Below are positions 1-64,000 of a DNA stretch of 64,000 nt, in pieces; position 1 is the first letter of the stretch, and every line of letters starts with the position of its first letter. The position numbers and the translations under genes were made by a program. The notes under the pieces were generated by a model. The model searched no databases. It saw nothing but the letters and a program-made list of their open reading frames with translations, and was not told the origin of the DNA. Where the stretch lies: positions 1 through 64,000 of the forward strand of contig JAQTZL010000012.1 in the NCBI GenBank assembly GCA_028687755.1. Direction: 5' to 3'. This DNA is from Candidatus Nanopelagicales bacterium (GTDB lineage Bacteria > Actinomycetota > Actinomycetes > S36-B12).

Positions 1-84
1 TGGTGGAACCACGACCGCATCCAGGAACGACTGAAGGGATTGAGCCCGGTCGAATACCGGACCCAATCCCTTCAAGTAGCCTGA
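1..84 (+). CDS. IS3-family transposase OrfB, C-terminal fragment (partial at window edge)
   Basis: The open frame runs from base 1 to a TGA at 82-84 and ends ...RIQERLKGLSPVEYRTQS..., the typical C-terminal tail (rve_3 segment) of IS3-family DDE transposases. In this family the tail reads N..R.....LKGLSPVEYR. The DDE catalytic residues lie upstream, outside the window. Because the frame is uninterrupted up to the conserved tail and an inverted repeat follows directly, this end of the element looks undamaged. Confidence 0.85.
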   Translation, partial: WWNHDRIQERLKGLSPVEYRTQSLQVA

Positions 85-100
85 GCCCACTCCCGCAATG

Positions 101-126
101 AACTCCAACTTTCGGGGTTCAGTTCA
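101..126 (+). repeat. Right terminal inverted repeat of the IS3-family element
   Basis: Read on the minus strand, the sequence begins TGAACTGAACCCC and continues GAAAGTTGGAGTT, matching the general IS150-subgroup IS3 tip pattern. It lies 16 nt after the transposase stop codon, the usual position of IRR. The partner IRL is outside the window, so the repeat is assigned by family resemblance only. Confidence 0.7.
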
Positions 127-163
127 GTGGGACTGCCCTTCCTATACAGGGTAGGAACCTAAA

Positions 164-559
164 TTACTGCTGAGTCGAAGGCATGTGAGGCATCTCTTGA
201 TTCATCTGCCCTGGGCCATAGCCCTGCGGTCCATCTTCGTGGTCTCCCATCATTGGACCACTCAAACCTTGACCCATTTGGCCATGACCTCGATCAAAAT
301 CCTGCATCATTTGACCAATCTGACCTGGGCCGAAATCACCTCTCCCGTGGTCATCATCATGGGAACCCACGACATAACCGACAAGGCCCGCCAAGACAAG
401 AAGGAGAACAGCACCAGCACCAGCTGCTGCTGCCCAGATGGTTCGCTTCTTCGAATCCTGTGGGGTTACCTTGGCTTCAACCGGGGCGGCAAGTGGAGCT
501 GGTTCTACTGGAGCAAATTCCGTAGTTTCGGCTTCAGTGTTCTCAGGCTGATCAGACAT
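164..559 (-). CDS. Small single-pass membrane protein with a His/Met/Gly-rich tail
   Basis: A 131-residue protein of unknown function. Residues 1-37 are acidic and proline-rich and lack a cleavable signal. A single membrane segment spans about 41-65. The remaining ~65 residues are rich in His, Met, Gly, Gln and Asp, with several HDDDHG, GHGQMGQG and PHMP-like stretches. The start is an ATG preceded by AAGGAG at good spacing. The tail composition resembles metal-binding (Cu/Ni/Zn) tails, but no named domain is recognised, so a metal role is inference. It stands alone between the IS end and a divergent gene. Confidence 0.7.
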   Translation of the reverse strand: MSDQPENTEAETTEFAPVEPAPLAAPVEAKVTPQDSKKRTIWAAAAGAGAVLLLVLAGLVGYVVGSHDDDHGRGDFGPGQIGQMMQDFDRGHGQMGQGLSGPMMGDHEDGPQGYGPGQMNQEMPHMPSTQQ

Positions 560-661
560 TGCTTCTCCTTGATTTGGCCCGCACTGCGCGAGTCACTGAT
601 TCAAGAATGCCCGGGTTATGTTTGAAATACATGCCCCAAATGTTTGGGTTAGATCAGAGAA

Positions 662-1396
662 GTGCCCGCATCAATGCCTAGGCTCACGTCCATGTCGGCA
701 TACACGTCCCCCTCGGGGACACCAACTGCTCGCAAGTTTTTTGCTGTGACAGCTATCGCAGCTTGGCTTGGTCTAGCTGTGTCATTTGTATTGAACCTCT
801 TAGGAACGTACCCAAATACGAATGAGGATCCGACACTTTTCGGTTTCAATGAAACTGGATCTGACGGCGCAATTGGACGACTCAGTGACTTCCTGAGTTA
901 CTTCACAATTTGGAGCAACCTCGTTGTCGCAATCGTGATGACGTTGCTCTGGCGAAATAGTTCACGTGTGAGCACTCGACTGTTCGCTGTTTTGCGTATC
1001 GACGCACTCATCATGATTACGGTTACCGGACTTGTCTACGCTCTCGTGCTTGCACCGGTAGATTCTTTGCAAGGTTGGCAATTGCTTTCAAACTCACTTC
1101 TCCACTACATCACACCTGTGCTGACCATCGTGGTGTTCATTGTGTTCGGACCGCGCAAGCAACTGAGCTACGACCAAGTACTTCCAGCATTGCTCTTGCC
1201 AATGATTTGGCTGGCCCTTACGTTGCTTAGAGGTGCAATCGTTCACGCATATCCATATGGGTTCATTAACGTCGCAAAGTGGGGATACGGAACTGTCTTT
1301 GTCAACCTTGTCGTGATTGTGATCATCGGTTTACTTTTCGGTTTGGTTTTTGTCGCCATTGACCGGTTCGCGAGCAAACGCCAGCGCGCCATCTAG
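662..1396 (+). CDS. Pr6Pr family membrane protein
   Basis: A 244-residue integral membrane protein with about six hydrophobic segments. Characteristic Pr6Pr-family landmarks are visible: YFTIWSNLVV in the second helix region, LLHYITPVL in the middle, a conserved W...R helix, and HAYPYGFINV near the last helices. The family is common in actinobacteria and has no established biochemical function. The longest frame starts at GTG 662; an in-frame ATG four codons later (674) is equally possible, and neither has a strong ribosome-binding site. The next gene (SulP) follows after 25 nt on the same strand. Confidence 0.75.
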   Translation: MPASMPRLTSMSAYTSPSGTPTARKFFAVTAIAAWLGLAVSFVLNLLGTYPNTNEDPTLFGFNETGSDGAIGRLSDFLSYFTIWSNLVVAIVMTLLWRNSSRVSTRLFAVLRIDALIMITVTGLVYALVLAPVDSLQGWQLLSNSLLHYITPVLTIVVFIVFGPRKQLSYDQVLPALLLPMIWLALTLLRGAIVHAYPYGFINVAKWGYGTVFVNLVVIVIIGLLFGLVFVAIDRFASKRQRAI

Positions 1397-1421
1397 CGCC
1401 GTAGGCAACTAGCGTGTCCTT

Positions 1422-3128
1422 GTGAAACTCCGCCGTAGTCGTTCAGCATTTCCCGTTCAGACGGGCTTGCAAACGCTGCGTCACTATGAACGCCGCCATT
1501 TGCGCGGCGATCTCCTTGGTGGCCTCACAGTCACTGCATATCTTGTGCCGCAAGTAATGGCTTACTCAACGCTGGCAGGCCTGCCCGCACAGATTGGTCT
1601 TTGGATCATTGCTCTCACGCTCTTTGTGTATTTCCTGCTTGGCACCTCGCGACTCCTCAGCAGCGGACCTGAATCAACAACGGCATTGCTCACAGCCGCG
1701 ACGCTTGCGCCTTTAGCTGTGGGCGACTCAGGCCGCTACGCAACATTGGCTGCCCTCTTGGCACTCTTGTGCGGGATTTTTGCGTTGCTTGCGTGGGCTT
1801 TACGGCTTGGCTTTATAGGTGATGCGTTATCTAAACCAGTTCTCGTTGGGTACATGGCTGGAATCGCGGTAATCATGATCGTGAGTCAGTTGGGAAAAAT
1901 TACGGGAATTCAAATTTCAGGTGATTCATTTATCGGCTCTATCCAGTCATTCGTTCAAAACGTTTCGTGGGATTCGCTTTCGTGGGCAAGCTTGGCAATG
2001 GGTGTCAGCGTCACTGTTTTACTCTTAGCTTTAGGTAAACGATTTCCCGCAGCTCCAATCCCGCTCATTGTTATTGCAGCGGCAGCGCTCGTCACGGCTG
2101 TTTTTGATCTTGGACATCATGGAGTTGCCACAGTTGGAACAATCTCAACTGGAATTCCCACTCCAAGTTTTGCTGGAATTTCCGGAAGTGACGTTTCCAT
2201 GATGCTGCTCCCCGCTTTCGGGGTATTTATCGTGGGGTACACAGATAACTTACTTACTGGCCGCATGTTCGGCGATCGTCATCATCACGACATCAATCCA
2301 AACCGAGAGTTGCTCGCGTTAGGTGCAACAAATGTTGTCGCCGGCATTGCGCAAGGTTTCCCAGTCAGTTCCAGTGCCAGTCGTGCAAGTCTTGGCGAGG
2401 CCGCCGGTGCACGCACACAGTTGTATTCATTGATTGCTGCCGCAGGTGCACTCGTCGTGCTGTTTGGTTTTGGTGGATTACTTGCGAGCTTCCCACTTGC
2501 CGCTCTTGGTGGTGTGGTTGCTTACGCAGCAATAAAGCTCATTGACATCTCGGAATTTCGCCGCCTTTTGAAATTTCGTAGCCGTGAGTTTTTCCTAGCT
2601 ATCTCTGCCGCAGCTGCCGTCTTACTCTTTGACATTCTCTGGGGGATCCTGTTTGCCGTGGCCCTATCGGTGTTTGAACTGCTCACCCGAGTCGCTCGAC
2701 CACACTCAGCGATTCTCGGTGAAGTCCCAGGTGTTCCGGGTTGGCATGACATTACTGATTACGAACACTCAGAACAGATCCCCGGTTTGCTTGTCTTTCG
2801 TTATGACTCACCATTGTTCTTCGCAAACGCAATGGACTTTGTTTCAAAATGTGAAGCCGCAGTCGATCAATCTGATCCCACGCCTCAATGGTTATTACTG
2901 AATATGGAGGCCAATACCGAGGTGGACATCACTGGCCTGGATGCACTGGAACGCCTTCGCAGTCACTGTGCGCGTGCAGGGGTGACGTTGGCGTTGGTCA
3001 GAGTTAAACTCGATGTGGTCCAGGATCTTGATCGCCACGGTGTGGGGCAACGAATTGGATCGAACCGGATGTACCCAACCCTGCCAACCGCCGTTGCGGC
3101 TTATCGGGCAGAGATGGGTATGGCCTAG
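1422..3128 (+). CDS. SulP family anion permease with C-terminal STAS domain
   Basis: A 568-residue inner-membrane anion transporter. The N-terminal ~410 residues form the polytopic SulP core, with the signature PQVMAYSTLAGLPAQIGLW near residue 45 and a QGFPVSSSASRASLGE segment in the second half. The C-terminal ~120 residues form a STAS domain (LVFRYDSPLFFANA ... LNMEANTEVDITGLDALERL). SulP proteins carry sulfate, bicarbonate or dicarboxylates, and substrate cannot be fixed from sequence. Sulfate would suit the sulfotransferase gene at 41886, but that is inference. Translation starts at GTG 1422. The stop overlaps that of the convergent bldC-like gene. Confidence 0.88.
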   Translation: MKLRRSRSAFPVQTGLQTLRHYERRHLRGDLLGGLTVTAYLVPQVMAYSTLAGLPAQIGLWIIALTLFVYFLLGTSRLLSSGPESTTALLTAATLAPLAVGDSGRYATLAALLALLCGIFALLAWALRLGFIGDALSKPVLVGYMAGIAVIMIVSQLGKITGIQISGDSFIGSIQSFVQNVSWDSLSWASLAMGVSVTVLLLALGKRFPAAPIPLIVIAAAALVTAVFDLGHHGVATVGTISTGIPTPSFAGISGSDVSMMLLPAFGVFIVGYTDNLLTGRMFGDRHHHDINPNRELLALGATNVVAGIAQGFPVSSSASRASLGEAAGARTQLYSLIAAAGALVVLFGFGGLLASFPLAALGGVVAYAAIKLIDISEFRRLLKFRSREFFLAISAAAAVLLFDILWGILFAVALSVFELLTRVARPHSAILGEVPGVPGWHDITDYEHSEQIPGLLVFRYDSPLFFANAMDFVSKCEAAVDQSDPTPQWLLLNMEANTEVDITGLDALERLRSHCARAGVTLALVRVKLDVVQDLDRHGVGQRIGSNRMYPTLPTAVAAYRAEMGMA

Positions 3129-3334
3129 GCAGTGTGTGCTGCGAGTAGCCCCTGGGATTCAAGAAGGGCCTGGACCTCTGTCGCGCGATAACGACGATGC
3201 CCACCGAGGGTGCGGATGCTGGTCAATTTGCCAGCCTTTGCCCAACGTGTGACGGTCTTTGGATCAACCCGGAAGAGGGCGGCTACCTCTGATGGAGTGA
3301 GCAATTGCTCGATGTCTGCCCCGCGACCTGTCAC
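3125..3334 (-). CDS. bldC: BldC family MerR-type DNA-binding regulator
   Basis: A 69-residue protein nearly identical in its core to Streptomyces BldC: LLTPSEVAALFRVDPKTVTRW followed by AKAGKLTSIRTLGGHRRYR. BldC is a small winged-helix protein that binds direct repeats cooperatively and controls development in sporulating actinomycetes; in non-sporulating relatives its role is unclear. A longer frame upstream exists, but GTG 3334 is chosen because GGAGG sits just before it and the protein length then matches the family. Its TAG stop overlaps the SulP TAG in the palindrome CTAG. Confidence 0.9.
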   Translation of the reverse strand: MTGRGADIEQLLTPSEVAALFRVDPKTVTRWAKAGKLTSIRTLGGHRRYRATEVQALLESQGLLAAHTA

Positions 3335-3377
3335 GAGATCCTCCTGTCGGCTCGGCAATTTGCCGTGCGTGGGACGT

Positions 3378-3406
3378 ACTATGACATTGGCCACCCAATA
3401 GAGCAA
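3378..3406 (-). promoter_or_regulatory. Possible sigma70-type promoter of the bldC-like gene
   Basis: On the minus strand TTGCTC (3406-3401) and CATAGT (3383-3378) are separated by exactly 17 nt. They lie about 45-70 nt upstream of the chosen GTG. The match to actinobacterial housekeeping promoters is moderate. Nothing else recognisable lies in the 276-nt gap between this gene and the DUF3073 gene. Confidence 0.3.
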
Positions 3407-3610
3407 GGGGTTTGTCCTAATTAATTGGGAGAAATGTTCACGAATAGGCCTTTTCTGGGTCATCTATGAGGAGACCGCCAAGAAACCCAACCCGTTGATC
3501 ACCACTCCTCCTTGGAACAGGTACGCTACTGACCTGCGCAGGGCCAGCCCGCGCGAAGAATTTTTCCGTCCAAACGAGCCGGGGCGAATCCCGGATGAGG
3601 GGGTCGAGCC

Positions 3611-3832
3611 ATGGGGCGCGGCCGAGCGAAGGCAAAGCAGACCAAGGTTGCTCGCGAGTTGAAATACGGCGGGCCACAGACTGATCTGAGCCGTCTGCAA
3701 GCTGAGTTAGCGAACAGTGAAGTTCCTGTGCGCACATTTGCTGTGGAAGATGACGTTGAGGAAGATCTCGAAGAAGATCCCTACGCGAAGTACTACGAGG
3801 ATGATGAAGACGACGAGGACGACAAGCGCTAA
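3611..3832 (+). CDS. DUF3073 family protein
   Basis: A 73-residue protein with the DUF3073 hallmark start MGRGRAKAKQTKVARELKY, a short linker, and a very acidic tail made almost only of Asp, Glu and Tyr. The family is widespread in actinobacteria, next to purM or other purine genes, and its function is unknown. The basic head and acidic tail suggest nucleic-acid or protein binding, but nothing is proven. The stop codon directly abuts the stop of convergent purM (no gap). Confidence 0.9.
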   Translation: MGRGRAKAKQTKVARELKYGGPQTDLSRLQAELANSEVPVRTFAVEDDVEEDLEEDPYAKYYEDDEDDEDDKR

Positions 3833-4924
3833 CTAGCGCTGATACTCGCCTCGCAGAGTCACCGCACCACCCTTACCGCCCTTAGCTTCAGCATCGCCAT
3901 GCTCGCCAAGTTCACGCGCTCGGACCTCACCGCAGATCCAAGCGGGAATTCCCCGATTTTCTAAGAATGCAATTGCGGCATCCGCGTCCGAGGCACTCAC
4001 CAAGGCGACCATGCCAACACCCATGTTGAAGGTGCGCTCACTTTCCAACTGAGCAACATTGCCCGTGCGCGTGATCAAATCAAAGATCGGGAGTGGCTGC
4101 CAACTACTGCGATTAATATCCGCAGCCATGGTGTCAGGAAGTACGCGTGCAATATTTGCCGCAAGCCCTCCGCCGGTGACATGACTATAGGCATGGACCG
4201 GAACGGCCTTTGCGAGTGCAAGGCAATCGAGTGAGTACACACGCGTTGGCTCCAGCATTTCTTCACCAACAGTGCGACCAAGTTCCGCAATGTGGGCGTT
4301 GAGGCCTGGACCAGAATCACCGAGCAATACATAACGCGCAAGTGAGTAACCATTTGAATGCAAACCCGATGCACCCATGGCGATTACAACGTCGCCAACC
4401 TGCACACGATCCGGGCCAAGGAGCTCATCGGCCTCAACAACACCAGTGCCAGCACCAGCAACGTCGTACTCATCAGGGGCCATCAAGCCAGGGTGCTCTG
4501 CTGTTTCTCCGCCAAGAAGGGCGCAGCCTGCGAGTATGCATCCCTTTGCGATACCTGAAACCACCGCAGCAATGCGTTCTGGATCAACTGATCCAGTAGC
4601 GATGTAGTCAGTCATGAACAATGGCTCTGCGCCGCAGACCACGAGATCGTCCACGACCATAGCCACAAGATCAATGCCGATCGTGTCGTGCACGTCCATT
4701 GCCCGCGCAACAGCGATCTTGGTTCCGACGCCATCGGTTGAAGTTGCAAGCAGTGGCTTTCGGTACTTGATTAATGCACTGGCGTCAAAGAGGCCAGCGA
4801 AGCCACCGAAGTCACCAACAGTTTCTTTGCGCTGTGCAGCCTTCACCGATGAGCGCATCAGTTCAACTGCTCGTTCACCTGCTTCAACATCTACACCAGC
4901 AGCTGCATATGACGCACCGGTCAT
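3833..4924 (-). CDS. purM: Phosphoribosylformylglycinamidine cyclo-ligase (AIR synthetase)
   Basis: PurM closes formylglycinamidine ribonucleotide to aminoimidazole ribonucleotide using ATP, step five of purine synthesis, in the cytoplasm. The 363-residue protein starts MTGASYAAAGVDVEAGERAV and carries the AIRS-family ATP loop STDGVGTKIAVA near residue 62, the GGETAEHPG segment in the middle and the HSNGYSLAR motif. Length is typical. Its ATG overlaps the purF stop as ATGA, so it is the last gene of the purSQL-SCP2-purF-purM unit and translation is probably coupled. Confidence 0.97.
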   Translation of the reverse strand: MTGASYAAAGVDVEAGERAVELMRSSVKAAQRKETVGDFGGFAGLFDASALIKYRKPLLATSTDGVGTKIAVARAMDVHDTIGIDLVAMVVDDLVVCGAEPLFMTDYIATGSVDPERIAAVVSGIAKGCILAGCALLGGETAEHPGLMAPDEYDVAGAGTGVVEADELLGPDRVQVGDVVIAMGASGLHSNGYSLARYVLLGDSGPGLNAHIAELGRTVGEEMLEPTRVYSLDCLALAKAVPVHAYSHVTGGGLAANIARVLPDTMAADINRSSWQPLPIFDLITRTGNVAQLESERTFNMGVGMVALVSASDADAAIAFLENRGIPAWICGEVRARELGEHGDAEAKGGKGGAVTLRGEYQR

Positions 4925-6456
4925 GAACGTCCATCCTCATTCGTCACAAGCGAATTACCATCTGCGTCGCTTGATGCTGCAACACGACGCTCGATGCCTT
5001 CCATAACCTGAGTGCTCACGACCTGAGGGTCGGGAATAGTTACTGGGTAGACGCCATCGAAGCAAGCACGGCAAAGCTTTTCTGCTGGAATCGTTGTTGC
5101 TTCGATGAGTTCGTCTAGCGAGACATAGCCAAGTGAATCCGCTCCAATCGATGTGCGGATTTCGTCGATCGTTAGCCCGTTAGCGATGAGCTCAGCACGT
5201 GTTGCGAAGTCAATGCCATAAAAACATGGCCATTTCACTGGTGGGCTGGAAATACGCACATGTACTTCAAGTGCTCCAGCTTCTCGAAGCATGCGAACGA
5301 GCGCACGTTGGGTGTTGCCGCGCACGATTGAGTCGTCAACCACAACAAGCTTCTTGCCTGCGATCACATCGCGCAATGGATTCAACTTCAAACGAATACC
5401 AAGTTGACGAATAGTTTGTGAAGGCTGAATGAAGGTGCGGCCAACGTAGGCGTTCTTTACCAAGCCTTCAGCAAATGGGATGCCAGACTCTTGGGCATAA
5501 CCAATGGCTCCGTAACGACCAGATTCAGGAACCGGAATCACTAGATCTGCTTCAACTGGATGCTCAATGGCTAAACGGCGTCCAATTTCAACACGTGATG
5601 CTTGAACGCCACGACCAGCAATAGTGGTGTCCGGGCGTGCGAGGTAGACGTACTCGAACAAGCACCCCTTTGGATCAGCTTCAGCAAAGCGCTGCGAACG
5701 CAAACCTTGTTCATCGATTGTGATGAGTTCACCTGGCTCAACCTCGCGCACAAATGAGGCGCCAACAATGTCGAGGGCTGCAGTTTCACTGGCGAGCACC
5801 CAACCGGCTTCCAAGCGACCAAGCACAAGTGGGCGGATGCCCTGTGGATCACGAGCGCCGTACAACGCATCATCGTCCATGAATACGAGAGAGAACGCGC
5901 CTCGAACATTTGGTAGTTCAAGTTTTGCTGCAGCTTCGATACTCAAGTCAGGGTGGGCCGCAATCAAGCTTGTGAGCACATCAGTGTCACTTGTCATGTT
6001 CATTCGATCGCCAAGTGCGAGTTCACCTGACTGCTCTGAAAGTTCGCGCAGTCGAGCGCGTAATTCAGGTGTGTTCGTGATGTTGCCGTTATGACCTAAT
6101 GCAATGTGGCCTGTGGCGGTCGAACGAAATGTTGGCTGAGCATTTTCCCAAACACTTGCACCAGTGGTCGAGTAACGCGTGTGGCCGATTGCGACGTGAC
6201 CATGGAGTGATTCAAGACTTGCTTCGGTGAATACCTGTGAGACCAAGCCCATGTCTTTGTACACAACGATGTTGCCACCATCGCTGACTGCAATGCCAGC
6301 AGATTCCTGACCGCGATGCTGAAGTGCATATAAACCGAAGTACGTGAGCTTTGCTACTTCGTCACCGGGTGCCCAAACACCAAAGACGCCGCATGCATCT
6401 TGTGGGCCTTTTTCGCCCGGGAGTAGATCGTGGGATAAAAGCCCGTCGCCTCGCAC
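4921..6456 (-). CDS. purF: Amidophosphoribosyltransferase
   Basis: PurF makes phosphoribosylamine from PRPP and glutamine, the committed step of purine synthesis. The 511-residue protein has an Ntn-type glutaminase whose predicted nucleophile is Cys22 (DACGVFG), exposed after removal of a 21-residue propeptide. A PRPP loop VVVDDSIVRGNT lies near residue 375. Cysteines in GCLFEYVYLARPD, KWPCFYGIDF and KLCRACFDGVYP match the four ligands of the Bacillus-type [4Fe-4S] cluster, so an oxygen-sensitive iron-sulfur enzyme is expected. Translation begins at GTG 6456. The stop overlaps the purM start. Confidence 0.97.
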   Translation of the reverse strand: MRGDGLLSHDLLPGEKGPQDACGVFGVWAPGDEVAKLTYFGLYALQHRGQESAGIAVSDGGNIVVYKDMGLVSQVFTEASLESLHGHVAIGHTRYSTTGASVWENAQPTFRSTATGHIALGHNGNITNTPELRARLRELSEQSGELALGDRMNMTSDTDVLTSLIAAHPDLSIEAAAKLELPNVRGAFSLVFMDDDALYGARDPQGIRPLVLGRLEAGWVLASETAALDIVGASFVREVEPGELITIDEQGLRSQRFAEADPKGCLFEYVYLARPDTTIAGRGVQASRVEIGRRLAIEHPVEADLVIPVPESGRYGAIGYAQESGIPFAEGLVKNAYVGRTFIQPSQTIRQLGIRLKLNPLRDVIAGKKLVVVDDSIVRGNTQRALVRMLREAGALEVHVRISSPPVKWPCFYGIDFATRAELIANGLTIDEIRTSIGADSLGYVSLDELIEATTIPAEKLCRACFDGVYPVTIPDPQVVSTQVMEGIERRVAASSDADGNSLVTNEDGRS

Positions 6457-6466
6457 GGTGCTTAGC

Positions 6467-6811
6467 CTACGCGACTTTTAGGGGTAGCCATTGCGACAGG
6501 TCAGAGCGTTCGCCACTGGCGTGAACCTTGCCGCTTGTACGTGACTCAGACCACGTCAATTTGCCCGAACACAGGAGCAACCAGGTAATGGGATCGGTCT
6601 CCACCACTGCTGGAGGAGTACCACGACGGTGGGTTGCCCCTGGAATGGCCTGCACTGCTGCAAAGGGAGGAATACGTACCTCAACACTACGTCCCGGAGC
6701 AATCTCAACCAAAGCTGCCAGCGACTCCTTCACGGCTGTTTTCAGGATTGCCCGATCAGGGACCTGCTGCGCATCAAGTGCAGCAAGCACCTGTTCAAGT
6801 GCCGAGGCCAT
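6467..6811 (-). CDS. Sterol carrier (SCP2-like) family protein in the purine operon
   Basis: A 114-residue protein of the actinobacterial 'sterol carrier family protein' type. Family landmarks are EIAPGRSVEVRIPPFAAVQ, RRGTPPAVVETDPITWL and SGKVHASGERSDLSQWLPL, which form the SCP2-like fold with its hydrophobic cavity. A ligand is not known. The gene sits between purL and purF; its ATG shares one base with the purL stop (TAATG), so it is translated as part of the purine operon. A role in purine metabolism is unproven. Confidence 0.85.
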   Translation of the reverse strand: MASALEQVLAALDAQQVPDRAILKTAVKESLAALVEIAPGRSVEVRIPPFAAVQAIPGATHRRGTPPAVVETDPITWLLLCSGKLTWSESRTSGKVHASGERSDLSQWLPLKVA

Positions 6812-9102
6812 TACGCAAACAGGGCTGGGAGGGTCTTGGTGTGAGCATCACGCAACTCATCCAAGGTCAAGGTGAACCAGTCGTTGAACTGAAGCACTTG
6901 GGTTCCAACTGGATAGCCAGCATCTGGCCCAAGACCTGAATCCACAACACCAACACGTTGGGCTGGCAACTGACGAGCTGCACACATTTCGGTGAAGCGC
7001 AGTTCTTCTGTGCGAGCAACCACAACAACAGCACGACCAGCAGATTCGCTAAACAAGAAAGTGAACGGATCGATGTTGTCAGGAATCCAACAACGAGCAC
7101 CGCTGCCTGCATGCAATGCCATTTCAACGAGCACCTGAGCAATGCCACCATCAGATACGTCATGGGCAGCGCTCAACATGCCATCGCGTGAACCGGCTAC
7201 AAGGACTTCACCGAGTAAACGTTCGCGCTCAAGATCAACCTTTGGTGGCATACCACCGAGATGCTTGTGTACGTGGTTGGCCCATTCGCCACCAGCGAAT
7301 TCATCATTGGTATCACCAAGAATGTAAATCAATTCGCCATCAAGATCCCAAGCAATTGGAGTACGACGATCAACATCGTCGATTACACCAAGCACACCAA
7401 CTACAGGTGTTGGAAGAATTGCAGTGTCACCTGTTTGGTTGTAGAACGAGACGTTGCCACCGGTAACTGGGATGCCAAGTTGCAAACAGCCATCAGCCAG
7501 GCCCCGAGTTGCTTCAGCAAACTGCCACATCACATCGGGATCTTCAGGCGAACCAAAGTTCAAGCAGTTGGTGACAGCAAGTGGAATCGCGCCTGAAGCG
7601 CACACATTGCGGTAAGACTCTGCAAGAGCAAGCTGCGTTCCGGTGTACGGATCAAGCTTGGTGAAACGGCCATTGCAGTCAGTGGAGATTGCAACGCCCA
7701 AACCAGATTCTTCATCAATGCGAACCATGCCAACATCTTCTGGCTGGGAAAGCACTGTGTTACCAAGCACGTAACGGTCGTACTGATCGGTGATCCACGC
7801 CTTTGACGCGAGGTTTGGTGCACCCACCATGTTCAACACTGTTGCACGAATATCTTCAGCAGTTGTTGGGCGTGCAAGGCGCTCTGCCGTTGGTGCATCG
7901 GCTTGCAATGCATCTTGCCAAGATGGTCGTGCATATGGGCGCTCGTAGATTGGCCCTTCATGCGCAACTGTGCGAGGTGGCACATCAACGATGCGCTCGC
8001 CATGCCAGTCAACAGTGAGGTGACCTGAATCAGTCACTTCACCAATCACAACTGCTTCAACATCCCACTTGTTAATGATTGCCATAAACGCATCTACGTT
8101 TTCTGGAGCAACCACTGCGCACATGCGCTCTTGGGATTCGCTCATCAAGATTTCTTCTGGGCTCAGCGTTGCATCGCGCAACAACACGCGATCAAGCCAC
8201 ACGTGCATGCCGCCATCGCCATTGGATGCGAGCTCGCTGGTTGCACATGAAATACCTGCGCCACCAAGGTCTTGAATTCCTTCAACAAGCCCTGCGTGAA
8301 GAACTTCAAGAGTTGCTTCGATCAGTAGTTTCTCCATGAAGGGGTCGCCAACCTGAACGCTTGGGCGTTTAGCGGGACCGTCAGCATCAAAGGTTTCTGA
8401 TGCAAGAACAGAAACGCCTCCAATGCCATCGCCACCGGTGCGAGCGCCGTAGAGCACGACAAGGTTGCCGACTCCCTTTGCGCTTGCAAGGTGGATTTCA
8501 TCGTGGCGCATCGCGCCGATGCAGAGTGCGTTGACCAACGGATTGCCGAGGTAGGTATCGTCGAAAACGATTTCGCCACCGATGTTTGGCAGACCAAGGC
8601 AGTTGCCGTAACCACCGATGCCAGAAACCACACCTGGGAGCACGCGACGAGTGTCTGCGGCATCAGCTGGTCCAAAGCGCAATGGGTCCATCACAGCGAG
8701 CGGGCGTGCACCCATAGAAATAATGTCGCGGACAATGCCACCCACACCTGTTGCTGCGCCTTGATACGGCTCAACATATGAAGGGTGGTTGTGGCTTTCC
8801 ACCTTGAAGGTGACGGCCCAGCCTTCGCCAATGTCAACCACACCAGCGTTTTCGCCGATACCAACTAGGAGCTTGTCAGTTTCTGGCTTCTTGTCGCCGA
8901 ACTGCTTGAGGTGCACCTTGCTCGACTTGTATGAGCAGTGCTCAGACCACATCACTGAATACATGGCTAGCTCACTGCTCGTTGGGCGACGCCCAAGAAT
9001 CTCGCGAATGCGTTCGTATTCGTCTGGCTTCAAACCAAGTTCAGCAAAAGGCTGTCCTTGATCTGGGGTTTCTTTAGCTTTCGAAACAGTGTCAATGCTC
9101 AT
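6811..9102 (-). CDS. purL: Phosphoribosylformylglycinamidine synthase subunit PurL (small PurL type)
   Basis: PurL is the synthetase subunit of FGAM synthase, converting FGAR to FGAM with ATP and ammonia channelled from PurQ with help from PurS. The 763-residue length is that of the small Gram-positive PurL that needs separate PurQ and PurS. Visible landmarks are [19 protein letters not shown] near residue 100, a second AIRS-like half starting near residue 440 ([12 protein letters not shown]), and [11 protein letters not shown]. The start codon overlaps the purQ stop by four bases (ATGA). All three subunits are encoded consecutively here. Confidence 0.97.
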
Positions 9103-9770
9103 GCGTTCACCATCGATGTGAGGATGCTGGTGAAGAATCCAAGTCCGTCAGTTGTTGGACCAGTGAGTTCTTCAACAGCATGTTCAGGGTGTGGCATCAA
9201 ACCAACAACATTGCCACGCTTATTACGAATGCCTGCGATGTCACGCAAGCTGCCATTTGGGTTGACATCAAGGTAGCGAGCAATAACTCGACCTTCACCT
9301 TCGAGTTCATCAAGAACAGCGGTGTCAGCAACAAAGCAACCTTCGCCATTCTTCAATGGCACCACGATTTCTTGGCCGGCGTCGTAACTGTTTGTCCACG
9401 CCGAAGTGTTATCTTCAATGCGCAACTTCTGATCGCGGCAAATGAAGTGCATATGCTCATTGCGAGTAAGCGCACCCGGAAGCAGATGTGATTCGCAAAG
9501 AATCTGGAAACCGTTGCAAATACCAAGCACTGGTAATCCACCATTTGCTGCGGCTGCCACTTCAGTCATCACGGGTGCGAAGCGTGAAATCGCTCCGCAC
9601 CGCAAGTAATCCCCGTAGGAAAAACCACCAGGAAGAATGACTGCGTCAACCTTCTTGAGATCTGCGTCGCCGTGCCACAGTGCAACAGCCTCGCCACCAG
9701 CAAGGCGAACTGCGCGAGCGGCATCACGATCATCGAGTGAACCTGGGAAGGTCACAACGCCAATTCGCAT
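9099..9770 (-). CDS. purQ: Phosphoribosylformylglycinamidine synthase glutaminase subunit
   Basis: PurQ is the class I glutamine amidotransferase that feeds ammonia to PurL. The 223-residue protein has the nucleophile Cys85 in [11 protein letters not shown] and the His/Glu pair in [12 protein letters not shown] near residue 196. The oxyanion strand [13 protein letters not shown] near residue 48 is also present. The stop overlaps the purL start; purS lies 3 nt upstream, so purS-purQ-purL are tightly coupled. Confidence 0.97.
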
Positions 9771-9773
9771 GGG

Positions 9774-10025
9774 CTACTGATCCTCTTCGACGATGAGGAT
9801 GAAATCTTCGATTACTGGGTTGCAGAGCAACTCTCCAGCAATGGTGTGCAACTGCTCACGACGCTCGTCGGTGATCTCACCTTCGACCTCGATCACAAAT
9901 TGCTTTCCCTGGCGCACGTCAGTGACGCCCGTGAAGCCAAGGCGGCCAAGGGCCCCTTGAACTGCACGACCTTGTGGGTCGAGAATTTCCGGCTTGAGCA
10001 TGACGTCAACGACGACGCGGGCCAC
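9774..10025 (-). CDS. purS: Phosphoribosylformylglycinamidine synthase subunit PurS
   Basis: PurS is the small structural subunit that bridges PurL and PurQ. At 83 residues it begins MARVVVDVMLKPEILDPQG (initiator from GTG) and keeps the GFTGVTDVRQGKQFVIEV core typical of the family. A longer frame could start at ATG 10049, but GTG 10025 is chosen because GGAG precedes it and the N-terminus then aligns with mycobacterial PurS. It is the first gene of the purSQL-SCP2-purF-purM unit. Confidence 0.93.
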   Translation of the reverse strand: MARVVVDVMLKPEILDPQGRAVQGALGRLGFTGVTDVRQGKQFVIEVEGEITDERREQLHTIAGELLCNPVIEDFILIVEEDQ

Positions 10026-10039
10026 GGGCACTCCAGTTG

Positions 10040-10070
10040 CTAGTCGCAAATCGAACTTGAGAGGTCAAGT
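10040..10070 (-). promoter_or_regulatory. Possible purS promoter with an overlapping inverted repeat
   Basis: On the minus strand TTGACC (10068-10063) is followed after 17 nt by GACTAG (10045-10040), a weak -10. The -35 overlaps the inverted repeat ACTTGA-GAGG-TCAAGT (10055-10070; 6-bp arms). Its place just upstream of purS makes an operator plausible, but no known purine regulator motif is matched. Confidence 0.3.
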
Positions 10071-10106
10071 CTACCGGCTGAAAAGAACGCGAAATATCTG
10101 CCTCTT

Positions 10107-10517
10107 TCAAGGCAAAAGCTCAAATGATTCACCCTCAAAGGTCTTCAAAATTGAGAAATGCCTGCGATCAAAGGTGGCTATCTTTCGGGTTTGGTATCGA
10201 TGTGCCAGGACCACCAACGAGGCATCTGCAACGCTGATTTCGTGGTCTGAATATCGTTCGATTAGACCGGCACAGTCGATTAAGTCAGGCGCAGCAAGTA
10301 CTGGGAGTTGAAAATTCCCTGAAGCGATCCCCTGGAGAACTGCAAGTTCATCTCTGACCCCGAATCGAGTGGCGATGAGATAGTCAATTTCTGCCACTAC
10401 ATAGGGACTAATGATGAATGCCCCCTCGTTTTGATCGACAAAGGCCGCTGCAACGGTATTCCTTGGATCGGTTCTGACCGCATACGCGTACAGAACACTT
10501 GTGTCCAGAATGATCAC
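10107..10517 (-). CDS. vapC: PIN domain ribonuclease toxin, VapC type
   Basis: A 136-residue PIN-domain protein. The acidic residues that bind Mg/Mn are visible as Asp5 (ILDTSVL), Glu43 (VVAEIDYL), Asp98 (SVADASL) and Asp117 (ATFDRRHF), so the nuclease site looks intact. VapC toxins cleave tRNA or rRNA when released from their antitoxin. Its ATG overlaps the antitoxin stop (ATGA), the usual VapBC layout. The pair lies between galE and purS with the same strand as the purine genes. Confidence 0.88.
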   Translation of the reverse strand: MIILDTSVLYAYAVRTDPRNTVAAAFVDQNEGAFIISPYVVAEIDYLIATRFGVRDELAVLQGIASGNFQLPVLAAPDLIDCAGLIERYSDHEISVADASLVVLAHRYQTRKIATFDRRHFSILKTFEGESFELLP

Positions 10518-10738
10518 ATCTCACCGAAACCCTCCATATGTTCGTGGAGGTTTTCTGACGTCACCCCACCGGTATCTCCAGTGACGATTCCAGCAAAGGA
10601 TCGACTGCGGCGCATCTCTTTATCCACAGCCTCGCGGATCAGCTCGGCTTCGCTCACCCCGCGCTTGGCAGCTTCGGCCTCTAGGCGAGCCTTCATTTCT
10701 TCGGGGAAATAGACCGTGGTGCGCTTCATGCCATACAT
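10514..10738 (-). CDS. vapB: Ribbon-helix-helix antitoxin, VapB/CopG type
   Basis: A 74-residue antitoxin with an N-terminal ribbon-helix-helix: MKRTTVYFPEEMKARLEAEA then KRGVSEAELIREAVDKEM. The C-terminal ~30 residues are Gly/Glu-rich and would wrap the toxin. Two starts are close together (ATG 10738 and ATG 10729); neither has a clear ribosome-binding site, and the second matches the usual MKRTTVYF start. It probably represses its own promoter. The stop overlaps the vapC start by four bases. Confidence 0.85.
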   Translation of the reverse strand: MYGMKRTTVYFPEEMKARLEAEAAKRGVSEAELIREAVDKEMRRSRSFAGIVTGDTGGVTSENLHEHMEGFGEM

Positions 10739-10757
10739 AGTGACATACGTTCAAGAA

Positions 10758-11720
10758 TTAGTGAAGTGCCTGCCAAGCCGACCAAGCAGAAGACACCATG
10801 TCTCGCAGATCGCGCTTGGACTGCCAGCCCAGCACTTCAGCGATTTTCTCGGTGGCCGCAGTTGATGCAGGTGGATCTCCGGCTCGCCGGCCCACGATTT
10901 CCGCATTCACATCGTTGCCGATCACTTCAGAGACCATCGACATCACTTCATGGACGGACGAGCCCACACCGCGCCCAACGTTGAAGGCGTCAGCTGCTTG
11001 CTTGCCTTCGCTATAGGCCGCTGCAACAACGTGAGCATCGGCAAGGTCAGCGACATGGATGTAGTCGCGAATACATGTGCCATCCGGGGTTGGGTAGTCA
11101 TCACCGAAGATCTGCGGGCGCTTGCCTTCTTCCAAGGCGCGGAACACCATCGGGATCAGATTATTCACACTGCTGTCGCCAAGCTTGTCGCTGCCTGCAC
11201 CTGCAACATTGAAGTAACGCAAGGCAACCCAAGACAGACCGTTGGCGACGCCTTCGGCCTTCGCCATCCACTCGCCCACCACTTTGGTTTCGCCATATGG
11301 AGATTCGGCGGCAAGTTCTGCATCTTCGGTTACCGGATTAACTTTCGGTGTTCCATACACAGCAGCAGATGACGAGTACACAAGCCGCTTTACGCCTGCT
11401 TCTTGCATTGCTTCCATCAGTGACAGCATGCCGGCAACATTTTCACGGTAGTAATACAACGGAATATCCACAGATTCACCAGCGGCTTTTTTCGCAGCAA
11501 GATGGATAACTCCATCAACCTGATGTTCTTTGAGAGCAGCGACAACTCTCTGACGATCCGTGACATTGGCTTCGACAAATGCAACACCGGCAGGAATGCG
11601 ATCAGCATGACCCGAAGACAGATCATCGAGCACGACAACCTTGCGACCACTAGCAAGCAATGCGCGAGTGACATGGTTGCCGATATAGCCGGCACCACCT
11701 GTCACTAGCCATGTGGTCAT
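10758..11720 (-). CDS. galE: UDP-glucose 4-epimerase
   Basis: GalE interconverts UDP-glucose and UDP-galactose, supplying galactose for surface glycans. The 320-residue protein is an extended SDR: NAD loop GGAGYIGNH at residues 8-16, DDLSSGH at 32-38, catalytic Ser118 in VYSSSAAVYG, and the YxxxK pair Tyr142/Lys146 (SPYGETK). FNVAGAG and the C-terminal RRAGDPPAS substrate loop are also present. Its start overlaps the purC stop as ATGA, so it is co-transcribed with purB-purC although it does not belong to purine synthesis. Confidence 0.93.
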   Translation of the reverse strand: MTTWLVTGGAGYIGNHVTRALLASGRKVVVLDDLSSGHADRIPAGVAFVEANVTDRQRVVAALKEHQVDGVIHLAAKKAAGESVDIPLYYYRENVAGMLSLMEAMQEAGVKRLVYSSSAAVYGTPKVNPVTEDAELAAESPYGETKVVGEWMAKAEGVANGLSWVALRYFNVAGAGSDKLGDSSVNNLIPMVFRALEEGKRPQIFGDDYPTPDGTCIRDYIHVADLADAHVVAAAYSEGKQAADAFNVGRGVGSSVHEVMSMVSEVIGNDVNAEIVGRRAGDPPASTAATEKIAEVLGWQSKRDLRDMVSSAWSAWQALH

Positions 11721-12616
11721 TTAAAAGTCTTTCCTGTCAGCACTTCATACGCTTCAACATACTTCGCGCGCGTCTTTTCGATGATCTCTTCAGGCAATGC
11801 TGGAGGTGCTTCTCCGCTGTTCTTATCCCAGCCTGATGCAGGAGAAGTAAGCCAGTCGCGGACAAACTGCTTGTCATATGAAGGCTGCGGGCCACCTGGC
11901 GCCCATTTCTCTGCATCCCAGTAGCGAGATGAATCTGGGGTCAGCACTTCATCGGCCAACATAATTTTCCCAGCAAATCGACCTTGCTTAGCAATACCAA
12001 ATTCAAACTTCGTGTCAGCAAGAATCAAGCCGCAGTCAGCAGAAATTTCCGATGCACGTTCATACACCAGCAGCGAAAGACGCTTGAGCTCTTGCGCTTC
12101 TTCCTGACCAATCATGGTGATGACCTGATCGAAGTTGATGTTTTCATCATGATCGCCAACCGCGGCTTTGGTGGCCGGTGTGAAGATCACCTTTGGAAGA
12201 AGTGAGCCGTCTTTTAAACCTGGGGGCAGATTCACACCACTGATTGAACGCTTCTCTTGATATTCGATCAGCCCTGAGCCGGTGATGTAGCCGCGAACTA
12301 CACACTCCACCGGAAGCATGTCGAGATCTGCACACACCATTGCGCGTCCAGCAACCTGATCTGGCACCTTTCCCGGAGTGATGTGGTTGGGAACGATGTC
12401 TTCTAGCTGACGAAACCACCACAGCGAAAGCGCAGTAAGAATGCGGCCTTTGTCAGGAATCAATGACGGGAGTACGTAGTCGTACGCAGAGATGCGATCG
12501 CTTGCCACGAAGAGCAAACGACCTTCAGGGGTGCGGTAAAGATCGCGCACTTTGCCCGAATACACGTGCTCATACTCTGGAGGCAAGCCATAGTCGGTTG
12601 CTTCAATCGTGGTCAC
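11717..12616 (-). CDS. purC: Phosphoribosylaminoimidazole-succinocarboxamide synthase (SAICAR synthase)
   Basis: PurC joins aspartate to CAIR with ATP to form SAICAR. The 299-residue protein contains YSGKVRDLYRTPEGRLLFVAS at the N-terminus, the SAICAR signature PVECVVRGYITGSGLIEYQ near residue 102, and LADTKFEFGI near 200. Length matches the Gram-positive/yeast type. Its start overlaps the purB stop by four bases (12613-12616), giving the unit purB-purC-galE. Confidence 0.97.
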   Translation of the reverse strand: MTTIEATDYGLPPEYEHVYSGKVRDLYRTPEGRLLFVASDRISAYDYVLPSLIPDKGRILTALSLWWFRQLEDIVPNHITPGKVPDQVAGRAMVCADLDMLPVECVVRGYITGSGLIEYQEKRSISGVNLPPGLKDGSLLPKVIFTPATKAAVGDHDENINFDQVITMIGQEEAQELKRLSLLVYERASEISADCGLILADTKFEFGIAKQGRFAGKIMLADEVLTPDSSRYWDAEKWAPGGPQPSYDKQFVRDWLTSPASGWDKNSGEAPPALPEEIIEKTRAKYVEAYEVLTGKTFK

Positions 12617-14040
12617 AGAATGTCTCCAGGTGAGTAAGCGGCAGCAGCTGGATGCGCTGCAGCAATAACGGAAACTCGGTTAGCAATTGCTTGAACCTGA
12701 GCGCCGGCAGCGCCGGTGAATGCAAGTGGTTCAGCGATCAATGCGCGAAGTTCATCGATGGAAAGTTCCAAACGTGAGTCAGCTGCCAGCCGCTCAAGTA
12801 GGTCGTTCTCGCCAGCAACCTGTTCGCGCATGGAAAGTGCAACAGATACCGCATGCTCCTTAATGGCTTCGTGAGCAATCTCGCGGCCAACGCCCTTACG
12901 CACAGCAGCCATCAACACCTTTGTGGTGGAAAGGAATGGAAGATAGCGATCAAGTTCTCGATCAATGACAGCAGGGAACGCACCGAAGTCATCCAGCACG
13001 GTCAAGAAGGTCTCAAACAAGCCGTCGAGAGCAAAGCTCGCGTCAGGCAATGCGACGCGGCGCACGACAGAACACGCAACGTCACCTTCATTCCATTGAT
13101 TACCTGCGAGCTCTGAAGCCATCGTCATGTACCCGCGCAGTAACACGGTAAAGCCATTGACTCGTTCACATGAGCGTGAATTCATCTTGTGCGGCATAGC
13201 AGACGAACCAACCTGGCCTGGTCGGAAACCTTCAGTCACCAAATCAAGGCCGGCCATCAAACGAATAGTTGTTGCAAGGCTTGATGGACCAGCAGCAACT
13301 TCAACAAATGCAGAAAGCACATCGAAGTCGAGAGTGCGTGGATACACCTGACCAACACTGCTGAGTACCCGTTGGAATCCAAGGTGCGAGGCAACGCGTG
13401 ATTCAAGTTGTTCTAACTTCGCCGAATCACCGTCAAGTAAGTCGAGCATGTCTTGAGCCGTGCCCACTGGGCCCTTAATGCCACGCAGTGGGTAACGGCT
13501 GATCAAATCTTCGATGCGTTCGTACGCAATCAACATTTCATCTGCTGCCGATGCGAACCGCTTACCAAGCGTCGTGGTCTGCGCCGGAACGTTATGCGAG
13601 CGACCAGTAAGTGCTGTTTCCGAGTACTGCATAGCCAACGATGAAAGGCGCTGCAATGCTGCAACGGTCTTATCTCGAACAAGCAGCATTGAACTCATCA
13701 CTTGCAACTGCTCAACGTTTTCGGTGAGGTCGCGAGAGGTCATGCCTAGGTGAATGAGTTCGTGACCTGCAAGATCATTGAACTCTTCGATACGGGCCTT
13801 CACATCGTGCTTGGTCACGCGCTCGCGTGCGGAAATCGAATCAAGATCGACTGAATCGATGATGGCTTCATACGAGGCAATCGCATCGGCTGAAACATTC
13901 AAACCGAGTTCGGCCTGCGCCTTCATCACGGCAATCCAGAGCTGACGTTCCATGACGATCTTGGCCTCTGGGGACCAGATCTGGTTCATGGCTGCTGAGG
14001 CGTACCTACCAGCAAGGACATTGGGAATTGAGGCCGTCAC
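12613..14040 (-). CDS. purB: Adenylosuccinate lyase
   Basis: PurB removes fumarate from SAICAR and from adenylosuccinate, acting in both the main pathway and the AMP branch. The 475-residue protein has the fumarase/aspartase signature GSSAMPHKMNS near residue 280 and RSHNVPAQTTTLGKR near 150. GTG 14040 is chosen over an ATG 60 nt upstream because the protein then starts at the conserved SIPNVLAGRYAS region. It heads the purB-purC-galE unit and is preceded by a short gap containing DnaA-box-like sequences. Confidence 0.95.
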   Translation of the reverse strand: MTASIPNVLAGRYASAAMNQIWSPEAKIVMERQLWIAVMKAQAELGLNVSADAIASYEAIIDSVDLDSISARERVTKHDVKARIEEFNDLAGHELIHLGMTSRDLTENVEQLQVMSSMLLVRDKTVAALQRLSSLAMQYSETALTGRSHNVPAQTTTLGKRFASAADEMLIAYERIEDLISRYPLRGIKGPVGTAQDMLDLLDGDSAKLEQLESRVASHLGFQRVLSSVGQVYPRTLDFDVLSAFVEVAAGPSSLATTIRLMAGLDLVTEGFRPGQVGSSAMPHKMNSRSCERVNGFTVLLRGYMTMASELAGNQWNEGDVACSVVRRVALPDASFALDGLFETFLTVLDDFGAFPAVIDRELDRYLPFLSTTKVLMAAVRKGVGREIAHEAIKEHAVSVALSMREQVAGENDLLERLAADSRLELSIDELRALIAEPLAFTGAAGAQVQAIANRVSVIAAAHPAAAAYSPGDIL

Positions 14041-14064
14041 TGGTCCATTCTTCCACGCCGCAAG

Positions 14065-14101
14065 TTGTCCACAGGCCACACCGCGACCCGGGTTCTCCAC
14101 A
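14065..14101 (+). promoter_or_regulatory. Two DnaA-box-like 9-mers upstream of purB
   Basis: TTGTCCACA (14065-14073), the form preferred by high-GC actinobacteria, and TTCTCCACA (14093-14101, one mismatch) lie in the same orientation, starts 28 nt apart, in the gap between purB and the tRNA. They could bind DnaA or be chance matches; similar 9-mers also occur inside genes of this window. Confidence 0.3.
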
Positions 14102-14154
14102 GGTCACTCATCGAGCCTTTTCCTCACGGATATGGGTGCATATGGTCAAAGGGT

Positions 14155-14227
14155 GCCCCTGTAGCTCAAGGGATAGAGCTGACCTCTCACTCAGGTTCGG
14201 TTGCTGGTTCGAATCCAGTCAGGGGCA
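14155..14227 (+). tRNA. tRNA with an unusual anticodon loop (reads CAC; body resembles tRNA-Arg)
   Basis: A full cloverleaf of 73 nt can be drawn. The acceptor GCCCCTG pairs with CAGGGGC, the discriminator is A, the D-stem is GCTC/GAGC, and the T-arm is GCTGG-TTCGAAT-CCAGT. The best anticodon stem is GACCT/AGGTT with loop CTCACTC, giving anticodon CAC (valine codon GUG). Position 37 would then be U, which is very unusual. The acceptor and the D-loop (AAGGGATA) resemble actinobacterial tRNA-Arg rather than tRNA-Val. CCA is not encoded. Isotype is therefore uncertain; a degenerate or recombined tRNA is possible. Confidence 0.65.
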
Positions 14228-14233
14228 CAAAAC

Positions 14234-14267
14234 GTAGGACCCCCGTCGGCAAAGACGGGGGTCCTAC
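14234..14267. terminator. Strong hairpin terminator between the tRNA and purD
   Basis: A perfect 14-bp stem GTAGGACCCCCGTC / GACGGGGGTCCTAC encloses the loop GGCAAA. On the minus strand it is followed by ACGTTTTG, so it can end the purA-aminotransferase-purD transcript. On the plus strand it directly follows the tRNA, so it may act in both directions. Confidence 0.8.
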
Positions 14268-14360
14268 AAATGTTGTTCGGCTACTTGGTTTCCCAAAGTC
14301 GCTGACCTCTCACTACCCAAAGCCTACGACGAGGCTAACGAGCCAGTCAACGGCTGTGGA

Positions 14361-15620
14361 TTACTCCGAAGCGCGCTTGGCGATGTCACGGCGATGATGT
14401 GACCCAGCCAGCGAAATCAGATCAACACCGGCATATGCGCGCTCACGTGCTTGCGCCAACGAATCACCGACGGCAGTGACTGACAGCACGCGACCTCCTG
14501 CAGAAACTACATCGCCTTCATCAGTGATGCGCGTACCTGCATGAAGCACATCCACATCAAGAAGTGCATTGGCTTCTTCGAGACCAGAGATGACATCACC
14601 AGTGACCGGGGAGTCTGGGTAATTCTTGGATGCGACGACCACAGTCACCGCTGCACCTTCGCGCCATTCAAGTGGGGGCAGTTCAGCAACCTTGCCAGTT
14701 GCCGCAGCAAGCAGTACTTGACCAAGCGGTGACTTCAATCGTGCGAGCACCACTTGTGTTTCTGGATCACCGAAGCGCGCATTGAATTCAACAATGCGAA
14801 CACCGCGCTTGGTTAGCGCTAGGCCCGCGTACAACAAACCGACGAACGGTGTGCCACGACGACGCATTGCATCAACCATCGGTTGCAGCACAGAAGCTGT
14901 AACTTCTTCAACTAAACCAGCAGGCGCCCAAGGAAGCGGTGAATACGCACCCATTCCGCCGGTGTTTGGGCCTTCATCATCATCATGCGCGCGCTTGAAA
15001 TCTTGCGCTGGCTGCAACGCGATGATGTCGACACCATCGGTAATACCGAAGAGCGAAACTTCAGGACCATCGAGGTATTCCTCGACCAACACACTTGATG
15101 CGCCTTGCGCAAAACAATTGTCTGCGTGTTCAAGCGCTTGATGACGATCTGAAGTCACGATCACGCCCTTGCCTGCGGCAAGACCATCGTCCTTCACAAC
15201 ATATGGCTCGCCGAATTCATCGAGCGCTTTCGCAACTTCATCAAGAGTGGTGCACGAATGCGCCTGCGCCGTAGCGACGTTGGCTTCACTCATGACCTGC
15301 TTAGCAAAGGCCTTACTTCCTTCAAGCTGCGCAGCTTCCTTTGACGGACCAAAGCAAGCGATTCCACGCTCGCGAATTGCATCCGCTGCCCCTGCCACCA
15401 ATGGAACTTCAGGGCCGACAACTACGAGATCGGCTTTAGTATCGACAGCCAGTTGAGCGACAGCATCAGGATTCGATGCATCAACAGGAAGCACTTCAAC
15501 ATCAGCAGCGATACCAGCATTGCCTGGCGCACAAATTATCGAAGTAACTGCCTCATCGGCTCGTAGAGCGGTGACAAGCGCATGCTCACGTGCACCGGAA
15601 CCAATAACTAAAACGCGCAT
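14361..15620 (-). CDS. purD: Phosphoribosylamine-glycine ligase (GAR synthetase)
   Basis: PurD joins glycine to phosphoribosylamine with ATP, step two of purine synthesis. The 419-residue ATP-grasp enzyme starts MRVLVIGSGAREHAL and keeps PEVPLVAGAADAIRERG, the central grasp region GLAAGKGV, and the NARFGDPETQVVL motif near residue 290. Length is standard and no fusion partner (PurM or PurN) is present. It is the last gene of the purA unit and ends about 95 nt before the hairpin at 14234-14267. Confidence 0.97.
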   Translation of the reverse strand: MRVLVIGSGAREHALVTALRADEAVTSIICAPGNAGIAADVEVLPVDASNPDAVAQLAVDTKADLVVVGPEVPLVAGAADAIRERGIACFGPSKEAAQLEGSKAFAKQVMSEANVATAQAHSCTTLDEVAKALDEFGEPYVVKDDGLAAGKGVIVTSDRHQALEHADNCFAQGASSVLVEEYLDGPEVSLFGITDGVDIIALQPAQDFKRAHDDDEGPNTGGMGAYSPLPWAPAGLVEEVTASVLQPMVDAMRRRGTPFVGLLYAGLALTKRGVRIVEFNARFGDPETQVVLARLKSPLGQVLLAAATGKVAELPPLEWREGAAVTVVVASKNYPDSPVTGDVISGLEEANALLDVDVLHAGTRITDEGDVVSAGGRVLSVTAVGDSLAQARERAYAGVDLISLAGSHHRRDIAKRASE

Positions 15621-15644
15621 AACCCAAGGATCCTTCTCTGACGC

Positions 15645-16982
15645 CTACGCGCCGACGTAATGCTTATCGATTGCAGAAAGTGCGGAATCAAGGCGAACCA
15701 GTGCCTCGTTCATTTCATCAACTGTAATCGTGCACGGTGGCACCACATGGATGCGGTTGTAATTAGTGAATGGTAATAAACCGTTCTTCTTGCATTCACT
15801 TACAAACTCGTTCATTGCAGGAGACGAGCCGCCGTAAGGAGCCAGTGGATCCTTGGTTGCACGATCAGTGACGAGTTCAACAGCCCAGAACACGCCAAGG
15901 CCACGCACTTCGCCAATAACAGGATGCTTTTCCTGCAACTCGCGCAGACCCGGGCCAAGAACTGTTTCGCCAATCATCGCTGCGTTTTCCACAATGCCTT
16001 CTTCGCGCATTGCGTCAAGCGTCGCGACGATCGATGCTGCAGCAAGCGGATGCCCTGAGTAGGTAAGACCACCAGGGAAGACTTGATTGTCGAAGGTTGC
16101 TGCAATCTCATCAGAGATCACGACACCACCAACAGGCACATATCCCGAGTTCACTCCCTTTGCGAAAGTGATCAAGTCTGGTTGCGCTTTGAAATGATCA
16201 AAGGCGAACCACTTGCCTGTACGACCAAACCCGCACATCACTTCATCAGCAATCCATACGATTCCGTAGCGATTGCAGAGTTCACGCACACCTTCGAGAT
16301 ACCCAGGTGGTGGAACCAGGATCCCTGCGGTGCCAACCACTGTCTCCATCAAAATTGCAGCGATCGTTCCCGGGCCTTCAAATTGAATGACCTGCTCAAG
16401 ATGAGCTAGTGCGCGCTCTGATTCATCTTCAGGTGTAGTTGCCCAAAAGCTTGAGCGGTAGAGATACGGGCCGAAGAAATGAACGTGGGCATCCGCATAC
16501 TCATTAGGCCAACGTCGTGGGTCACCCGTTGAGGCAATCGCTGCACCAGTGTTGCCGTGGTACGAACGATAAAACGAGAGCACCTTGCGCTTACCCGTGT
16601 GAATCCGAGCCATGCGGATCGCATTCTCGACAGCGTCCGCGCCACCATTCGTGAAGAAAACTTTATTGAGATGTGCAGGTGCTAGCGAGGTGATGCGCTG
16701 GGCAGCTTCGCCCCGCTTGTCATTTGCGTGATTCGGGCTAATGGTGGAAAGAACTGAAGCCTGATCTGCGATGGCCTGAACAACCTTCGGATGCTGATGG
16801 CCAATATTTACGTTGACGAGCTGAGATGAAATATCCAAGAAGCGGTTACCGTCGTAATCCCAGACCCAACAGCCTTCCGCACCCTCAATGGTCAGTGGTG
16901 CGAGCGTTGACTGAGCGCTCCATGAATGAAATACGTGCGCACGATCAAGATCGTAGACGCGCTTACCCTCTTGCGAATTCAC
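15645..16982 (-). CDS. Class III aminotransferase (omega-amino acid:pyruvate/taurine type)
   Basis: A 445-residue PLP enzyme of aminotransferase class III. The Schiff-base lysine is predicted at Lys275 in ITFAKGVNSGYVPVGG, the pyridine-nitrogen Asp at 246 (WIADEVMCGFGRTG), and the phosphate loop is TNGGADAVENA near 111. The HANDKRGEAA and RSYHGNTGA segments resemble beta-alanine/taurine-pyruvate aminotransferases, but the amino donor cannot be set from sequence. It lies between purA (37 nt upstream) and purD (24 nt downstream), so it is probably co-transcribed with purine genes, an unexplained placement. Confidence 0.85.
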   Translation of the reverse strand: MNSQEGKRVYDLDRAHVFHSWSAQSTLAPLTIEGAEGCWVWDYDGNRFLDISSQLVNVNIGHQHPKVVQAIADQASVLSTISPNHANDKRGEAAQRITSLAPAHLNKVFFTNGGADAVENAIRMARIHTGKRKVLSFYRSYHGNTGAAIASTGDPRRWPNEYADAHVHFFGPYLYRSSFWATTPEDESERALAHLEQVIQFEGPGTIAAILMETVVGTAGILVPPPGYLEGVRELCNRYGIVWIADEVMCGFGRTGKWFAFDHFKAQPDLITFAKGVNSGYVPVGGVVISDEIAATFDNQVFPGGLTYSGHPLAAASIVATLDAMREEGIVENAAMIGETVLGPGLRELQEKHPVIGEVRGLGVFWAVELVTDRATKDPLAPYGGSSPAMNEFVSECKKNGLLPFTNYNRIHVVPPCTITVDEMNEALVRLDSALSAIDKHYVGA

Positions 16983-17019
16983 AGTTGTTCAACTCCTTCC
17001 AACTGCAGCAGATGCGAGG

Positions 17020-18360
<1,341 letters not shown>

Positions 18361-18368
18361 TCACGAAT

Positions 18369-19373
18369 TTAGGATCTCGACCAAGTTGCGAGTGCCAATC
18401 CAAGAGCGTGACCTGACTTCCAGGCAGCTTCAACCTTTGGCCCGCCAGCCCATGAATCTCCAGCAAAGCCAATGTGGGTGCCTTCATCGAAGGAACACAG
18501 TTCCTCTCTGGCCGTGGTCGGCTTGGCAAAGGTCCAACGCATTGCCGATGACCACTGCGGATGTTCAGTCAATCCAAGAATCGGTAAAAGTGCATCCAGT
18601 GCTTGAGGAATGACTCCTGCTGGATCCGTGAGGTAATGCGCTGCAAGGTCTGGATGAACGTGCGCAACCACCACAGGATCTTGATTGCCACGACGATGGC
18701 CGTCATTCGCGATCCAAGTCAGAACTGGATGATCATTCACAAAAATTCCATCAAACTTTGGCAATGTTCCTTGCTCAAAAACAGCTGTCACTGCAATGAC
18801 GGCTTCCCATTCAATTTGGTTGAGAAGTTCATGGGTCTCAATGAGTTCAGCATCGATGAACTGAGTTGCCTGCGGATCAGGCACGCATACTGCGACAGCG
18901 CTGAAAGACTCACCATCAACGAGAACGTGATCGCCTTCAACAGTAATAGACGCAACTTGCGTTGATGACTGAATCTGTTCATCTGAAATGACTTCCGCCT
19001 GATGTTCAATAATCGAGCGAAGGCCGTTGGTTGCTGAATAACGCATTGGCCCCGTGCGAATGCCACTGATGCCTGCTGGTGTTGCTACATGGAACGTGTC
19101 TGTCCATTCCCGTGCAATGTCCGCATCAATCCATGAATTTACGACAGACGCGAAATCAGGATCCTGCACAGTGAAGTACGAAGCACCGATATCCGTAATG
19201 TGACCGTCAAAAGCGGTTCCCGATTCACGGATGCGACGACTTGCCATGCGGCCACCAACAACGCGTCCGCGATCAATGATGCGAAATGGAATGTTGTGAT
19301 GATGCAGCACTCGTGCGCATGCAATGCCACTCATGCCTGCACCGATGACAGCAATCGGTAATTGATTAGTCAC
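18369..19373 (-). CDS. FAD-dependent amine oxidase-like (renalase-type) oxidoreductase
   Basis: About 334 residues from GTG 19373, or 342 from an ATG at 19397; both overlap the end of the DUF3151 gene. The N-terminus has the dinucleotide fold IAVIGAGMSGIACARVLHHH, followed by RGRVVGGRMASRR and ITDIGASYFTVQDPDF. The C-terminus has the FAD-contact motif IGFAGDSWAGGPKVEAAW. This order matches the bacterial renalase/NAD(P)-binding amine-oxidase group. Substrate is unknown; renalases repair isomeric NAD(P)H, but that activity is only a possibility here. Confidence 0.8.
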   Translation of the reverse strand: MTNQLPIAVIGAGMSGIACARVLHHHNIPFRIIDRGRVVGGRMASRRIRESGTAFDGHITDIGASYFTVQDPDFASVVNSWIDADIAREWTDTFHVATPAGISGIRTGPMRYSATNGLRSIIEHQAEVISDEQIQSSTQVASITVEGDHVLVDGESFSAVAVCVPDPQATQFIDAELIETHELLNQIEWEAVIAVTAVFEQGTLPKFDGIFVNDHPVLTWIANDGHRRGNQDPVVVAHVHPDLAAHYLTDPAGVIPQALDALLPILGLTEHPQWSSAMRWTFAKPTTAREELCSFDEGTHIGFAGDSWAGGPKVEAAWKSGHALGLALATWSRS

Positions 19374-19773
19374 GAGGAATGCTCGGGTCGCAATCAATCA
19401 AGAACGCCTCAATGCGCACTGACTCTTCGGTTTCATTGATCGCCGCAGCTGCGCGACCGAGCGCCTTCAAGCAGCGCAGGAAGCCTTGGTTGCCTTCGTG
19501 GCTCCATGGCACGGGGCCATGACCCTTCCAGCCATTGCGCCGCAAGGCATCCAAACCACGGTGATAGCCAACTCGGGCAAATGCGTAAGACTCGATCACT
19601 CGCCCATACGCCCACGCTTCATCACTCATTGCAGCCCAAGCAAGCGAACTGGAAGGGAATAGCGCCGCAACGGTTTCATGGGTATCACCTGCAGCAAATG
19701 CAGCAACCACCTCGGTGTCTAGTGGAAGCAGGGTTGGGGGTGGTCCGCCCAGAAGGTCTTTGCCGATGTCCAT
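19366..19773 (-). CDS. DUF3151 family protein
   Basis: A 135-residue protein carrying the family hallmarks LLGGPPPTLLP at residues 8-18, GYHRGLDALRRNGWKGHGPVP around 74-94 and HEGNQGFLRCLKALGRAA. The family is restricted to actinobacteria, usually lies near fba or purA as here, and has no known function. It is predicted soluble and cytoplasmic. The first gene of the DUF3151-oxidoreductase-purA-aminotransferase-purD run, it overlaps the oxidoreductase start. Confidence 0.88.
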   Translation of the reverse strand: MDIGKDLLGGPPPTLLPLDTEVVAAFAAGDTHETVAALFPSSSLAWAAMSDEAWAYGRVIESYAFARVGYHRGLDALRRNGWKGHGPVPWSHEGNQGFLRCLKALGRAAAAINETEESVRIEAFLIDCDPSIPRD

Positions 19774-19806
19774 TTGCTTAGAGTGCCACTGCCCTCACAA
19801 ATGGAA

Positions 19807-19833
19807 AATGCCGGGTGCATCGCACCCGGCATT
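19807..19833 (-). terminator. Intrinsic terminator of fbaA
   Basis: A 12-bp stem AATGCCGGGTGC / GCACCCGGCATT with a 3-nt loop lies 15 nt after the fbaA stop. On the minus strand it ends in TTTTCC. It separates fbaA from the DUF3151-purA unit. Confidence 0.8.
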
Positions 19834-19847
19834 CCCAAGATTTCTTA

Positions 19848-20870
19848 TTACTTAATTGCAGTACCCGTTGAGCGAAGATCTTCGCAACCTTGGGTTACAC
19901 GCGCTGCCATGCTGGCTTCTGCCAACTTGCCGTAGGCGCGAGGGTCGTACTGCTTCTTGTTGCCAACTTCGCCGTCAATCTTCAAGACACCGTCGTAGTT
20001 CTTGAACATGTGATCAGCGATTGGGCGGGTGAAGGCGTACTGGGTGTCGGTGTCGATGTTCATTTTGACAACGCCGTAGTCGAGTGCTTCACGAATTTCG
20101 CTCAGGAGCGAACCTGAACCACCATGGAAGACAAGATCAAATGGCTTGTCGACGCCGTACTTCGCACCAACAGCCTTTTGAATGTCATCAAGAATGTGCG
20201 GGGTCAACACAACGTTGCCTGGCTTGTAGACACCGTGAACGTTGCCAAAGGTTGCAGCAACCATGTAGCGACCGCGCTCACCAAGACCCAGTGCTGCTGC
20301 AGTTGCAAGGCCGTCTTCTTCAGTTGAGAAAAGCTTTGCATCGTGGCTTGCTTCTACGCCGTCTTCTTCGCCACCGACAACGCCGATTTCAATTTCAAGA
20401 ATGATGTTTGCTGCATGGCAAGCATCAAGCAGACGCTGCGAGATCTCCATGTTCTGCGCAAGCGGCACTGCCGAGCCATCCCACATGTGCGACTGGAACA
20501 ACGGCTCGAGACCTTTGTTCACACGCTCTTGCGAGATTGCAATGAGTGGCTCCATGAAGCTGCCGAGCTTGTCGATTGGGCAGTGGTCAGTGTGAAGGGC
20601 GAAGTTCACGTTGTAACTCTTTGCAATTGAGTGAGCGAACTCAGCGAGTGCTGCAGCGCCCGCAACCATGTCCTTGACGCCTTGGCCCGATGCAAATTCT
20701 GCGCCACCCCATGAAACCTGGATGATGCCGTCACTCTCGGCTTCAGCAAAGCCGCGCATTGCAGCAACGATGGTCTGCGATGAGGTGCAGTTGATTGCTG
20801 GGTAAGCAAACTTGCCGGCCTTTGCTCGGTCGAGCATTTGGGCATAAACCTCTGGGGATGCGATTGGCAT
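19848..20870 (-). CDS. fbaA: Class II fructose-bisphosphate aldolase
   Basis: This enzyme splits fructose 1,6-bisphosphate to triose phosphates in glycolysis and runs in reverse for gluconeogenesis. The 340-residue protein is of the zinc-dependent class IIA type. Visible sites are ALHTDHCP near residue 95 (catalytic Asp and a zinc His), LEIEIGVVGGEEDGV near 157, TFGNVHGVYKPGN near 209, the FHGGSGS phosphate loop near 249, and NIDTDTQYA near 275. It is monocistronic: a promoter-like pair and AGGAG lie upstream and a terminator downstream. Confidence 0.96.
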   Translation of the reverse strand: MPIASPEVYAQMLDRAKAGKFAYPAINCTSSQTIVAAMRGFAEAESDGIIQVSWGGAEFASGQGVKDMVAGAAALAEFAHSIAKSYNVNFALHTDHCPIDKLGSFMEPLIAISQERVNKGLEPLFQSHMWDGSAVPLAQNMEISQRLLDACHAANIILEIEIGVVGGEEDGVEASHDAKLFSTEEDGLATAAALGLGERGRYMVAATFGNVHGVYKPGNVVLTPHILDDIQKAVGAKYGVDKPFDLVFHGGSGSLLSEIREALDYGVVKMNIDTDTQYAFTRPIADHMFKNYDGVLKIDGEVGNKKQYDPRAYGKLAEASMAARVTQGCEDLRSTGTAIK

Positions 20871-20901
20871 AACTCACTCCTAGATCGGTAGTAGTGAGCA
20901 C

Positions 20902-20930
20902 ATCCTTCCACTCCCTGTAAGCGTTTTCAA
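20902..20930 (-). promoter_or_regulatory. Predicted promoter of fbaA
   Basis: On the minus strand TTGAAA (20930-20925) is separated by 17 nt from AAGGAT (20907-20902). The start of transcription would fall 25-30 nt before the fbaA ATG, with AGGAG just upstream of the start codon. This is the best promoter-like match in the 90-nt gap. Confidence 0.45.
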
Positions 20931-20960
20931 GATCGGGCTCTTGCGTGTCCTATATATACG

Positions 20961-22178
20961 TTATGCGCGAAGTTTTCTTACGGAAGGGGCAGCAAGTGAC
21001 GCAGCAATTGCCAAGAACGCGACTGCTGCCGCGATCAAGAATGCACCTTGTAACCCGATGGCTGCAGCAAGCGGCCCAGCGAGCGCTAATCCAAGCGGCC
21101 CAAGCATGAGCGAGCCCATCGCGTCATATGCACTCACCCGCGAAAGTGACTCACGTGGAATGTGCGTCTGTAATGCGGTGAACCACAAGACGCCGAGAGA
21201 TTCATAGGCGATGCCAAGTGCCAATGCAGCTAGCGCGATCAGCCATAACGGCAGAGCTAATGACAAGAACACGAGTAGCACTGGGAGTGCGAATGTCAGT
21301 GACATGGCGAACACCATTGGGCGCTTCACCTGAAGTTTCGAAACCATGAAAGCGCCAAGCAGAAGGCCAAGGGACTCACAGGCAAGTACCACCGACCAGC
21401 CGGCGGCTCCACCGTAATGATCAATAGCAAGTACCGGCCCAAGCACTTCAAGTGCACCACGTCCAGCGAGTAACACCACTGAAAACGCAGCAACAATCAC
21501 CACTACCCAGCGATATGAAACGAACACCCGCCAACCTTCTGCGAGATCACCCATCATCGATTCCCCTGAATCATGTGGTTTTGCAATATGTCTGATCGTG
21601 AAGATCAGCCACGCAGAAATCAGGAAACTCGAAGCATCAATCGCTATTGCTAGACCAGGCCCGAATAGCGCAACGAGAATGCCACCAAGTGCGCTTCCCA
21701 AAATGAGCCCGCCATTGGAGGCAATGCTCAAATATGCATTGGCTGGCTGAAGAAATTCATCTTCGACAGCATCAGGGACCATGCCTGCATACGCAGGCCA
21801 CCACAATCCATTGAGGCATCCTGCAATGGCACCAAGTAGCGCCAGCCAGAACACAGTGGCGCTATCGGTGAGAAACAACACCGCAATAGTCATCACCACT
21901 ACGCCAAGCACGGTGTCACTCAATGCAATCACTTTTGCTCGACCTAAACGATCCGCGATTACTCCACCAAAGGGTAGAACCAAAATCAATGGAATGGCTT
22001 GCGCTGCTAACACAATGCTGAGCGAAGTGGCATCGGTTCCTGGGATTGCAAGAACTCCAAAGGCCAAAGCAATAGGCGCGATGCCGTTTCCGAGATTGCT
22101 AATAAAGCGTGAGATAAATATGCGGCGATACGTACGAATTCTAAGGACCGAATTGCTTGGTATCAGTCGCGCAAACAT
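20961..22178 (-). CDS. MFS transporter, EntS/MFS_3 type
   Basis: A 405-residue, twelve-helix membrane transporter. The N-terminal half has the MFS motif GGVIADRLGRAKVIALSD between helices 2 and 3, and NGLWWPAYAGMVPDAVEDEFL, typical of the EntS-like MFS_3 group (siderophore or drug exporters). The substrate is unknown. It ends divergently-spaced 90 nt from fbaA and starts 3 nt after the stop of the upstream TrmH-family gene, so those two are co-transcribed. Confidence 0.83.
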   Translation of the reverse strand: MFARLIPSNSVLRIRTYRRIFISRFISNLGNGIAPIALAFGVLAIPGTDATSLSIVLAAQAIPLILVLPFGGVIADRLGRAKVIALSDTVLGVVVMTIAVLFLTDSATVFWLALLGAIAGCLNGLWWPAYAGMVPDAVEDEFLQPANAYLSIASNGGLILGSALGGILVALFGPGLAIAIDASSFLISAWLIFTIRHIAKPHDSGESMMGDLAEGWRVFVSYRWVVVIVAAFSVVLLAGRGALEVLGPVLAIDHYGGAAGWSVVLACESLGLLLGAFMVSKLQVKRPMVFAMSLTFALPVLLVFLSLALPLWLIALAALALGIAYESLGVLWFTALQTHIPRESLSRVSAYDAMGSLMLGPLGLALAGPLAAAIGLQGAFLIAAAVAFLAIAASLAAPSVRKLRA

Positions 22179-22181
22179 GAT

Positions 22182-22802
22182 TTATGCCAGTGGCCAATTA
22201 TGTTGACGGATCCAAGCATGCATCGCAATAGCCGCAGCGGCTCCAACATTGATAGAGCGCGTTGATCCATATTGACTGATGGCGAAAAGTCCGTCGCACG
22301 CTTCACGTGCTCCCTCGGAAAGCCCAGTCCCTTCTTGCCCAAAAAGAAGAATGCAATCTTTCGGAAGCTGTGCTGTTTCCAGCGGTACCGAACCTTCTAC
22401 ATTGTCAAGACCAAGAATCGGTAAACCTTTTGACTTTGCCCACGCATGAAATTCCTCAGGAGTTTCGTGGTGACGAATGTGTTGATAGCGATCAGTCACC
22501 ATCGCTCCACGACGATTCCAGCGCTTCTTACCGATGATGTGGATTTCCTGAGCAAGAAATGCGTTCGCCGTGCGCACGATCGAACCGATATTGAAATCAT
22601 GTTCAAGGTTTTCGATGGCGACATGAAAGCCATGACGTCGCGTATCAAGTTCGGCAACGATGGCATCCATGCGCCAATAGCGGAATTCATCCACCACATT
22701 GCGGCGATCGCCCTGTTCAAGGAGTGCAGAATCAAAATGATCATCCGTTGGCCACGGCAAAGGATGTGGGCCAACTCCTACCGAGATGTCATGGGGATCC
22801 AC
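22182..22802 (-). CDS. TrmH/SpoU family RNA 2'-O-methyltransferase
   Basis: A SPOUT-class methyltransferase of about 206 residues. The knot region is clear: FNIGSIVRTANAFLAQEIHII, then LLFGQEGTGLSEGARE, then the SAM-binding end YGSTRSINVGAAAAIAMHAW. HDFNIGSIVRT matches motif 1 of SpoU enzymes. RNA target is unknown. GTG 22802 is chosen because actinobacterial relatives begin just before the VGVGPHPLPWP segment; a TTG at 22874 would overlap the start of the divergent dedA gene by 49 nt and is less likely. Confidence 0.82.
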   Translation of the reverse strand: MDPHDISVGVGPHPLPWPTDDHFDSALLEQGDRRNVVDEFRYWRMDAIVAELDTRRHGFHVAIENLEHDFNIGSIVRTANAFLAQEIHIIGKKRWNRRGAMVTDRYQHIRHHETPEEFHAWAKSKGLPILGLDNVEGSVPLETAQLPKDCILLFGQEGTGLSEGAREACDGLFAISQYGSTRSINVGAAAAIAMHAWIRQHNWPLA

Positions 22803-22825
22803 GCACTCGACGATAGCCTGCAGGG

Positions 22826-23485
22826 GTGAATCTCGTGATGGCAGCCGCAGCGTCCGTACAAGCCCTTGGTCCAAGCTGGATGGATCCTCAACAGCTCATC
22901 AACAATCTTGGTGATGTGGCGTTCTGGGTAGTGCTCGCGATCATTTTTGCCGAATGCGGCATTCTTCTGGGCTTCTTCCTTCCAGGTGACTCACTTCTCT
23001 TCATCACTGGCCTATGTATTGCCAGCGGCATTATCAGCATGAACATCTGGGTTGCAGTGATCTTGCTAATCATCGTTGCGATCGTTGGCAACCTCACGGG
23101 TTATTGGATCGGCTACAAGGCAGGCCCAGCGCTTTTCAAGAAACCGGACTCAAAACTCTTCCGCAAGGAATACGTCGACAAGACACATACGTTCTTTGAG
23201 AAATACGGAGCACGAGCCATCATCCTGGCTCGCTTCGTCCCTATTGTGCGTACCTTCATTACCGCAGTTGCGGGAATTGGTCGCATGAACTTTCGTGAAT
23301 ACTTCATCTACAGCACGATCGGTGCGGTGTTGTGGGCTGGCCTGGTGACCATCGCAGGGTACTTCCTAGGAGACATAGACATCATCAAAAACAACATCGA
23401 AAAGGTGTTGATCTTGATTGTTCTTATCAGTGTGATTCCGATTGTGATCGAATTTATTCGTCACAAGCGGCAACACCGCGCTTAA
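22826..23485 (+). CDS. DedA family membrane protein
   Basis: A 219-residue DedA/SNARE-associated family protein with four to five hydrophobic segments. Typical motifs are FAECGILLGFFLPGDSLLF near residue 40, GYWIGYKAGPALF near 91, and the conserved FFEKYGARAIILARFVPIVRT followed by AGIGRMNFREYF near 122-155. DedA proteins act in lipid-carrier recycling (some flip undecaprenyl phosphate) and membrane homeostasis. Several starts are possible (GTG 22826, ATG 22838 or a later ATG). It converges with pyrE, 9 nt between stops. Confidence 0.88.
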   Translation: MNLVMAAAASVQALGPSWMDPQQLINNLGDVAFWVVLAIIFAECGILLGFFLPGDSLLFITGLCIASGIISMNIWVAVILLIIVAIVGNLTGYWIGYKAGPALFKKPDSKLFRKEYVDKTHTFFEKYGARAIILARFVPIVRTFITAVAGIGRMNFREYFIYSTIGAVLWAGLVTIAGYFLGDIDIIKNNIEKVLILIVLISVIPIVIEFIRHKRQHRA

Positions 23486-23500
23486 CGATTGTTGTTAAGC
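23480..23500. terminator. Weak bidirectional hairpin between dedA and pyrE
   Basis: The inverted repeat GCTTAAC-GATTGTT-GTTAAGC has 7-bp arms that contain both convergent TAA stop codons. No long T run follows on either side, so termination would be weak; the match could also reflect the paired stop codons. Confidence 0.35.
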
Positions 23501-24037
23501 AAGACCAAGGTCTGAAAGTGAATACGCAGCGCGGTATTCGTAGCCTGCATCAATAACCTTCGGACCTGCACCACGGTCAACAATCACTGCAACTGCGATC
23601 GTCTTTGCGCCAACTTCATCGAGCGCTTCCACTGCTGTCAGCACAGAACCACCAGTGGTCGATGTGTCTTCAACTGCAAGCACGTTTCTACCGGCAACAT
23701 CCGGGCCTTCAATGCGACGCTGCAAGCCGTGAGCCTTGCCTTCCTTGCGCACTACAAATGCATCAAGGACCTTGCCGTTGCGAGCTGCATCGTGAAGCAT
23801 CGCTGTGGCAACTGGATCCGCGCCGAGGGTCAGCCCGCCCACGGCGTCGTAGTTGAGATCAGCGGTGAGCTCATTCATCACGGCACCCACGAGAGGGGCG
23901 GCCTCGCCATCTAATGTGACGCGACGAAGGTCGACGTAATAGTCAGCCTCTTTGCCGCTCGAAAGGATGACCTTGCCGTGCACCACGGCACGTTCGATGA
24001 TCAACTGACGAAGTTTTTCCCAGGATTCTGAAGGCAC
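23495..24037 (-). CDS. pyrE: Orotate phosphoribosyltransferase
   Basis: PyrE adds orotate to PRPP to form OMP in pyrimidine synthesis. The 180-residue protein contains ILSSGKEADYYVDLRRVTL near residue 26, GGLTLGADPVATAML near 63 and the PRPP loop NVLAVEDTSTTGGSVLTAVE near 113. All are canonical for PyrE, and length is normal for the actinobacterial form. It starts at GTG 24037 with AGGA about 8 nt before; this ribosome-binding site lies within the first codons proposed for the divergent protease gene. Confidence 0.94.
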   Translation of the reverse strand: MPSESWEKLRQLIIERAVVHGKVILSSGKEADYYVDLRRVTLDGEAAPLVGAVMNELTADLNYDAVGGLTLGADPVATAMLHDAARNGKVLDAFVVRKEGKAHGLQRRIEGPDVAGRNVLAVEDTSTTGGSVLTAVEALDEVGAKTIAVAVIVDRGAGPKVIDAGYEYRAAYSLSDLGLA

Positions 24038-24039
24038 AG

Positions 24040-25500
24040 ATGAATCCTAGGGGAACCCTGCTACGTCCAAGTTTGGTGGAGACATACCGTAGGCAGGTGC
24101 GCAGGTTCCTCACCCTCTTCATCGCCCTTGCTATCGGAGTTGGCATAGCCGCTCCAGCCGGGGCTGTCGTGAATGGAGCGCCCTCAACCCCTGGCACCTT
24201 CGGCTTCCTTGTGGCGCTGCTTGATACACAACGCCTAGCCTCTCAAGGAGTCTTTCAATCCCAGTTTTGTGGCGGATCACTGACGACACCCACCACCGTG
24301 GTCACGGCTGCCCATTGCCTGGTTGATCAAAAATCAGGGGTTCGTGATTTGCCAACGAGTGTTGTCGTGGGATTTGGAAGATCACTCAATGACCCTTCGA
24401 TTCGCACTGTTGGGGTCTCACTCATCACTGTGCATCCGAACTACAACATCAGTAACGGTGATAACGATGTCGCTGTTTTGACTCTCACTTCACCTGTCAC
24501 CGATATATCGACGATTAAGCCAACTGCCGCAGAGGAAGCCTCCGTGCTTGAACAACCGGGAACGAAGGTCACGGTCGCCGGTTGGGGATCGATCAACTCC
24601 TTTGGCAATTCCTTTGCCGATGCGTTCCGCGTAGGTGAACTCACTCTTTTACCGGCGGGAGCCTGCGGTCAGGGTCAGAACACGTCACTCAATGGCATTA
24701 CCTTCTTGGCCTATCAACCAGGGGAGGCCAACTCTGCGGTGATGTTATGCGCGATCGGGGTCTCACCGACAGGGCGAATCATCGATAGTTGCAAGGGGGA
24801 CTCTGGAGGTCCGCTTGTTGCAGGTGACGGTGACGCTCAGCGCCTTATTGGTTTAGTGAGTTGGGGACTTAACTGTGCGACCCGTCATCCCGGTGTGTAC
24901 ACGAAACTTTCTGCGATGACTGATTTCCTCACGAGTACTGGCGCTTTAGGTATTTCAGCGCCACCACAACTCTCGCTTACCCCCCTCAACGAGCGGGTGC
25001 GAGTCACATTTCCAAAAAAATCTGAAAATGCAAACTTTGCCTCGTTTACTGCAACAGTTGTGGGCAGCACAACCCAACAGTGCTCAGCTGCTGCAACAAC
25101 CAACGGGCGTGCAGCATCATGCGACATCATTGGCCTTGCGAATGGAACCTCCTACGCAATAGCTGCGACAGGATCATCTGCAGCTGGAATGTCTGCAGCA
25201 AGTAACTCACTTACATCAACACCAATCGCGGTTCCCGATGCTGGACGTATCAAGAAGGCTCAAGTCTCAGGTCAGCGAGTAATCGTGAAAGCCACCAAAT
25301 CCGTAAGCACAACTCCAATTCTCGGAGAACGAGTTGCCTGTTTGCCCGTTAGCGGCGGTGCCGGTCGCAGTGCCAAGCTCATTGAAGGATCGGCGATAGT
25401 GAAAAGTCTCCAGGCAGGTGACTACACATGTGCCGTAATTGCGCGCAATGAACTTGGTTCGGCTCGAGGCCCTGAACGTCTCGTTCGTATCGGTGTGTAA
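24040..25500 (+). CDS. Secreted trypsin-like serine protease (S1) with a C-terminal Fn3-like region
   Basis: A 486-residue exported protease. The signal peptide (RRFLTLFIALAIGVGI, cleavage near APAGA-VV) is followed by a chymotrypsin-fold domain with the full triad: His92 (TAAHC), Asp143 (DNDVAVL) and Ser255 (GDSGGPL). From about residue 305 there is a fibronectin-III-like beta region and a second, less defined repeat, with no transmembrane anchor. ATG 24040 is only 2 nt from the divergent pyrE start, so GTG 24076 or GTG 24097 may be the real start. Substrate unknown; likely nutrient or surface processing. Confidence 0.87.
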   Translation: MNPRGTLLRPSLVETYRRQVRRFLTLFIALAIGVGIAAPAGAVVNGAPSTPGTFGFLVALLDTQRLASQGVFQSQFCGGSLTTPTTVVTAAHCLVDQKSGVRDLPTSVVVGFGRSLNDPSIRTVGVSLITVHPNYNISNGDNDVAVLTLTSPVTDISTIKPTAAEEASVLEQPGTKVTVAGWGSINSFGNSFADAFRVGELTLLPAGACGQGQNTSLNGITFLAYQPGEANSAVMLCAIGVSPTGRIIDSCKGDSGGPLVAGDGDAQRLIGLVSWGLNCATRHPGVYTKLSAMTDFLTSTGALGISAPPQLSLTPLNERVRVTFPKKSENANFASFTATVVGSTTQQCSAAATTNGRAASCDIIGLANGTSYAIAATGSSAAGMSAASNSLTSTPIAVPDAGRIKKAQVSGQRVIVKATKSVSTTPILGERVACLPVSGGAGRSAKLIEGSAIVKSLQAGDYTCAVIARNELGSARGPERLVRIGV

Positions 25501-25516
25501 CCGATAGCGTTTTGCA

Positions 25517-26692
25517 ATGGCTCGACGCAACCCACCCCTTGCTCCTCGAATGGCTCGTCACGCAACTTCAATCTTTGGCGAGATGTCAAAGCTCGCTTTA
25601 GAGCTCGACGCAATAAACCTCGGCCAAGGTTTTCCAGATACAGACGGCCCACAGCAACTTAAAGACGCAGCATGGCTGGCAATTTCCGAAGGTCGCGGGA
25701 ATCAATACCCACCTGTGCACGGGGTTCCTGCGCTTCGTTCAGCAATCGCTGACCATCAGCAGCGGTTTTATGGGATCGGGCTTGATCCAGATACCGATGT
25801 TGTCGTGACAACTGGTGCATCAGAGGCTCTCGCTGCTTCCATGCTGGCACTTATGGAACCTGGCGACGAAGTCATCATGTTTGAACCTTGGTTCGACGTG
25901 TATGAAGCCATCATTGATATGGCGCACGGTGTGCGTGTTGGTGTGCCAATGAATAGCAGTGGTTTGCGGCCCAACCTTGAACAACTCGAAGCTGCGATCA
26001 CTGCGCGCACTCGCGTGATCTTGCTGAATTCACCACACAATCCAACAGGAACCGTCTTCACGCGCGAAGAACTTCAAGTTGTTGCTTATCTAGCCATCAA
26101 GCACGACCTCATCGTGATTTCCGATGAAGCGTATGAGCATTTGTGGTTCGACGAATCGCGACACATTCCAGTTGCCACATTGCCAGGAATGTTTGAGCGC
26201 ACCATCGCTGTGGGTTCGGGTGGCAAGACGTTTTCATTTACTGGTTGGAAGGTTGGCTGGGCAAGCGGACCAGCTGACCTCATCGGTGCTGTGCGAACCG
26301 TACGTCAGCATCTTTCCTATGTATCTGGCGGACCATTCCAATGGGCAATCGCCGAAGGCCTTGCATTCCCAGATTCGTACTTTGAGAATCTGCGGTCTGA
26401 TTTACTCATGAAGCGAGATTTACTCGGTTGCGGATTGCGTGATCTTGGCTTTGATGTGATCACTCCACAGGGCACCTATTTCATCACCACCGACGTACGC
26501 CCACTTGGCTATGAGAATGGCTTGGAATTTTGCCGAGAGCTCCCACTTAAGGCCGGAGTGGTCGCTATTCCCCACCAAGTCTTCTGTGCAGATGTTTCGA
26601 TCGGTGCCCCTTATGTGCGCTGGGCTTTTTGCAAGCAACCAGCAGTGCTTCAAGGGGCACTCGATCGAATGGCATCAGCGATTACACGGTGA
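25517..26692 (+). CDS. Class I/II pyridoxal-phosphate aminotransferase (DapC/KAT-like)
   Basis: A 391-residue fold-type I aminotransferase. Signature sites are NLGQGFPD at 34-41, NSPHNPTGT (Asn175), ISDEAYEHLW (Asp203, Tyr206) and the Schiff-base Lys237 in GSGGKTFSFTGWKVGW. In actinobacteria the closest functional groups are N-succinyldiaminopimelate aminotransferase (DapC) and kynurenine/glutamine transaminases. The sequence alone does not separate them; no lysine-pathway genes are adjacent. It starts 16 nt after the protease stop and overlaps the convergent clpB end by 11 nt. Confidence 0.85.
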   Translation: MARRNPPLAPRMARHATSIFGEMSKLALELDAINLGQGFPDTDGPQQLKDAAWLAISEGRGNQYPPVHGVPALRSAIADHQQRFYGIGLDPDTDVVVTTGASEALAASMLALMEPGDEVIMFEPWFDVYEAIIDMAHGVRVGVPMNSSGLRPNLEQLEAAITARTRVILLNSPHNPTGTVFTREELQVVAYLAIKHDLIVISDEAYEHLWFDESRHIPVATLPGMFERTIAVGSGGKTFSFTGWKVGWASGPADLIGAVRTVRQHLSYVSGGPFQWAIAEGLAFPDSYFENLRSDLLMKRDLLGCGLRDLGFDVITPQGTYFITTDVRPLGYENGLEFCRELPLKAGVVAIPHQVFCADVSIGAPYVRWAFCKQPAVLQGALDRMASAITR

Positions 26693-29261
26693 CAGTGAGT
26701 GCTGAACCGTCTGACGCAACTCCGATATGAACAGTGTCACCATCATGGGCTTCACCACTGAGTAAAACCTTTGCAAGCTTGTCGCCAATGGCGGTTTGCA
26801 CCAAACGACGCAATGGTCGAGCACCGTAAGCAGGGTCAAAGCCCATATTCACAAGCCACAATTTCGCATCTTCTGAAAGATCCAGGGTGATGCGTCGGTC
26901 GTCAAGACGTTGTTGCAGGGCCGCGATCTGAATATCGGCAACTTTGGTCAGTTGAGCACGATCAAGTGGCTCGAACGTGATCATGCCATCGAGTCGGTTC
27001 AAGAATTCCGGTCGGAATTGTTGACGCACAACTGCCAGCACCTGCTCCTTACGCTCCTCGAATGGCACGTCAGTTTCAATGAGGAACTGACTGCCCATGT
27101 TCGAAGTGAGAATCAAGATCACATTGCGGAAATCAACCGTGCGACCTTGACCGTCTGTTAAGCGACCGTCATCGAGAACCTGTAGCAAGATGTCGAAGAC
27201 TTCTGGATGTGCTTTCTCAACCTCATCGAGCAGTACAACCGAGTACGGGCGACGACGTACTGCTTCAGTGAGCTGCCCGCCTTCTTCATAACCGACGTAC
27301 CCCGGTGGGGCACCAACTAACCGCGAAACCGAATGCTTCTCGGAGTATTCGCTCATGTCGATACGCACCATTGCGCGCTCATCATCAAACAAGAACTCAG
27401 CAAGAGCCTTGGCGAGTTCGGTTTTACCGACACCTGTTGGACCAAGGAACATGAATGAACCTGTTGGACGGTTGGGATCTGAGATGCCCGCGCGTGCACG
27501 ACGCACAGCATCGCTGACCTCTTGAACTGCTTCCTTTTGGCCGATGACTCGCTTGCCGAGTTCTTCTTCCATGCGAAGCAGCTTTTGCGTTTCACCTTCA
27601 AGTAAGCGCCCCGCCGGAATGCCCGTCCATGCCGCAACAACTTCAGCAATATCGTCGGCCGTGACTTCTTCTTTCACCATAGCCGAGCGCTCATTTGCCT
27701 CATTTGAAACGCGCACCAGCTCTTCATCCAAGCCTGGGATTTCTGCATAAAGGATTCGAGAAGCTTGCTCGAAGTCACCTTCACGTTGAGCGCGTTCCGC
27801 GATCGCGCGTAGGTCATCAATGCGTACCTTAATTTCACCTACACGATCAAGACCTGCCTTTTCAGCATCCCAACGAGCGCGTAGGCCTTTGAGTTCTTCA
27901 TCTTTATCCGCAATTTCATCGCGGATTTTCTTCAGGCGATCCTTCGATGCATCGTCAGTTTCCTTGGCGACCGCAAGCTCTTCCATGCGTAGACGATCCA
28001 CTTGGCGTTGCAACACATCGATCTCTACTGGAGACGAGTCAATTTCCATGCGAAGGCGAGATGCAGATTCATCCATGAGGTCGATTGCTTTGTCCGGCAA
28101 GAATCGCGCAGTGATGTAGCGATCAGAAAGCGTAGCTGCGGCAACCAAGGCAGAGTCAGAGATGACCACCTTGTGATGAGCCTCGTACTTCTCTTTGATT
28201 CCGCGCAGGATTGCAATCGTGTCTTCAACTGATGGTTGGTTCACCATCACTTGCTGGAAACGACGTTCCAGTGCTGCATCTTTCTCAATGTATTGGCGGT
28301 ACTCATCAAGAGTGGTGGCACCGATCATGCGAAGTTCACCACGAGCAAGCATCGGCTTGAGCATGTTGCCAGCATCCATCGCGCCTTCACCGCCAGCTCC
28401 GGCGCCAACAACGGTGTGAAGCTCGTCGATGAAGGTGATGATTTGGCCATCTGATTCCTTGATCTCATCAAGGACAGCCTTCAAGCGCTCTTCAAACTCA
28501 CCGCGGTACTTCGCTCCAGCAACCATGGCACCCAAATCAAGGGAGTACAAAGTTTTGCCTTGTAATGACGTTGGAACGTCACCTTCAACAATGCGTCGGG
28601 CAAGGCCTTCAACTACTGCAGTTTTTCCGACACCAGGTTCACCAATAAGTACTGGGTTGTTCTTGGTGCGGCGCGACAGCACCTGAATCGTGCGTCGAAC
28701 TTCTTCATCCCGACCAATAACGGGGTCAATTTTTCCCTCGCGTGCCCGAGCAGTGAGGTCAACACCAAACTTTTCTAGTGCTTGGAAGGTTTGTTCTGGA
28801 TCTTGAGATGTCACGCGTGCTGACCCCCGTACATTTTGTAGTGCATCAATAAGTGCAGCTGGCGTTGCACCAACCTGAGCGAGTCGATCACTGACTCCAA
28901 CACCGCCATCTTTGGAAAGTCCAATGAGGAGGTGTTCTGTACTGACATATTCATCGCCGCGTTCTTTGGCGAGATCCTGAGCAGCGTTGAGCACCTTGTA
29001 TGTGGCATTACTGAGTTGTGGAGACGAAACAGAGGAACCACTTGCGCTTGGAAGTGCATCAAGCGCCTGTCGAACTTGTGCAGTTAAGCCAGATACATCT
29101 GCACCTACAGCATTGAGAAGTGCACTTGCTATGCCTTCACCCTGCTGAAGCAAAGAATCAAGTACATGAAGTGGCTCTACCTGAGGATTGCCTTTTGCTG
29201 CTGCAATTCGCACAGCAGCGCCAAGGGCATCCTGGCTTTTTGTTGTGAATTGAATGTCCAT
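26682..29261 (-). CDS. clpB: ATP-dependent disaggregase ClpB
   Basis: ClpB is a hexameric AAA+ chaperone that pulls proteins out of aggregates with DnaK. The 859-residue protein has the N-terminal Clp-N repeat (to about 150), a first ATPase with GEPGVGKT near 204, the coiled-coil middle domain that binds DnaK (about 400-520), and a second ATPase with GPTGVGKT near 600. There is no ClpP-binding IGL loop, as expected of ClpB. It starts 12 nt after hspR, placing it inside the dnaK operon rather than as the separate transcription unit seen in Streptomyces. Confidence 0.97.
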
Positions 29262-29273
29262 CGTTTGCTTTCC

Positions 29274-29618
29274 TTATCGCTGGGAGCGACGATTTGGGCG
29301 CCACACCACAAGAGCAGTTGAGGACTTTTCCTTATGGAATTCACGCACTTGATTGCGTAATCCTTCGACTTCTTCTTGCAGCACAAGAATGCGTCGAATA
29401 CCTTCCAAGGAAAGGCCTTCAGCAGAGAGATCTGCGATCTCTCGTAAACGCGCGATATCGCGCGCAGAATAAAGCCGGTTTCGGCCGCCCACTCGCGTTG
29501 GTGACACCAGCCCGAGTCGGTCATATTGACGCAGGGTCTGCGGATGCAAGGCTGCAAGCTGCGCCGCGACCGAGATAGCAAAGACCGGATGGTCATCGGC
29601 TACTTGGAAGCGGTCCAT
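29274..29618 (-). CDS. hspR: Heat-shock repressor HspR (MerR family)
   Basis: HspR represses the dnaK operon by binding HAIR inverted repeats, with DnaK acting as co-repressor. The 114-residue protein has the MerR-type helix-turn-helix (FAISVAAQLAALHPQTLRQYD) followed by RLGLVSPTRVGGRNRLYS and a dimerisation coil (ISRLREIADLS region). The short basic end lacks the effector domain of other MerR proteins, as in known HspR. It lies 1 nt after dnaJ and 12 nt before clpB, so the repressor is made from the operon it controls. Confidence 0.93.
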   Translation of the reverse strand: MDRFQVADDHPVFAISVAAQLAALHPQTLRQYDRLGLVSPTRVGGRNRLYSARDIARLREIADLSAEGLSLEGIRRILVLQEEVEGLRNQVREFHKEKSSTALVVWRPNRRSQR

Positions 29619-29619
29619 C

Positions 29620-30774
29620 TCACTGCCCTGCCAGATTCATAAGATCTCGACGAGGGTCGTGATCCTCGGTGAGACCTGCGTAGGTTTCTAATGCTTTGCG
29701 TGCTTCATCGGTGAGCTTCTGCGGCACAGCAACTTCAACAGTGACAAGAACATCTCCCTGCTTGCCATCCTTGCGCTTAATCCCCTTGCCCTTCACCCGG
29801 AAGGTTTTGCCTGTTGTCGTTCCCGCAGGAATCTTCAACGTGACATTGCCATCGCGAGGTGTTGGCACAGTGATCTGTGACCCCAATGCGGCTTCACTAA
29901 AGGTGACAGGCGCTGTGAAGACGATGTTGTCGCCCTTGCGCGTGAACAGCGGATGCGATGCCACGTGGATGTTCACCATGAGATCACCGGCTGGTCCGCC
30001 ACGCTCGCCGGGTGAGCCCTTACCGGCAAGACGAATACGAGCCTCATCTTTCACACCTGCTGGGATGCGCGCCTGAACTGTGCGTGTTTTCATTGCACGC
30101 CCTGCACCACGGCATGCGGTGCAGGGGTCATCAATGAGTTGACCTCGGCCGCGACATGTTGGGCAAGTTTCAGGGAAGGCAAACCCACCAGCATTGCGAG
30201 CCACCTGACCTTGCCCACCACAACTTGGACAGGTGTGCGGCATCGTTCCAGGCTTTGCACCAGTACCGCGACATGAATCGCATGCTGCTTCAGTGCGCAG
30301 ATTCAAGGGAACAGTCACGCCATCGAGTGCATCATCGAAACTGAGATTCAATTCAGTTTCCAGATCGTCACCACGACGTGGTTGTGGTGAACGTGCGCCG
30401 CCTCGGCCGCGGTTAAAGATGCCGCCGAGGAGATCACTGAAGTCACCGCCTTGCCCGCCGAAGAGGTCATCCATATTGACGTTGTAGGAACCGCCACCTG
30501 GTGCACCTGCGCCATAGCCGCCTGGGCCGAATCCACCTGATGCAAACATGGCACGGGCTTCGTCATACTCCCGACGCTTATCTGCATCAGACAACACGTC
30601 ATAGGCCTCGGAGACTTCTTTGAACTTCTCTTCTGCCTTTGGATTGTCTGGATTCTTATCCGGATGCAATTCACGGGCTAGCTTGCGGTACTTCTTCTTG
30701 ATCTCATCGGCTGCGGCATCTTTGCTCACACCCAATGAGGCATAGAAGTCCTTCTCAAGCCAATCCTTATTCAC
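29620..30774 (-). CDS. dnaJ: Co-chaperone DnaJ
   Basis: DnaJ delivers clients to DnaK and stimulates its ATPase. The 384-residue protein has a J domain with HPD near residue 37, a Gly/Phe-rich linker from about 75 to 120, and four CxxCxGxG zinc repeats between about 163 and 230 ([32 protein letters not shown]). The C-terminal client domains follow. The complete zinc set makes it a type I DnaJ. It is the third gene of the operon, 13 nt after grpE. Confidence 0.96.
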
Positions 30775-30787
30775 AATTCTTCCTTGC

Positions 30788-31345
30788 TTAGTCCGTTCCA
30801 GCTACGGCTACCCGAGCTGGGCGAAGCACTCTTCCTGCGTATCGGTAACCAACTTGGTACACCGAAACAACGGTCGGTTCTGCAACAGCGTCATTTGATT
30901 CACTCGTGAGTGCTTCATGCACTGCTGGATCAAATGGTTCATTTGCTTGACCAAAGGTTTCAAGGCCGAGCTTGGTACATGTTGCTTCTAGTGACTCACC
31001 AATAGTTTTGAAGGCACCTTCAAGTTCGCCATGTTCCCGCGCCCGATTGATGTCGTCTAACAACGGAAGCAACTCGTTGAGCACGCCACCGATTGCATTT
31101 TCTCGACTGACTTCGCGGTCACGATCAACACGCTTGCGGTAGTTGGCGTATTCAGCGTGAACTCGCTGGAGATCTCCAGTGAGTTCAGCAACCTTTGCTT
31201 CGACTTCATTGATGTCACCTTCAACCTGAGCACCCTCTTCAGGTACGTCAGCAGTTTCCTGCTGACGTACCTCGAAGGTCTCCGGATCGATGCGGCGCTT
31301 ATCGGTTACCCGAACGCCGACTTCGTCGGTTTCGTCGTTGCTCAC
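30788..31345 (-). CDS. grpE: Nucleotide exchange factor GrpE
   Basis: GrpE exchanges ADP for ATP on DnaK. The 185-residue protein has a charged N-terminal region, a long helix (about 45-95, [21 protein letters not shown] then [10 protein letters not shown]), and the beta domain with [11 protein letters not shown] and the conserved [20 protein letters not shown] end. Its start overlaps the dnaK stop by four bases, so the two are translationally coupled. Confidence 0.96.
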
Positions 31346-33168
31346 TTGGTCTCGTCCTCATCAACGATCTCTGCGTCAACAACGTCGTCATCGTTGTCAG
31401 CTTGTGCATCGCCACCTGCCGCATCAGCAGCTGCGGTTGCTTCGTACATAGCTGCGCCAAGTGCCTGGCTTGCCTGAGCAACCTTTTCGGTAGCTTCACG
31501 CATTGCTGGCAGGTCATTGGCCTCGATTGCCTGCTTGAGTTCTTCAAGTGGGCCGTCGACATTTGCCTTTGCATCTGCTGGCACCTTGTCAGCGTTGTCT
31601 GCCAGGAACCTTTCAGTCTGGTAGACGAGAGACTCTGCGGTGTTGCGTACTTCAGCTTCTTCGCGACGAGCCTTGTCTTCATCAGCGTGTGCTTCTGCAT
31701 CACGCATCATGCGATCAATGTCGTCTTTGCTCAGTGCTGAACCACCCGAGATGGTCATCGACTGCTCCTTGCTCGTTGCGCGGTCCTTAGCGGAAACGTG
31801 CACGATGCCGTTGGCGTCGATGTCGAAGGTCACTTCGATCTGAGGGATACCACGTGGCGCTGGTGGCAAACCTGTGAGCTCGAAGGTTCCAAGCCGCTTG
31901 TTGTATGCAGCCATCTCGCGCTCACCTTGGTACACCGAAATCAACACGGATGGTTGGTTGTCTTCAGCAGTTGTGAAGGTTTCTGAACGCTTTGTTGGAA
32001 TAGTGGTGTTGCGCTCAATGAGCTTGGTCATCACGCCGCCCTTGGTTTCAATACCAAGCGACAGTGGAGTCACATCGAGAAGAAGAACATCCTTCACCTC
32101 GCCCTTCAGTACACCAGCCTGAAGAGCTGCTCCGATTGCAACAACCTCATCAGGGTTAACACCCTTATTTGGCTCCTTGCCGGTTTCCGCCTTCACCAAT
32201 TCGCTCACTGCTGGCATACGAGTTGATCCACCAACAAGTACGACCTGGTCGATGTTCTTCACATCAATGCCAGCATCCTTGAGGACGGCACGCACTGGCT
32301 TCTTGGTGCGTTCCAACAAGTCAGCAGTCATCTGCTCGAACTGTGAACGAGACAGAGTCTCCTCCAAGTGCAATGGACCTTCAGTGCTTGCAGTGATGTA
32401 CGGCAAGTTGATTGATGTCGACATTGAACTTGAGAGTTCGATCTTTGCCTTTTCAGCCGCTTCACGAAGACGCTGCGTAGCCATCTTGTCTTTCGACAAG
32501 TCCACGCCGTGTGCGTTCTTGAACGACGTCACCATCCAGTCAACAACTGCGTTATCCCAGTCGTCGCCACCAAGGTGGTTGTCACCACTGGTTGCCTTGA
32601 CTTCAACAACACCGTCGCCAATTTCGAGAAGTGAAACGTCGAACGTTCCGCCGCCAAGGTCGAAGACCAAGATAGTTTGTTCGATGTCACCCTTATCAAG
32701 ACCATAAGCAAGTGCTGCTGATGTTGGCTCGTTAATGATGCGAAGTACGTTCAGACCTGCAATCTCGCCGGCTTCTTTGGTTGCCTGACGTTCAGCATCG
32801 CTGAAGTACGCAGGAACAGTGATGACTGCATCTGTGACGTTCTCACCTAAGTAGGCCTCGGCGTCGCGCTTCAACTTCATGAGCGTGCGGGCACTGATTT
32901 CCTGGGGGGTGTACGCCTTACCGTCAATGTCGACAGTCCAGTTAGTACCCATGTGACGCTTGACCGACCGAATAGTGCGATCAACGTTGGTCACAGCTTG
33001 GCGCTTGGCAACTTCACCAACGAGCACCTCGCCGTTTTTAGCGAATGCGACAACGGACGGGGTGGTCCGAGCACCTTCAGCATTAGCGATGACGACGGGT
33101 TCTCCGCCTTCAAGAACTGAGACAACGGAGTTGGTTGTACCCAGGTCGATACCTACTGCACGGGACAT
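31342..33168 (-). CDS. dnaK: Molecular chaperone DnaK (Hsp70)
   Basis: DnaK is the cytoplasmic Hsp70 that binds unfolded proteins in an ATP-driven cycle. The 608-residue protein opens with [18 protein letters not shown] and contains [32 protein letters not shown] and the linker [17 protein letters not shown]. Its acidic C-terminal tail ([14 protein letters not shown]) is normal. It is first in the operon dnaK-grpE-dnaJ-hspR-clpB, preceded by a HAIR-like operator about 100 nt upstream, so regulation by HspR is expected. Confidence 0.98.
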
Positions 33169-33269
33169 AGTGGTCGTACTCCTTCTTTATTACCTGACCG
33201 GATCGTCAGAAGTTCATGTCTTCTAGTTTCCTCGCCCTCAAGGTCTGTTGCAAGTCCTGCATCAGATCC

Positions 33270-33290
33270 TTTGAGTCGAGTGGACTCATA
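33270..33290 (-). promoter_or_regulatory. HAIR-like HspR operator upstream of dnaK
   Basis: On the minus strand TATGAGT-N7-ACTCAAA fits the HspR inverted repeat CTTGAGT-N7-ACTCAAG with correct 7-nt spacing and 11 of 14 positions. It lies about 100 nt upstream of the dnaK start. The gene for HspR is in the operon. No other equally good copy was seen in this gap. Confidence 0.6.
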
Positions 33291-33339
33291 TGTATACAAC
33301 TCAGAGTGCTGAGCTTTCATTCCCGGCTTTTCTTGGAAA

Positions 33340-33361
33340 TTATGTGATTTGGATCACATAA
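33340..33361. promoter_or_regulatory. Perfect CRP/GlxR-type palindrome between dcd and dnaK
   Basis: TTATGTGA and TCACATAA form perfect 8-bp arms around a 6-nt spacer, containing the exact core TGTGA-N6-TCACA recognised by cAMP-receptor-type regulators (mycobacterial CRP, corynebacterial GlxR). It lies about 170 nt upstream of dnaK and just beyond the dcd terminator. Which gene it serves is not shown; dnaK is the only gene reading away from it. Confidence 0.6.
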
Positions 33362-33367
33362 AACAAA

Positions 33368-33387
33368 AGCCGCCCCGAAGGGCGGCT
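33368..33387 (-). terminator. Intrinsic terminator of dcd
   Basis: An 8-bp stem AGCCGCCC / GGGCGGCT with a CGAA (TTCG) tetraloop lies 14 nt after the dcd stop. On the minus strand it is followed by TTTGTTTT, the usual form of a rho-independent terminator. Confidence 0.85.
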
Positions 33388-33401
33388 CATGCTGGCTGAA
33401 T

Positions 33402-33977
33402 CTAGATCGAGGTGCGATGGAAATTCGCGAATGACCGACTCGGGGTTGGTCCGCGCTGACCTTGGTAGCGCGAGCCGTACTTTTCTGAGCCATATGGGTG
33501 TTCGGCTGGGCTAGAGAGACGGAATAGGCACAGCTGGCCAATCTTCATGCCTGGGTACAACAGGATCGGCAGGTTCGCAACGTTTGCCAATTCCAAGGTC
33601 ACGTGACCAGAAAAGCCAGGGTCAATGAATCCAGCCGTCGAGTGAGTGAGCAAGCCCAAGCGGCCAAGGGAAGACTTGCCCTCTAGACGGCCAGCCAAAT
33701 CATCGGGAAGTGACACCACTTCATAGGTGGAACCCAGCACGAATTCCCCAGGATGCAGCACAAAAGGCTCGTCGCCCTCTGGCTCAATCAGGCGAGTGAG
33801 CTCTGGCTGTTCAGTGCTGGGATCAATGAACGGGTACTTGTGGTTCTCGAATACGCGGAACCAACGGTCCAGGCGCACGTCGATGCTCGAAGGCTGAATC
33901 ATCGCCTCGTCATAAGGCTCAACAGCAACGCGACCCGAAGCGATCTCGGCCTTGAAATCTCCATCTGAAAGCAGCAC
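33402..33977 (-). CDS. dcd: dCTP deaminase (probably bifunctional dCTP deaminase/dUTPase)
   Basis: Dcd deaminates dCTP on the way to dTTP. The 191-residue protein starts [17 protein letters not shown] and follows the M. tuberculosis enzyme almost motif for motif: [76 protein letters not shown] and [12 protein letters not shown]. The mycobacterial homologue makes dUMP directly from dCTP, so that activity is likely here. The C-terminal tail that closes over the active site is intact. It is monocistronic with its own terminator. Confidence 0.94.
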
Positions 33978-34083
33978 GGGACGAGGTTATCTAACCCCGC
34001 CCGTTAATGCACAGACGCCCGCCAAAGAGTCCGTCCTGCGGCTTCTCGGGGAACTTTCCTTCAGCTGTACCCGTCCAAGCCGT

Positions 34084-34593
34084 GTGAAGCGCTCATGGGT
34101 AACACGCCTACTTATTGCACCGATGGCTCTTCTTGTCATCGGAATAATTCCGACTATGGCTCAGGCCGCATCACAACTAAATCCGACAACAGTCTCATCC
34201 AGCGTTTCCGATTTTCGACAATCCATTGGAACCGTGTTGAACTCGTATTACTTAACCTACGGAAGTCGACTTTCACTTGCGGAGCAAGCACAGATGAGCA
34301 CACTTATGAAACAAGTTGACCAAGAACTTTCTGTTCTTCAAAGGAAAACTCAGGCAAGTGCCAAACTTGCACAACAGCACGCGGCCAAGGCGAAACAAAA
34401 AGACGCAGCTCGCACAGCGGCAAAGTCGTTCGACATCGCCTACTCACATGCGATGACAAGTCTTGAAAAAGTTCAACCAATATTGCAGCCAAAGCTCTCA
34501 CTCTTTGAAGCATTTCGTGCGAAATATGATTTGGATCAATCACTTCAAGCCTTTGAAACGCTGGGCAGGCAACTTCACACACTTGCCGATTAA
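34084..34593 (+). CDS. Small exported protein with a helical, coiled-coil-like body
   Basis: No family is recognised. From GTG 34084 the protein has 169 residues: a basic start, a hydrophobic signal segment (LLIAPMALLVIGIIPTMAQA, cut near AQA-AS), and then a mostly helical body with Gln, Ala, Lys and Leu in heptad-like spacing. There are no cysteines in the mature part and no anchor. The open frame extends up to 33952, which would overlap the divergent dcd gene, so the internal GTG is preferred although it lacks a clear ribosome-binding site. It converges with arfB with no gap. Confidence 0.6.
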   Translation: MKRSWVTRLLIAPMALLVIGIIPTMAQAASQLNPTTVSSSVSDFRQSIGTVLNSYYLTYGSRLSLAEQAQMSTLMKQVDQELSVLQRKTQASAKLAQQHAAKAKQKDAARTAAKSFDIAYSHAMTSLEKVQPILQPKLSLFEAFRAKYDLDQSLQAFETLGRQLHTLAD

Positions 34594-35022
34594 CTAGTCG
34601 TGTTCCTTGGAACTTCGCAAACGTTTTGTTTCACCTCGCGACTTCTTCGAGTTGAGTCTGCGTTCAACTGATCCCTTTGTGGGCCGGGTTGCCTTGCGTG
34701 TACGCGCCGGCGGCGCAATTGCTTCACGCAGAAGTTGAGCCAAGCGCTGTTCAGCCGCTCTTCGGTTTTGTAATTGAGACCGTTGCTCTGAGGCCGTAAT
34801 GGTGATGCAGCCGTCTACTAACTTCGACTTCAAATTTTTCAATGCTCGTTGGCGTAGGTATTCGGGCAGGCTTAGGGATTTAGCAATGTCATAGCTGAGC
34901 TGCACACGCGAATCCGCTGTGTTGACCCCCTGTCCGCCAGGGCCGGACGAGCGGGAAAATTTCACGACCAACTCGGCCTGCGGAATCACCACAGCCCCAC
35001 GAATGACGAGGTCGTCTGCCAT
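34594..35022 (-). CDS. arfB: Ribosome-rescue peptidyl-tRNA hydrolase ArfB (YaeJ type)
   Basis: ArfB releases nascent chains from ribosomes stalled without a stop codon. The 142-residue protein has the release-factor loop SRSSGPGGQGVNTADSRV with GGQ at residues 29-31, and a basic C-terminal tail (KGSVERRLNSKKSRGETKRL) that enters the empty mRNA channel. The short length and the tail distinguish it from full release factors RF1 and RF2. Nothing next to it suggests a partner; a tRNA gene begins 60 nt beyond its start on the other strand. Confidence 0.93.
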   Translation of the reverse strand: MADDLVIRGAVVIPQAELVVKFSRSSGPGGQGVNTADSRVQLSYDIAKSLSLPEYLRQRALKNLKSKLVDGCITITASEQRSQLQNRRAAEQRLAQLLREAIAPPARTRKATRPTKGSVERRLNSKKSRGETKRLRSSKEHD

Positions 35023-35044
35023 TCCATAAGCATGGAGCAGAACG

Positions 35045-35073
35045 CTGACAATTGAAAACCGCTAAAGTAATTG
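35045..35073 (+). promoter_or_regulatory. Predicted promoter of tRNA-Gly
   Basis: CTGACA (35045-35050) and TAATTG (35068-35073) are separated by 17 nt, and the tRNA begins 10 nt later. This spacing and position suit a direct tRNA promoter with transcription starting just before the 5' end. Confidence 0.45.
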
Positions 35074-35082
35074 AGTACCTTC

Positions 35083-35153
35083 GCGGGCGTAGTTCAGTGG
35101 TAGAACACCAGCTTCCCAAGCTGGATATGCGGGTTCGATTCCCGTCGCCCGCT
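35083..35153 (+). tRNA. tRNA-Gly (anticodon CCC)
   Basis: A standard 71-nt cloverleaf: acceptor GCGGGCG/CGCCCGC, D-stem GTTC/GAAC, anticodon stem CCAGC/GCTGG with loop TTCCCAA (anticodon CCC, reading GGG), T-stem GCGGG/CCCGT and discriminator T. CCA is not encoded. Its 3' end is part of a 29-bp direct repeat that recurs 57 nt downstream. Confidence 0.95.
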
Positions 35154-35225
35154 CCGCAGGAGAGGCCTTTCGAATCGGGAGGAACGTAGTGACGGATCCC
35201 GTCGCCCGCTCCGCAGGAGAGGCCT
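35140..35225 (+). repeat. 29-bp direct repeat duplicating the 3' end of tRNA-Gly
   Basis: The 29 bases from 35140 to 35168 recur exactly at 35197-35225. They cover the last 14 nt of tRNA-Gly (T-stem and acceptor) and the 15 nt beyond. The 28-nt spacer contains TCGGGA and, at its end, GGATCCCG, which can pair around GGAACGTAGTGACG. The layout resembles the scar of an integration or a tandem duplication at a tRNA 3' end. The second copy ends 8 nt before the stop of the DUF2237 gene. Confidence 0.85.
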
Positions 35226-35232
35226 CGGCACG

Positions 35233-35631
35233 CTATTCGTCGCCAAGGAGTTCCGACAAATCGTTTGGCACATCAGCCATGCATTCACGCAACGCCCAGC
35301 TCGGGATGATTTCTAGCGCAGCTTCATTGGTTGCCTGAAGCACCACTGGTGCCTTGATGCCATCTTCAAAGGCTTGCCACCAACGTCCAGCACACACGGC
35401 CCAACGATCCCCCGGCTGTAACCCAGCGAAGCCAAACTGCGGCATAGGTGTTGAAAGATCATTACCGATGGATTTTTGATGCTCAAGAAATTCGGCCGAG
35501 ACCACCGTGCATACGGTGTGCGAACCAATATCTTCCGGGCCTGTGTTGCAGTAGCCGTCACGATAAAACCCTGTGACCGGCTCGAGGCTGCACACTTCTA
35601 GTTCGTCTCCGAACACATTGCGCTGACTCAT
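35233..35631 (-). CDS. DUF2237 family protein
   Basis: A 132-residue protein of the DUF2237 family, found in many bacteria and some eukaryotes, function unknown. Family blocks are SLEPVTGFYRDGYCNTGPED near residue 15, DIGSHTVCTVVSAEFLEHQK, NDLSTPMPQFGFAGLQPGDRW and ARWWQAFEDGIKAPVVLQAT near 85. Several conserved cysteines (Cys14, 28, 41 and 81) could be redox active or bind metal, but this is unproven. It is predicted to be cytosolic and is probably monocistronic. Confidence 0.87.
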   Translation of the reverse strand: MSQRNVFGDELEVCSLEPVTGFYRDGYCNTGPEDIGSHTVCTVVSAEFLEHQKSIGNDLSTPMPQFGFAGLQPGDRWAVCAGRWWQAFEDGIKAPVVLQATNEAALEIIPSWALRECMADVPNDLSELLGDE

Positions 35632-35686
35632 GATGTGAGTCTATGAATAAAGAAGGCGTTCCACAGGCACGACACTGCTTGCTGTT

Positions 35687-37723
35687 TCAGCGCTGTAAGG
35701 CTTGAGTGAATATCGGTGCGAGTTCCTTGGCCGCACCAATCGAGATATGCCCGTCATCGCGGTAGAGATAAGTCGTTCCTAATTGGGTCGTGCATGAATC
35801 CTGTGGGCAGAAATGATCACGTAGGTCCACCACCGTTGCGCCCGTTTTTTCACCGACGGCATCAATTGCTTCGCGGGCAGCTTGCTGATTCTGGTCCGCG
35901 AAACTGCGCGGCATCTGACTTCCAAGATTTGCTCCACTTGCAATCTGCAGCACAGAGAATTGATGTGGGTCCGATGCATAAGGTTTTGCAAAGTACGGAA
36001 CATCTTGGATGAGCACTACTCGGTGGCCGCTTGCTTCAAGTTGCTCTACCGCAGAGGTCAACCCAGCCTGAAGGCTTGCACGCTTGGCAACAACGTCATT
36101 GGTGAGTGAATCTTTCGAGAGTCCCGCACTGAATACCTTGGAGTTCCAATACACACTGGAAGACGAGAGAATCACAGTTCCAGGTGGTTGTTGCTTGAGC
36201 CATGTCAAAGTTTTTTGCACAAACGCACGGCACCGGGATTTCGGTGCGGCAGTTGAATGTAAATACACGTCAAAAAATGGGCATGCATTCGCGGTAGCGA
36301 TCGTCAGTGGATCGTTCAGTTCTCTCGTTGCAGCGATTACTGCCTCACTCAAATGATCTGCGTGCGAATCACCAATGAGATACACAGGTGTTCCAACGCC
36401 ATTGGCATTCCACACACACTTCGTGGCTTTGCGGTCACTCGGTGCAATTGACTTGTTACAGCCTTCTGCGTTGCCGGCGTGCATTGGCTGAACTGTCGCT
36501 ATGAATTGCTGCACTCTCGTGTTCCAAAATCCGTTGTCAGCCGCCGTCCACAAACCCAGGGCCAAGACAATTGGGGGCACCATTGTGCAAGTGATGATGA
36601 CAGTCATCTTGCGCTTGGTGACATCACGAAGATTGCGAATCGGCTGCTCAAGCCATTGATACGACATTAATGAGGGAATGAGAGATGCGGCGGCGGCAAG
36701 CACCGCAATGCCTGGCGTGGTTGGCCAAAGTATCAATGCGAAAACAATGAACGGCCAGTGCCAGAGGTACAGGGAATAAGAAATATTGCCGACATGAACG
36801 AAAGGTGAGCGCCCAAGGAAACGACTCACGGCATTGGATTCTGCATAACCGGCAACAAGTAAACACATGGTGCTGACAACCGGAAGAAGCGTAAGTGGCC
36901 CTGGCCAGATTGTTTGGTCATTCACAAGGTAAAGCGAAAGCGCAAGCCCCGCGATGCCAAGTGCACCGAGAACGAAACCGATGCGTTTGGAAATTATTGG
37001 TTCGATTCTGAACGCGAAGAGAGCCAACACGGCACCGGCAGCAAACTCCCATGCACGACTTGTTGGTCCGTAGAAACCGCTCAGCCAACTTGGTAGCAAA
37101 GGAATGGTGTGGCCCGCAGCCTCAAGCATGGCAATTGCGAACGACACCACTCCGACAATTCCCACCAACACATAGGGCATAAACCGCGTCGCCCGATTGC
37201 GCGCCATCTTCCATCCAAGGAAAAGAACGAGCGGAAAAATCAAATAAAACTGCTCTTCAACGGAAAGTGACCAAGTATTCAAGAGTGGATTCGCTGCTGC
37301 GGGAGCGTCGAAATAGCCACCTGTGGTGTTGGCAATCACGATGTTGGCGCTCAATAGCAAGGCACCTATACCCGTTTGGGCTGCGACTTGCTGATCGCCC
37401 ATGGGCGAAGCGATGAATACAGACAACAGCACAACACCAATGACGAGCAGTGCAAGTGCTGGAGTTAAGCGACGAAATCTGCGTGCATAAAACGTCGAAA
37501 ACCGGATGGTTTGATTCTTTGCCCATTCCCGGCCAAGCATGGCCGTTATCACAAAACCAGAAATGACGAAGAACACATCAACGCCAAGAAAACCCCCCGG
37601 CATGGGAAGACCAGCATGAAAAGCCACGACGGTACCCACCGCAATCGCGCGCAGGCCCTGGATGTCATCGCGGCGATTTTGCTGGGATGAGCGTAAGGAT
37701 TCAGCTTGGCTGCTCTGTGCCAT
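35687..37723 (-). CDS. OafA/YrhL-type acyltransferase with C-terminal SGNH domain
   Basis: A 678-residue membrane O-acyltransferase. The N-terminal ~390 residues are the acyltransferase-3 core: GLRAIAVGTVVAFHAGLPMPG, GGFLGVDVFFVISGFVIT and SLSVEEQFYLIFPL, with about ten membrane segments. The C-terminal part is an SGNH esterase-like domain with the nucleophile Ser in VYLIGDSHADHL and the Asp-His pair in RDDGHISIGAAKEL. Such fusions O-acetylate peptidoglycan or surface polysaccharides outside the cell. ATG 37723 is chosen because GGAGGG precedes it. It opens the surface-glycan island and is divergent from the sulfatase. Confidence 0.88.
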   Translation of the reverse strand: MAQSSQAESLRSSQQNRRDDIQGLRAIAVGTVVAFHAGLPMPGGFLGVDVFFVISGFVITAMLGREWAKNQTIRFSTFYARRFRRLTPALALLVIGVVLLSVFIASPMGDQQVAAQTGIGALLLSANIVIANTTGGYFDAPAAANPLLNTWSLSVEEQFYLIFPLVLFLGWKMARNRATRFMPYVLVGIVGVVSFAIAMLEAAGHTIPLLPSWLSGFYGPTSRAWEFAAGAVLALFAFRIEPIISKRIGFVLGALGIAGLALSLYLVNDQTIWPGPLTLLPVVSTMCLLVAGYAESNAVSRFLGRSPFVHVGNISYSLYLWHWPFIVFALILWPTTPGIAVLAAAASLIPSLMSYQWLEQPIRNLRDVTKRKMTVIITCTMVPPIVLALGLWTAADNGFWNTRVQQFIATVQPMHAGNAEGCNKSIAPSDRKATKCVWNANGVGTPVYLIGDSHADHLSEAVIAATRELNDPLTIATANACPFFDVYLHSTAAPKSRCRAFVQKTLTWLKQQPPGTVILSSSSVYWNSKVFSAGLSKDSLTNDVVAKRASLQAGLTSAVEQLEASGHRVVLIQDVPYFAKPYASDPHQFSVLQIASGANLGSQMPRSFADQNQQAAREAIDAVGEKTGATVVDLRDHFCPQDSCTTQLGTTYLYRDDGHISIGAAKELAPIFTQALQR

Positions 37724-37896
37724 TGAACCCTCCAGAATTAGCTCACCGCGGTGGCGAATCGGAAGTCTATGGGGCCTCTTAGGCCACATGGACGAGAGCA
37801 ACACCACCCACGAGCGGTCCGCCGGTGCCGTAAACCTGCCGTATTCTTCATTACCTATCTGTAGGACAGTCCTTCACCTTCCCCTGGAGCGCAATC

Positions 37897-39582
37897 TTGA
37901 CCGAAGTACACGGCCGAAAGCGGATCGAACTCACGACTGCCACCTTGGTCACCATCGGCGTTGTCTTGGCTGTGTTTGCGTTGATCTTGATGGGCACGAC
38001 AAAGGCCGCACGTGCGGGTGAGGCCGGACCAGACGCCACTCCGACAATTGGTTCCAGCACCGATGCAACGTCAGCACCTGTGATTGCGCCAGCAGAGGGA
38101 TCGCTGTCTGACATCAAGAATGTCGTCATGATTTTGGCTGACGACTTGGACTGGCCGACATTTGATGAAGTGCCACGATTGGCTGCATTGAAGAAAGAAG
38201 GCACAACGCTTTCAAATTTCGTCGTAACCAATTCACTGTGCTGCCCATCTCGCACCTCCTTCATGCGTGCGCAATATGTCCATAACCACCGAGTCATCTC
38301 AAATATCCCGGCGACCGGCGGCGGTTGGGAAAAATTTCAAGCACGAGGTCTAGAAGATGACTGCCTACCAACGTGGTTACAAAAGTCTGACGTTGAGACA
38401 GCCCTGATAGGTAAGTACCTCAATGGCTTTCCGAATAACACCCCAACACCAACGTATATCCCGCCAGGCTACGACTACTTCGTAACCTCAACATCAAAGA
38501 ATCAGGCTTACCAAGGATTCGATTACACCTTGAACGAGAATGGCACACTCAAGGATTACGGGCATAAACCAGCGGACTATATGAATGCCGTGCTCGTCCG
38601 AAATGCCAAGAACTACCTGAAAACCGTGAAGGCCCCATTCTTTTTGGAATTCTCTTCATACAACCCGCATACCCCCGCACCCTTTGATGCTAAGTACGCA
38701 ACTGCGTATTCCACGGGAACGGTTCCACGAACACCTTCCTTCAACTCACCAGGCACCAATGAGGTGGGCTGGCTGGCCTCACATGATGTGCTGAATTCCA
38801 AGCGAGTCAATAATTTAGATCGGCTTTGGCAGAACCGACTTCGATCAACAGAATCAATTGCTGATACGTATGTGGCCCTGAAGGCTCAACTGGAGGCCAC
38901 GGGTCACGCTGATGACACGTTAATCATCGTTACTTCTGACAATGGCTACCACGCAGGAGTTCATCGACTGAAGACTGGGAAGCAAACAGCGTTCAAAGAA
39001 GACTCGGTTGTTCCTGCCATCTTTATTGGACCCGGCATTTCAAAGGGTGCCGTTATCTCTCAGGTCACATCAATGGTGGATCTAGGCCCAACGATCAGCT
39101 CAGTGTTTGGCGCTCGCACACCTTCATATGTTGATGGGCGTGACCTTTCGCCTCTTCTGCGCGGAGAAAAGGATGTCTCCTGGCGTACGGCAACCTTGAC
39201 TGAAAACCTCAGCCGCACGTTGCCCGGTGATCCCGATTACTCACCCGTAACTGCGCCACCATTTCATGCGCTACGAAGTGAGCACTGGCTCTATATTGAG
39301 TACCGCAACAACGATGTTGAGCTATACGACCTCAAGTCGGACCCATTCGAAATGCACAACGTGCAAGCATCGACAAATCCAGCGATCGTGGCTCAATTAC
39401 ATGCGCAGTTACAAGCAATGATTCATTGCAAAGCAGCGACCTGCCGCATTGCCGATGCGATGCCGAACGGGACATCAATCTTGCCATTTCCTCAGGTAAC
39501 CGGTGAACCAACGCCAACACCTTCGGTTTCCGCTACTGCGACACCAACGCCAACTACTTCTGCAACATCACTCGTTCAATAA
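37897..39582 (+). CDS. Exported type I sulfatase
   Basis: A 561-residue sulfatase with a single N-terminal membrane segment (about 14-32) that serves as signal anchor. The formylglycine site is C115-C-P-S-R (NSLCCPSRTSF), so Cys115 would be oxidised by a formylglycine-generating enzyme. Metal ligands appear as ADDLDW (82-87) and SDNGYHAG with RLKTGKQ. The tail is a short Thr/Pro/Ser-rich stretch (TPTPSVSATATPTPTTS). The start is TTG 37897 with GGAG about 8 nt upstream. Substrate is unknown; a sulfated glycan is plausible because a sulfotransferase lies 2.3 kb away. Its end overlaps the next gene by 29 nt. Confidence 0.87.
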   Translation: MTEVHGRKRIELTTATLVTIGVVLAVFALILMGTTKAARAGEAGPDATPTIGSSTDATSAPVIAPAEGSLSDIKNVVMILADDLDWPTFDEVPRLAALKKEGTTLSNFVVTNSLCCPSRTSFMRAQYVHNHRVISNIPATGGGWEKFQARGLEDDCLPTWLQKSDVETALIGKYLNGFPNNTPTPTYIPPGYDYFVTSTSKNQAYQGFDYTLNENGTLKDYGHKPADYMNAVLVRNAKNYLKTVKAPFFLEFSSYNPHTPAPFDAKYATAYSTGTVPRTPSFNSPGTNEVGWLASHDVLNSKRVNNLDRLWQNRLRSTESIADTYVALKAQLEATGHADDTLIIVTSDNGYHAGVHRLKTGKQTAFKEDSVVPAIFIGPGISKGAVISQVTSMVDLGPTISSVFGARTPSYVDGRDLSPLLRGEKDVSWRTATLTENLSRTLPGDPDYSPVTAPPFHALRSEHWLYIEYRNNDVELYDLKSDPFEMHNVQASTNPAIVAQLHAQLQAMIHCKAATCRIADAMPNGTSILPFPQVTGEPTPTPSVSATATPTPTTSATSLVQ

Positions 39583-41797
39583 CTTGTTGCGCTGCAGTTC
39601 CCTGATCAAACTCACAAAAACGAGCACGAAACGCTCGTAGTCGTTCATTGCTTTCAGAAGAACTAAAGGTTTCATCCTTGAAAATCGCATTGATCTGGGC
39701 TTGATTCGTTGCAACAGCGCCAGGAGGAGTGGCCAGGAGATCAAAGTATGTTCCTCGCGCATCACCGTACGCTTCCCAATCATCAGCAAAGATCACGATT
39801 GGTCGATTAAGCACCGCGTAGTCGAACATCACAGACGAATAGTCAGTGATAAGTACATCAGCAGCCAGGTAGCAATCAGTGATCGATGGGAACGCTGACC
39901 CATCGATAACTCGACCTGTGCTGACGAGTTCTTTTACTTTGGGGCCCAAATTCGTGGTGTGGTGCGCGCGCAAGATAAAAACATAAGAGTCATCAACATT
40001 GTCGATGAGTTCTTCGAAGTTAATACGAAGGGAACTGTCGCCCTCGACATCTCGGTACGTAGGCGCATAGAGAACGACTTTCTGACTCGACTGAACTCCG
40101 ATCCGATTTCGCGCAGTGGCAATCTCATCCGGACCAGCATTCACAAGCACGTCATTGCGCGGATAACCCACTTCAAGCCAGGTGTACTGACATGGGTAGG
40201 CATGGCCCCACATTTCGGTTGAGTATGCGTTGGAACTGATCGCGTAATCCCAATTATCGCTTCTGCGTAACAGGTCAGCAAACTCTTGGCGACTGCGCGA
40301 AGGATCAAGGGCTACTACTTGGTCACCCTTGCGAGGAGCTACCCGCTTTGGATCGATTGCCGAACTTGCCACTGCGTTGTTCATGACATCCAAACCGCAG
40401 TACTTCAATGGCGTGCCGTGCATTGTCTGTATGACTATTTGACCTGGCCGTTTCTTAAATGCACCGGGGAAATTCACATTGTTCACAAAGAATTTCGCAC
40501 GAGCAAAGACAGCCCACTGCCTCAAAGTATTCGGCGCTACATGCTTCACGCCTGTCGGCAACTTTCCGACCTTGTCTTTCTCAATCACCCACACAGCAGT
40601 GAGATTCGGTGCATGCAGAGGCATCGCTTCATAAATTGCACGCGGATTACAACCATAACCAGTTCCCCAATATTCAGAGAACACCACAACATTTTTTTTG
40701 ATGGGCAACATGCGGAAGAAGCCGTACCAAAGGCGCCCAACTGCACGGACTTTGCGCACAGTACGGCGAACTGGCCAGTAGATCTTGCCTAAGAAGCGAC
40801 GGGTAGGTACGCGGCGCTCATCTACCCAGCTATACAACTTGAATGTCGTGTACGAGTTATTGCGAAAGAGTTTTCCTCGAATGTTGCTCGGAAGATTTTT
40901 ACCGTGCTCATCGGAATTTTTTGGATAGTGCTTTCTGGATGATTCCGAGGCAGCCGCAAAGAAACGTTTCCGTTCTGACTTTGCAATCCGACCACGGTGA
41001 CGAATGATGGTGACGTAGTGATTCACCATGATGTCGTACAAATGTTTACGCATTCCATCACTTACGTCTGCGCGGTCTGCTTCAACAAACACGCGGTCGT
41101 ACTGCGCAAATACATCAAAATGCCGAGGACTAGGCGTCCCAAGAATGTTGCCGCCTGAGCGTCGCTGGCGATAAAGCAGCACCACGCGATTTAACGAAAC
41201 AGCACGCTGCGCATTGAGGAGTACTGCGTACGTGTAAGAAATGTCTTCATAGAGACCTGCTGGAAATTGCACACCAAGTGCCTGCAAGAAATCTCTGCGA
41301 TAAGCCTTGTTGCAAGCAATTGGAAGCAGATTGAATAAGCGTCGATGATCCTGAGGCCTAAATGATCCAACTGAAAGATTCGCTAGGAGTTCGGCGCCCC
41401 AGCTCACGGCTTCCTTGCCGTCCCACCACACGCGTGAGTAGTTGTAGATCAAAATTTCTGGGAGCTGATTTCGTTGAAGTTTTTCCGAAATCGCCTTGAG
41501 TGAACCTGGGGCAAATGTGTCATCCCCGTCAAGGAACAAGATGTAGTCACCGTGAGCGGCTTCCACGCCTGTGTTACGCGCCTGACCAAGACCAACGTTC
41601 TTGTCCAAGTGAAGAACACGCACCCGTGAATCCGCGCGCGCAAGGTCATCTGCAATCTGACCACTGTGGTCTGGCGTGCAGTCATCAACGATGACGACCT
41701 CAAAATCTTCGAAGTCCTGCTCAAGCACAGATTCCACTGCAGCGCGCAGGTATGACTGCACGTTGTAGACCGGAACGATGATGGAGAAGAACGCCAT
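39554..41797 (-). CDS. Family 2 glycosyltransferase fused to a CDP-glycerol glycerophosphotransferase (TagF-like)
   Basis: A 747-residue two-domain enzyme. The N-terminal ~280 residues form a GT2/GT-A fold (FFSIIVPVYNVQSYLRAAV, VIVDDCTPDHSG, DYILFLDGDDTF, with the DxD-type metal site). From about 360 on, the protein matches TagF-type glycerophosphotransferases, with TMHGTPLKYCGLD, VLYAPTYRDVEGD, ADVLITDYSSVMFDYAVLNRP. Such enzymes build teichoic-acid-like glycerol- or ribitol-phosphate chains. ATG 41797 is chosen as start because the GT2 domain begins there; GTG 41836 is the alternative. It converges with the sulfatase. Confidence 0.88.
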   Translation of the reverse strand: MAFFSIIVPVYNVQSYLRAAVESVLEQDFEDFEVVIVDDCTPDHSGQIADDLARADSRVRVLHLDKNVGLGQARNTGVEAAHGDYILFLDGDDTFAPGSLKAISEKLQRNQLPEILIYNYSRVWWDGKEAVSWGAELLANLSVGSFRPQDHRRLFNLLPIACNKAYRRDFLQALGVQFPAGLYEDISYTYAVLLNAQRAVSLNRVVLLYRQRRSGGNILGTPSPRHFDVFAQYDRVFVEADRADVSDGMRKHLYDIMVNHYVTIIRHRGRIAKSERKRFFAAASESSRKHYPKNSDEHGKNLPSNIRGKLFRNNSYTTFKLYSWVDERRVPTRRFLGKIYWPVRRTVRKVRAVGRLWYGFFRMLPIKKNVVVFSEYWGTGYGCNPRAIYEAMPLHAPNLTAVWVIEKDKVGKLPTGVKHVAPNTLRQWAVFARAKFFVNNVNFPGAFKKRPGQIVIQTMHGTPLKYCGLDVMNNAVASSAIDPKRVAPRKGDQVVALDPSRSRQEFADLLRRSDNWDYAISSNAYSTEMWGHAYPCQYTWLEVGYPRNDVLVNAGPDEIATARNRIGVQSSQKVVLYAPTYRDVEGDSSLRINFEELIDNVDDSYVFILRAHHTTNLGPKVKELVSTGRVIDGSAFPSITDCYLAADVLITDYSSVMFDYAVLNRPIVIFADDWEAYGDARGTYFDLLATPPGAVATNQAQINAIFKDETFSSSESNERLRAFRARFCEFDQGTAAQQVIERVMLQK

Positions 41798-41885
41798 AGG
41801 TGATGAGAATAGGCGGTGTCTTTGCGACTCTCCCACGCACGAAACTTTGGGGAGGAAAAAAGCCGCGCTGTAGTAGGGTCAACAG

Positions 41886-42782
41886 GTGAATTCAGGCGGC
41901 TCAGATTGCTTAAATCCCGTTCTCGTTGGTGGTACCGGCCGTAGCGGCTCAACCATCACAGGTCAGCTCCTTGGGCAGCATCCCGATCTCTTTTTGACGG
42001 ATCCCCCTGAGATCCGTTTTCTGGCCAATGACCACGGCGTTGCCGAGGCGCTCACCATGACGCGTGGTGGCTGGATGTCCCGCCGAAAAGCTAATTCTGA
42101 GGCCAAATTCTGCCTAGAACGCACGAAAACGCTTTGGTTCTGGCGAGCGGCCAAGATTGGTCTGCATACCTCCATTTCTATTGAAGAAGTCGATGCACTG
42201 GGCAAGTCCTACCTCGATGATTTTGGGCGCGATCCGGTAGCAGCTTCACGGACTTTCACTTACGCGATCATGCGCAAGGTGGCAGCCAAGGCAGAAGGCC
42301 GCCGCTGGGTGGACACCACTCCCGCAAATTCGCGAATCTCAGAGCAAATCGAACCCATCTATCCCGATTCACAGGTCATTTCAATGATCCGCGACGGTCG
42401 AGATGTTGCTGCATCCTTCGTTGCACAAACCTTTGGCCCAAACGAAATCTTTGCTTCACTTCGTCAGTGGGAAAAACGTTCATTGCTGATCCATCAGGCG
42501 ACCTTGGCCAGTCGACCAGGTCGCTGCATCATCGTTGACATGCTTGACCTTGTTGATCGAGATCGCGATAACACTCTGCAACTCATCTGTGACTTCATTG
42601 ATGTTCCTGTTGACCCAGGCATGAAGGCCTGGTTTAACGAGACAGTTAATGCCCAGAATGCGAATGTGGGCCGCTGGCGTACACAGTTTGATGCAGAAAC
42701 CACGAAGGAAATCGACCGGGTCTACGGGGAAATGGTTGAACGTCTTCGGGCTCAAGGCGTTCAGATTCCGCTTGAGTCATAG
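41886..42782 (+). CDS. Sulfotransferase family protein
   Basis: A 298-residue PAPS-dependent sulfotransferase fold. The 5'-phosphosulfate loop is VLVGGTGRSGSTITGQLLGQ near residue 13, and the 3'-phosphate-binding segment is SQVISMIRDGRDVAASFVA near 160, with a serine as in known enzymes. No signal peptide, so it acts in the cytoplasm on a nucleotide- or lipid-linked acceptor. The target is unknown; neighbouring export and glycan genes point to a surface polymer. It starts at GTG 41886 and is 12 nt upstream of the ABC permease, so it is in the export operon. Confidence 0.82.
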   Translation: MNSGGSDCLNPVLVGGTGRSGSTITGQLLGQHPDLFLTDPPEIRFLANDHGVAEALTMTRGGWMSRRKANSEAKFCLERTKTLWFWRAAKIGLHTSISIEEVDALGKSYLDDFGRDPVAASRTFTYAIMRKVAAKAEGRRWVDTTPANSRISEQIEPIYPDSQVISMIRDGRDVAASFVAQTFGPNEIFASLRQWEKRSLLIHQATLASRPGRCIIVDMLDLVDRDRDNTLQLICDFIDVPVDPGMKAWFNETVNAQNANVGRWRTQFDAETTKEIDRVYGEMVERLRAQGVQIPLES

Positions 42783-42794
42783 ACTGCCTAGGTC

Positions 42795-43709
42795 ATGAGC
42801 TCTCCAACTCCCGCGGAAACGCGCCCGGTTCAGGTTTTCCTGCCACACCGCGCAGGTTTGCCTCGCTTGGCGCCATATTTCAAGAACCTTTGGAATCGTC
42901 GCCACTTTGCAGTTGAGTTGTCACGGGCCTCGATGCGTTCGGCCCACACCAATACCTTTTTTGGACAGTTCTGGTTAGTTATCGGTCCCGCACTTAACGC
43001 CGGCGTGTATTTCCTACTTGTCAGTGTGATTCGTGGCGGCAATGCCGGCCCGAATTTCTTTATGCACTTACTCGCTGGCCTTTTTGCCTTTAACTTCATT
43101 CAGGCAGTGATGTCTAACGGCGCTACCTCGGTAACCAAGGGTGGCAATTTGGTGTTGAACACTGCTTTCCCACTCCTGCTGCTTCCCTTTTCGGCATTGC
43201 GAACCGCATTCTTCAGGTTTGTCCCGTCACTCATCATTTTGCTTGCCTTCTTCATTTACTTTGACTACTTCGGCACGCACTCACAAGCATGCGATGCCGT
43301 AACCGGAGTTTGCGAAGAACTCAACACGATTCATTTCACGCCAATTATGTTCATGGCGATTCCAGCGTTGTTGCTGATCTTCATTTTCGCAGCCGGCCTA
43401 TCTGCACTGATGGCATCCGTGCAGATTTATTTCCGCGACACCACACAGCTGCTCCCATACGCAACTCGCATCTGGTTGTACCTGTCTCCCGTGCTCTACT
43501 ACGCAGACCAGATGAAGCCTTGGATGCTGAAACTGGAAATTTTGAATCCGCTGTACCCACTGCTCGGTATTTGGAGTCAGACGTTGGTGGAAGGCACTAT
43601 TCCGCCGTTGTCTTGGTGGCTGGGATCTGCAGCTTGGGCATTCGCGTCATTGTTCATCGGCGTATTCTTCTTTATGTCGCGAGAACGTGAATTTGCGGTG
43701 CGGATTTAA
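42795..43709 (+). CDS. ABC-2 type permease for polysaccharide/teichoic acid export (Wzm/TagG type)
   Basis: A 304-residue membrane protein with six helices and the ABC2_membrane pattern. The N-terminal FFGQFWLVIGPALNAGVYFLL and the central AGLFAFNFIQAVMSNGATSV are typical of Wzm/TagG/RfbA proteins that carry undecaprenyl-linked glycans across the membrane. It lies 12 nt after the sulfotransferase gene and 24 nt before the ATPase gene, forming a three-gene transcription unit. Confidence 0.9.
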   Translation: MSSPTPAETRPVQVFLPHRAGLPRLAPYFKNLWNRRHFAVELSRASMRSAHTNTFFGQFWLVIGPALNAGVYFLLVSVIRGGNAGPNFFMHLLAGLFAFNFIQAVMSNGATSVTKGGNLVLNTAFPLLLLPFSALRTAFFRFVPSLIILLAFFIYFDYFGTHSQACDAVTGVCEELNTIHFTPIMFMAIPALLLIFIFAAGLSALMASVQIYFRDTTQLLPYATRIWLYLSPVLYYADQMKPWMLKLEILNPLYPLLGIWSQTLVEGTIPPLSWWLGSAAWAFASLFIGVFFFMSREREFAVRI

Positions 43710-43733
43710 TGAGAACTTGGAAAGGAGGCAACG

Positions 43734-44558
43734 ATGATTGATGAAGAAACTGGCGCAACTATTCCTGTTGCTCCTGACCGGTCGATCTCTGATGAAATCG
43801 CGATTTCAGTTCGAGAACTCGATGTCACGTATCGAACTACCTTCGAGAAGAAGCCAACGCTCAAGCAGGCAATCGTGCGCCTTGGCCGAGGAAAGCGCTC
43901 CGTCAAAACAGTTGAAGCACTCAAAAACGTGTCCTTTGATGTGAACCGAGGCTCAGTACTTGGAATCGTCGGTCATAACGGTGCGGGAAAAAGTACCCTC
44001 ATGCGAGCAATCGCGGGCATCGTGCCGCCAACCCAAGGCCGCATTGAAGTGGTTGGTCGCACCAGCACTCTGCTTTCCCTCGGCGTTGGCTTTAATCGGG
44101 CACTCACCGGTCGTGAGAATGTAATTCTCGGTGGTCTTGCCGCAGGGCTTACCAAAGACGAACTTGAAGATCGATACGAGCGCATCGCAGAATTTGCCGG
44201 CTTGGGTGACTTCATTGATATGCCAATGAACACCTACTCATCAGGCATGGGTGCTCGTCTTGCATTTAGCGTTGCGGTGCACCTTGATCCAGATATTCTC
44301 TTGATTGACGAAGCACTATCAACGGGAGATGCGGTCTTCAAAGAAAAAGCCACGGCACGCATGCAGGAGCTCGTTGATAACTCAAGCACGATGTTACTGA
44401 TCTCGCACGCGCTGCGAACAATCATCAATATGAGCACTGAATGTATCTGGCTGGATCATGGAAAATTGATGATGCGCGGCAATCCTGAAGAAGTAGTCGA
44501 TGCCTACACAGATTTTGTGCATGTCAAGAAGACCAGTGCAACCATGAATGACATGTAA
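43734..44558 (+). CDS. ABC transporter ATP-binding protein for glycan export (Wzt/TagH type)
   Basis: A 274-residue ATPase partner of the preceding permease. It has Walker A GHNGAGKSTLMRAI near residue 82, the family-specific loop TPTQGRIEV and LLSLGVGFNRALTGRENV, signature TYSSGMGARLAFS, Walker B ILLIDEALSTGD and switch SHAL. These are hallmarks of Wzt/TagH exporters. The C-terminal glycan-recognition domain found in E. coli O9a Wzt is absent, so substrate selection would rest with the permease. A strong AAGGAGG lies 6 nt before the ATG. Confidence 0.92.
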   Translation: MIDEETGATIPVAPDRSISDEIAISVRELDVTYRTTFEKKPTLKQAIVRLGRGKRSVKTVEALKNVSFDVNRGSVLGIVGHNGAGKSTLMRAIAGIVPPTQGRIEVVGRTSTLLSLGVGFNRALTGRENVILGGLAAGLTKDELEDRYERIAEFAGLGDFIDMPMNTYSSGMGARLAFSVAVHLDPDILLIDEALSTGDAVFKEKATARMQELVDNSSTMLLISHALRTIINMSTECIWLDHGKLMMRGNPEEVVDAYTDFVHVKKTSATMNDM

Positions 44559-44560
44559 CG

Positions 44561-46084
44561 CTATTCCTCAATACGTTCGACATGTTGTGGCAAGAATTTC
44601 CAAGCAATCAGAACGCCCGCAAAAGTAATAATTGCCCCAATAAATAAAGCCCACGTCATTCCAGTAACAAATGCCTGGCCAGCAACATCGCGATACACCT
44701 TTCCAATTGCATCCGGAATGCGTGTTGCTTCAATTGATGCTGCAGCGAGAGACTCCCGGGCCGCCTCAATCGCATGCGGCGGAAGGAGCAGAATTTTTTC
44801 TCCCGCATTAGAGATTGCCTGTTCAATATTTTGTCGGTAGAAAATCGACATGGTCGCACCCAGAATTGCGACACCAAACGATCCGCCCAACTCGCTCATA
44901 GCATCATTGACGGCTGACCCCATGCCCGACCGCTCTGCTGGAACTGAGGCCAGAACGCCATTTGTTGCCTGGGGCAACGTGAGTCCAAGACCTGCACCAA
45001 TAGATCCAAACACGACTGCAATAAAGATGTACGCGGTGTCTGTCTGCAGGTAACTAAAGGCGAGCATTCCAGCTGTCACCACTGACATTCCAATAACCAC
45101 GAGCCTGCGGGTGCCGAACCGCTCGGCAAGTTTTGGGCTCACAAGTGAAGCAAGGAGTAGGCCGCCAGCACCTGGTAACACTGCAATACCTGACTGAAGT
45201 GGCGACATTCCCTTCACGAGTTGTAAAAATTGTGGAAGAAAGAACATCGCACCCATAAGTGCGAAATACACAAGTGCGACAATCACGATTGAAGTCGAAA
45301 ACAATCGCTCTTTGAAATACTGCATCGGTAGCAACGGGCGTGACACGCGCTTTTCCCACAATACGAATCCAACTAAGAAAAGAACTGCGCACACAGCAGC
45401 TGTAACGGTGAACGCCTCGATACCTGCTTCAGGCAATTCGATAATTGTTACAACGAGAGCAACAAGGCCAAGGCCGGATAACACTGCACCGACCAGGTCC
45501 AGACGAGGTTTGGACTGGTCCGCTGATTCAGGAACAAAAATCAACACCGCTGCGATCACCGCTACCGCAATAGGTGGATTCACCCAAAAAATCGCGTGCC
45601 AAGTGAAATGTTCGAGTAAGAGACCACCCACGATGGGGCCGATTGCTACACCTAGCCCAGCCACCGCCGCCCAAATACCAATTGCCTGAGCCCGCTCCTT
45701 GGGCTCTTTGAATACCTGAACCAAAATGCTCAGAGTCGAAGGCATGATGAAGGCCCCACCCATACCCATGAGCCCTCGACAAAGGGTCAGGGTGGTTGCC
45801 TGGTTCACGAAAATAGCCAGCAATGAGCCCGCCGTGAAAATCAATAATCCAAGAATCAGCATCTTTCGGCGCCCAAACCGATCACCAAGCGAGCCAGCTA
45901 GGAGTAAGGAGCCGGCAAACATCACTGAATAGGCATCGACCACCCACTGCAATTGTGAGGTGGTAGCCGCTAGATCCTCCTGTAACCTTGGCAAGGCGAC
46001 ATTCACGATCGTGTTATCCAGGGAAATGATTGCCAGTGCTGATGACAGCACAATCAGCACTGCCCAGCGGTTGACCTGTCTCAT
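44561..46084 (-). CDS. DHA2-family MFS drug exporter (EmrB/QacA type)
   Basis: A 507-residue, fourteen-helix proton antiporter of the DHA2 family. The N-terminus shows LSSALAIISLDNTIVNVALP, motif A GSLGDRFGRRKMLILGLLIF, and motif C region GLGVAIGPIVGGLLLEHFTWHAIFWVN. Substrates are likely lipophilic drugs, lipids or metabolites, but none can be named. It ends 2 nt from the Wzt stop (convergent) and its start is 27 nt from the divergent AI-2E family gene. Confidence 0.87.
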   Translation of the reverse strand: MRQVNRWAVLIVLSSALAIISLDNTIVNVALPRLQEDLAATTSQLQWVVDAYSVMFAGSLLLAGSLGDRFGRRKMLILGLLIFTAGSLLAIFVNQATTLTLCRGLMGMGGAFIMPSTLSILVQVFKEPKERAQAIGIWAAVAGLGVAIGPIVGGLLLEHFTWHAIFWVNPPIAVAVIAAVLIFVPESADQSKPRLDLVGAVLSGLGLVALVVTIIELPEAGIEAFTVTAAVCAVLFLVGFVLWEKRVSRPLLPMQYFKERLFSTSIVIVALVYFALMGAMFFLPQFLQLVKGMSPLQSGIAVLPGAGGLLLASLVSPKLAERFGTRRLVVIGMSVVTAGMLAFSYLQTDTAYIFIAVVFGSIGAGLGLTLPQATNGVLASVPAERSGMGSAVNDAMSELGGSFGVAILGATMSIFYRQNIEQAISNAGEKILLLPPHAIEAARESLAAASIEATRIPDAIGKVYRDVAGQAFVTGMTWALFIGAIITFAGVLIAWKFLPQHVERIEE

Positions 46085-46111
46085 GCCGGCACTCTATATA
46101 GGGTCTTCCTC

Positions 46112-47215
46112 ATGAGTGAGGAACCAACCACCCCGACCAAGACCACCATCAAGCTCGATCCGCGAAATATTTGGCAGATCGGCTTCGTGGTGCTCGGCGT
46201 TGTTGCGGTAGCCCTGTTCGTCAAATTCCTGATGGAAGATGGCGGCTCGGTCCTCTTCACCTTGTTGATGGCTTGGTTCGCTTCGATTGCAATGGAGCCG
46301 GCTGTCCGTCGCTTCGCAAAACACATGAAGCGCGGCCTAGCGACCTTGTTAGTTATGGGCATGGTTATTGCCTTCATGGTCGTCTTCACTCTTGCCTTCG
46401 GTTCACTCTTCGTCGATCAAATTGCACAATTGATCAAGGCCTTACCTGAACTCATTGATCAGGTAATTGCTTGGGCCAATGAGAAGTTCAATTCAAACTA
46501 CCAGCCACAAGATGTGCTGAACCAACTGAATCTGACACCAAATGACGTCGCTTCTTACGCCACACAGGTTCTAGGTGGCGTTCTAGGAATTCTTGGATCG
46601 GTTGTCGGCAGCGTCTTTGGCCTGTTTACCTTTGGCTTGTTTACTTTCTATTTCTCAGCAGATGGCCCGCGCTTCAAGAAATACTTTGCTTCGCTCTTTC
46701 CACAGCAGGCACAGGCAGGTGCCATGCAAGTGTGGACGATCACCCAAGACAAAGTTGGCGGTTACGTGGCTGCGCGTGTGTTACTCGCAGCAATCAATGG
46801 ATCCTCCACTGCCCTGGTTTTTTGGATCATCGGTATGCCCTCATGGCTTGCCCTTGGAATTTGGGTTGGCATCGTTGCGCAATTTGTTCCGACGATTGGT
46901 ACCTACATCGCCGTAATTTTCCCTGCAATCGTTGGCTTCCTTAGCCCCAACCCATGGATCGGTGTCATGGCCTTGGCTTGGGCACTGGTGTACCAGCAAG
47001 TTGAAAACCTCACCATCGAACCTAAAATAAGCGCACGCGCAGTGAATGTGCACCCAGCCGTTGCATTCGCATCAGTCATGCTTGGCGCAGCTCTCTTTGG
47101 AGTGGCAGGTGCCCTGCTTGCAGTACCTGTCTGCGCAATGATCATTGCGTTGGGTGAAGCGAACAATGCTCGACACTCTGTGCGCGCCGATGTCGCTGCA
47201 CAGATTGACCAGTAG
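46112..47215 (+). CDS. AI-2E family (YdiK/PerM/TqsA-type) membrane protein
   Basis: A 367-residue membrane protein with about seven to eight helices and the AI-2E family ending: WLALGIWVGIVAQFVPTIGT, VEPKISARAVNVHPAVAFAS (with family residues) and GVAGALLAVPVCAMIIALGE. The family includes AI-2 exporters and sodium/proton antiporters; the true substrate is unknown. It begins with an ATG at 46112. The DHA2 exporter starts just upstream in the opposite direction, so their promoters overlap. Confidence 0.87.
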   Translation: MSEEPTTPTKTTIKLDPRNIWQIGFVVLGVVAVALFVKFLMEDGGSVLFTLLMAWFASIAMEPAVRRFAKHMKRGLATLLVMGMVIAFMVVFTLAFGSLFVDQIAQLIKALPELIDQVIAWANEKFNSNYQPQDVLNQLNLTPNDVASYATQVLGGVLGILGSVVGSVFGLFTFGLFTFYFSADGPRFKKYFASLFPQQAQAGAMQVWTITQDKVGGYVAARVLLAAINGSSTALVFWIIGMPSWLALGIWVGIVAQFVPTIGTYIAVIFPAIVGFLSPNPWIGVMALAWALVYQQVENLTIEPKISARAVNVHPAVAFASVMLGAALFGVAGALLAVPVCAMIIALGEANNARHSVRADVAAQIDQ

Positions 47216-47233
47216 GCAACACAAGCCAAGTTG

Positions 47234-48205
47234 TTATTGGAATCCCGCGATGGCCCTAGGCGTGTAAGGCTCCTCGAGGGCCGCCATGTCATCCTCCGTC
47301 AGTTTCACATCGAGTGCGGCGACTGCATCAGATAAATGGTGAGGCTTTGTCACGCCAACAATCGGTGATGTGATTCCAGGCTTTGCTAACACCCATGCGA
47401 GAGCAACCTGCGCTGCTGGCACTCCATGGCGATGGGCTACCGCTTCTACTTGTTCAACAATGGCCTTGTCACTGTCGTGATACAGGCTCTGCCCAAACTC
47501 ATCCGTTTCGCTGCGAGCACTCACCGTGTCCCAAGGGCGGGTAAGTCGACCGCGCGCCAGCGGGCTCCATGGAATTACACCAACACCCTGATCGACACAC
47601 AATGGCAGCATTTCGCGTTCTTCTTCGCGATGCAGCAGGTTGTAGTGATCTTGCATAGAAATGAATTTGCTCCAGCCATTGAGTTCTGCTGTGTATTGCA
47701 TCTTCGAAAACTGCCAGGCATACATTGAGGATGCGCCGATGTAACGAACTTTTCCTGCTTTCACAACATCGTGAAGAGCTTCCATCGTTTCTTCAACCGG
47801 CGTGCGTCGATCGAAACGGTGGATCTGATAAAGGTCTACATAGTCCGTACCAAGTCGACGCAGGCTATGGTCGATTTCTGTCATCACTGCCTTGCGAGAA
47901 AGACCGGCTGCATTTGCATCCTTTCGCATCGCGCCGTTGAGCTTGGTCGCAATCACTACTTCATCTCGATCTGCAAAATCATTAAGTGCATTACCGAGGA
48001 TCTCTTCACTGCTACCCGCTGAATAGACGTTAGCTGTGTCAAAGAAATTGATTCCCTCTTCAAGTGCGCTCTTGATGATGACGCGACTGTCATCTTCATT
48101 CATCGTCCATGCGTGAGGCCCACGATCAGGGGCGCCGAAACTCATTGCGCCAAGGCAGATTTTTGAAACTGATAGTCCTGAGTTGCCCAACTTGGTGTAA
48201 CGCAC
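47234..48205 (-). CDS. Aldo-keto reductase family oxidoreductase
   Basis: A 323-residue NADPH-dependent (beta/alpha)8 barrel enzyme, YajO/Gfo-type. The catalytic tetrad is visible: Asp in NFFDTANVYSAGSSEE (Asp56 and Tyr61), Lys in VVIATKLNG and His in YVDLYQIHRFDRRTP. The 3'-end GVTKPHHLSDAVAALDVKL motif binds the cofactor. Physiological substrate unknown; family members reduce reactive aldehydes. It is co-oriented with the second DHA2 exporter (35 nt upstream), so the two may be a detoxification pair. Confidence 0.88.
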   Translation of the reverse strand: MRYTKLGNSGLSVSKICLGAMSFGAPDRGPHAWTMNEDDSRVIIKSALEEGINFFDTANVYSAGSSEEILGNALNDFADRDEVVIATKLNGAMRKDANAAGLSRKAVMTEIDHSLRRLGTDYVDLYQIHRFDRRTPVEETMEALHDVVKAGKVRYIGASSMYAWQFSKMQYTAELNGWSKFISMQDHYNLLHREEEREMLPLCVDQGVGVIPWSPLARGRLTRPWDTVSARSETDEFGQSLYHDSDKAIVEQVEAVAHRHGVPAAQVALAWVLAKPGITSPIVGVTKPHHLSDAVAALDVKLTEDDMAALEEPYTPRAIAGFQ

Positions 48206-48240
48206 AGCGGCCCACTTTCATCTCACCTATTGATTACCCA

Positions 48241-49815
48241 TCATTTCGCATAATCCTGTTCTTCGTCCCAACTTTCTTCCACGTCACCAACATGTGTGAT
48301 GCGATGAGGAATCGACCGGACAGCGAATATCGCTCCAGAGAAGGCGAGAACTGCTGCCACGATCAAAGCAATCTTCATGCCGTAGAGATACGCAGTTCCC
48401 GCAACCTCCATGAGTGCTTGATGACTCTCGATCGGAAGCGTGTCAGCAAGGTGCACAGCTGCCGAAAGCGATGCATCAGCTCCTTGGAGTTGTTCAGGTG
48501 TGAGACCTGGAATTGAATCTGCTGATTGGCTGAATCGACTCTGGAAACCAACGGTGGCAATACCTCCCAGGAGCGCAATACCAAGGGCTTGTCCCGATTG
48601 GCGCGTGATCTGATTCAGTGCCGATGCGCCGCCTGATCTATCTGGTGGTACCGCAGTCATCATGGCCTCTGTACTGGCAGGCATAAATACGCTGAATGAT
48701 GTCGCCATGAATGCAAAGGCCAACCCAAGCATCCAATATGGGGAGGTCGCGCTTGTTGCAGTCATTGCTAATGCGGAAACACCTGTCATCGCTGTGCCAA
48801 AGGCAATCGTGCGCCGCAGCCCAAAGGTTTGCATGATCCATGGTGCTCGAGGTACAACGAGCAGGTTCACGCAAACGATGGGACCAGAGGTAGCGATCGC
48901 GGCTTGCAGTGGCGAATATCCTTTTACGAGTTGCAACGTGATCGTTGCCAAAAACATTGCACCTGACATCGCAATGAACGCGAAGGTAAGTGTGACCGCT
49001 GCGGCGCTCAATTGACGATTCTTCATGAGTGTCAGTTCGAACATTGGTGAAGACGTCGTGTTCTCCCACCAAAAGAACAACAAGGCGAACAGGAATCCAA
49101 CTGCGAAGCCAGCAAGGATTGGTGGGCTCGTCCACCCGTGGCCAGGAGCTTCAATCACTGCCCAAATGAGGGTTGCCAGCGCAACCGTAGAAAAGAGGGC
49201 TCCGAGTAAATCAAAGCGTGCAGTGTCCGGGTCATATGAATCCGGAACTAGGAGCGCACACAACACCACGGTGATAGCGAGCACTGGCAGGTTCACGATG
49301 AAGCACGCTTGCCAACTGAACCAAGCCAGAAGTAAGCCTCCCGTGATCGGCCCGATGAAGGAACCGATTGCATTCATCAGCGACCAGTAGGCGATGGCCT
49401 TTCGGCGTTCCTTCTTCTCGCGAAACACATCAACCAAGATCGACAGTGTTGCTGGCATGGTGAGTGCAGCTCCCACGCCCATCAATGCGCGCCACACTAT
49501 TAATTGAGTTGGGTCGGTAGCCATTGAAGCTCCACCGATAGTGATCATTGTGAGCACTAGACCCAGGAGCAACGCTTTCTTTCGGCCGTACTTGTCACCA
49601 ATTGCTGCGCCGGTCAGCGTGAGCCCTGCCAACACCACGATGTAGGCATCCACGATCCATTGAAGTTGTGAATCCGATGCATCAAGTTCATGCACCAAGG
49701 TAGGTAGTGCAGTATTCAGAATTGACACCTGCATCGTGACTGTCACCAGTACAAGACACAACACAATCAGCACTAGCCACCGGCGTGGGTGACCCAGGTG
49801 AGCTGATTGCGACAT
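48241..49815 (-). CDS. DHA2-family MFS drug exporter, second copy
   Basis: A 524-residue fourteen-helix transporter, similar in architecture to the one at 44561-46084 but clearly not a recent duplicate. It has MQVSILNTALPTLVHELDAS, motif A GAAIGDKYGRKKALLLGLVL and SFIGPITGGLLLAWFSWQACF. ATG 49815 is chosen over a GTG nine codons upstream. The substrate is unknown. It lies upstream of the aldo-keto reductase on the same strand and downstream of dprE2 after ~100 nt. Confidence 0.87.
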   Translation of the reverse strand: MSQSAHLGHPRRWLVLIVLCLVLVTVTMQVSILNTALPTLVHELDASDSQLQWIVDAYIVVLAGLTLTGAAIGDKYGRKKALLLGLVLTMITIGGASMATDPTQLIVWRALMGVGAALTMPATLSILVDVFREKKERRKAIAYWSLMNAIGSFIGPITGGLLLAWFSWQACFIVNLPVLAITVVLCALLVPDSYDPDTARFDLLGALFSTVALATLIWAVIEAPGHGWTSPPILAGFAVGFLFALLFFWWENTTSSPMFELTLMKNRQLSAAAVTLTFAFIAMSGAMFLATITLQLVKGYSPLQAAIATSGPIVCVNLLVVPRAPWIMQTFGLRRTIAFGTAMTGVSALAMTATSATSPYWMLGLAFAFMATSFSVFMPASTEAMMTAVPPDRSGGASALNQITRQSGQALGIALLGGIATVGFQSRFSQSADSIPGLTPEQLQGADASLSAAVHLADTLPIESHQALMEVAGTAYLYGMKIALIVAAVLAFSGAIFAVRSIPHRITHVGDVEESWDEEQDYAK

Positions 49816-49914
49816 ATTCGCAGTTTGGCACGAAGCACACACGGGCGCTCAAGCCTTTGCGAAAGTAACCCGCATAGTAAGCAAGATCACAAAGGGATCA
49901 TGCTTATCGAAGCC

Positions 49915-50673
49915 TTACCGAGGAAGCTTGCGAAATACCGATCGTGGCATTGACTTAAGACCCGCCATCACAAAGCGCAAAGGACCAGGCGCATATACGG
50001 TTTCCTTGCCCCTACGCAACGACTTCACCACGATGTCAGCAACTACGCTGGCATCGGTTGTCATTGGTGCTTCAGGTAATCCCGCACTCATCTTTGTACG
50101 CACCATTCCCGGGCGAACAACGAGCACATGAGCACCAGTTCCGTGCAGTGCATCACCGAGCCCTTGCGCGAAGGCATCGAGACCAGCTTTCGTTGAACCG
50201 TAGATGAAGTTCGAACGACGAGCGCGGTCACCGGCAACACTTGAATACACAACGAGTGAACCATGCCCTTGTATACGCAATCGACGAGCAACGTGAAGGC
50301 CAATACTTACGGCACCTGTGTAGTTCGTTGTTGCGATTTCTACAGCCAGAGCAGGATCTGCTTCGGCAGCCTCTTGATCACCAAGAACACCGAACGCCAA
50401 CAGCACGATATCGATATCTCCTGCATCGAAGATTTCATTAATAAAAGCGCTGTGTGAATCCGTGCTCTTGGCATCGAAGTCAACAGCCGTAACTCCTGAA
50501 ATACCTTCGGCGGTCAATGTCGAAACTGCAAGGTCACGGGCAGCTGAAGGGCGCGCAGCAAGAATTACGCGACGCAGGCGGCGGTGTGGCAGCGCCTTAA
50601 CGGTTGCCAATGCAATCTCACTGGATCCTCCCAGTACGAGTACTGACTGTGGTTCACCGAGAGCGTCGTTCAT
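49915..50673 (-). CDS. dprE2: Decaprenylphosphoryl-2-keto-ribose reductase (DprE2)
   Basis: DprE2 reduces decaprenylphosphoryl-2-keto-ribose to decaprenylphosphoryl-arabinose with NADH, completing the epimerisation started by DprE1. The 252-residue SDR protein has the cofactor loop VLVLGGSSEIALATVKAL, the DFDAKS segment, LLAFGVLGDQE in place of the usual NNAG, and the catalytic YxxxK in SNFIYGSTKAGLDAFAQG. This pattern and the partner gene identify it. It follows dprE1 after 24 nt. Confidence 0.92.
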   Translation of the reverse strand: MNDALGEPQSVLVLGGSSEIALATVKALPHRRLRRVILAARPSAARDLAVSTLTAEGISGVTAVDFDAKSTDSHSAFINEIFDAGDIDIVLLAFGVLGDQEAAEADPALAVEIATTNYTGAVSIGLHVARRLRIQGHGSLVVYSSVAGDRARRSNFIYGSTKAGLDAFAQGLGDALHGTGAHVLVVRPGMVRTKMSAGLPEAPMTTDASVVADIVVKSLRRGKETVYAPGPLRFVMAGLKSMPRSVFRKLPR

Positions 50674-50697
50674 GTGTTCCCCTTTATAAGTGACGTA

Positions 50698-52062
50698 CTA
50701 AATAGAAAGTCTGCGAGCAAGGTCTGATGTGAATACACCTTGCGGATCTAGAGCATCTCGAACCTTTTGCCATTCACCTAACCGTGGATAGGTCCGTGCA
50801 AATATTTGTGGTGACTGACGAGAGTCTTTTGCCAAATACAGACGCCCTCCTGAATTCGCGACAAGCTCATCCAACTCATCCAGAGCAGCACCTAGCCCAT
50901 CAATGCCTGCAGGCACATCTGCGGCAAGTGTCCAACCTGCTTGCGGAAAAGACAATGGCGCAGGATTTGCAGCGCCGAATCGCTTCAGCACAGTGAGGAA
51001 ACTCGGTGCACCAACTTCGCGTAGCCGATCTAGTGCAGTGCGAATGAGGTGTCCGGCGCTATCAGGCACCACGAATTGATATTGCAGGAAGCCCCGAGGC
51101 CCATAGATTCGATTCCAATCAGCAACACCATCCAGTGGATGGAAGAAGGCGCCAATCGATTGAAGTTCATCAGTGCGCGACTTTGGTGCCTTGCGGAACC
51201 ACGCTTCATTGAATGCGCGAATGGTGAGTTTGTTCAACAACCCACCCGGAATGATTGAAGGCGCTGTGGCGATCGCTTTGGGATCAAACGCGAGTGCTTC
51301 ACTTTTCTGCTTTGCATTCAGTTGCTCTATTGGAGCATGGTCTCCGCTGGTAATTACCCCTCGACCACTTGGTGAAACAGTGTCGATCCATGCAACGGTG
51401 TAGCGGTATTTATTATCGCCTGCGACCATCTTCGACATCACTTCATCAAGATCGTTCACACGCTCGGTATCAACGCTGATCAGTGAACTCGTGACCGGGA
51501 TGACATCAAAAGTTGCCTGTGTGACGGCGCCCGTGAGCCCCATGCCACCAACAGTTGCCCAAAACTGTTCTTGAGTTGCGCCTTCAGGGGTTAGCTCACG
51601 CACTTCGCCAGCGCCATCAACAAGAGTCAATGACTTCACGTGCGATCCGAAGGTTCCATCAACATGGTGGTTCTTGCCATGCACATCGGCGCCAATGGCT
51701 CCACCAACTGTGACCATGCGAGTGCCCGGAGTTACAGGTACAAATGCACCTTGCGGGACTGTCGCGCGCATGATCGCATCCAGGCTTGCGCCTGCACCAG
51801 CGGTGATAGTTCCCGCTTTCGCGTCATATGAAATGGAATTCATCGCCCGCAAATTCAGGACTGTTGCCCCACCGCTTTGAGCCGCATCGCCGTAAGAACG
51901 CCCCAATCCGCGGGCTAGAACGCCACGTGGCCCGGCCGCACGAATGGCTACCTGTACTTGCTCAACCGATGAGCACTCAGTGACTCGTGCAGAACTTGGG
52001 CAGGTGCGACCCCAACCAGTAAGAAGTTGCTCACCGTGAGTGAGCGAGAGTGACTGTGTCAT
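50698..52062 (-). CDS. dprE1: Decaprenylphosphoryl-beta-D-ribose 2-oxidase (DprE1)
   Basis: DprE1 is the FAD enzyme that oxidises the ribose C2 hydroxyl of decaprenylphosphoryl-ribose. The 454-residue protein begins MTQSLSLTHGEQLLTGWGRT, carries the FAD domain (LARGLGRSYGDAAQSGGATV, PVTPGTRMVTVGGAIGADVHGKNH) and the C-terminal end FARTYPRLGEWQKVRDALDP. The position of mycobacterial Cys387 (GWNICVDFP) is alanine here (GWTLAADVP, Ala380). ATG 52062 leaves one base to the UbiA stop. It is central to the phosphoryl-arabinose pathway with its neighbours. Confidence 0.93.
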   Translation of the reverse strand: MTQSLSLTHGEQLLTGWGRTCPSSARVTECSSVEQVQVAIRAAGPRGVLARGLGRSYGDAAQSGGATVLNLRAMNSISYDAKAGTITAGAGASLDAIMRATVPQGAFVPVTPGTRMVTVGGAIGADVHGKNHHVDGTFGSHVKSLTLVDGAGEVRELTPEGATQEQFWATVGGMGLTGAVTQATFDVIPVTSSLISVDTERVNDLDEVMSKMVAGDNKYRYTVAWIDTVSPSGRGVITSGDHAPIEQLNAKQKSEALAFDPKAIATAPSIIPGGLLNKLTIRAFNEAWFRKAPKSRTDELQSIGAFFHPLDGVADWNRIYGPRGFLQYQFVVPDSAGHLIRTALDRLREVGAPSFLTVLKRFGAANPAPLSFPQAGWTLAADVPAGIDGLGAALDELDELVANSGGRLYLAKDSRQSPQIFARTYPRLGEWQKVRDALDPQGVFTSDLARRLSI

Positions 52063-52063
52063 T

Positions 52064-52969
52064 TCAAACTCCCAACGCGCCGAGACCAAAGAGCACGATC
52101 CAAGCAAAGCCAAGAATCAGCAACACCTTGTCGTGCAGTACGGCATCTTCGGGTGCTTCGGCTTTACCTTTATCGATGCCCACTGCGTATCTCAAGATGG
52201 CTAAAACGAAAGGGAGCACTGACCATTGTGCCCAGGGCAGGGTTGATGGTGCCGCACCTACTTCAAATGCCCACAAGCAATATGCCGTGATGGTTACCGC
52301 TGCCGCAGTTCCCCAGACAAATCGTAAATAACTCAAGGTGTAACCCTCAAGGCTCTTGCGCTTAACTTTCGGCTGATCGTCAGCAGCTGCTTCTAGCCAA
52401 GCAAGCTCGCAATAGCGCTTACCTGCTGCCATGAACAGGGATCCAAAACCAGCGACAATTAAGAACCATTGCGAGATAGGAAGATTTGATGCAACACCGC
52501 CGGCGACGGCCCGCAAAAGGAAGCCCATGGAGAGCAGCGCAAGTTCAATGACTGGCTCATGCTTTAACCCAAGTGAATACGAAAGCGTGAAGACAAAGTA
52601 GATCCCGATGACACCTGCGAGCTCTGGCCTAATCGCAAACGCGAGAACTCCTGAAGCCACAACCAGCATTGCGGCCATAACCGTTGCTACTGCTGGGGAA
52701 AGTTCTCCTGCGGGAATCGGGCGAAAACGCTTTATTGGATGCTGCTGATCATTCTTAATATCTCGTAGGTCATTGATTAAGTATGTTGAACTCGATACTA
52801 AACAAAATGCAATAAAGGCGCCCACTGTTGGCCAGAACACGTCAACTTCGAAAACTGAACCGGCTGCTAACGGTGCCGCAAAAACTAAAACGTTCTTGAG
52901 CCACTGTCGTGGTCGTAATGCAACGAAGGCTGCAGTTAGCCTTGAGCGCTGCTTCATGTCTGTGCTCAT
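52064..52969 (-). CDS. ubiA: Decaprenyl-phosphate phosphoribosyltransferase (UbiA family)
   Basis: This membrane enzyme transfers phosphoribose from PRPP to decaprenyl phosphate, the first committed step to decaprenylphosphoryl-arabinose. The 301-residue protein has nine hydrophobic segments and the UbiA metal sites: NDLRDIKND near residue 67 (NDxxDxxxD) and RYCELAWLEA with downstream YTLSYLRF in the second half. The N-terminal RPRQWLKNVLVFAAPLA is typical of the mycobacterial Rv3806c type. It is followed directly by dprE1 (1-nt gap) and overlaps the upstream small membrane gene. Confidence 0.93.
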   Translation of the reverse strand: MSTDMKQRSRLTAAFVALRPRQWLKNVLVFAAPLAAGSVFEVDVFWPTVGAFIAFCLVSSSTYLINDLRDIKNDQQHPIKRFRPIPAGELSPAVATVMAAMLVVASGVLAFAIRPELAGVIGIYFVFTLSYSLGLKHEPVIELALLSMGFLLRAVAGGVASNLPISQWFLIVAGFGSLFMAAGKRYCELAWLEAAADDQPKVKRKSLEGYTLSYLRFVWGTAAAVTITAYCLWAFEVGAAPSTLPWAQWSVLPFVLAILRYAVGIDKGKAEAPEDAVLHDKVLLILGFAWIVLFGLGALGV

Positions 52970-53475
52970 GCGCTCACGCCAAGATCAAAAGTTCGAATCT
53001 CACTATTGCGTGGCTCGGAATCACCCACGATTCGGGCAAGTTGAGGAACCACTAAGAACCACGTGATGACATGCATCACGATCAGCAACACTCGTGTTGA
53101 CCAAAGCACGGATTCCGGCTGCATGATCGGTCCTGCAAGTGACACCAGAGCAATCAGAGTCCCTATCCAAAACACGATTCGTTTTGCAAAACGACGACCA
53201 AGGGTTAGACCTGACAAGAGTGCTCCAACAAGTGCGACAGCCACCGGCATGAGGAGTACGAATACCCATGACAATGACGTGGGGTCTGCATCTTGCGATC
53301 GACTGACATCAAAAGGCACACCGCAGAGCACAGCGATCCCAAACACGATCAGGCTCAACAGGCCAGACCAAATCCCGGTCACAAGCCCCGCGTAGAGCAA
53401 AAACCGGACCTTGGGGTTGAGCGCCTTTGGGGGTGCAATCGGGGTCACCGAGCGCAGCCACGGACGGGAGGTCAT
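52966..53475 (-). CDS. Small four-helix membrane protein (DUF6069-like)
   Basis: A 169-residue protein with four predicted helices and a GVPFDVS segment after the first. It resembles the DUF6069 group in size and arrangement, but the match is by eye and weak. Function unknown. ATG 53475 is preferred over an upstream ATG at 53544, which would give an unlikely hydrophilic extension. Its stop overlaps the ubiA start by four bases, so it is the first gene of the arabinose-lipid operon. A role alongside UbiA is inference. Confidence 0.6.
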   Translation of the reverse strand: MTSRPWLRSVTPIAPPKALNPKVRFLLYAGLVTGIWSGLLSLIVFGIAVLCGVPFDVSRSQDADPTSLSWVFVLLMPVAVALVGALLSGLTLGRRFAKRIVFWIGTLIALVSLAGPIMQPESVLWSTRVLLIVMHVITWFLVVPQLARIVGDSEPRNSEIRTFDLGVSA

Positions 53476-53604
53476 GGACCCATTGTGTCGAATGCGGCTT
53501 GTATTGGCGGGAGGTGGATTGCCCAATATGTGACCTTGCCCCATCCCCTCGCAACAATGCGAGGGTTCGGCGTAAGGTCAAGGGGTGCATCAGGAGCATC
53601 AGGA

Positions 53605-55614
53605 ATGACCAAGCCCACCGTAAAAACACCTTCGACCCCCTTGGGTTTGGTGGCAGTTTCCTTGGTCATTGCGATGGTGAGTGTCTTGATGGTTTCCCTC
53701 GTGATTTCCGGGGGCTCCTACTCCGTTCCAGCCCCTGGGCTACCCGACCCGGGCGCCCTGGTGGTCTGGGGAACCCCAATCCTTCGACTCCTCACAGATC
53801 TCGCCGCTATCGCCACGATTGGTTGGCTCCTGGCCGCAAGCATCTTGGATCCGGCCGGTAAGGGCGGGGTGGTCTCGCCCGCTGGTCGCCGTGACCTCAT
53901 GCGTGCAGCCATCGCTGCCTTTATTTGGGCGTTCTTGGCCATCACCCAAATGATCTTTGCCTTGGCAAACATCCTCGGGCTACCACTCAGTGAAGTGTTT
54001 AACCCTCAGGTCATCGGTACCTTCGCCAACGAGGTACCCCTGACACGTGCACTTGTGGCGGTCTCAGTACTCGCCCTCGTCATCGGTGTTGGCGCCTTGG
54101 TCAGCGCGACAACAGGCGCTGCACTCAGCTGGCTAGTTGTCGGGCTAGTTGCAGCCTCACTTCCATCATTGGGTGGACACGGCGCGGGTTTAGGTGACCA
54201 CGCTCTGGCACTTACAGCAGGCATTGCCCACGTGCTTGGCGCATTCTTATGGATCGGCGGCTTACTCGCACTCGCAATTCATGCGGCACGCAAAGACTTC
54301 CCTATTCACAAAGCAGTCCAACGGTTTTCTTCGATCGCCCTTGTTGCATTTATCTTGGTTGCAGTAAGTGGACTCGCGAATGCCTATACCCGCCTTGATT
54401 CAATTTCACAGTTGATCACAACTGGATATGGTCAAATCACCGTTGCAAAATTGATCGTACTCATCGCACTGGGAACCATTGCCTGGATCATTCGCTCGAG
54501 AATTTCCAATTCGTTATCGACCAGCCGCACATGGGTATTTGCTCGCGTGGCATCGCTTGAATTGTTGGCAATGGGTATTGCAATTGCACTTGGCGTTGCT
54601 CTGGCTTCATCTGCGCCCCCTCGAATTGAAACGCAATTCAGTTCGCTTGGTGAGAGTCTCCTTGGCTTTGGTTATCCGCCAGCGCCAACGATCTCCTCGG
54701 TGATGCTTGGGTTCCGTCTTGATCCCCTGTTCTTCACAGGTTCATTGATCGCAGCCGGCTTGTACTGCTTTGGCGTCGCCCGCCTACGTAGCCGTGGCGA
54801 CAAATGGCCAATAGGTCGAACCGTTTCCTGGCTATTGGGGATTGGCGTCGTGATCTGGTGCACGAATTCAGGTATCGCGATGTACTCACAAGTTTCCGTT
54901 TCATTGCACATGACAGAGCACATGACCATGGCAATGCTTGCACCAATTCTGTTGGTACTGGGTGCACCCGCAACTCTGGCATTGCGTGCAATTAAGCCAA
55001 GTCATGGCAACGACCGTGGGCCACGCGAATGGCTGGTGTGGTTTTTGCACAGTTGGCCAACAAAGATTTTGACGAATCCGTTTTATGTGTTCTTCATTTA
55101 CGTTATTGGTTTGTACGGCCTTTACCTGACGCCAGCATTTGGATGGTTGATGGGTAGCCACGTTGGTCACATCTATATGCAAATGCATTTTCTTTTCGCC
55201 GGGTATCTTTTTTACTGGATCGTGATTGGCATCGACCCAAGGCCAAAACCTTTGCCGTACTGGGGCCGTTTCATGTTGCTGCTCATGGCAATTTCGGTCC
55301 ATGGCTTCTTCGCCGTGATTCTGATGATGAGTACGGATCTGTCCTTGGCACCAGAGTGGTATTCAATCGTTCGTCCGCCGTGGGTGACTGATCTAGTTGC
55401 GGATTCTGAAACGGGCGGCCAAATCGCTTGGGCTCTCGCAGAAATTCCAACCGTGCTTGTCATGATCATCATTGCTATCCAATGGGCTAGAAATGATGAC
55501 CGGGAATCCAAGCGCAACGATAGGCAAGCCGATCGGGATGGCAATGCGGAAATGAATGCCTACAACGAGCGTCTTGCACGCTTGGCTGAATACGACAAAC
55601 ACAACTCCCAATGA
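53605..55614 (+). CDS. Copper resistance CopD / cytochrome c oxidase assembly CtaG fusion
   Basis: A 669-residue membrane protein joining two families. The N-terminal half is CopD-like (MISFALANILGLPLSEVF-type segment, GGHGAGLGDHALALTAGIAH, WIGGLLALAIH, with conserved His), likely for copper uptake or handling. The C-terminal half from about residue 400 is CtaG-type (VSLHMTEHMTMAMLAPILLV, HFLFAGYLFYWIVIGIDP, SVHGFFAVIL), linked to copper delivery to cytochrome oxidase. ATG 53605 is preceded by AGGAG within a repeated 9-mer. The stop overlaps the next ORF by four bases. Confidence 0.88.
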   Translation: MTKPTVKTPSTPLGLVAVSLVIAMVSVLMVSLVISGGSYSVPAPGLPDPGALVVWGTPILRLLTDLAAIATIGWLLAASILDPAGKGGVVSPAGRRDLMRAAIAAFIWAFLAITQMIFALANILGLPLSEVFNPQVIGTFANEVPLTRALVAVSVLALVIGVGALVSATTGAALSWLVVGLVAASLPSLGGHGAGLGDHALALTAGIAHVLGAFLWIGGLLALAIHAARKDFPIHKAVQRFSSIALVAFILVAVSGLANAYTRLDSISQLITTGYGQITVAKLIVLIALGTIAWIIRSRISNSLSTSRTWVFARVASLELLAMGIAIALGVALASSAPPRIETQFSSLGESLLGFGYPPAPTISSVMLGFRLDPLFFTGSLIAAGLYCFGVARLRSRGDKWPIGRTVSWLLGIGVVIWCTNSGIAMYSQVSVSLHMTEHMTMAMLAPILLVLGAPATLALRAIKPSHGNDRGPREWLVWFLHSWPTKILTNPFYVFFIYVIGLYGLYLTPAFGWLMGSHVGHIYMQMHFLFAGYLFYWIVIGIDPRPKPLPYWGRFMLLLMAISVHGFFAVILMMSTDLSLAPEWYSIVRPPWVTDLVADSETGGQIAWALAEIPTVLVMIIIAIQWARNDDRESKRNDRQADRDGNAEMNAYNERLARLAEYDKHNSQ

Positions 55615-56351
55615 TCAAGCGAGTTGCCGCGATATTCGTTGCCCTCGCGATACCTATTGCATTCTTAGAAACACCAGCAGAGGCACAACAGCTTCAATGG
55701 CTAAACGCCATAACTACGAGCGATCAAGTTGTCGTTGTCACCGCAACCCACCGATCCGCAACGGTAGGCACGCTTCGCGCGTATCAACGAGTCAATGGTC
55801 AATGGGATTTGATTCAGTCACCCGCTGCAGTATTTTTAGGGCGATCAGGGTTGGTACCGGGTGTCGCGCGAGTGCAGTCAAGTGGCACTACCCCCATGGG
55901 CACGTTTGACCTTCTCACAGCCTTTGGTCGCAAAACTAATCCCGGCACCCAAATGGCGTATACGCGCGTTGATCACAACGATGCCTGGACCTATAACCCC
56001 AAGGTTCCTAGTACCTACAACGTATTTCAAAGCGTTGACCGAACCTGGGCAACGTACGGGAAATACGTTGAACATCTGTGGCAGCTAGGTCCGCAATATG
56101 ACTACGTCATCACCACGAGCTTTAATCAACCTCCAGGCCCGATCGCTCAAGGCCACGATGGCGTGAATCGAGCAACATCGCATGCAAATATTCATCGGGG
56201 TGGCGGAATTTTTCTGCACGTCTCAAAAGGCATCCCTACAGCCGGTTGCGTGAGTATGCAAAGAAATGTCATGCGTGCCCTACTTCAGTGGCTTGAGCCT
56301 TCAGCTCACCCGGTTGTCGTGATTGGGCTTGCGAAAGATTTCAATTCATGA
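55611..56351 (+). CDS. Exported L,D-transpeptidase family protein
   Basis: A 246-residue protein with a signal peptide (MIKRVAAIFVALAIPIAFLE, cut near AEA). The mature domain is YkuD-like and ends in GGGIFLHVSKGIPTAGCVSM, with His, Thr and the nucleophile Cys217 in the PTAGC motif. This differs from the common SHGCIR form but is a known actinobacterial variant. It could cross-link peptidoglycan or attach proteins to it. The start overlaps the CopD-CtaG stop (ATGA), so the two are co-translated; it overlaps the convergent nitrilase by 11 nt. Confidence 0.8.
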   Translation: MIKRVAAIFVALAIPIAFLETPAEAQQLQWLNAITTSDQVVVVTATHRSATVGTLRAYQRVNGQWDLIQSPAAVFLGRSGLVPGVARVQSSGTTPMGTFDLLTAFGRKTNPGTQMAYTRVDHNDAWTYNPKVPSTYNVFQSVDRTWATYGKYVEHLWQLGPQYDYVITTSFNQPPGPIAQGHDGVNRATSHANIHRGGGIFLHVSKGIPTAGCVSMQRNVMRALLQWLEPSAHPVVVIGLAKDFNS

Positions 56352-57147
56352 CTGAACCAGTAATACGAATATCTCGCAGCACGGGAAACTCCTCGCGAAC
56401 GCGCAATGGCATTTCTGGGTCAACATCTATATAAAGAATGCACTCGTCACTTCCAGCCATGGCAACGACATCGCCTTGGGGATTCACAACCTGGGAATAT
56501 CCACCCAAAACCACATCACCTTGCACACCAATTTCATTACATGCAATGACCCAGCATTGATTTTCAATTGCGCGCGCACGAACGAGAACATTCCAAGCTT
56601 CAATACGCGCCGCTGGCCAGCCGGAACTGACGATCACGGTTGTGGCATGGCGTTGACCAAGGAGTCGGAAAAGTTCGGGGAAGCGGAGGTCATAGCACGT
56701 ACTCAAACCCGTACTTCCCAGCACAGTTTGCACAACAGCAAGTTCATTGCCCCCAGTGAGCACAGCCGCCTCACCGGAATCAAAACCAAAGAGGTGCACT
56801 TTGCGATAGGTCGCAATGACTTCCCCATTTGGATCAATAAGCACACTTGTGTTGTAGAGATTTCCGGAAGTATCTCGTTCGGCAAAAGAGCCCGCGTGTA
56901 ACCAGATTCCGTTGCTTGCTGCTAATTCACTCATCAATGTCACTAGTGGGCCTCTTGCAGACTCGGCGAATTGCGCAGCCGCAGGAATGTCGAAGGCGCC
57001 TACGTGCCATAGCTCTGGCAGCACAACCACATCTGCTGTTTGTGCTGCTTCATTGATGAGCTCGACTGTTCGAGCGATGCGAGCAGTAACTGACTCTCGG
57101 CTGGAAACATCTAGCTGCACTAAAGCAACGTTCACTGGCATCACCAA
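56341..57147 (-). CDS. Carbon-nitrogen hydrolase (nitrilase superfamily)
   Basis: A 268-residue soluble amidase of the nitrilase superfamily with the complete Glu-Lys-Cys triad: Glu45 (VVLPELW), Lys116 (YRKVHLF) and Cys151 (LSTCYDLRFPELF). The size and DLRFPEL motif place it with omega-amidase/YafV or deaminated-glutathione amidase (Nit1) types. The exact substrate is not fixed. ATG 57147 has an in-frame ATG two codons on. It overlaps the L,D-transpeptidase end (convergent) and diverges from the MDMPI-type gene. Confidence 0.87.
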   Translation of the reverse strand: MVMPVNVALVQLDVSSRESVTARIARTVELINEAAQTADVVVLPELWHVGAFDIPAAAQFAESARGPLVTLMSELAASNGIWLHAGSFAERDTSGNLYNTSVLIDPNGEVIATYRKVHLFGFDSGEAAVLTGGNELAVVQTVLGSTGLSTCYDLRFPELFRLLGQRHATTVIVSSGWPAARIEAWNVLVRARAIENQCWVIACNEIGVQGDVVLGGYSQVVNPQGDVVAMAGSDECILYIDVDPEMPLRVREEFPVLRDIRITGSVMN

Positions 57148-57188
57148 AGCCTAAGTGCAACCCATCAATTGCGGTTAATGTTCGCACC

Positions 57189-58007
57189 ATGCATTCCTCT
57201 CTTACCTTCGACGATCTCTTCACTGCTTGGCTATCGGCCAGTCTGGAAGTGCGAGAGATCGTCGCCGATCTGGCACCTGAGCAACTTGCTCTGCCCACTG
57301 GGTGTAGTGCATGGAACGTGCAAGATATTTTCGCCCACATCATCGACATCGAATGGTTGATGTCAGGGCAGCCACCTATGGACCACGAACCCGACTGGGA
57401 ATCACTTCCAGAACTAGGGCGTTCAGGTCGCGTGACTGAAGTTGGTGTTGATGGTCGCCGAAACCACAACCTGGCGGAGTTACTCGATGAATTTGATGAG
57501 GTCATCGCCCAACGTCAAACTCAATTGATGTCTGGTTCCCATGACCTCACATCACTCGTCAAGGGGCCTACTGGCACTGACTGGACTCTGCAAAAATCAT
57601 TTGAGATGCGCATCAATGACACCTGGGTTCACGGCCAAGATATCCGCACTGCCATCGGCCAACCAGGTGGGCTCGAGAGCCCAGCGGCACAGATTTCGGC
57701 GCAGTCATTAATGGAAATGCTGCCAATAGCCTGGGCGAAAACCGTCCAAGCACCAATCGGCTCCGCGTTAGAAATACGCATTACCTCTCCATTTACGCTC
57801 TCCACGCAAGTCAATATCGATGATGACGGTCGGGCGAATCTGACTGCGGATCAGACTCCGACTGTTGTGGTTGAGGGTGCGTGGGGCGTACTTCTTCCAC
57901 TCCTTACAGGTCGTTCCAACGATGCCGCCCTGAAGGCTGAACTCAAGATTGACGGCGACGCTGAACTCGCCGGCCGACTCCTTGCCAAAATGGCGATCAC
58001 GTCCTAG
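57189..58007 (+). CDS. Maleylpyruvate isomerase-family (MDMPI/DinB) protein, probably mycothiol-dependent
   Basis: A 272-residue protein of the actinobacterial 'maleylpyruvate isomerase family mycothiol-dependent enzyme' group. The N-terminal four-helix DinB-type domain has CSAWNVQDIFAHIIDIEW (His50 and Glu55 as possible metal ligands) and a third His in NDTWVHGQDIRTAIG near residue 148. A C-terminal SCP2-like beta domain with DQTPTVVVEGAWGVLLPLL and ALKAELKIDGD follows. The real reaction is unknown. It lies 7 nt before devR, so it is in the same transcript and may be tied to redox response. Confidence 0.8.
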   Translation: MHSSLTFDDLFTAWLSASLEVREIVADLAPEQLALPTGCSAWNVQDIFAHIIDIEWLMSGQPPMDHEPDWESLPELGRSGRVTEVGVDGRRNHNLAELLDEFDEVIAQRQTQLMSGSHDLTSLVKGPTGTDWTLQKSFEMRINDTWVHGQDIRTAIGQPGGLESPAAQISAQSLMEMLPIAWAKTVQAPIGSALEIRITSPFTLSTQVNIDDDGRANLTADQTPTVVVEGAWGVLLPLLTGRSNDAALKAELKIDGDAELAGRLLAKMAITS

Positions 58008-58013
58008 GGCACA

Positions 58014-58691
58014 ATGGCATCTATGGCGAGCCCGACTGAACCAATCCGAGTGTTTCTCCTCGACGATCACGAAATTGTGCGGCGCGGACTTGCAGATCTC
58101 ATTAATTTGGAAAGCGACATGGAAGTTGTCGGAGAGGCTTCGACTAAAGCCGAAGCGTTAACACGAATTCCTGCATCTCGCCCAACCGTTGCTGTACTTG
58201 ATGTGCGACTGCCAGATGGAACTGGTGTTGAAGTATGCCGAGACATTCGCTCTGATCTCCCCGATGTCCGCTGTCTGATGCTCACCTCCTACGCCGATGA
58301 TGAAGCGCTTTTTGACGCGATCATGGCGGGTGCTTCGGGATACGTGTTAAAAGAAATTCGCGGAAACGACTTAATGTCTGCAATCCGTGATGTCGCATCC
58401 GGGAAATCATTGCTCGACCCCACGGCAACGCAGCGCGTGCTAGACCGTTTGCGCCAAGGTGAACATCAGGATCAGCGGCTGCAGGGGTTGTCGGACCAAG
58501 AGCGCAGGATTTTGATTCTCATCGGTGACGGACTTACGAACCGACAAATCGGTGAGGCAATGCACCTCGCTGAAAAAACAGTAAAGAACTATGTATCTAG
58601 CTTGCTTGCAAAATTGGGCATGGAACGTAGAACACAAGCAGCCGCTCTTGCCGCTCGCATGGCTGCAGAAGACCTACACAAGCACTCCTGA
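58014..58691 (+). CDS. devR: NarL/LuxR-type response regulator, DevR (DosR)-like
   Basis: A 225-residue regulator. The receiver domain has [17 protein letters not shown] and the phosphate-accepting Asp63 ([13 protein letters not shown]); the C-terminal LuxR helix-turn-helix reads [20 protein letters not shown] then [20 protein letters not shown] with [11 protein letters not shown]. The last part is nearly the sequence of M. tuberculosis DevR, the hypoxia and NO dormancy regulator. ATG 58023 is an alternative start. The histidine kinase gene faces it, ends 3 nt away and is convergent, a natural partner. Confidence 0.92.
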
Positions 58692-58694
58692 CCA

Positions 58695-60383
58695 TCAGTC
58701 AAGAGGCACTCGCCAAACCAAGCGCGTACCTCCATGTTCTGCCGCGCGTTCCATAAGGCATGAACCGCCTAACTCTTGCGCTCTTGCGGAAAGATTGGCG
58801 ACACCTGAACGGCGCGATGGGCCAGTTGGAGAGATGCCGACACCATCATCGGTAACCATTAACACCACTGTTGCCGGATCAACTTCAACCATCACATCAA
58901 TCCGATTTGCTTGCGCATGCTTCACAGCGTTAGACAGAGCCTCACGGAGTGCAGCGATGAGATGTTCACTTATTCGGTCGCTCACGAGTGAATCTACCGG
59001 ACCAACGAATCTCACTGAAGGATCAAAGCCAAGCAGTGCACCAGATTGAGCTGTTTCGCGTAATACCCGACCGCGAACTCCAGAAGCGGGGCCGCTTGTT
59101 GGTTCATGAAGGGCAAAGATTGTTTGACGGATTTCACGAATGGTTTCATCAAGTTCATCGACGGCTCGCGAGATGCGGTCTTCCACCCCTTCGCTGACAT
59201 CACCCAATCGCAATGTACCCTGCAGCGACATTCCCGTTGCGAATAAACGCTGGATAACCAAGTCGTGTAAATCGCGCGCAATACGATCGCGATCTTCATA
59301 AATCGCCAGACGTTCGTGTTCACGTTGCGATTCAGCAAGCACGAGTGTCACGGCCGCTTGTGCGGCAAAACTTTCCACAGATTTCAACGCATCTGGATTT
59401 GGATTCATGACGTCTATATCCCAGATAAGCGCAAACACCGCTATGGCTTCATCATCACTCACCATGGGAATCGCAACTATCGAACCGAACGTGCGCGGTT
59501 GATCGATATTCAAAAGTGCACCAGTTTGACGCAAGGTCTGTTTCTGTTTCATTGCCTCATGAAGCAGTGAGTGCACCGGAATCTCTCGGCCAATCCACTC
59601 CTGTGCAAGTCCATCAAAGGCGGGCGAACGCAATGTGCGCTGACGACTCCTGTGCACTGCCCAACGCGGATCAGGTGATCGGAATATCTTGTAGGCGTCA
59701 TACTCCTCGACTACTTCTGCGATGAGTTGTCCAGTGCTATCTGGCAGCGCGACAACACATGCATCCGCGCCAGAAATCGCTCGAGCGTGATGTGCCAAAA
59801 GTGGGATTACTTCCTCACCATCCACTGATGAGAGCACTGCAGTAGCGATATCTGCAACGGCTTGCTGCCATTCCTCACGTCGACGACTTGATTCATACAA
59901 GCGCGCATTCTCAATTGCTACGGCAGCTGCCGCAGCAAGTGCTTCGACAAGACGCTCATCTTCCTCCGTGAAAAATGCACCACCACGCTTTTCCGTGAGG
60001 TACAAGTTACCGAAAACGGAACCACCCACACGTACCGGAACTCCAAGGAAGCTGTGCATCGGTGGATGACCGGGTGGAAACCCAACTGATGCATGATGCG
60101 CACTGAGATCTTCCAATCGCAAAGCAACTGGATCCTCAATAATCACACCGAGAATTCCTTTTCCTTGGGGAGGTTGACCGAGATTTTCAGCAATCTCACG
60201 ATCAAGGCCAACATGAATAAACTCCGTTACTTCGCCATCGATGCCCAAAACGCCGAGAGCCCCGTATGTGGAATCCGTCAGTTCAACAGCTTCCTGAACT
60301 ATTCGTCGCAGGGTCGATGCAAGTTCAAGCCCACCAGCAATGCCAACGAAAGCAGCAAAGAGCCCCGAGTCCGTCTTGTCCAT
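58695..60383 (-). CDS. devS: GAF-domain sensor histidine kinase, DevS/DosT-like
   Basis: About 562 residues from ATG 60383: two GAF domains followed by a HisKA_3 and HATPase_c kinase. The first GAF has SVGFPPGHPPMHSFLGVPVR with His106 and FGNLYL with Tyr128, exactly where M. tuberculosis DosS has haem ligand His149 and distal Tyr171 (22 residues apart). Kinase motifs are DRIARDLHDLVIQRLFATGM (phosphorylated His) and a GVGIS ATP site. A longer frame to 60506 overlaps cydC by 86 nt and is less likely. Haem binding is an inference. Confidence 0.9.
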   Translation of the reverse strand: MDKTDSGLFAAFVGIAGGLELASTLRRIVQEAVELTDSTYGALGVLGIDGEVTEFIHVGLDREIAENLGQPPQGKGILGVIIEDPVALRLEDLSAHHASVGFPPGHPPMHSFLGVPVRVGGSVFGNLYLTEKRGGAFFTEEDERLVEALAAAAAVAIENARLYESSRRREEWQQAVADIATAVLSSVDGEEVIPLLAHHARAISGADACVVALPDSTGQLIAEVVEEYDAYKIFRSPDPRWAVHRSRQRTLRSPAFDGLAQEWIGREIPVHSLLHEAMKQKQTLRQTGALLNIDQPRTFGSIVAIPMVSDDEAIAVFALIWDIDVMNPNPDALKSVESFAAQAAVTLVLAESQREHERLAIYEDRDRIARDLHDLVIQRLFATGMSLQGTLRLGDVSEGVEDRISRAVDELDETIREIRQTIFALHEPTSGPASGVRGRVLRETAQSGALLGFDPSVRFVGPVDSLVSDRISEHLIAALREALSNAVKHAQANRIDVMVEVDPATVVLMVTDDGVGISPTGPSRRSGVANLSARAQELGGSCLMERAAEHGGTRLVWRVPLD

Positions 60384-60420
60384 CACATTCCCATCATGCC
60401 TTGAGCCATTGCTCGCATGC

Positions 60421-62187
60421 TCATCGATCGAAGAGTTTTCCGGAGGAAACGAGTGCAACTTCATTTTGCGACCGCCATTGCTCGGAAAACCAACCTGAAC
60501 CAGCACGAAGTTCCCGACACGTTCCCTGCGATGTCACGACACCATCCATCAGCTCTATGACATGAGCATCATCAGGGATTGCGAGTAGATGATGCGTGAT
60601 CGTGAGCACAGTGGATTGTGCAAATTGAGATACAAGCGCCAACTCCACCGCGCGAGCTGATTGTGCATCCAAGTGCTCAGTAGGTTCGTCGAGAATGACG
60701 AACTCTCGCGGTTCTACCGTGAGTCGCGCTAACGCTAGACGTTGACCTTCTCCACCTGAGATTGAGGTTCCAAAAGCGCCAACTGGTGATCGAACTCCCT
60801 GAGGTAAACGCGCCACAAATCCTTCAAGATGCGCACCACCGATGGCTCTGTTCACTGCCTCCTCAGAAATTTCGAGTCGACCCAAGGTGATGTTCTCTTC
60901 AATTGTGGTGTTGAACATATGAGCACGCTGTGCCAAGAGTCCCACGTGCTCACGTAACACATCTGGATCTACATCACGCAGTTCCGTGCCATTCATGCGG
61001 ACTGATCCTGAGTACGAGAGGAACCCCATCAGGACATTTGCCAGAGTGGATTTTCCGGATCCGCTTGGACCCACGATGTAGAGCTGCTCGCCAGGCGCCA
61101 ACTCAAAACTCACGTTGGTCAGTGCAGGGGTTTGACCCTGATGCCACCACACATTCAAGTCGCGAATTTGGAGCCCTTGAAAGCCCCGTTGCAATACCGC
61201 TGGTTTCGCAGGTGTCGTGACTGGCGGTGGCAAATCATTGAGTTCCTCAATGCGCTCTGCACTTCCTCGAACGCGAGGTACCGCAGCGGCAGCACTTGGC
61301 AAGTTAGCCAACACATCAAACACAGCGAGTGGAAGTAGGGCCGCTACTGCAATCCACACTGGGCTTACATCCCCCGCGGTGATCGCAGGAGTAATTGCCC
61401 AAATCATGCCGATAACGGTGATCCCCTGGATCAAGGTGATCAGTGCTCCACCGAGAGCGAGCCCCGCTGCTGATTTTTGACTTAACGCCGTGAGTTCTGC
61501 ATCAATCTTCGACAACTGTGTAACAGCCCGAGGAGAGGCTTCAAACGCATTGAGATCAGCAACTGCTGAGAATGCCGTGACTAGAGAACTGGCGAGTTCA
61601 GCGCGTTGAGGCGCGACTTGTGCTTCCGCTCGCGCAGTGACCCTTGCGATTAATAGCGGCACCAAAGCCAATCCGAGAATTCCAGAACACACCATGACCG
61701 CCGCAAGACCAGGCATCAGCCACCACAGAAAAGCAACGGTGCCAAGCATGACCAAGATGCTTTGCGACCAGGGCAGCACAACACGCAACGGCAAATCAAC
61801 AGCTGAATCGACATCGCCGATGAGTCGAGTCAGCAGATCTCCGCGACCAAAATGCGTCAAACCCGCTGGTGCAAGTCGCTCAAGTTGCGTGAAGACCGAT
61901 ACGCGCAAACCCACAAGGCCTCGAAAGGCTGCGTCATGACCAGCAAGGCGCTCGAAGTAGCGAAACACCGCACGTCCGAGTGCGAAGGCACGAACCATGA
62001 CTGCCGCGACCGTGAGAGTTAACACGGGTGGAGCACCTGCTGCAGTCGCGATTAACCATCCTGCAGCGGCAAGGAGTGCTACAGCGCTGGCTGATGCAAG
62101 AAATCCCAGAACAATTGCGCCGCTTAACTCACCACGTTGAGCCCGCATTGCACGCCAGAGGTTTCGCACCGGTTTACGTGAAGTCAT
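60421..62187 (-). CDS. cydC: ABC exporter subunit CydC
   Basis: CydDC exports thiols (cysteine, glutathione or, here, possibly mycothiol-related compounds) needed for cytochrome bd assembly. The 588-residue half-transporter has a six-helix domain, Walker A VGPSGSGKSTLANVL near residue 382, signature SGGEGQRLALARL and Walker B FVILDEPTEHLD. Its ATG overlaps the cydD stop as ATGA. Its end lies 37 nt before the devS start. It is the last gene of the cyd run. Confidence 0.95.
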   Translation of the reverse strand: MTSRKPVRNLWRAMRAQRGELSGAIVLGFLASASAVALLAAAGWLIATAAGAPPVLTLTVAAVMVRAFALGRAVFRYFERLAGHDAAFRGLVGLRVSVFTQLERLAPAGLTHFGRGDLLTRLIGDVDSAVDLPLRVVLPWSQSILVMLGTVAFLWWLMPGLAAVMVCSGILGLALVPLLIARVTARAEAQVAPQRAELASSLVTAFSAVADLNAFEASPRAVTQLSKIDAELTALSQKSAAGLALGGALITLIQGITVIGMIWAITPAITAGDVSPVWIAVAALLPLAVFDVLANLPSAAAAVPRVRGSAERIEELNDLPPPVTTPAKPAVLQRGFQGLQIRDLNVWWHQGQTPALTNVSFELAPGEQLYIVGPSGSGKSTLANVLMGFLSYSGSVRMNGTELRDVDPDVLREHVGLLAQRAHMFNTTIEENITLGRLEISEEAVNRAIGGAHLEGFVARLPQGVRSPVGAFGTSISGGEGQRLALARLTVEPREFVILDEPTEHLDAQSARAVELALVSQFAQSTVLTITHHLLAIPDDAHVIELMDGVVTSQGTCRELRAGSGWFSEQWRSQNEVALVSSGKLFDR

Positions 62188-63851
62188 GAGTGATCACCGA
62201 CCCAGACAACCGTGTCAGCAATCTCAAGCATTGCCGGGCGATGGGCTACAACAATCACGATTGCACCTCGGGCTGCTTCCTTACGCAGCGCTTCAAGAAC
62301 ATTATGTTCGCTCGCCGCATCGAGTGCAGCAGTTGGTTCATCAAGGAGCAAGATTCTTGGTCTACGAACCAAGGCCCGTGCCAATGCAATGCGCTGTGCT
62401 TGTCCGACTGAAACACCGCTGCTGTGCACTGAAATCTGACGATCAAGACCGTTGTTCACTTCAAGAAACTCTTGATTGAGCCCAACGTCGCCCAGCACCG
62501 AGACAAGTTGATCGTCTGTCGCATTGGATACACCAAGCGTAAGTAGCTCTCGCAGTGATGCTTGTGGTGTGAGATCCGCTGATATTAAGGACGCGTGTTG
62601 TGGAACCCATCCAATATGACCGAACCAATCTTCATGATCAGTGTTAACGATCCCATGGCGTTGACCACCTTCCATCCAAATGCTTCCAGTTACTGGAGTA
62701 ACAAAACCCATAATCGATGCGAGAAGTGTGCTCTTGCCGCCGCCAGAAGGCCCGGCTATGGCCGTAATGCTTCCCGCACGAGCGATGAACGAGACCGGGG
62801 CGAGAGCCTGATGCTCGCCAAACTTCACCGAGACTGCGTCAACAACTAGAGCAGTAATCGGTTCCGTGATTTTCGACTTCGATGATTCAACTGGTTCTTC
62901 ATCACCAATCAACGCAAAGATTTTCTCCGCTGCACCTAAACCCTCTGCCGCTGCGTGAAACTGTTGCCCAACAAGTCGCAAGGGCAAATAAGCCTCAGGT
63001 GCCAACACAAGTACAAAGAGAGCAGTGCGATAGGCGATCTGGCCTTCGGCAAGTCGTAAGCCAACAGACACGGCAACCAAAGCAACGGACAGTGTGGCGA
63101 GAAGTTCCAGCGCGAGAGATGAGAGAAAGGAAATACGTAGAACGCTCATTGTTGAACGTCTGTATTCCTCGCCAATCGCGCGAATGGCTCGTTCTTGTGC
63201 ATGAGCACGCCCGAAAGCTTTGAGTGTTGGCAAGCCAGCAACGAGATCAAGGAAGTGACCCGAAAGTCGACCCAATGTTTTCCATTGACGTTCTACTTTG
63301 GAATTGGTGTACATCCCGATGAGTGCCATAAACAGGGGAATCAACGGAATCGTGATGGCAATGATCACCGTGCTCAATATGTCCGCACCGAGCAAGGTTG
63401 CCAGCACTGCCAGAGGAACCACAACTGCCAAAATCAACTGCGGCAGGTACTTAGCAAAATAGGCATCAAGCCCATCAATGCCACGAGTAAGTAACGTGCT
63501 TGTTTCTCCTGGGTCAGTGCCCGCAGGGCCATAAGGGCCGGCTTTCAAAATCTGACCTATTGCCGCGGCGCGCAACTCCTGCTTTGCGACTGCTGAAGAA
63601 CGAAATGCCGCCAACTCCGCTCCCCAGTGCAGTAGCGCACGGATCACAAACACCAAACCAAGGCATAAGACGGCAGTTGAAATCTGACTCCATGTGGCGC
63701 CCCCTGAACTGACATCCACAATGACACCAGAAAGCAATCGCGCTTGCACGATGACCACGATCGCTGTGACGACCCCGATGATGATCGCTGCAATCAGAAA
63801 GCGGCGCGAACTCTTTGCGTATCGAAACAGGCGCGGGTCAACAGGTCTCAC
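62184..63851 (-). CDS. cydD: ABC exporter subunit CydD
   Basis: The 555-residue partner of CydC. The six-helix domain starts RRFLIAAIIIGVVTAIVVIV and contains TRGIDGLDAYFAKYLPQLIL, the CydD-type intracellular loop. The ATPase has Walker A AGPSGGGKSTLLAS near residue 368, signature VSVGQAQRIALARAL and Walker B ILLLDEPTAALDAAS. Translation begins at GTG 63851, 41 nt after the cydB stop. The operon is therefore cyd(A)BDC with its 5' part outside the window. Confidence 0.95.
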   Translation of the reverse strand: MRPVDPRLFRYAKSSRRFLIAAIIIGVVTAIVVIVQARLLSGVIVDVSSGGATWSQISTAVLCLGLVFVIRALLHWGAELAAFRSSAVAKQELRAAAIGQILKAGPYGPAGTDPGETSTLLTRGIDGLDAYFAKYLPQLILAVVVPLAVLATLLGADILSTVIIAITIPLIPLFMALIGMYTNSKVERQWKTLGRLSGHFLDLVAGLPTLKAFGRAHAQERAIRAIGEEYRRSTMSVLRISFLSSLALELLATLSVALVAVSVGLRLAEGQIAYRTALFVLVLAPEAYLPLRLVGQQFHAAAEGLGAAEKIFALIGDEEPVESSKSKITEPITALVVDAVSVKFGEHQALAPVSFIARAGSITAIAGPSGGGKSTLLASIMGFVTPVTGSIWMEGGQRHGIVNTDHEDWFGHIGWVPQHASLISADLTPQASLRELLTLGVSNATDDQLVSVLGDVGLNQEFLEVNNGLDRQISVHSSGVSVGQAQRIALARALVRRPRILLLDEPTAALDAASEHNVLEALRKEAARGAIVIVVAHRPAMLEIADTVVWVGDHS

Positions 63852-63875
63852 TTACGTATTCTCGTCGATTCGTGA

Positions 63876-63897
63876 GCTGAGCACTAATGAGCTCAGC
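63876..63897 (-). other. Inverted repeat overlapping the cydB stop
   Basis: GCTGAGC (63876-63882) and GCTCAGC (63891-63897) form a 7-bp stem with an 8-nt loop, covering the cydB TGA. There is no T run, so it is more likely an mRNA processing or stability hairpin than a terminator, or chance. Confidence 0.3.
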
Positions 63898-64000
63898 GTG
63901 GGATCATCTCCGAGGTCAGGCGCTTGCGGAATACCCAATAGGTCCAACCTTGGTACAGCAGCACGAGCGGAGTCATGATCAGCGCGACGATGGTCATCAC
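63893..64000 (-). CDS. cydB: Cytochrome bd ubiquinol oxidase subunit II, 3' end (partial)
   Basis: The last 35 codons of a gene that continues past the right edge. They encode a final hydrophobic helix and the tail MTPLVLLYQGWTYWVFRKRL, the typical CydB C-terminus, followed by a TGA at 63895-63893. CydAB is the high-affinity, microaerobic terminal oxidase; the CydDC genes follow directly. The start and the cydA gene are outside the window. Confidence 0.9.
   Translation of the reverse strand: MMTIVALIMTPLVLLYQGWTYWVFRKRLTSEMIPR

What the first reader, a model, noticed from the sequence alone, without database searches (positions are those of the whole stretch)
14155..14227. tRNA with arginine-like body but CAC anticodon and U37
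The acceptor, D-loop (GGGATAGAGC) and discriminator resemble tRNA-Arg, yet the only good anticodon stem gives CAC (Val) with a pyrimidine at position 37. That combination is rare and could mean an altered identity, a pseudogene, or a misread fold.
Basis: partly seen in the sequence, partly recalled or inferred. Interest (0 to 1): 0.55.

Follow-up and report, generated by a model that had tools for sequence, protein, structure and literature searches.

The report
Odd tRNA with matching antisense RNA
Next to a strange spare tRNA gene in this bacterium lies a predicted small RNA whose front end is the exact mirror of that tRNA's anticodon arm, and the two have changed in step across many related bacteria, which points to a two-RNA switch that keeps an abnormal tRNA silent.

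Summary
In detail: window 14155-14228 is a well-folded tRNA with an arginine-type body (A20), anticodon CAC and U37, an extra gene in a genome with a full ordinary tRNA set. On the opposite strand, sharing the terminator, lies a predicted ~81-nt small RNA (14314-14234) whose 5' 14 nt are the exact complement of tRNA nt 24-37. The 12-mer concerned occurs nowhere else in the genome. Similar pairs occur in relatives from three families of the class, some genomes holding two to seven. In 26 aligned pairs 279 of 286 positions 27-37 can pair, although sequences differ; tRNA/copy differences nearly always keep a G-U pair (13 of 14 transitions); each sRNA fits its own tRNA far better than others. Eight tRNAs also carry a short anti-anticodon loop in their own trailer hairpin. 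I conclude that this is an RNA-RNA module in which an antisense RNA masks the anticodon arm of an aberrant Arg-like tRNA; most likely (inferred, not shown) an RNA-only toxin-antitoxin-like or regulated mistranslation device. I found no precedent in eight literature searches of one open-access library. Expression, charging and toxicity are untested.

The parts
14155..14228 (+). Odd tRNA gene: Arg-like body (A20, A15/U48), anticodon CAC, U37, A73, CCA not encoded
   Evidence: ARAGORN, Rfam 55 bits, comparison with all ordinary tRNAs of the genome
14178..14191 (+). tRNA nt 24-37 (anticodon 5' strand and loop), the stretch complementary to the antisense RNA
   Evidence: exact 14-nt copy at 14301-14314; 12-mer found only at these two places in the genome
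14234..14314 (-). Predicted antisense small RNA, about 81 nt, read from 14314 down to 14234
   Evidence: position and fold; same anatomy in relatives
14301..14314 (-). 5' guide of the small RNA, complement of tRNA nt 24-37
   Evidence: covariation over 26 modules
14284..14298 (-). Small GAAA-capped hairpin of the small RNA, following the guide
   Evidence: sequence and fold
14233..14268 (.). Two-way intrinsic terminator shared by the tRNA and the small RNA
   Evidence: terminator scan finds it on both strands
14321..14326 (-). Candidate -10 (TAGGCT) of the small RNA, 6 nt before the guide
   Evidence: placed by eye; the sigma-70 consensus scan does NOT report a promoter here
14345..14350 (-). 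Candidate -35 (TTGACT) of the small RNA, 18 nt from the -10
   Evidence: TTGAC-N18 also in G006, G028 and (TTGACA) G051
12613..14100 (-). purB (context, divergent from the tRNA)
   Evidence: NCBIfam TIGR00928 above cut-off
14361..15620 (-). purD (context, convergent with the tRNA; the small RNA starts about 46 nt downstream of its stop)
   Evidence: NCBIfam TIGR00877 above cut-off

Best explanation
A two-RNA module. Gene one makes a supernumerary, Arg-like but aberrant tRNA (A20 body, NAC anticodon, U/G37). Gene two, on the other strand, makes a short antisense RNA whose 5' end pairs with the anticodon loop and the 5' strand of the anticodon stem, opening that arm and blocking decoding (and perhaps charging or maturation). 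The likeliest use, which I infer, is an RNA-only toxin-antitoxin-like or regulated-mistranslation device: when the antisense RNA falls away, a stable tRNA that miscodes (Arg at Val codons, or a shifted/frameshifting reading of N-A-C-U/G) acts. Shown here by sequence: the pair, its covariation, its insulation and its recurrence. Inferred: transcription, binding in the cell, silencing, charging, toxicity. My own odds: RNA-RNA pairing is the selected feature 0.93; it silences the tRNA 0.75; the tRNA is harmful when free 0.4.
For: Exact 14-nt complement beside the tRNA; its 12-mer is unique in the genome. G006, whose PurD is 98% identical, has a different anticodon arm and a copy that changed with it. 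25 of 31 distinct cellular odd tRNAs tested have a recognisable opposite-strand copy. Over 26 modules, 266 Watson-Crick and 13 G-U of 286 cells at nt 27-37; transitions that keep G-U 13, reverse 1, p=0.0009. Among orthologues G148/G158/G164b, sites 29, 31 and 32 change on both sides and still pair with the sRNA, while the tRNA's own pairs 29:41 and 31:39 break in some. Cognate duplexes average -28.5 against -13.3 kcal/mol for non-cognate ones; 0 of 100000 permutations. Within four multi-copy genomes cognate is best in 12 of 13 rows. All 15 sRNAs first compared end in a terminator hairpin. Eight of 30 odd tRNAs tested carry a 5-7 nt anti-anticodon in the trailer at +22 to +25, three of them among tRNAs without a nearby sRNA. 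A35-C36-U/G37 retained in 14 of 14 not selected for nt 36-37.
Against: No RNA-seq, binding or toxicity data. The window's own sRNA promoter is not found by a sigma-70 consensus scan. Six of 31 odd tRNAs have no nearby sRNA: one at a contig edge, four with a trailer anti-loop (one of these placed partly by eye), one with neither. The module is sporadic (14 of 166 genomes of the order) and lost by a deletion between the repeats in G004, so it is not essential. U73 in several relatives does not fit Val, and A35 does not fit normal Arg identity, so the amino acid is unknown. The 26 windows were chosen for best pairing, so the fraction paired is inflated; the wobble-direction test is less affected but G-U-tolerant choice of windows may favour it somewhat. 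Rows are related, so counts are not independent events.
Confidence: 0.75

Rival explanations
1. Duplicated attachment site: a small integrated element or its remnant, the anticodon arm being the recombinase core.
For: A direct repeat flanks about 110 bp; G004 looks like the recombined form; anticodon arms are common att cores (recalled).
Against: The copy lies at the start of a terminator-ended transcript-like unit, upstream or downstream of the tRNA and at differing distances; differences favour G-U-keeping changes 13:1, which DNA recombination would not prefer; in the window the interval holds no recombinase gene.
Confidence: 0.04
2. The sRNA is the real regulator with mRNA targets elsewhere, and the odd tRNA is its sponge or decoy.
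For: tRNA-derived sponges exist in E. coli (recalled); the module is small and unlinked to constant genes.
Against: The guide's 12-mer has no other exact site in the genome (G-U or shorter targets not excluded); guides diverge while following their own tRNA; the tRNA keeps acceptor and T arms, A20 and NAC-U/G37, which a sponge does not need.
Confidence: 0.08
3. A normal, conditionally needed tRNA (Val isoacceptor or special Arg tRNA) whose supply is tuned by an antisense RNA, without toxicity.
For: A35 C36 meet bacterial valine identity; the fold is conserved.
Against: Val and Arg sets are complete without it; U/G37 replaces the A37 of ordinary tRNA-Val in this genome; T73 or G73 in some relatives; sporadic and multi-copy distribution with insulated pairs.
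Confidence: 0.2
4. Degenerate pseudogene with a chance repeat.
For: Odd loop; absent in many relatives.
Against: Covariation, wobble bias and recurrence in three families; a repeat of 14 was not reached in 2000 resamplings.
Confidence: 0.01

Closest known systems
Type VIII toxin-antitoxin pairs (RNA toxin, RNA antitoxin; SdsR-RyeA recalled, CreTA seen in the listing)
   Same: Both partners are small RNAs; one would hold the other silent; compact and sporadic.
   Different: CreA acts through a CRISPR effector on transcription (abstract starts); here the partner is a tRNA paired directly at its anticodon arm. No toxicity has been shown.
Cis-encoded antisense RNA control (RNAI/RNAII, hok-sok; recalled)
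   Same: Opposite-strand RNA with a 5' toehold and hairpins; pairs diversify together.
   Different: The target is a folded tRNA, not a primer or mRNA; the sRNA is a separate copy, not the overlapping strand.
tRNA-derived sponge RNAs such as 3'ETS-leuZ (recalled)
   Same: tRNA trailer RNA pairing with another RNA; eight odd tRNAs here have trailer anti-loops.
   Different: Here the complement is to the tRNA's own anticodon loop.
Pseudo-tRNA tRNA-Other of Bacillus cereus (PMC3399842, abstract start in the listing)
   Same: A predicted tRNA beyond the ordinary set with a cellular role.
   Different: No antisense partner is mentioned in what I saw.
Frameshift or missense suppressor tRNAs (recalled)
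   Same: Altered or enlarged anticodon loops; ARAGORN reads four-base anticodons in some relatives.
   Different: Natural, conserved, and coupled to an antisense RNA.

Membership tests
tRNA (RF00005) | Cloverleaf with D, anticodon and T arms above the family cut-off | tested here: met
   55 bits vs 29; ARAGORN
tRNA (RF00005) | Is transcribed, processed, charged and used by the ribosome | not testable with these tools
   no expression or biochemical data on hand
bacterial tRNA-Arg | A20 | tested here: met
   GGA D-loop in the window gene; A20 was part of the search pattern for most relatives, but not, where all 16 places show GGA
bacterial tRNA-Arg | C35 and U/G36 in the anticodon | tested here: not met
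   A35 C36; C and U/G stand one position 3' (36, 37) in 14 of 14
bacterial tRNA-Val | A35, C36 and A73 | tested here: inconclusive
   all met in the window gene; A73 not kept in several relatives; body is Arg-like
type VIII toxin-antitoxin | Both components are RNAs encoded close together | tested here: inconclusive
   sequence anatomy fits; transcription of the sRNA is inferred
type VIII toxin-antitoxin | Antitoxin RNA neutralises the toxin RNA | tested here: inconclusive
   pairing supported by covariation; neutralisation not tested
type VIII toxin-antitoxin | Free toxin RNA stops growth | not testable with these tools
   needs an expression assay
integrative element attachment site | Recombinase gene between or beside the repeats | tested here: not met
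   window interval 14228-14301 holds only a terminator; neighbours are purB and purD
known Rfam sRNA families | Match at gathering score | tested here: not met
   only tRNA reaches its gathering score in 14100-14400

The most novel reading that the evidence does not exclude
An RNA-only toxin-antitoxin or self-sabotage defence family in which the toxin is a tRNA. An arginine-type tRNA carries a 'double-read' anticodon loop N-A-C-U/G: NAC reads valine codons, while C-U/G, one base further on, is what ArgRS checks in normal tRNA-Arg. It would thus put arginine at valine codons (or shift frame) and poison translation, unless a dedicated antisense RNA, or an anti-anticodon loop in its own trailer, masks the loop. 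Several insulated pairs per genome diversify like addiction modules or abortive-infection switches.
Probability: 0.35. Interest if true: 0.95.

Novelty: categorically new. Interest (0 to 1): 0.85.

Why it matters
Antisense RNAs are known against mRNAs, primers and a few other RNAs; a conserved, insulated antisense partner for a dedicated tRNA would be a new kind of control over the genetic code's adaptor. It would give a reason why some genomes keep tRNAs with 'impossible' anticodon loops, which annotation programs label Val or '???', and it predicts a simple lab test: free the tRNA and look for miscoding.

Tried and rejected
Att-site duplication: considered because G004 is a clean deletion between the repeats; set aside because of the conserved transcript-like anatomy and the wobble bias. 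Chance repeat: rejected. In one search, 78 ordinary tRNAs gave G-U-tolerant runs of 6-13; the single 13 (L179) proved to be another odd module, and seven others reached 11-12, so a run of 9-12 alone proves nothing; modules with runs of 8-12 (G134, G154, G273a, G006, G152, G164a) rest also on their position at the start of a terminator-ended unit. For G154, ranks a chance same-strand run of 11 above the sRNA (run 9); I used the sRNA place.

Five of 8 loci of the named-genome scan were ordinary tRNAs from other phyla without a repeat, a useful control. In viral contigs the strict pattern gave 0; a looser one gave 19 contigs, none with an opposite-strand copy above background (best 11), and two (L157, L163) with 14-nt same-strand complements that I do not count, since L163's unit ends in what looks like a tRNA remnant beside a recombinase-like ORF. 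Phage records returned only tRNA-length hits. G419: a near-copy elsewhere (L182) lies in what reads as coding-like sequence by eye. Literature: eight searches gave no such module; that library lacks most subscription journals.

Counts and selection: one search's pattern imposes A35 C36 U/G37; one search's imposes A20 and not-C35 but leaves 36-37 free; one search's imposes A20 and ACK. The class sample (394 genomes) was drawn evenly, not complete. One search used 26 modules; left out were G139 (contig edge), the odd tRNAs of G419 and the second one of G207, which have no nearby copy.

Full report
WHAT IS THERE. The tRNA at 14155-14228 is real: ARAGORN names it Val(cac), Rfam gives 55 bits against a cut-off of 29. 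Its anticodon loop is CTCACTC, so nt 34-37 are C-A-C-U. The genome (2.5 Mb, 21 contigs) has a full set of ordinary tRNAs, including three Val and four Arg. Among 42 other distinct tRNAs, position 37 is A in 34 and G in 8, and 31:39 pairs in 42 of 42. So the gene is extra and its loop is out of line with every other tRNA of the genome.

THE PARTNER. About 73 bp downstream, beyond a strong two-way terminator (14233-14268), the sequence of tRNA nt 24-37 recurs exactly (14301-14314). Its core 12-mer occurs at these two places only in the genome. Read on the minus strand, the copy is the start of a predicted ~81-nt RNA: guide, GAAA hairpin, terminator. Upstream lies TTGACT-N18-TAGGCT, 6 nt before the guide; a sigma-70 consensus scan does not call it. 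The same layout appears in G006, G028 and, in another family, G051.

CONSERVATION. In G006 (PurD 98% identical) the tRNA arm differs and the copy differs with it. G028 has the module between purD and an aminotransferase-like gene instead. G004 has tRNA nt 1-38 fused to the sequence beyond the copy, a deletion between the repeats; G008 and G005 show the purB-purD interval without the module. A pattern requiring NAC and U/G37 found 16 places in 14 of 166 genomes of the order. A pattern requiring A20 and not-C35, but nothing at 36-37, found 15 places: one ordinary tRNA-Phe, and 14 that all have A35, C36 and U or G37. In the class (394 genomes, evenly drawn) 9 genomes matched, six of them in another family, f31; further modules lay nearby, so that G273 holds at least seven.

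TEST OF RNA PAIRING. Of 31 distinct cellular odd tRNAs, 25 have a recognisable opposite-strand copy within 600 nt, some judged by position as well as by run length. For 26 aligned modules (two genomes share one tRNA sequence), 266 of 286 cells at nt 27-37 are Watson-Crick, 13 are G-U, 7 are mismatched. Of the 20 differences between tRNA and copy, 13 are transitions that turn a Watson-Crick pair into G-U, 1 is the reverse kind, 6 are transversions (p=0.0009 for 13 of 14). A DNA repeat has no reason for this bias; RNA pairing has. Among the orthologous modules G148, G158 and G164b, tRNA sites 29, 31 and 32 change and the sRNA changes with them, while the tRNA's 3' strand stays, so its own stem pairs 29:41 and 31:39 are lost in some: pairing to the sRNA was kept at the cost of the cloverleaf. 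Predicted duplexes of 11 distinct modules: cognate mean -28.5, non-cognate -13.3 kcal/mol, cognate best in 11 of 11 rows and 10 of 11 columns, 0 of 100000 permutations as good. Within genomes with several modules, cognate is best in 12 of 13 rows (6 of 7 in G273). These numbers treat related modules as separate rows, and the windows were chosen for best pairing.

A SECOND, CIS FORM. In 8 of 30 odd tRNAs tested the tRNA's own trailer carries, 22-25 nt after the tRNA, 5-7 nt complementary to its anticodon loop, in the loop of the terminator hairpin as I read it: TAACGA/TCGTTA, TCACGA/TCGTGA, TGACGA/TCGTCA, TGACTA/TAGTCA. Three of these belong to a cluster in G419 that has no nearby antisense RNA; a fourth sRNA-less tRNA (L172) has a similar loop, which I placed partly by eye. 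The window gene does not have this form. Two routes to the same end, covering the anticodon loop, argue that covering it is the point.

HOW IT MAY WORK. The sRNA 5' end is mostly free in predicted folds of several members, though not in all, and would first meet the exposed anticodon loop, then invade the 5' strand of the stem. That would block decoding and probably charging. Why keep such a tRNA? The drift of nt 26-33, against the constancy of A20, A35, C36 and U/G37, points to selection on the anticodon. Review data list bacterial Arg identity as A20, C35, U/G36, and Val as A35, C36, A73 (PMC9976931, passages only). The odd tRNAs carry A20 and, one base late, C-U/G; they also carry A35 C36. 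A tRNA charged with arginine but reading valine codons, or one with a shifted 9-nt loop (31:39 mispaired in 12 of 26; four-base anticodons called by ARAGORN in some relatives), would disturb translation. Hence my leading reading, an RNA-only toxin-antitoxin-like or regulated mistranslation device. This last step is inference.

KNOWN OR NEW. Rfam holds nothing above gathering score here except tRNA. Eight searches of an open-access library gave no module of this kind; I saw listings and abstract starts, and passages of one review. Nearest are RNA-RNA toxin-antitoxin pairs (type VIII), plasmid antisense control and tRNA-trailer sponges, all different in that the target here is a dedicated tRNA's anticodon arm. 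Named records carrying the module are titled as actinobacterial MAGs; a freshwater origin is my guess from isolate names and genome sizes.

Noticed in passing
L185-L194 (f31 genomes, e.g. G273): One genome holds at least seven odd tRNA/antisense pairs, largely insulated from each other by sequence; one of them (L185 9543-9617) has the same CTCACTC loop as the window gene.
   Followed up: partly
L189 8370-10062 (G419): Three odd tRNAs within 1.7 kb, ARAGORN anticodons 'aacg', 'cacg' and 'aac', no nearby antisense RNA but anti-anticodon loops in all three trailers.
   Followed up: partly
L156, L157, L163, L164, L167 (viral contigs): Phage-type tRNAs with A20 and loop Y-U-A-A-C-G-A with C31/A39, called Val(aac); L157 and L163 have 14-nt same-strand complements of the anticodon arm nearby.
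   Followed up: partly
G004, locus L002/L077: tRNA nt 1-38 fused to the sequence beyond the repeat: both RNAs lost by one deletion between the repeats.
   Followed up: yes
L171 and L145, their small RNAs: In some members the small RNA is antisense to the D arm as well (L171 about 26 nt, L145 15 of 16 nt, counted by eye), suggesting origin by inverted duplication of the tRNA 5' half.
   Followed up: partly
G000 contigs C5 and C8: tRNA clusters on C5 and C8 are identical in order and score (Glu-Asp-Phe, Lys, Thr), suggesting redundancy in this assembly.
   Followed up: no
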